Shown: positions 1-15,038 of the stretch, one piece after another
How positions within the stretch are numbered: position 1 is the stretch's first letter
Layout: each line of letters opens with the position of its first letter
Source: Verrucomicrobiota bacterium
GTDB lineage: Bacteria > Verrucomicrobiota > Verrucomicrobiia > Chthoniobacterales > UBA10450
DNA: 15,038 bases
Reading direction: 5' to 3'
Assembly (NCBI GenBank): GCA_003219945.1
Contig: QHQV01000277.1
Coordinates: 1 to 15,038, forward strand
Program-made: the position numbers and the translations under genes
Notes under the pieces: model-generated
What the model saw: only the letters and a program-made list of their open reading frames with translations
What the model was told of the DNA's origin: nothing
Database searches by the model: none

Positions 1-396
1 CTTCGGGTCGAATAATCGCAAGGTGAGACCTTCGAGAAGTTTGCCTTCCATTCCGGGAAACTGCGTGGTCGAGTATGTATCCATGTCGGCCGCACCGTTT
101 AGAATCTTCGTATTCACGTCCGAGGAATCGAACTCCGTCCAGGTGCGGCAATTGGCCAGCCGCTTATCCAGATGCCGGTTGTGCATTTTCCATTTTCCGA
201 CCAAAAAATCGAAGTCGTTAGGCGAGGAATTAGGCGAGGCGGTCATCTTGAGCTCGCCGTGAGCGTCGAATTCCACTTTGGGAATGGGGATACTTTCGTC
301 CGCCGTCAGTTCTTTGTTTTGCGCCGGAGCAAAATGGGAAAGCGCCAGGACCAGACTGATGATCAGGCAAGTTCCAGGAACGAAAGTGCGTCGCAT
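1..396 (-). CDS. Secreted beta-barrel-like hypothetical protein, 5' part only
   Basis: This reading frame starts at an ATG (394-396 on the complement) and stays open for 132 codons to the left edge, so its C-terminus lies outside the window. Residues 1-26 form a clear signal peptide: MRR, then a hydrophobic stretch, then an APAQ end that suggests signal peptidase I cleavage. After it comes a conserved-looking core with FDFLVGKW near residue 62, followed by HNRHLDKRLANCRTW and EFD. This pattern (FxxGxW, then NRRLKERL-type) resembles DUF1579-like or lipocalin-like small barrel proteins that I know only as hypothetical. I infer export to the periplasm or outer surface. No function can be assigned. 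The start is secure because the signal peptide begins at this Met. Confidence 0.75.
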   Translation of the reverse strand, partial: MRRTFVPGTCLIISLVLALSHFAPAQNKELTADESIPIPKVEFDAHGELKMTASPNSSPNDFDFLVGKWKMHNRHLDKRLANCRTWTEFDSSDVNTKILNGAADMDTYSTTQFPGMEGKLLEGLTLRLFDPK

Positions 397-433
397 CGCT
401 CAACAAAGCTAAAACCGGGCGGTAGTAAATCGC

Positions 434-960
434 CGTTGAAGCGTTGAAGTGTCCGCCACGGTGGATTCGTCCAGCGGCGAATTGAACTCCGAAAGCTTTG
501 ACTCATTCGCTCCCGCGCATTGCGACCTCTCGGTTTTGCCCATCTATGTCACTCGCGTCCCGCGGCTCCATTCACTCGCTCCTACCCCCGTCGTTTTACC
601 TTGATCACTCGCACTTCCCAGTGCTTGCGCCAGCTACTTAGCTGCGTTGCCGTCTACCCGCGCGATTGAAACTCGTTCGCTTCCCAGCTCACTCGCCGCT
701 ACCCACCGCGGCTTTGCCTTCTATGTCGCTTTCCCCAAAAGCTCCATTCGCGAGCGGGTCCTTGAATCGTTGACGCGTCCGGCACCGGGAATTCCTCCAG
801 CGGCGAATTAAAGGGGAAAGATGCAAGATTTCGCGACCCTCTGGACGACGATCGATCCGATCGGTGCTGAGCGGCATTGAAACTCGCTCGTTTCCCTTTC
901 TCGCTCGTCGCTACCTCGCGACTTTGCCTTCTATGTCGCTGATCCCTCAGCTCCATTCTT
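434..960. repeat. Cluster of degraded ~85-bp direct repeats (four copies)
   Basis: This gene-free stretch is built from related units. Unit Q begins TTGAAACTCGYTCG or similar and continues through TTTGCCTTCTATGTCGCT to GCTCCATTC. Copies lie at about 499-582, 601-657 (truncated), 666-757 and 877-959, and the last two are the most alike. A second unit P, carrying the shared core TCCAGCGGCGAATT, lies at about 434-495 and 761-820. On the complement, unit P reads FNSPLEE/FNSPLDE followed by DAST/DTST in both copies, so it may descend from coding DNA. In the second P-Q pair a marC fragment separates the two units. No long open frame with coding character is present. Confidence 0.7.
821..880 (+). 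pseudogene. 5' fragment of a second marC gene
   Basis: The 20-codon frame reads MQDFATLWTTIDPIG, then AERH and a stop. It matches the N-terminus of the intact MarC protein encoded at 4043-4675 (KDFATLWTTIDPIGN). Over 38 aligned bases there are only three differences, all at third codon positions and all synonymous, so this copy evolved as coding sequence before it broke. The terminal AERH also occurs further on in the intact protein (RAERHM), which suggests an internal deletion, although four residues could be chance. A purine-rich AAGGGGAAAG directly precedes the ATG, where a ribosome binding site would lie. The rest of marC is absent, and a repeat unit begins at the stop codon. Confidence 0.75.
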
Positions 961-973
961 CTGGTGACAGTGC

Positions 974-1027
974 GAATCTGGTTAAGTATATTTTGGCATG
1001 GAATCTGGTTAAGTATATTTTGGCATG
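974..1027 (+). repeat. Perfect 27-bp tandem duplication over the start of the small basic protein gene
   Basis: Bases 974-1000 and 1001-1027 are identical 27-mers (start GAATCTGGTTAAG, end TTTTGGCATG) with no spacer. The second copy ends on the ATG of the gene at 1025. The first copy also ends in ATG, which opens a four-codon frame (MESG, stop) that closes just ahead of the real start. The duplication also joins a TTGGCA from copy 1 (994-999) to TATATT/TATTTT from copy 2 (1014-1021). Confidence 0.95.
994..1021 (+). promoter_or_regulatory. Possible promoter for the TIR-like cassette
   Basis: TTGGCA at 994-999 resembles a -35 box. TATTTT at 1016-1021 (16-bp spacer) or TATATT at 1014-1019 (14-bp spacer) resembles a -10 box. 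The -10 ends only 3-5 bases before the ATG at 1025 and no Shine-Dalgarno is present, so a leaderless transcript is plausible. Pairing the two boxes depends on the tandem duplication. This is motif reading only. Confidence 0.35.
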
Positions 1028-1207
1028 CCCGCAGCTAAATATCGTCCAATTCGCGAAGTTCAAGGGAACGGCACAGTGTCGAAAGCCAGGATCAGGCAGG
1101 CCGTAAAGAAATTGGCCGAGTTAAAGCGAGCTCATCCTGCTCGGTACAAGGAAAAAATTCGGGCCAGCGCGAGCACACCTGTCCAGCTAGTTGTTCGACA
1201 TAGTTAA
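1025..1207 (+). CDS. Small basic protein, first gene of the TIR-like cassette
   Basis: A 60-aa protein rich in Lys and Arg (for example KARIRQAVKKLAELKR), with one likely amphipathic helix around residues 20-45 and no signal peptide or membrane segment. I do not recognise a named family. It ends five bases before the ATG of the TIR-like gene and runs in the same direction, so the two are almost certainly co-transcribed and may be translationally linked. The ATG is the second of two created by the 27-bp duplication, and there is no clear Shine-Dalgarno. By position and charge it could be a nucleic-acid-binding partner, an antitoxin or a regulator of the downstream protein; that is inference only. 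An alternative is that this is a degraded frame, but the consistent spacing and composition argue for a real gene. Confidence 0.6.
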   Translation: MPAAKYRPIREVQGNGTVSKARIRQAVKKLAELKRAHPARYKEKIRASASTPVQLVVRHS

Positions 1208-1212
1208 CCGAA

Positions 1213-1830
1213 ATGCCGGCGTCCCCCAGCGCTAGCGTATTCATCAACTGCCCGTTCGACTCGCGGTATCAGCCGCTTTTTGAAGCGATCGTATTCTGCG
1301 TTTCCGCCTGTGGGTTTGTGCCACGATGCACGCTGGAGCTTAGAGATGCGGGCGAGGTTCGGATCGAGAACATCTATCGATTGATCGACGAATGTCACCA
1401 GGGTATTCACGATATCTCCCGCACTGAGGTGCAAGGGCAGCCATATGGGTTGCCGCGATTCAATATGCCGCTCGAATTAGGCATTTTTCTTGGCGCAAAA
1501 CGCTTTGGAAAACATTCCGCGCAGAAACGCGTCTTGATTTTGGATCGCGAGCCTTATCGCTACAGACGTTTCATCTCGGACATTGGCGGCCAGGATATTC
1601 AAGCTCACCGGCGAAGCCCCGCGAGAGCGATTCGCCATGTGCGTGACTGGCTTCAATCCGCTCCGGGCAAAACCGCTATTCCGGGCGGCAGGAAAATCTG
1701 GGAAGATTACCGCCTTTTCCGGCGAGAACTTCCCGCGATCGCCGAGGAGGCCCAGCTCGATCCTAGGCAATTGACATTTATCGATTACCTCCTGCTCGCT
1801 TCGAATTGGCTGCAGGAACATCGCAGATAA
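1213..1830 (+). CDS. TIR/nucleoside-deoxyribosyltransferase-like protein
   Basis: A 205-aa soluble protein. Visible blocks are SVFINCPFD at 8-16 (first beta strand and loop), PLFEAIVF at 21-28, GFVPRCTLE at 34-42, IYRLIDECHQGIHDISRTE at 54-72, NMPLELGIFLGAKRFG at 84-99, and KRVLILDRE then FISDIGGQDIQAH at 105-132. A Glu inside a LELGxFLGA segment (E88), followed by a K/R-rich strand ending LILD, resembles the catalytic Glu region of TIR-like NAD-cleaving domains and of nucleoside 2-deoxyribosyltransferases. I infer a Rossmann-like nucleotide or NAD hydrolase. I know close relatives of this pattern only as hypothetical proteins. The C-terminal ~55 residues (DWLQ onward) look helical. It follows the small basic gene by five bases, which fits a two-gene defence or toxin unit. 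Catalysis is unproven and the fold assignment rests on motif resemblance. Confidence 0.75.
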   Translation: MPASPSASVFINCPFDSRYQPLFEAIVFCVSACGFVPRCTLELRDAGEVRIENIYRLIDECHQGIHDISRTEVQGQPYGLPRFNMPLELGIFLGAKRFGKHSAQKRVLILDREPYRYRRFISDIGGQDIQAHRRSPARAIRHVRDWLQSAPGKTAIPGGRKIWEDYRLFRRELPAIAEEAQLDPRQLTFIDYLLLASNWLQEHRR

Positions 1831-1846
1831 AATAGCAATGGTGGAA

Positions 1847-2030
1847 GTCGACGACGTGTAGTTCGTATTTAGGGCCACGTTGCAGCAGATAGACGTAAAT
1901 TTTCAAGTCGTTCTTAAAGAAACGTCCGAAGTTCTCAAGAATGCCGCCGGGCAAGTCGGCACAATATTTTTCGGCGAACAACACTTCGCCTCGCAAGTTC
2001 CGTATAAAGTTGACGTGCGAATAAAGGCTC
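1847..2030 (-). pseudogene. Fragment of a paralogue of the unknown protein encoded at 5386-6792
   Basis: Read on the complement, this stretch encodes KYCADLPGGILENFGR and then FKNDLKIYVYLLQRGP, matching KYYTELPGGILENFGR and FKNDLKVYVYPLQRSP in the intact gene. About 45 residues align well. Upstream, SLYSHVNFIRNLRGEVLFAE diverges from the intact copy, and an in-frame TAA lies just before it near 2030. Downstream the frame runs on without similarity into the 3' end of the TIR-like gene on the other strand. No start codon context or complete domain remains, so it is a decayed remnant. It probably derives from a diverged paralogue rather than a recent copy, because several residues and many third positions differ. 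Confidence 0.8.
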
Positions 2031-2127
2031 GCTCTTTACGTGATCTTTGTCATTCTCGGCGTGTGAGCGGCAATCTTTATCGCTTGCGCCCCTGTCACGT
2101 CATAGGGCCGTACCATTATCTTTGAAC

Positions 2128-2418
2128 ATGCTGGCGAAGCCAAATAAGACGGTGGTTGAAGGCACTGTTCGAGCGATCATACCAACAAGCGACGGTCAGG
2201 GACACGAGATCGAAATCAAAGTGTGTCGTAATCTCACGCGTGGCCGAACTGACGACTTTATCCAGCCCGCAGAGGGACAATCGCTGATTCTTTTTGCGGC
2301 CCAAACGCCAGATGTAACGATTGGCGATCGCGTTCGGGTACAAGCGCGATTGCTAGGGGGCCCGTTCGGCGAACGGAGCGTTCTCGAACAACTCGATCCG
2401 CTCTCCGACCAAGCTTGA
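2128..2418 (+). CDS. Small OB-fold-like hypothetical protein
   Basis: A 96-aa protein that starts MLAKPNKTVVEGTVRAI. The frame is open from 2047, but the upstream 27 residues (rich in Ser, Arg and Leu) look non-coding, so I use the ATG at 2128. The order of segments (VVEGTVRAIIP, HEIEIKV, SLILFAA, IGDRVRVQARLLGG, RSVLEQL) alternates short hydrophobic strands with turns and looks like a five-stranded OB or beta-barrel fold. IGDRVRVQARL is typical of such strands. There is no signal peptide. It is convergent with the M6 protease gene, with stops eight bases apart. TATCTT at 2117-2122 lies five bases before the start and no Shine-Dalgarno is visible. Nucleic-acid or small-ligand binding is possible; function is unknown. 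Confidence 0.6.
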   Translation: MLAKPNKTVVEGTVRAIIPTSDGQGHEIEIKVCRNLTRGRTDDFIQPAEGQSLILFAAQTPDVTIGDRVRVQARLLGGPFGERSVLEQLDPLSDQA

Positions 2419-2426
2419 TCGGGGAG

Positions 2427-3845
2427 CTACACCTCTGCTTGCAACCTCACGATACCTCCACTCATCGCGATATTCGTAAGCGTTACGCGTGAAGGAGAGC
2501 CCTTGTTTGATCGTGTTGACGGGGTAGTATTGTCGTGAATTGCCGCGACACCCTTATCGCCGGGGAAAAGATCCCCGGCATCCCCCGAATTCTTGAGTAG
2601 TTCCAGGTCCTTGTTTCCATCTGCTTGTAGCAGTGCCACGAGATAGGCGAGCGGATTGTCATTGTTCGATTGCCGCTCGTCGATATGCCAGACCGCAAGA
2701 CCTGAACCCGGGAGCGCGGCATCGAGACCTTTGGCTTGACGATTCTCCAGAAGGAAATATTCCGGCCCGGTTGCTCCCTTTTTCCAAACCCGGTAGCACT
2801 CGGTCTTTTTTGCTTCCAGCGTGTTGAGTTGAATTGATCTTTTTCTAGTAACCAGCTTCGGCTTGATCCAACCGAGTTTGGAGAGACACCAACACGACAT
2901 TCGCGAGGGACGATTTCCTTTGCCTCCCCACGACCCGGCTGCCATGAGGCACCATTCACCGACTCCATGAGATCGAAAGGTCGTGTCGTAGAGGTCGGGC
3001 AATCCAAGCAGGTGACCGAATTCGTGGGAAAAAACGCCGGCGCGTCCGTCTTCAGGTTCGGTGGAATAGGCAAATACTTTGACTCCCTGATGTACGAACG
3101 GCCGCGGAAGAGTCCACGTATGCGACCAGATCATGTTCTTTCGCTTGCTGGGATTTGGTTCTGCTTCGGCACCATGCCCCGCATGGATAAGGAAGATCGC
3201 GTCTACAAACCCGTCGTCGTCCGCGTCAAAGCGCGCCAGGTTATCGCTCCTACAAAAAGTCGTCAGCGCGTCATGGAGCAGTCCCGGCGTGTTATTGGGA
3301 TAATCAGTTCCCGTGCCGCTTTGCCTTGCTGTGTAATAGCTGTAAGGCTGGGGCGCACGCACATAGCCGATCACTTCGCCGGTTAGGTCCAACGCGCCGT
3401 AGGAAAGTTGCCCGTAAAAATTAGTCATCGAGTTCCGGTTCGCCTTGTTAAAGAGCAGGTTTTCGAAATCCCTAACCCGTCGCGTTCCCTTGTTGTCGGG
3501 AAAGTCGACCAGCAGTGCGATGGCGTGCACGTTCCGTTTTTTCGGCCTCTTCGAGTCGACTGAAGCCACAGCCGTTTTTGGAACCTGCGGTGGACCGGGA
3601 CTGCGGGTGGAGAGTTCGTACCGAAAAAAAATTCGGTTGTTAAAGCTCGGCCGCGCAATGGCGTGAGTCGTGACGATCCCCATTAGGCGCGCGATTTGCA
3701 GCTCCTGAGCGGAGAGGATGTGGTGCTGCTCGAGCTGCTTTGCAATATTTTTCAGGACTTTGGGGTGCGCTCTACACGCTGTCGCGCCGAGCGCGCGCAT
3801 TTGCGATTGCGCTTCTCTCAAGATCTCGACCGGTCCTCTGTCCAC
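2427..3845 (-). CDS. M6 family (immune inhibitor A-like) zinc metalloprotease
   Basis: A 472-aa protein with the M6 protease signature. HEFGHLLGLPD at 274-284 supplies the two His and the third ligand Asp of an HExxHxxGxxD zinc site. GEWCLMAAGSWGG at about 297-309 contains the Met-turn. The block FDADDDGFVDAIFLIHAGHGAE at about 206-227 is the usual conserved segment before the active site. The C-terminal half (LVTRKRSIQL, YFLLENRQ, GLAVWHID) matches the beta-rich region seen after the catalytic domain. I see no signal peptide, which is odd for a family that is mostly secreted. The GTG start is followed by a charged helix (MDRGPVEILREAQ), and an internal Met at residue 16 is the alternative. 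It is divergent from marC, and an inverted repeat lies five bases upstream of the start. Confidence 0.88.
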   Translation of the reverse strand: MDRGPVEILREAQSQMRALGATACRAHPKVLKNIAKQLEQHHILSAQELQIARLMGIVTTHAIARPSFNNRIFFRYELSTRSPGPPQVPKTAVASVDSKRPKKRNVHAIALLVDFPDNKGTRRVRDFENLLFNKANRNSMTNFYGQLSYGALDLTGEVIGYVRAPQPYSYYTARQSGTGTDYPNNTPGLLHDALTTFCRSDNLARFDADDDGFVDAIFLIHAGHGAEAEPNPSKRKNMIWSHTWTLPRPFVHQGVKVFAYSTEPEDGRAGVFSHEFGHLLGLPDLYDTTFRSHGVGEWCLMAAGSWGGKGNRPSRMSCWCLSKLGWIKPKLVTRKRSIQLNTLEAKKTECYRVWKKGATGPEYFLLENRQAKGLDAALPGSGLAVWHIDERQSNNDNPLAYLVALLQADGNKDLELLKNSGDAGDLFPGDKGVAAIHDNTTPSTRSNKGSPSRVTLTNIAMSGGIVRLQAEV

Positions 3846-3849
3846 CTGA

Positions 3850-3874
3850 TTAATACCCGTAATTCACGTATTAA
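3850..3874. promoter_or_regulatory. Operator-like inverted repeat upstream of the M6 protease gene
   Basis: TTAATAC at 3850-3856 and GTATTAA at 3868-3874 are perfect inverted arms separated by 11 bases (arm centres 18 bp apart). The arm near the gene lies five bases before the GTG start. A dimeric regulator binding here, or an RNA hairpin, could control translation or transcription. The arms are AT-rich in otherwise GC-rich DNA. Confidence 0.4.
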
Positions 3875-3927
3875 ACTTCCTTAGGTATGAGCGGTTTCGC
3901 ACTATTTCGATCGAATTTAATCGGGTC

Positions 3928-3948
3928 ATCATTTTGCTAATGATGGAT
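3928..3948. repeat. Small inverted repeat between M6 protease and marC
   Basis: CATCATT and AATGATG form a seven-base stem around a short AT-rich loop. It lies roughly midway between the divergent starts at 3845 and 4043. Slightly further on, at 3959-3970, ATCGCGCGCGAT is a perfect 12-base palindrome. Either could be a regulator site; nothing identifies one. Confidence 0.4.
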
Positions 3949-4042
3949 TTCGCGTTCTATCGCGCGCGATCCCGCGCGCCACCAACTTTGCCTCGCGCTT
4001 GATGAGTCATTCGTATAAGGATACAGCGCACATTTGCCGCAA

Positions 4043-4675
4043 ATGTCTCCGCTCCTGATCAAGATCAGCAAAGATTTCGCTACCCTTTGGACGACGATCG
4101 ATCCAATCGGCAACGTGGCGTTGTTTGCCGGCTTGACCGCTGCGCTCACCCGGGCAGAGCGGCATATGACGGCCCTGCGCGCTGTGATTTACGCCACTAT
4201 CATCCTCGTTGCCGCCGCGACCGCCGGCCAGGTCATTCTCGACGCAATCGGCATTCACATGCACTCGCTCAAAGTGGCCGGCGGCATCATTCTGTTCCTG
4301 TTCGGCGTGCAGATGCTTTTCGGGAAAATGGATGCGAAGACAGACAGATCGCCAGAGGAAGGACGTGACCTCGCGGTGTTCCCGCTGGCGGTGCCTTCCA
4401 TCGCCGGACCGGGCGCGATAATGGCGGTGATCGTCTTAACTGATAACGATGTCTATACGGTGCCGGAGCGGCTCGAAACCGGCGTTGTCCTGGTAGTGGT
4501 GCTCTTCCTGACCTATCTCCTGCTGCTTTTTTCGGATGCGATTCTGCGCGTGATCGGTCGACAGGGCGCGTCTGTTCTCGTCCGTGTAATGGGACTCATC
4601 CTCTGCTCGCTGGCAGTGGAAATCGTGCTCACTGCGCTCGGCGTCGTCGGCTGGACGACGGGTGCGCCGCACTAG
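4043..4675 (+). CDS. marC: MarC family integral membrane protein
   Basis: A 210-aa protein with six hydrophobic segments and the MarC/UPF0056 pattern: FATLWTTIDPIGNVALFAGLT near the N-terminus, KVAGGIILFLFGVQMLFG in the middle, and FPLAVPSIAGPGAIMAVI, where the PxxxGPG-type motif is characteristic. These proteins sit in the inner membrane. The old link to multiple antibiotic resistance is not well supported and the substrate is unknown. I start at the ATG at 4043; an in-frame TTG at 4034 would add three residues. A weak -10-like TATAAG lies at 4014-4019. A short fragment of a second marC copy lies at 821-877. The gene symbol refers to family membership only. Confidence 0.9.
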   Translation: MSPLLIKISKDFATLWTTIDPIGNVALFAGLTAALTRAERHMTALRAVIYATIILVAAATAGQVILDAIGIHMHSLKVAGGIILFLFGVQMLFGKMDAKTDRSPEEGRDLAVFPLAVPSIAGPGAIMAVIVLTDNDVYTVPERLETGVVLVVVLFLTYLLLLFSDAILRVIGRQGASVLVRVMGLILCSLAVEIVLTALGVVGWTTGAPH

Positions 4676-4701
4676 AATCGCTCTGGCCGAGGCGGGTAGA
4701 C

Positions 4702-4722
4702 GTGATCAGTGATTAGTGATCG
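4702..4722 (+). repeat. Three tandem 7-bp GTGATYR units
   Basis: GTGATCA, GTGATTA and GTGATCG follow each other without spacing 26 bases after the marC stop. This could be a slipped-strand remnant or part of a dispersed intergenic repeat. No function is apparent. Confidence 0.6.
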
Positions 4723-4757
4723 GCTGGCAGTTCGATGCAGCCTGTGTAATTCGCTTT

Positions 4758-4786
4758 TTGCTCGCGTCGAGCGGGCGCGATAGAAT
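4758..4786 (+). promoter_or_regulatory. Possible promoter of the small cassette at 4793
   Basis: TTGCTC (4758-4763) and TAGAAT (4781-4786) are spaced by 17 bases. The -10 ends six bases before the GTG start at 4793, which would put transcription initiation at or near the start codon. No Shine-Dalgarno is visible, in keeping with a leaderless message. Confidence 0.4.
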
Positions 4787-4792
4787 CTCGGC

Positions 4793-5005
4793 GTGACCGC
4801 GAGTGAGGTCATTGAGGAGATCGAGCGACTGCCGTCGAAAGAAAAAACCGAGGTGCTGACCGCCTTGCTGCGTTCACGGACGACGAAGCGTCAGCTATCG
4901 CCGGACGAACTCGTGGCATTAGCAGATCAGATGGTCGCGACCAAAGATCCAGAAGAGGCAGATCGACTGGAAAAAGAGATTCTAGCGGGCTTTTACGGCC
5001 GCTGA
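4793..5005 (+). CDS. Small acidic antitoxin-like protein
   Basis: A 70-aa protein starting at GTG: TASEVIEEIERLPSKEKTEVLTALLRS, then a spacer, then DPEEADRLEKEILAGFYGR. The pattern (VIEEIERLPSKEK, a short helix pair, an acidic C-terminal helix) resembles short antitoxin or addiction-module proteins in which an N-terminal LP(x)xE(K/R) helix precedes a partner-binding tail. There is no signal peptide or membrane segment. Its TGA is three bases before an ATG that opens the next gene, so the two are probably co-expressed. I do not recognise a named family with certainty; the antitoxin role is inferred from size, composition and pairing. Confidence 0.6.
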   Translation: MTASEVIEEIERLPSKEKTEVLTALLRSRTTKRQLSPDELVALADQMVATKDPEEADRLEKEILAGFYGR

Positions 5006-5008
5006 GCG

Positions 5009-5253
5009 ATGCCTCGCATTCGACGCGAGTGCATCCCGAGCCGCTGATGGCCCACCTCATCAGGCGAGTTCGACAACGTGAAGTTTCAACTTCGCAACTG
5101 GGACTGCTCGCACGCTGGCTGGTTACAGATCCAGAAGTGCCTGAGGGTCTGTGGTTCAAACGATTTCCGGAGATGATCGCCTGCCGCGAAGCCGAATTGG
5201 TGAAGACGTTTCTACGGTCCGGACAGGTTCCTGCGGGTGAAGAGGTGACCTAA
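5009..5253 (+). pseudogene. Small partner protein, apparently frameshifted near its N-terminus
   Basis: The expected start, an ATG at 5009, gives MPRIRRECIPSR and then a TGA. The rest of the protein (LMAHLIRRVRQREVSTSQLG, then LLARWL, PEVPEGLWFKRFPEMIACREAELVKTFL and GQVPAGEEV) continues in a neighbouring frame from about 5044 to the stop at 5253. I remember small hypothetical proteins that begin MPRI...IPxxLL(x)HL and contain PEVPEGxWFKxFP and GELVKTFL; this locus would encode one if a single base were restored near 5043. It follows the antitoxin-like gene by three bases. Alternatives are a real shorter protein from GTG 5029 or ATG 5047, programmed frameshifting, or a sequencing error. The conserved FKRFPEM...ELVKTF core is intact. 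Confidence 0.55.
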
Positions 5254-5266
5254 TCGCAACGAAAGT

Positions 5267-5347
5267 TCACGATACGAGCAGCGAGCGGACGGAAATTTCC
5301 TCGTCGATCTCGTCCCATTGAATTCCGATGCCGCGACCGATGAGCCG
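5267..5347 (-). pseudogene. C-terminal remnant of a DUF2442-like protein
   Basis: On the complement a short frame reads RLIGRGIGIQWDEIDEEI, then SVRSLLVS and a stop, with an in-frame TAG directly upstream at 5348-5350. The pattern GxGIxWxxIDEDISVxxLL is the C-terminal signature of DUF2442 proteins, small helix-rich proteins usually paired with DUF4160 in toxin-antitoxin-like loci. Only about 26 codons remain and no start is present, so it is a relic. It lies between the frameshifted small gene and the convergent gene at 5386. Confidence 0.6.
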
Positions 5348-5385
5348 CTAATGGGGCACCCCGCCGCTACAACAAATGCGCGGCT

Positions 5386-6792
5386 TTAATGTCTCTTGTA
5401 TCCGAAGAAACCGCGGTGGCGGATGATGTCGGCAACTTGCGGTGGCACCATCTCGTCCCAGCTTTCGTCGCCGCTGGCGATACGCTTGAGCACGTCGCGT
5501 GAAAATATCGACAGGTATTCGGGATTGTAGTTATCTAGCTGCACAAAGCTGCCGCGACGACAAAGATAATCGTAGAGCAGTTGCAGATCAGACTTCAGGT
5601 TCACACTCCCAATCGTCTGTAATTCATCGCTGGGACTTCGTTGCAGGGGATAAACATAAACTTTCAAATCGTTCTTAAAGAGGCGCCCAAAATTCTCAAG
5701 AATGCCGCCAGGCAGTTCGGTGTAATACTTTTGGTCGAACAACTCATACACACTCGGCACGCCCATAACGATCCCGATGCGTTCGCGCGTCCGCCACGCG
5801 AGGTAAGCGGCTAGCCGATAATACTCGAAGTAATCGGAGATGAGCACCGTCATGCCACAGGCGCCGAGGACCTCGGCGCGCCCGAGAAAATCACGACGGT
5901 CAACATCTTTGCCGCCCGCCAGCAGATTGCGCATGGTCAGTTCCATCAGACCGAGAATCGGTTTGTTCTCCACGGCGGGTTCCTTCTTAAACTTCGTCAG
6001 CGCGCACTGAAACATGTCGAGGTTGACATAGGTGACCGGACGAAAACTGCCGCGCTCGACCAATACGGCCTTGTTATGCAACACGTCGGACGGCTGCAAC
6101 ACCTCGCGGTTTGGGCCGAACATCGCGGCACCGCTCAGCCCGATCTGGACAAGTTTGAGCGCCATAATTCGGTTGTCGACGTTGCGAAATTCGATTCCGC
6201 TGAACTCCAGCATGTCGATCTCGAGACGACGCGTGGTGAGATTGTCGAGCAGCGATTCGATCAGCTCCTCTGGCACGTGACTCAGGAAAAATGCTCCGTA
6301 GCAAAGGTTCACGCCCACAATACCGAGCGCTTCTTGTTGCCCTGATGCTTCCTCGTCCAGCATGCGTATGTGCATTACCACCTGGCTGGGCTCATCGTTG
6401 GCGCGGCTCTGAAATTTGATCCCCATCCAGCCATGGCACTCGCTCGTGCCGCGATAACTCCGCGCCACAACGGTGTCGGCGAACGCGAAAAACGAAGTGT
6501 TGTCGCCACGCTCCGCAGCCAGTCGCTGGATGTCGAGATTGAATTCGTAATCGAGCATCGCCTGGAGCCGGTTGCGCGAAACGTAGCGATCACCGTGCCC
6601 GTAGATGGCGTCGCTCACCTTCATGTCGTAAGCCGAGATGCTCTTGGCGACCGTCCCTGCGGCGCCGCCGACCCGAAAAAACCAGCGCACCACTTCCTGG
6701 CCCGCGCCGATTTCCGCAAACGTCCCATACCAGCGCGGATCGATATTGATCCTGAGTGCCTTGGAATGGGTATCGATCGTTTCCTCTTTCAC
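5386..6792 (-). CDS. Conserved protein of unknown function (468 aa)
   Basis: The conserved body begins ALRINIDPRWYGTFAEIGAG, followed by QEVVRWFFRVGGAAGT and KSISAYDMKVSDAIYG, then long blocks such as VERGSFRPVTYVNLDMFQ, LMELTMRNLLAGG, ELPGGILENFGRLFKNDL and a C-terminal EMVPPQVADII. I recognise this as a widely conserved large soluble family. I recall relatives labelled as nicotinate-nucleotide adenylyltransferase, but I see no HxGH nucleotidyltransferase motif here and do not adopt that label. The frame is open from a GTG at 6939. I prefer the GTG at 6792, 13 residues before ALRIN, because the extra 49 residues look unlike the family and would leave only three bases to the divergent methyltransferase gene. 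An AGGAG ahead of 6939 is a point against this choice. A fragment of a paralogue lies at 1847-2030. Confidence 0.8.
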   Translation of the reverse strand: MKEETIDTHSKALRINIDPRWYGTFAEIGAGQEVVRWFFRVGGAAGTVAKSISAYDMKVSDAIYGHGDRYVSRNRLQAMLDYEFNLDIQRLAAERGDNTSFFAFADTVVARSYRGTSECHGWMGIKFQSRANDEPSQVVMHIRMLDEEASGQQEALGIVGVNLCYGAFFLSHVPEELIESLLDNLTTRRLEIDMLEFSGIEFRNVDNRIMALKLVQIGLSGAAMFGPNREVLQPSDVLHNKAVLVERGSFRPVTYVNLDMFQCALTKFKKEPAVENKPILGLMELTMRNLLAGGKDVDRRDFLGRAEVLGACGMTVLISDYFEYYRLAAYLAWRTRERIGIVMGVPSVYELFDQKYYTELPGGILENFGRLFKNDLKVYVYPLQRSPSDELQTIGSVNLKSDLQLLYDYLCRRGSFVQLDNYNPEYLSIFSRDVLKRIASGDESWDEMVPPQVADIIRHRGFFGYKRH

Positions 6793-6942
6793 GGGTGAGG
6801 ACAGTAGATTAATAAAGTGCTTGGCGCGCGAAAGGCGAGAGTTTCCATTCCAGACGATCCTGCGCTCGAAAATCACTCGATTTATGTGTCTTGTCACAGC
6901 TAGAATAATTGCGACCGCACAAGACAACCGATAACTCACATT

Positions 6943-7761
6943 ATGAATGCTCCTGCTAATCCGAACAAAGCGCTTTGGGAAAAAGGCGATTTTACGCGTA
7001 TTGCCGACACGATGCGCGAAAGCGGCGAGGCGCTCGTTCAGCGACTCGGAATCACCAAAGGACTCAAGGTGCTGGATGTCGGCTGTGGCGATGGGACGAC
7101 GGCTTTGCCCGAGGCAAAACTTGGTGCGGATGTGTTGGGCATTGATATCGCGCGCAATTTAGTGGAGGCTGGGAACAGACGCGCAGCCGAGCATGGCCTA
7201 ACGAATCTAAAATTTCAGGAAGGTGACGCGTCGAATCTGGAGCAAGTGCCGGATAAGACCTTTGATCTCGTCGTTAGCATTTTCGGCGCGATGTTTGCGC
7301 CGAAGCCGTTCGATGTCGCAAAGGAGATGGTGCGCGTGACGCGACCGGGAGGTCGCATTGTGATGGGCAATTGGATTCCGAACGATCCGACCCTCGTTGC
7401 GCAGATTTTGAAAATCAGCTCACATTATACGCCGCCGCCGCCGGACGGTTTCGTTAGTCCGATGACTTGGGGCGTCGAGAGCAATGTGATTGATCGTTTT
7501 ACGGCGGCTGGAATTCCGAATGGCAACATCTCGTTCGCGCGGGACACGTTCACTTTCAATTTCCCGGGCACACCCTCGCAGTTGGTAGATGAATTCAGGA
7601 AATATTATGGGCCCACGATGAATGCGTTCGAAGCCGCGGAGAAACAAGGCAGAGCAGCTGAGTTACAAAAGGAACTGGAACAGCTGTTCAACAGCCAAAA
7701 CAAGACACAGGAAGGCACATCGATTCCTGCAACCTTCCTGCGCGTGACGGTCTCGCTTTGA
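6943..7761 (+). CDS. Class I SAM-dependent methyltransferase
   Basis: A 272-aa soluble protein with a standard Rossmann methyltransferase core. Motif I is VLDVGCGDGTT at 43-53, the acidic end of strand 2 is in VLGIDIA at 64-70, GDAS follows strand 3, FDLVVSIFGAMF is strand 4, and MVRVTRPGGRIVMGNW covers the post-motif helix and strand 5. This matches methyltransferase domain family 11/25. The C-terminal third (YYGPTMNAFEAAEKQGRAAELQKELEQLF) is helical and resembles small-molecule methyltransferases; the substrate is not evident. The ATG lacks a clear Shine-Dalgarno. It is divergent from the gene at 5386-6792, with about 150 bases between preferred starts, and convergent with the WXXGXW protein gene. 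Confidence 0.88.
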   Translation: MNAPANPNKALWEKGDFTRIADTMRESGEALVQRLGITKGLKVLDVGCGDGTTALPEAKLGADVLGIDIARNLVEAGNRRAAEHGLTNLKFQEGDASNLEQVPDKTFDLVVSIFGAMFAPKPFDVAKEMVRVTRPGGRIVMGNWIPNDPTLVAQILKISSHYTPPPPDGFVSPMTWGVESNVIDRFTAAGIPNGNISFARDTFTFNFPGTPSQLVDEFRKYYGPTMNAFEAAEKQGRAAELQKELEQLFNSQNKTQEGTSIPATFLRVTVSL

Positions 7762-7832
7762 AAAAATGTCTCGAGCGCTGCCCTACCGTTCGGGTTCGTC
7801 ATAATTTCTGAAGAACCGTTCAGAGAAAGTAC

Positions 7833-7880
7833 GCGATGGCGAGGACGCCATCGCCAACACGCCAGCGGCGTCTGCTCCCC
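7833..7880. repeat. REP-like double hairpin element, copy 1
   Basis: GCGATGGCG and CGCCATCGC form a perfect nine-base stem with an AGGA loop. Next come ACGCC and GGCGT (five-base stem, AGC loop), and then TGCTCCCC. It lies between the convergent ends of the methyltransferase (7761) and WXXGXW protein (7921) genes, so it could end transcription of either, but there is no T-run. Related elements lie at about 9240-9279 and 11371-11417. Confidence 0.65.
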
Positions 7881-7920
7881 GGAATGATCGCGGCGTCCGT
7901 GCTAACTCCAGCCGTGCGCC

Positions 7921-9165
7921 TCAAGGTCTGTCTGGCTTTTTCTTGCCCTGTTGCTGCTGGCCGTCACGGTGGGGGCGATTTCCTCCACCTTGCATTTTCG
8001 GATAAGGTTGTCCCCCCATTTGGGGATGACCGGATTTCATTTGGGGATTGCGTCCATCCATTTGAGCGTTTCGTGCCATCTGCTGGTTCATCGTATGCTC
8101 TCCGTGAGCAGGGCCCCCGGCTCCTCCGATTTTGCCGGTGTGCATTTTGGCTGGGTTCCCGCCAATATTTCCCCTGTTGCCTTGATTAGCGGTCTTTAAA
8201 TTGTTTCCGTTTGCTCCGGCTTGTCCTGCCCCAGCTTTACCTGCTCCCGCGCCTTGCCGATCATGTTCAGCCATATGAGCGCGGTCGTTTTCAACTTTCC
8301 CCGCTCCGGCTACCGGACCCGCTCCCTCATGGTTACGGTTAATCACGTTCCCAGGTTCGTTGCCACTTTTTCCAGCTCCCGCTGCTGCTCCCTGGCCCTG
8401 ACGCTCGGATAAGTTCCCCGGTTTGCTTCCAGCTCCTGCTGCTCCCCCTGCGGCCTCGAGTCCCTGCGCGCCTTTGCCTTGGCCAGCGCCTTCGTTTTTG
8501 TTGAATGACTTGATCGCCTCGTTATTCGGATGGCCCTTGTTCACCGACGCCCGGAGATTTTGATCCTTGCTTGCCGCCTGCTGAAGCGAAAGCTGCTGTG
8601 AAGTTGGCCCCACTTTCTTAGCGTTCGCCGCCGCCGCTCTCTGTTCTGCAGTTGGTTCTGCTTTAATCCCGTTTGGGCCGTTAAAGCTGGTACGGTTAAC
8701 GTTCACATTCTGTTTCACCGAGTTATTGATATAGGTGTTATGTACGACATTCGTATTCACACGCGTCACAGCGGTATTGTACTGAAAAGTGTTCCCACTC
8801 CATCGCCCGCCCCAATAGCCATTTCCGGTGTAGCCGTAACCATAATTAATGCCGCCGTAAAAACCGACGGTCGGGCCCCAGTAACCCTGGTTAAACACGT
8901 AAGCGCCGTTTCTCCAGCCCCACCACGGCGGTGTCCAAAGCAGACCCACTGACGGCGGTGGTACCCACACACCCGGCACCCAGTAATAATCGTTCTCGTA
9001 CGCCCAGTAGCCGGGAGTCCAGATATAACCTGCCACCGGACAGGGCGGTTGCTCGACTACCGGCAGAACCGGCGGAGCGATGTTTACTGCGAAGTCTACT
9101 TCGGCGTACGATGCCAACGGCAGCGCAAGGAATGCAGCGAAAACTAAGAAACGCAATTTCGTCAT
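7921..9165 (-). CDS. Secreted WXXGXW-repeat protein with Gly/Ala/Asn-rich tail
   Basis: A 414-aa exported protein. Residues 1-21 are a clean signal peptide ending ASYA. The N-terminal domain carries aromatic repeats: YIWTPGYW at 47-54, YYWVPGVW at 60-67, LLWTPPWWGW at 75-84 and NQGYWG at 92-97, which fit the WXXGXW (YXWGXW) repeat family of periplasmic or surface proteins. A Tyr/Gly-rich stretch (GGINYGYGYTGNGYWGG) follows. From about residue 165 the tail is low complexity: Ala, Gly, Asn, Gln and Met repeats, ending Lys-rich (GKKKPDRP). The function of the family is unknown; extracytoplasmic location is well supported. A possible promoter lies nine bases upstream. Confidence 0.85.
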   Translation of the reverse strand: MTKLRFLVFAAFLALPLASYAEVDFAVNIAPPVLPVVEQPPCPVAGYIWTPGYWAYENDYYWVPGVWVPPPSVGLLWTPPWWGWRNGAYVFNQGYWGPTVGFYGGINYGYGYTGNGYWGGRWSGNTFQYNTAVTRVNTNVVHNTYINNSVKQNVNVNRTSFNGPNGIKAEPTAEQRAAAANAKKVGPTSQQLSLQQAASKDQNLRASVNKGHPNNEAIKSFNKNEGAGQGKGAQGLEAAGGAAGAGSKPGNLSERQGQGAAAGAGKSGNEPGNVINRNHEGAGPVAGAGKVENDRAHMAEHDRQGAGAGKAGAGQAGANGNNLKTANQGNRGNIGGNPAKMHTGKIGGAGGPAHGEHTMNQQMARNAQMDGRNPQMKSGHPQMGGQPYPKMQGGGNRPHRDGQQQQGKKKPDRP

Positions 9166-9174
9166 AGTTGTTGT

Positions 9175-9203
9175 CTTGTAATGGTTAACCAGAGCTGGAT
9201 CAA
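9175..9203 (-). promoter_or_regulatory. Possible promoter of the WXXGXW-repeat protein gene
   Basis: On the complement, TTGATC (9198-9203) and TACAAG (9175-9180) are exactly 17 bases apart. The -10-like box ends nine bases before the ATG at 9165, giving a very short or absent leader. Both boxes match the sigma-70 consensus at only four of six positions. Confidence 0.35.
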
Positions 9204-9239
9204 GAAAGTAGCGGGAAAGAATTAAGAAACGTGGGCGAA

Positions 9240-9279
9240 CGATGGCGCAATCGCAAGACGCCAGGCGGGTGCGCTCCCC
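9240..9279. repeat. REP-like element, copy 2 (degraded)
   Basis: The element has CGATGGCG, then GACGCCAGGCGGGT, then GCGCTCCCC: the same order of parts as the element at 7833, but with imperfect stems. It lies in the 220-base gap between the start of the WXXGXW protein gene and the end of the oxidoreductase beta gene. A further GTGCTCCCC sits at 9376-9383, directly before the beta gene stop codon. The rest of this gap shows nothing coding. Confidence 0.5.
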
Positions 9280-9385
9280 AAGATTCGGTTGCGGCTAACA
9301 CAATCGGGTCTATAGAAGATGTTCGGCGGCCGGCTCCTTCGGCTCTGCTCAGGACGGTACAACACCCGAGCCGCGTGCTCCCCGA

Positions 9386-10360
9386 TCACTTCATTCTGTC
9401 GAAGGTTTTCTGGAGAACTTCGAGATCGCTGGCATTGCCAATCTTTTCGCGCGTGGTCTCGATCCATTTCTTCTCCAGAGAATTTTTCGTTGGTCGATCG
9501 GTTTCGTAGAACACGCCGAACACACCGGGGAACGGAAGCGAAGCGAGTTTGTACGCGGCGACCTCATCGGTGACGTCGTGCCGCAGCTCGTCCTCGGGTG
9601 TGCCGTCCCATTTCTTTTCCTGGATGACTTCGAAGCTGCCGCCTTTTCGCGGATTGGCCGGATCGAACACATCGGGAAAAAATTCGACACATTCGCTCAA
9701 GCATTCGATGACGCTGAACCCCGGATGATCGAACGCGCGCTCGATCATCTGCATCATGTGAGCCACGTTCGCCGCGTGCGTGCGGGCGATGAAGGTGGCT
9801 CCTCCGGCCACCAATTTTTTCATCGGGTTCACCGGTTGATCGATTGCGCCGGTGGGATCCGTCTTCGACTTGAACCCGATGGGCGACGTCGGGGAGGTCT
9901 GTTTCTTCGTCAGGCCATAGACGAAGTTATCCATGATGAAATATGTCATGTTGATGTTCTTGCGGGCGCCGTGATCGAGATGGTTGCCGCCGATCGAGAA
10001 TCCGTCGCCATCGCCGCCGAAGAGGAACACGTGGAGATCGGGCCGGGCGAGGCTAATGCCGCTCGCGAGCGGGACCGCGCGGCCGTGAATGAAATGGGCG
10101 CCGTGGCCGTTGACGAAATATGGAAAGCGCGATGAACAACCGATTCCGGCAAGTGTGACGATTTTTTCGTGTTCGAGATTGCGTTTCTCCAGGAATTTGT
10201 AAAACGAGGCGAGCACCGCGAAATCGCCGCAACCGGGACACCACGTCGGGTGGTCAGCGGTCATCGCTTTCTTGGACAATTTTTCGCGCGGCAGCTCCGA
10301 CGCCGGAGTGGCGGTTGCGATCGCAGTGGCCGTTTCGCCGTTTGGTTTTGATTCATTCAT
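9386..10360 (-). CDS. korB: 2-oxoacid:ferredoxin oxidoreductase, beta subunit
   Basis: A 324-aa protein that binds thiamine diphosphate and carries out CoA-dependent oxidative decarboxylation of a 2-oxoacid together with the gamma-alpha subunit at 11423-13342. HPTWCPGCGDFAVL gives C41 and C44; C75 (GIGCSSRFP) and C220 or C224 (IECLSEC) complete a likely [4Fe-4S] site. GDGDG at 116-120 followed by N137 (ARKNIN) is the Mg-ThDP motif. The frame is open from a GTG at 10405, but I choose the ATG at 10360 because the 15 upstream residues look non-coding. 2-oxoglutarate is the most likely substrate, though pyruvate or branched-chain oxoacids cannot be excluded. It is separated from its partner by an opposing membrane gene. 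Confidence 0.9.
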   Translation of the reverse strand: MNESKPNGETATAIATATPASELPREKLSKKAMTADHPTWCPGCGDFAVLASFYKFLEKRNLEHEKIVTLAGIGCSSRFPYFVNGHGAHFIHGRAVPLASGISLARPDLHVFLFGGDGDGFSIGGNHLDHGARKNINMTYFIMDNFVYGLTKKQTSPTSPIGFKSKTDPTGAIDQPVNPMKKLVAGGATFIARTHAANVAHMMQMIERAFDHPGFSVIECLSECVEFFPDVFDPANPRKGGSFEVIQEKKWDGTPEDELRHDVTDEVAAYKLASLPFPGVFGVFYETDRPTKNSLEKKWIETTREKIGNASDLEVLQKTFDRMK

Positions 10361-10500
10361 AAAAAATTTACGAGGAACCCAGGAAGTGCGGAACGGGACT
10401 GGCACTTGGCTTTCTTGAATTCGTGGTTTCCAGATTCAAATCTGTTTCCTCGATTCCTGCTTTCCTTGTTCAATAAAATGCTTACCACACCGCCCAAAAA

Positions 10501-11364
10501 ATGCGAGCGCTTGAGAAACCGATGAATCGCAATGGCCGGCGCTGGCCGGCATGGGGTTGGCTCGGTCTGATTCTGGTCGCTGTTTGCTGGCCTCTTAACT
10601 GGATGCTGCCAGGCGTGCGCACGGCTTATCTGTTCTTCCCGCTTTGGCTGGGATATATTTTGACTGTCGATGCGCTGGTGCAGACACGCAGCGGCAATTC
10701 TCTCTGGTCGCGTTCGCCCAAGAATTTCGTCCTACTGTTTGTTATTTCAGCACCCGTGTGGTGGCTATTTGAGCTCATCAATCTACGGACCGCGAATTGG
10801 GAATATCTCGGAGGCGAGTTGTTTAGTCCGCTCGAATTCAACCTGCTGTCTACCCTCTCATTTTCAACGGTGATTCCTGCCGTTTTCGAAACCGCAGAGC
10901 TACTGCACAGCTTCAGTTGGATGCGCCGGTTCGCTTCGGCGCCACGCGTGCAAGCGACACCCGCAACGTTTGTCAGCCTGTTCGCCGGCGGCCTTGTGAT
11001 GCTTGTAGCAATGCTGATCTGGCCGAAAACTTTCTATCCATTCGTATGGACGTCGCTCGTCTTTATTGTCGAGCCGCTCACTTATTGGACCGGCCGGCGG
11101 TATTTTCTGAGGGAATTGCGCGAAGGGGATTGGCGCGTAGTCATTGCGCTTTCGCTTGGTGCAGTGACGTGCGGATTGTTTTGGGAGATGTGGAACTACT
11201 ACTCGTTTCCCAAGTGGATCTATCACATCCCCGGCCTCGCGTTCTTGCACATCTTTGAAATGCCGATCCTGGGTTATGGCGGTTACGTCCCCTTCGCGCT
11301 CGAGCTGTATGCGCTGAAGAATTTGATGTGGCCAAGCGGACCGCGGCTGGGACAGGATGATTAA
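10501..11364 (+). CDS. Polytopic membrane protein of unknown function
   Basis: A 287-aa protein with about eight hydrophobic segments. The first is WLGLILVAVCWPLNWML near residue 19, later ones include FVLLFVISAPVWWLFELI, FVSLFAGGLVMLVAMLIW and VVIALSLGAVTCGLFWEMWN, and the conserved-looking end is IFEMPILGYGGYVPFALELY. Embedded acidic residues in membrane context (WLFELI, LFWEMWNYY, IFEMP) suggest a functional site. I do not recognise a named family. It starts at ATG 10501 (a second Met at residue 8 is possible). It lies on the opposite strand between the two oxidoreductase subunit genes, which normally adjoin, so it looks inserted. It is convergent with the gamma-alpha subunit gene, with 58 bases between stops. 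Confidence 0.75.
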   Translation: MRALEKPMNRNGRRWPAWGWLGLILVAVCWPLNWMLPGVRTAYLFFPLWLGYILTVDALVQTRSGNSLWSRSPKNFVLLFVISAPVWWLFELINLRTANWEYLGGELFSPLEFNLLSTLSFSTVIPAVFETAELLHSFSWMRRFASAPRVQATPATFVSLFAGGLVMLVAMLIWPKTFYPFVWTSLVFIVEPLTYWTGRRYFLRELREGDWRVVIALSLGAVTCGLFWEMWNYYSFPKWIYHIPGLAFLHIFEMPILGYGGYVPFALELYALKNLMWPSGPRLGQDD

Positions 11365-11370
11365 AATTCG

Positions 11371-11417
11371 TTCGCGCGAGGGCGCGCAAACCAGCCCGCG
11401 AGGTGCATGTGCTCCCC
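11371..11417. repeat. REP-like element, copy 3
   Basis: GCGCG and CGCGC form a short hairpin, followed by CCAGCCCGCGAGG and GTGCTCCCC: the same layout as the elements at 7833 and 9240. It fills most of the 58-base gap between the convergent membrane protein and oxidoreductase gamma-alpha genes, where a bidirectional terminator might be expected. Confidence 0.55.
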
Positions 11418-11422
11418 AGCAA

Positions 11423-13342
11423 TTATCCGACGCCCTGCGGCACGACTTCGTCTAAGTGTTTCACATTTTCGGGCGCAGTATCATGATGCTGCACTTCGGC
11501 ACCGTGGCGCGGTATGTTTCGGGCGGCGAATGATTTGCCTTTGAATACGCCGTCCAGGATTTCTTTCACACGGAAGGTGAGGCCATCGGTCTTGGTAAAA
11601 CTCGTGATTTTGGGTTCGCAATAGCGCGCGCGCAGAATTGTTGCGAGCTGACCATATCCGTAAACGCCCTGGTCGTTCATCTCGACGGTAACAATACGAT
11701 CGAATTTCTCGAAAATTTTCTCGACTCCGTTCGGCAATGGATGGAGATGGCGGAAATGTATGGCGCCGACTTTTTCTCCTTGTGCGCGCGCCATTGCGAC
11801 GGCGTCGTGGATCGGTCCGTAGGTTGATCCCCAGCCGACCATCAATGTGCCTTCGTGATCGCCGTAAATTTCAGGCACCGGAATTTCTTCGGCGAGTTTG
11901 CGCAATTTGTTGCGACGCTTCGCTGTCATGGCCATGTGAAGCTTCGGGCTTCCGGTCGGATGACCCATTTCGTCGTGCTCAAGACCTGCGAGCAGCGGGT
12001 ATTTTCCATCGAGAATGCGCGTGCCCGGCGGAACGTGCTGCGTGATTTGATCGATAGGATACGGCTTATGCGTCTGCCGCGGAGAGAGGTCCGGCTTGGG
12101 ATCGGCCATCAGCTTCGAAAGATCAGGTTCGTCGAACGCTTCGATGCGAGTCGCGAGTGATGTGTCGCTCAGAATGAACACCGGCGTGCTGTACTTTCGC
12201 GCGATCCGTGCAGCTTCGATCGCAATATAAAAACAATCTTCCACGCTTGCAGCTGCGAGCACGACGCGCGGGCTGTCGCCGTGACTGCCGAAGATTGCCT
12301 GATGCAAATCACTTTGCTCAACGTTCGTAGGCAAACCTGTGCTTGGGCCCCCGCGCTGAATGTTGCAGATGACGAGCGGAATCTCGGCCATCGACGCCCA
12401 ACCAATCGCTTCGGCTTTGAGCGAAATGCCCGGACCCGCGCTGCCGGTCACGGCAAGATATCCTGAGTACGAACAACCGAGCGCGATAGACACCGAAGCC
12501 AGCTCGTCCTCCGCCTGCACAAAAATGCCGCCGTACTTTGGCAGCTCGCGCCGCAAAGCTTCCATCACAGACGACCATGGCGTAATCGGATAACCCGCGC
12601 CGAAGCGCACACCGCCCGCGATCAGCCCGTAGGCGAGCGCCTGGTTGCCGTCCATTGTGATCTGTGCGCGACCGCTGGCCCTCGGGATGTGCTCAAATCG
12701 ATAATGCTTCGTTAACACATTTCCGACCGGATACGCGTAACCGGCTTGGAACGCCATCAGCGCCGTGTTCACCACGCTCTCGTCTTTCCCACCGAATTTT
12801 TCGGTGATTAGCCCTTTCAGTTTGTCGGCGTCGAGATTGAAGATTTTCGAAATTAAGCCGAGGACGAAAATGTTTTTGCCCTTGTCCTTTGCCGTGCCGC
12901 CGAGCGCTTCAACGGTCAAACCTGTGATCGGCACGCCGACATACATGAAACGTTTATCATCGAGGTTCGGCTCGACGTTGTCCGAATCGTAAAGCAACAC
13001 GCCGCCCTCGCGGAGAAATCCGACGTGGTCTTGGTAACTGTGCTGGTAAAAGGCGACCAGAAAATCGGCTTCATCACCGGCCGATAACACTTCGCCTGAA
13101 CCGATGCGCACCTGAAAAATAGATGGACCACCCGAGATCGTCGCCGGGATGGTCATGTAGGTCATGACGTCGTGCTCACTGCGACCGGCAAGGCGGGCCA
13201 GGAACGCGCCGGCGGTTTGAATTCCATCCTGTGAATTACCCGCGAGCCGGATCACCGCGTCCTGAATACTTTCAGGCCGCAGATCGGCTCTCTCGGTGTT
13301 CGGCGCGGTCGTTTGTGCAGCAGTATCCGGTCCTTCGCTCAC
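11423..13342 (-). CDS. korA: 2-oxoacid:ferredoxin oxidoreductase, fused gamma-alpha subunit
   Basis: A 639-aa fusion. Residues ~27-215 form the gamma domain (GNSQDGIQTAGAFLARLA near the start, ATISGGPSIFQVRIG). Residues ~225-430 are the alpha domain: MDGNQALAYGLIAGGVRFGAGYPITPW, QAEDELASVSIALG, TGSAGPGISLKAEAIG and the hallmark QRGGPSTGLPTNVEQSDL. Residues ~500-600 form the transketolase C-terminal-like part (GTLMVGWGSTYGPIHDAV, HFRHLHPLP). It partners the beta subunit at 9386-10360 to make acyl-CoA, CO2 and reduced ferredoxin in the cytoplasm. The GTG start lacks a clear Shine-Dalgarno. The gamma-alpha fusion with a separate beta subunit is typical of 2-oxoglutarate-type enzymes. Confidence 0.92.
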   Translation of the reverse strand: MSEGPDTAAQTTAPNTERADLRPESIQDAVIRLAGNSQDGIQTAGAFLARLAGRSEHDVMTYMTIPATISGGPSIFQVRIGSGEVLSAGDEADFLVAFYQHSYQDHVGFLREGGVLLYDSDNVEPNLDDKRFMYVGVPITGLTVEALGGTAKDKGKNIFVLGLISKIFNLDADKLKGLITEKFGGKDESVVNTALMAFQAGYAYPVGNVLTKHYRFEHIPRASGRAQITMDGNQALAYGLIAGGVRFGAGYPITPWSSVMEALRRELPKYGGIFVQAEDELASVSIALGCSYSGYLAVTGSAGPGISLKAEAIGWASMAEIPLVICNIQRGGPSTGLPTNVEQSDLHQAIFGSHGDSPRVVLAAASVEDCFYIAIEAARIARKYSTPVFILSDTSLATRIEAFDEPDLSKLMADPKPDLSPRQTHKPYPIDQITQHVPPGTRILDGKYPLLAGLEHDEMGHPTGSPKLHMAMTAKRRNKLRKLAEEIPVPEIYGDHEGTLMVGWGSTYGPIHDAVAMARAQGEKVGAIHFRHLHPLPNGVEKIFEKFDRIVTVEMNDQGVYGYGQLATILRARYCEPKITSFTKTDGLTFRVKEILDGVFKGKSFAARNIPRHGAEVQHHDTAPENVKHLDEVVPQGVG

Positions 13343-13503
13343 GGGACTAGAAAATTAACAGAATTGGAGCAGCATTCCACCGCCAATTGAAGGTGTGCGG
13401 CACGCCCGGCGGTGGCGCCCTGCCAGGATTGCGCTGTTCATTTGCGCTTGGCAACGCCATCCATAAGATGCGGATCACTCAGGATTTTTATTGGGAGATT
13501 TTT

Positions 13504-14577
13504 ATGGCTGATACTGGAGTGATCGATGCGGCGCGTCAGGAGGAGTTCGTTGGAAAAGTGGTCGAACAGATCAGCGGCACAATGACAACGCTGCTCGCAG
13601 CAATTGGCGATCGATTGGGATTATTCAAGAATTTGGCAGAGCAGGGGCCAGCGACATCGGCGGAACTCGCGTCGCGAACAACTCTAAACGAGCGCTATCT
13701 GCGCGAATGGCTGGGAGGAATGGCGACGGTTGGCTATGTGGATTACGACAGACCTACAAAGCGCTTCAGTCTGCCAGCTGAACACGCGCCAGTACTGGCG
13801 CAGGAGAACGGCCCATTTTTTGTTGGCGGCATATATCAGATGCTGCCAGCGCAAGTCGGAGTATTTGACGAGGTTGTAAGTGCGTTTCGCAGTGGCGGCG
13901 GCGTTTCTCAATCGCAATACAACGACAAGATGTGGGACGGCCTGGAACGATTCACATCCACGTGGTTTGAGAATCTGCTGTTGCAACAATGGATCCCTGC
14001 AATGCCTGATGTGAAAGCGCATCTTGAACGGGGCTGTGACGTGGCTGATGTGGGATGCGGACGGGGACGCGGCCTCATCAAACTGGCGCAGGCGTTTCCT
14101 CGGTCCTGTTACGTGGGGTACGACAACTTTGGCCCAACTGTCGCGCGTGCGACCGAGAACGCACGTGAAGCCGGCGTATCAGACCGGGTGCGTTTTGAAG
14201 AGCGCGACGTGTCGAAAGGATTACCGGCGGAGTTTGATGTGATCACGACGTTCGACGTGGTACACGATGCAGTCGATCCGCTCCAGTTGTTGCAGTCGAT
14301 CCGGCGAGCGCTGCGGCCCGGCGGGATTTATGTGTGTCTCGACATCAATTGCTCGGACAAGCTCGAAGAGAACGCGAATCCGCTCGGCGCGATGTTTCAC
14401 GGCGTAAGCGTGTTTTACTGCATGACCACTTCGCTCGCGAACAATGGGGCAGGACTCGGCACACTCGGTTTTCACGAAGCGAAAGTCCGTGAACTCTGCG
14501 AGAAAGTCGGGTTCAGCAGCGTCAGACGAGTGCCGCTGGAGAATCCGTTCAACAATTTGTACGAAGCAAAGCCGTAG
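13504..14577 (+). CDS. Winged-helix SAM-dependent methyltransferase
   Basis: A 357-aa protein. Residues ~35-90 form a winged-helix segment (GDRLGLFKNLAEQGPATSAE, then RYLREWLGGMATVGYV), the dimerisation fold common in this group. The catalytic core follows: VADVGCGRGRG at 180-190 (motif I), YVGYDNFGPTVARA, FEERDV, FDVITTFDVVHDAVDPLQLL (strand 4) and RALRPGGIYVCLDINCSD. The layout resembles the Rv2258c-type methyltransferases, whose substrates are poorly known. The frame is open from 13387, but the first 39 residues look non-coding; I choose the ATG at 13504, which has GGGAG seven bases upstream, one of the few good Shine-Dalgarno sites in the window. It is divergent from the oxidoreductase gamma-alpha gene. 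Confidence 0.88.
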   Translation: MADTGVIDAARQEEFVGKVVEQISGTMTTLLAAIGDRLGLFKNLAEQGPATSAELASRTTLNERYLREWLGGMATVGYVDYDRPTKRFSLPAEHAPVLAQENGPFFVGGIYQMLPAQVGVFDEVVSAFRSGGGVSQSQYNDKMWDGLERFTSTWFENLLLQQWIPAMPDVKAHLERGCDVADVGCGRGRGLIKLAQAFPRSCYVGYDNFGPTVARATENAREAGVSDRVRFEERDVSKGLPAEFDVITTFDVVHDAVDPLQLLQSIRRALRPGGIYVCLDINCSDKLEENANPLGAMFHGVSVFYCMTTSLANNGAGLGTLGFHEAKVRELCEKVGFSSVRRVPLENPFNNLYEAKP

Positions 14578-14653
14578 AGGCATCGCTAGGGACGACGAAA
14601 GAAGCACAACTCCACCAGCAATTCGTTAGAAGTCGGTAATGGGTTCCGAAGAA

Positions 14654-14709
14654 CTGCAGCCGCTTCGCTGTGCGAAGCGTCCACGTCGCCCATAGGGCGA
14701 CGGCTACAG
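14654..14709. repeat. MITE/REP-like element with two perfect hairpins
   Basis: A 56-base unit bounded by CTGCAGCCG and CGGCTACAG, inverted repeats matching at eight of nine positions. Inside are two perfect eight-base stems with three-base loops: CGCTTCGC-TGT-GCGAAGCG (14661-14679) and CGTCGCCC-ATA-GGGCGACG (14684-14702). It lies between convergent genes (stops at 14577 and 14730). I recall similar CTGTAGCCG-bounded elements in verrucomicrobial genomes. It may be a mobile non-coding repeat, and the hairpins could also act in transcription termination or RNA stability. Confidence 0.75.
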
Positions 14710-14729
14710 AAGTCGCCCGAACGATCGCG

Positions 14730-15038
14730 CTACTTCGTTGGCGGTGCTTCAGTTTTCGTGTCATCCGCACCGGGCGCATGATCGAGCCCGCGCCGTTTCA
14801 GCAATGGTTCGATGTAGGGATCGCGTCCGACGAAATTCTTAAATAACCCGAGGGCGTCAGCGGATCCGCCGCGCGAAAGCAACATTGCGCGAAAGCGGTC
14901 GCCGTTCTCGCGTTTCAACCCGCCGTGTTGCTTAAACCACTCGACCGTGTCGGCGTCGAGCACTTCGCTCCAGAGATACGAGTAATAACCGGCCGAGTAG
15001 CCACCGGCGAACGCGTGCGAAAAATAGAAGCTGCGATA
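14730..15038 (-). CDS. M3 family peptidyl-dipeptidase/oligopeptidase, C-terminal part
   Basis: The last 102 codons of a gene that enters from the right edge. The sequence FSHAFAGGYSAGYYSYLWSE, then VLDADTVEWFKQHGG, NGDRFRAMLLSRGGSADALGLFKNFVGRDP and PLLKRRGL, matches the conserved C-terminal end of M3 zinc oligopeptidases such as Dcp, where GYxAGYYSYLWS lines the substrate cleft. The zinc-binding HExxH motif should lie beyond the window. The short tail after RRGL (DHAPGADDTKTEAPPTK) is a charged, unstructured extension. The enzyme releases dipeptides from peptide C-termini or degrades oligopeptides. It could be cytoplasmic or periplasmic, and the missing N-terminus would decide. Confidence 0.85.
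   Translation of the reverse strand, partial: YRSFYFSHAFAGGYSAGYYSYLWSEVLDADTVEWFKQHGGLKRENGDRFRAMLLSRGGSADALGLFKNFVGRDPYIEPLLKRRGLDHAPGADDTKTEAPPTK

Follow-up and report, generated by a model that had tools for sequence, protein, structure and literature searches.

A TIR-type enzyme gene and its motif-bearing partner gene in a Verrucomicrobiota bacterium: a possible effector docked to exchangeable sensors

The closest described counterparts of the gene pair reported here are TIR-type immune proteins. The CAP12/Pycsar-effector TIR family (PF10137), to which the TIR of SfSTING belongs, has an R-x-N-x3-E catalytic segment that is present in our enzyme too; unlike SfSTING, however, the enzyme chain contains no STING or other ligand-binding domain, and its FINCPFD and SDIxGxDI region is specific to its own family rather than shared with PF10137. 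The Swarozyc proteins, DUF4062 TIR-like NADases, are recently described, patchily spread and characterised by a conserved Glu, going by the part of their description used here (PMC13174449). On that partial account the enzyme family is similarly TIR-like and patchy with a conserved Glu, whereas the auxiliary domains of Swarozyc often lie in the same protein and the candidate sensing part of our enzyme is encoded by a separate gene. Effector-associated domains (EADs) form homotypic domain pairs, according to the portion of the source on which we draw (Kaur et al., 2020; PMC7159879). Within the limits of that portion, the arrangement described below resembles EADs in that a small element without catalytic function connects effectors with a variety of sensors or signalling domains, frequently those of a neighbouring gene, and differs from them in that the ~20-residue motif is seen on the partner side only. 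A link to Thoeris and CBASS is that the motif occurs in fusions, with CD-NTases in 28 proteins and with a ThsB-like TIR in locus L221 and, by eye, in L216; by contrast with those systems, the enzyme has no receptor domain for cyclic nucleotides or ADPR isomers, and at most of the loci examined the partner contains neither a cyclase nor ThsB.

The pair and its surroundings

The window, by which we mean the whole 15,038-nucleotide stretch of DNA analysed, is contig C148 of a 2.24-Mb genome that is 71.5% complete. The ORF list, homologues and selection identify a small gene at 1025..1207 (+ strand) encoding a basic partner of 60 aa; homologues, conservation and the predicted fold identify a gene at 1213..1830 (+ strand) encoding a 205-aa TIR/NDT-fold enzyme. 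As an earlier, sequence-only reading of this DNA had stated, the two genes run in the same direction and are five bases apart (1208-1212). The enzyme ORF is free of in-frame stops, and its nearest named relatives are Spartobacteria/Verrucomicrobia records (80-82%). The small-gene ORF has 12 full-length homologues (63-97% identity), and the small gene occupies the same position in the enzyme's three closest named relatives (L015 to L017). By the Nei-Gojobori method, dN/dS for the small gene is 0.13 and 0.09 in the only two of six pairs that are unsaturated (L015 with L017, L016 with L017), dS being saturated in all three comparisons of the window with these relatives (pS 0.77-0.83, pN 0.23); for the enzyme gene it is 0.04-0.09 in four unsaturated pairs. 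The two-gene pair is genuine and conserved.

A perfect 27-bp tandem duplication (974..1027, + strand, with copies at 974-1000 and 1001-1027) spans the start codon of the small gene. Sigma-70-like hexamer pairs, recognised by consensus match only, overlap this duplication at 964-992 and 993-1021, and positions 900-1900 hold four promoter-like sites against a shuffled mean of 1.1; the region is thus a possible promoter of the pair. Repeats and gene fragments do surround the pair, as had been claimed. Besides the duplication, a 40-bp piece of marC lies upstream at 825-864 (93% identical to 4071-4110), and a 126-bp piece of a 517-aa ORF (5386-6939), itself without a Pfam match, is repeated right after the pair at 1857-1982 (77% identical). 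Diverged short direct repeats are also found upstream, at 436-486, 762-812, 660-685, 707-730, 871-896 and 917-940. As to the suggestion that this is accessory defence DNA, no defence gene was found in the window (Pfam for eight ORFs, PADLOC for the pair), nor did the Pfam search of the eight ORFs find a CD-NTase beside an effector gene, the arrangement expected of CBASS.

The enzyme and its predicted active site

The enzyme family is very large, with 7944 of 8000 scored candidates matching the 205-aa protein, and has no Pfam, NCBIfam or PADLOC name; thousands of homologues are therefore currently without a family name. Neither protein of the pair matches a model in PADLOC-DB 2.0.0 (E up to 10), and neither matches a named system in Pfam or PADLOC, which agrees with the earlier view that the pair stands outside the standard named systems. 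The predicted structure (pLDDT 91.3) has the TIR/nucleoside-deoxyribosyltransferase alpha/beta fold that had been anticipated from motif resemblance. This fold leaves the substrate unsettled, because DNPH1, which is among the tied top rows of the fold matches, hydrolyses deoxynucleotides.

The FINCPFD segment pointed out in the sequence-only reading follows strand 1 (residues 10-16; 1240..1260, + strand). In 106 sequences, N12 and P14 are invariant, and F10, I11, C13, F15 and D16 are each conserved in at least 90%. The Glu pointed out with it, E88, lies inside RFNMPLELGIFLGA (residues 82-95), within a predicted helix (84-98), and completes the predicted catalytic segment R82-F-N84-M-P-L-E88 (1456..1476, + strand), of which R, N and E are invariant in the alignment A3. 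R82-x-N84-x3-E88 is spaced like R78/N80/E84 in the NADase active site of the SfSTING TIR, and in profile comparison the segment aligns with the RxNxxxE segment of CAP12 TIRs. E88 is conserved in 106/106 rows of A3, a figure that is partly ascertained by row selection. Genome-contig loci were found by the patterns [PF]R[FM]NMP[LF]E or FINCPFDxxY, 70 of the 72 A3 rows from this pattern scan carry [PF]R[FM]NMP[LF]E, and A3 rows were further picked by NMP[LF]E, so invariance in A3 follows in part from the choice of rows; the 11 loci found by profile are free of this bias.

Of five profiles compared, only that of the CAP12/Pycsar-effector TIR family aligns with the enzyme family, which makes NAD cleavage the more likely activity, over deoxyribosyl transfer. 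At the level of single sequences, the window enzyme has no match to PF10137 (CAP12-PCTIR_TIR) at E 1; two of ten relatives match (L002, E 0.016; L009, E 0.024), both below the curated cut-off, the best of the ten scoring 15.7 bits against the 24.7 required. We also considered membership of the NDT family (PF05014) and of the DUF4062/Swarozyc family and rejected both, the window enzyme having no Pfam match to either and hhalign giving a probability of 0.4 in each case.

The partner: a short motif and varied modules

Reading the ORFs upstream of the enzyme gene in relatives brought out a GxxSxxxIxxAVxxV-like pattern, represented in the window partner by the docking-type motif GNGTVSKARIRQAVKKLAEL (residues 14-33; 1064..1123, + strand). 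With an HMM built from 12 seeds, one from the window and 11 from other loci, we searched every ORF of 30 aa or more and counted adjacency to the enzyme gene. Among 8070 ORFs from 92 loci, 253 of them adjacent to the enzyme gene, 50 match at E 0.1 or better; 48 of these adjoin the enzyme gene on the same strand, with 1.6 expected. The two others also lie in enzyme loci, one as a tandem second partner (L021) and one downstream of an enzyme ORF that an in-frame stop interrupts (L036). Leaving out the seed loci, 37 of 39 matches in 81 loci are adjacent (hypergeometric 3e-55). At E 1 the motif is adjacent in 53/92 loci, and in many of the loci without such a match a small ORF next to the enzyme gene has, by eye, DUF2188 or a diverged form of the motif. 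The small gene is thus conserved together with the enzyme gene, as claimed, in the sense of this 48/50 adjacency; neither an unrelated fold, nor a lack of co-occurrence, nor a variable E88, the three outcomes named in advance as refuting, was found.

Eight of the 11 profile-found loci have a partner (the motif in L009, DUF2188 in L011 and L012, and L151-L155 by eye, with DUF2188 in L152-L155 also assigned by eye). In the partner's stead, L010 has an 85-aa ORF downstream and L013 an unlike 65-aa ORF; the scan of L150 itself shows none, and in a relative, L085, one is present by eye (E 3.3). L014 (E 1e-3, residues 7-59 only) is excluded from all counts, and L001 and L008 both denote the window.

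The linkage of a small basic partner was correctly foreseen, but the partner is not one fixed protein; rather, it combines a short motif and a module that can be exchanged. A constant small partner was rejected, since 80 partners align with a mean column identity of 5%, and recurrence is limited to the helix motif and a few modules. A scan of the 80 partners found 13 with DUF2188, one with GIY-YIG (E 3e-4) and one CD-NTase, as well as one histone-like HC2 and one IPI_T4 match, both below cut-off; other partner bodies include Lys/Ala-rich tails. The window partner amounts roughly to the motif with about 27 further residues. Its model, of low confidence overall (pLDDT 65.7), predicts helices at 20-36 and 38-48 (75-85 there) with disordered ends, and the first predicted helix contains most of the motif. 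In Poribacteria the partner gene is mostly downstream of the enzyme gene, and elsewhere it is upstream in most loci. Open-licence PMC literature, where absence is no proof of novelty, contains neither FINCPFD, VFINCPFD, NMPLELGIFLGA or NMPFELG nor the combination of TIR-like proteins with DUF2188, and by title and abstract start it holds nothing on DUF2188 that concerns this subject.

In some lineages the motif is fused to a recognisable immune protein. A 424-aa CD-NTase in L029 (PADLOC cyclase, 1e-127) bears it at residues 12-29, and a search with residues 1-46 of that protein gave, of 29 candidates, 28 proteins (query included) that are all PF21654 and all motif-first. Across 84 Poribacteria genomes, six of six motif-bearing CD-NTases lie beside an enzyme gene or remnant, against none of eight motif-less ones (1/3003), and the distance from the enzyme gene to each of the six, which follow it, is about 40 bp. 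Only a C-terminal enzyme remnant precedes the motif-CD-NTase in genomes G622 and G645, with a stop in the G645 remnant; the G651 cyclase frame holds one stop, and in G670 a motif-less CD-NTase is 2.8 kb from an enzyme match, not adjacent to it. Several Poribacteria enzyme matches are fragments or contain stops. In L221, next to an enzyme gene, the motif is joined to a ThsB-type TIR and a winged helix (E 1e-22); L216 holds a second motif-ThsB gene (by eye), with no enzyme match nearby. Every motif-cyclase and motif-ThsB locus of known context is from Poribacteria.

Also in Poribacteria, a region of ~550 aa stands behind the motif in L219 (1503-3275), L220, L218, L215, L023, L024 and L036. This region has no Pfam or PADLOC match in L219 and L220, the two that were scanned, and the other five are alike by eye; L218, a motif fusion of ~600 aa, has no enzyme match within 700 bp. 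The region is a candidate new sensor. Of 55 other partner-type motif matches in Poribacteria, 42 lie within 700 bp of a same-strand enzyme match and 13 do not (G671, G673, G640, G658 with two, G669, G634, G646, G663, G657, G288, G662 and G650); these 13 genes may be orphans, or may have next to them enzyme copies that have decayed past the point of matching. Upstream of the motif-CD-NTase in G645 is a 391-aa ORF (L222 858-2033, reverse complement); it looks nuclease-type by eye, and it and the enzyme remnant overlap in different frames.

Spread, genomic context and competing explanations

The enzyme occurs in 7/288 genomes of the window's phylum (its own genome included, and one at the 1e-3 limit), in 5/298 other genomes of L063's phylum and in 44/84 Poribacteria genomes, Poribacteria contributing 23 of the 80 genome loci. 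The family spans at least 14 phylum-level groups. Its tree has two main parts, an 82-row clade with motif-type partners and a smaller DUF2188-type group, and phylum labels change 26 times on it, between the minimum of 13 and the shuffled mean of 42.5, indicating lineage signal plus mixing. On three phage-type contigs (L003, L005, L004) the pair has a major head gene on one side and connector or tail genes on the other; in L006 it is near an opposite-strand baseplate gene, and in L002 near an integrase, with a type VI retron RT and an HTH gene also upstream. A general link to retrons was rejected, with one RT_VI match among the 131 neighbours scanned. None of 50,697 phage genome records has a match, and 17 of 72,556 plasmid records do; in the four of these 17 that were examined, a partner is directly upstream (three motif, one DUF2188-like; by eye). 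The sequence-only reading asked whether homologues lie near defence genes, and such genes proved not to be generally close. The PADLOC scan of neighbours (131 of 318 selected ones, 1e-15), which has no baseline for comparison, gave scattered matches to 64 families, the 25 listed each matching one or two members. No neighbour family of at least 100 aa recurs in more than 8/84 loci, and the one that does recur is from Poribacteria only (small mixed clusters are unnamed).

A TIR-type hydrolase that lacks a sensor, beside a partner with a constant helix motif and a variable, sometimes immune-sensor part, leads us to favour on balance, from architecture, the view that the pair consists of a TIR-type effector that cleaves NAD and a docking helix that binds it, with the module attached to the helix sensing infection. 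Indeed, at the loci examined the enzyme is nearly always beside a partner-type protein. We propose that the pair would act as an immune module in two parts, of abortive-infection type. One part, the 205-aa protein, would be a stand-alone TIR-type glycohydrolase of NAD+ (or a related nucleotide), with R82, N84 and E88 as its active site; without a sensor of its own, it would be bound by the short helix-forming motif of the partner, the rest of which would be a sensing or localising part that is swapped between lineages and in some of them is a whole cGAS-like cyclase or ThsB-like TIR. Infection would alter the partner, the docked enzyme would be released or clustered, NAD+ would drop and growth would stop. 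We infer the NAD+ substrate, physical docking, the direction of control (hold-off or switch-on), a phage trigger and phage defence. The 13 of 55 Poribacteria motif matches without an enzyme match nearby, L216 and L218 among them, slightly lower our confidence in a docked effector. The enzyme remnants before two of the six motif-cyclases and the stop in G651 also count against it, as do the restriction to Poribacteria of the motif-cyclase and motif-ThsB loci of known context, the finding that defence genes are not generally close and a fold that leaves the substrate unsettled. So does the position of the pair in four Planctomycetaceae-type loci (L065, L075, L081, L094), where it has the same chromosomal place before trpS (identified by eye) and common neighbours to either side, as would suit a gene inherited vertically.

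More tentatively, and with some doubt, we suggest that one NAD-cleaving TIR-type family is linked through a docking helix of ~20 residues to interchangeable sensors, crossing the borders between CBASS, Thoeris and toxin-antitoxin systems; the candidate sensors include cGAS-like cyclases, ThsB-type TIRs, DUF2188 and DNA-binding-like tails. If this is true, the motif would be a sequence handle for finding new phage sensors, any protein fused to it, or bearing it beside the enzyme, would be a candidate detector (the ~550-aa region included), and a TIR effector would recruit its sensor via a short linear motif rather than carry one.

The main rival, which we consider rather unlikely, is a classical type II toxin-antitoxin pair, in which the small basic partner would be only an antitoxin, its helix would block the enzyme, and post-segregational killing or mobile-element stability, not phage sensing, would keep the pair. 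Two adjacent co-oriented genes with a small partner are what such a pair looks like, and in most loci outside Poribacteria the small gene comes first, near or overlapping the enzyme start. Partners are basic and of low complexity, that of the window being modelled as two helices with disordered ends, the pair is carried on prophage-type contigs and plasmids, and enzyme-less partner genes could be orphan antitoxins. NAD-degrading toxins are known in such pairs, NatT being one according to the part of its description used here (PMC11535050). The simple pairs, including that of the window, are explained equally well by an antitoxin and by a docked effector, and the two may be mechanistically identical if the dock restrains the enzyme. 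However, an antitoxin has no need of joining the same motif to a CD-NTase or a ThsB TIR, gene order flips to partner-downstream in Poribacteria, and the partner bodies are mutually dissimilar.

Still less probable, in our estimation, is that the enzyme produces from NAD a signal that acts on another effector, the role of ThsB towards ThsA in Thoeris. Thoeris TIRs have the same fold as the enzyme, and in L007 a ThsA gene directly follows the pair, within a Thoeris cluster (two ThsA, two ThsB and one TIR-TM). Speaking against it is the limited recurrence of neighbour families described above (no more than 8/84 loci, and there Poribacteria only). A last alternative is that the enzyme is of DNPH1/NDT type, serves the nucleotide pool or housekeeping, and has a small subunit that regulates it. 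We regard this as highly improbable given the sparse spread noted above in the phyla of the window and of L063, the mixing of phyla on the enzyme tree, carriage on plasmids and phage-type contigs, and the absence of an NDT profile match. One plasmid locus provides a further observation on carriage: in L250 (1-4769), from a Sphingomonas plasmid, genes annotated as a Mu-transposase C-terminal part, TniB, TniQ, HU and a serine protease are followed by the pair, which suggests that the pair there is transposon cargo.
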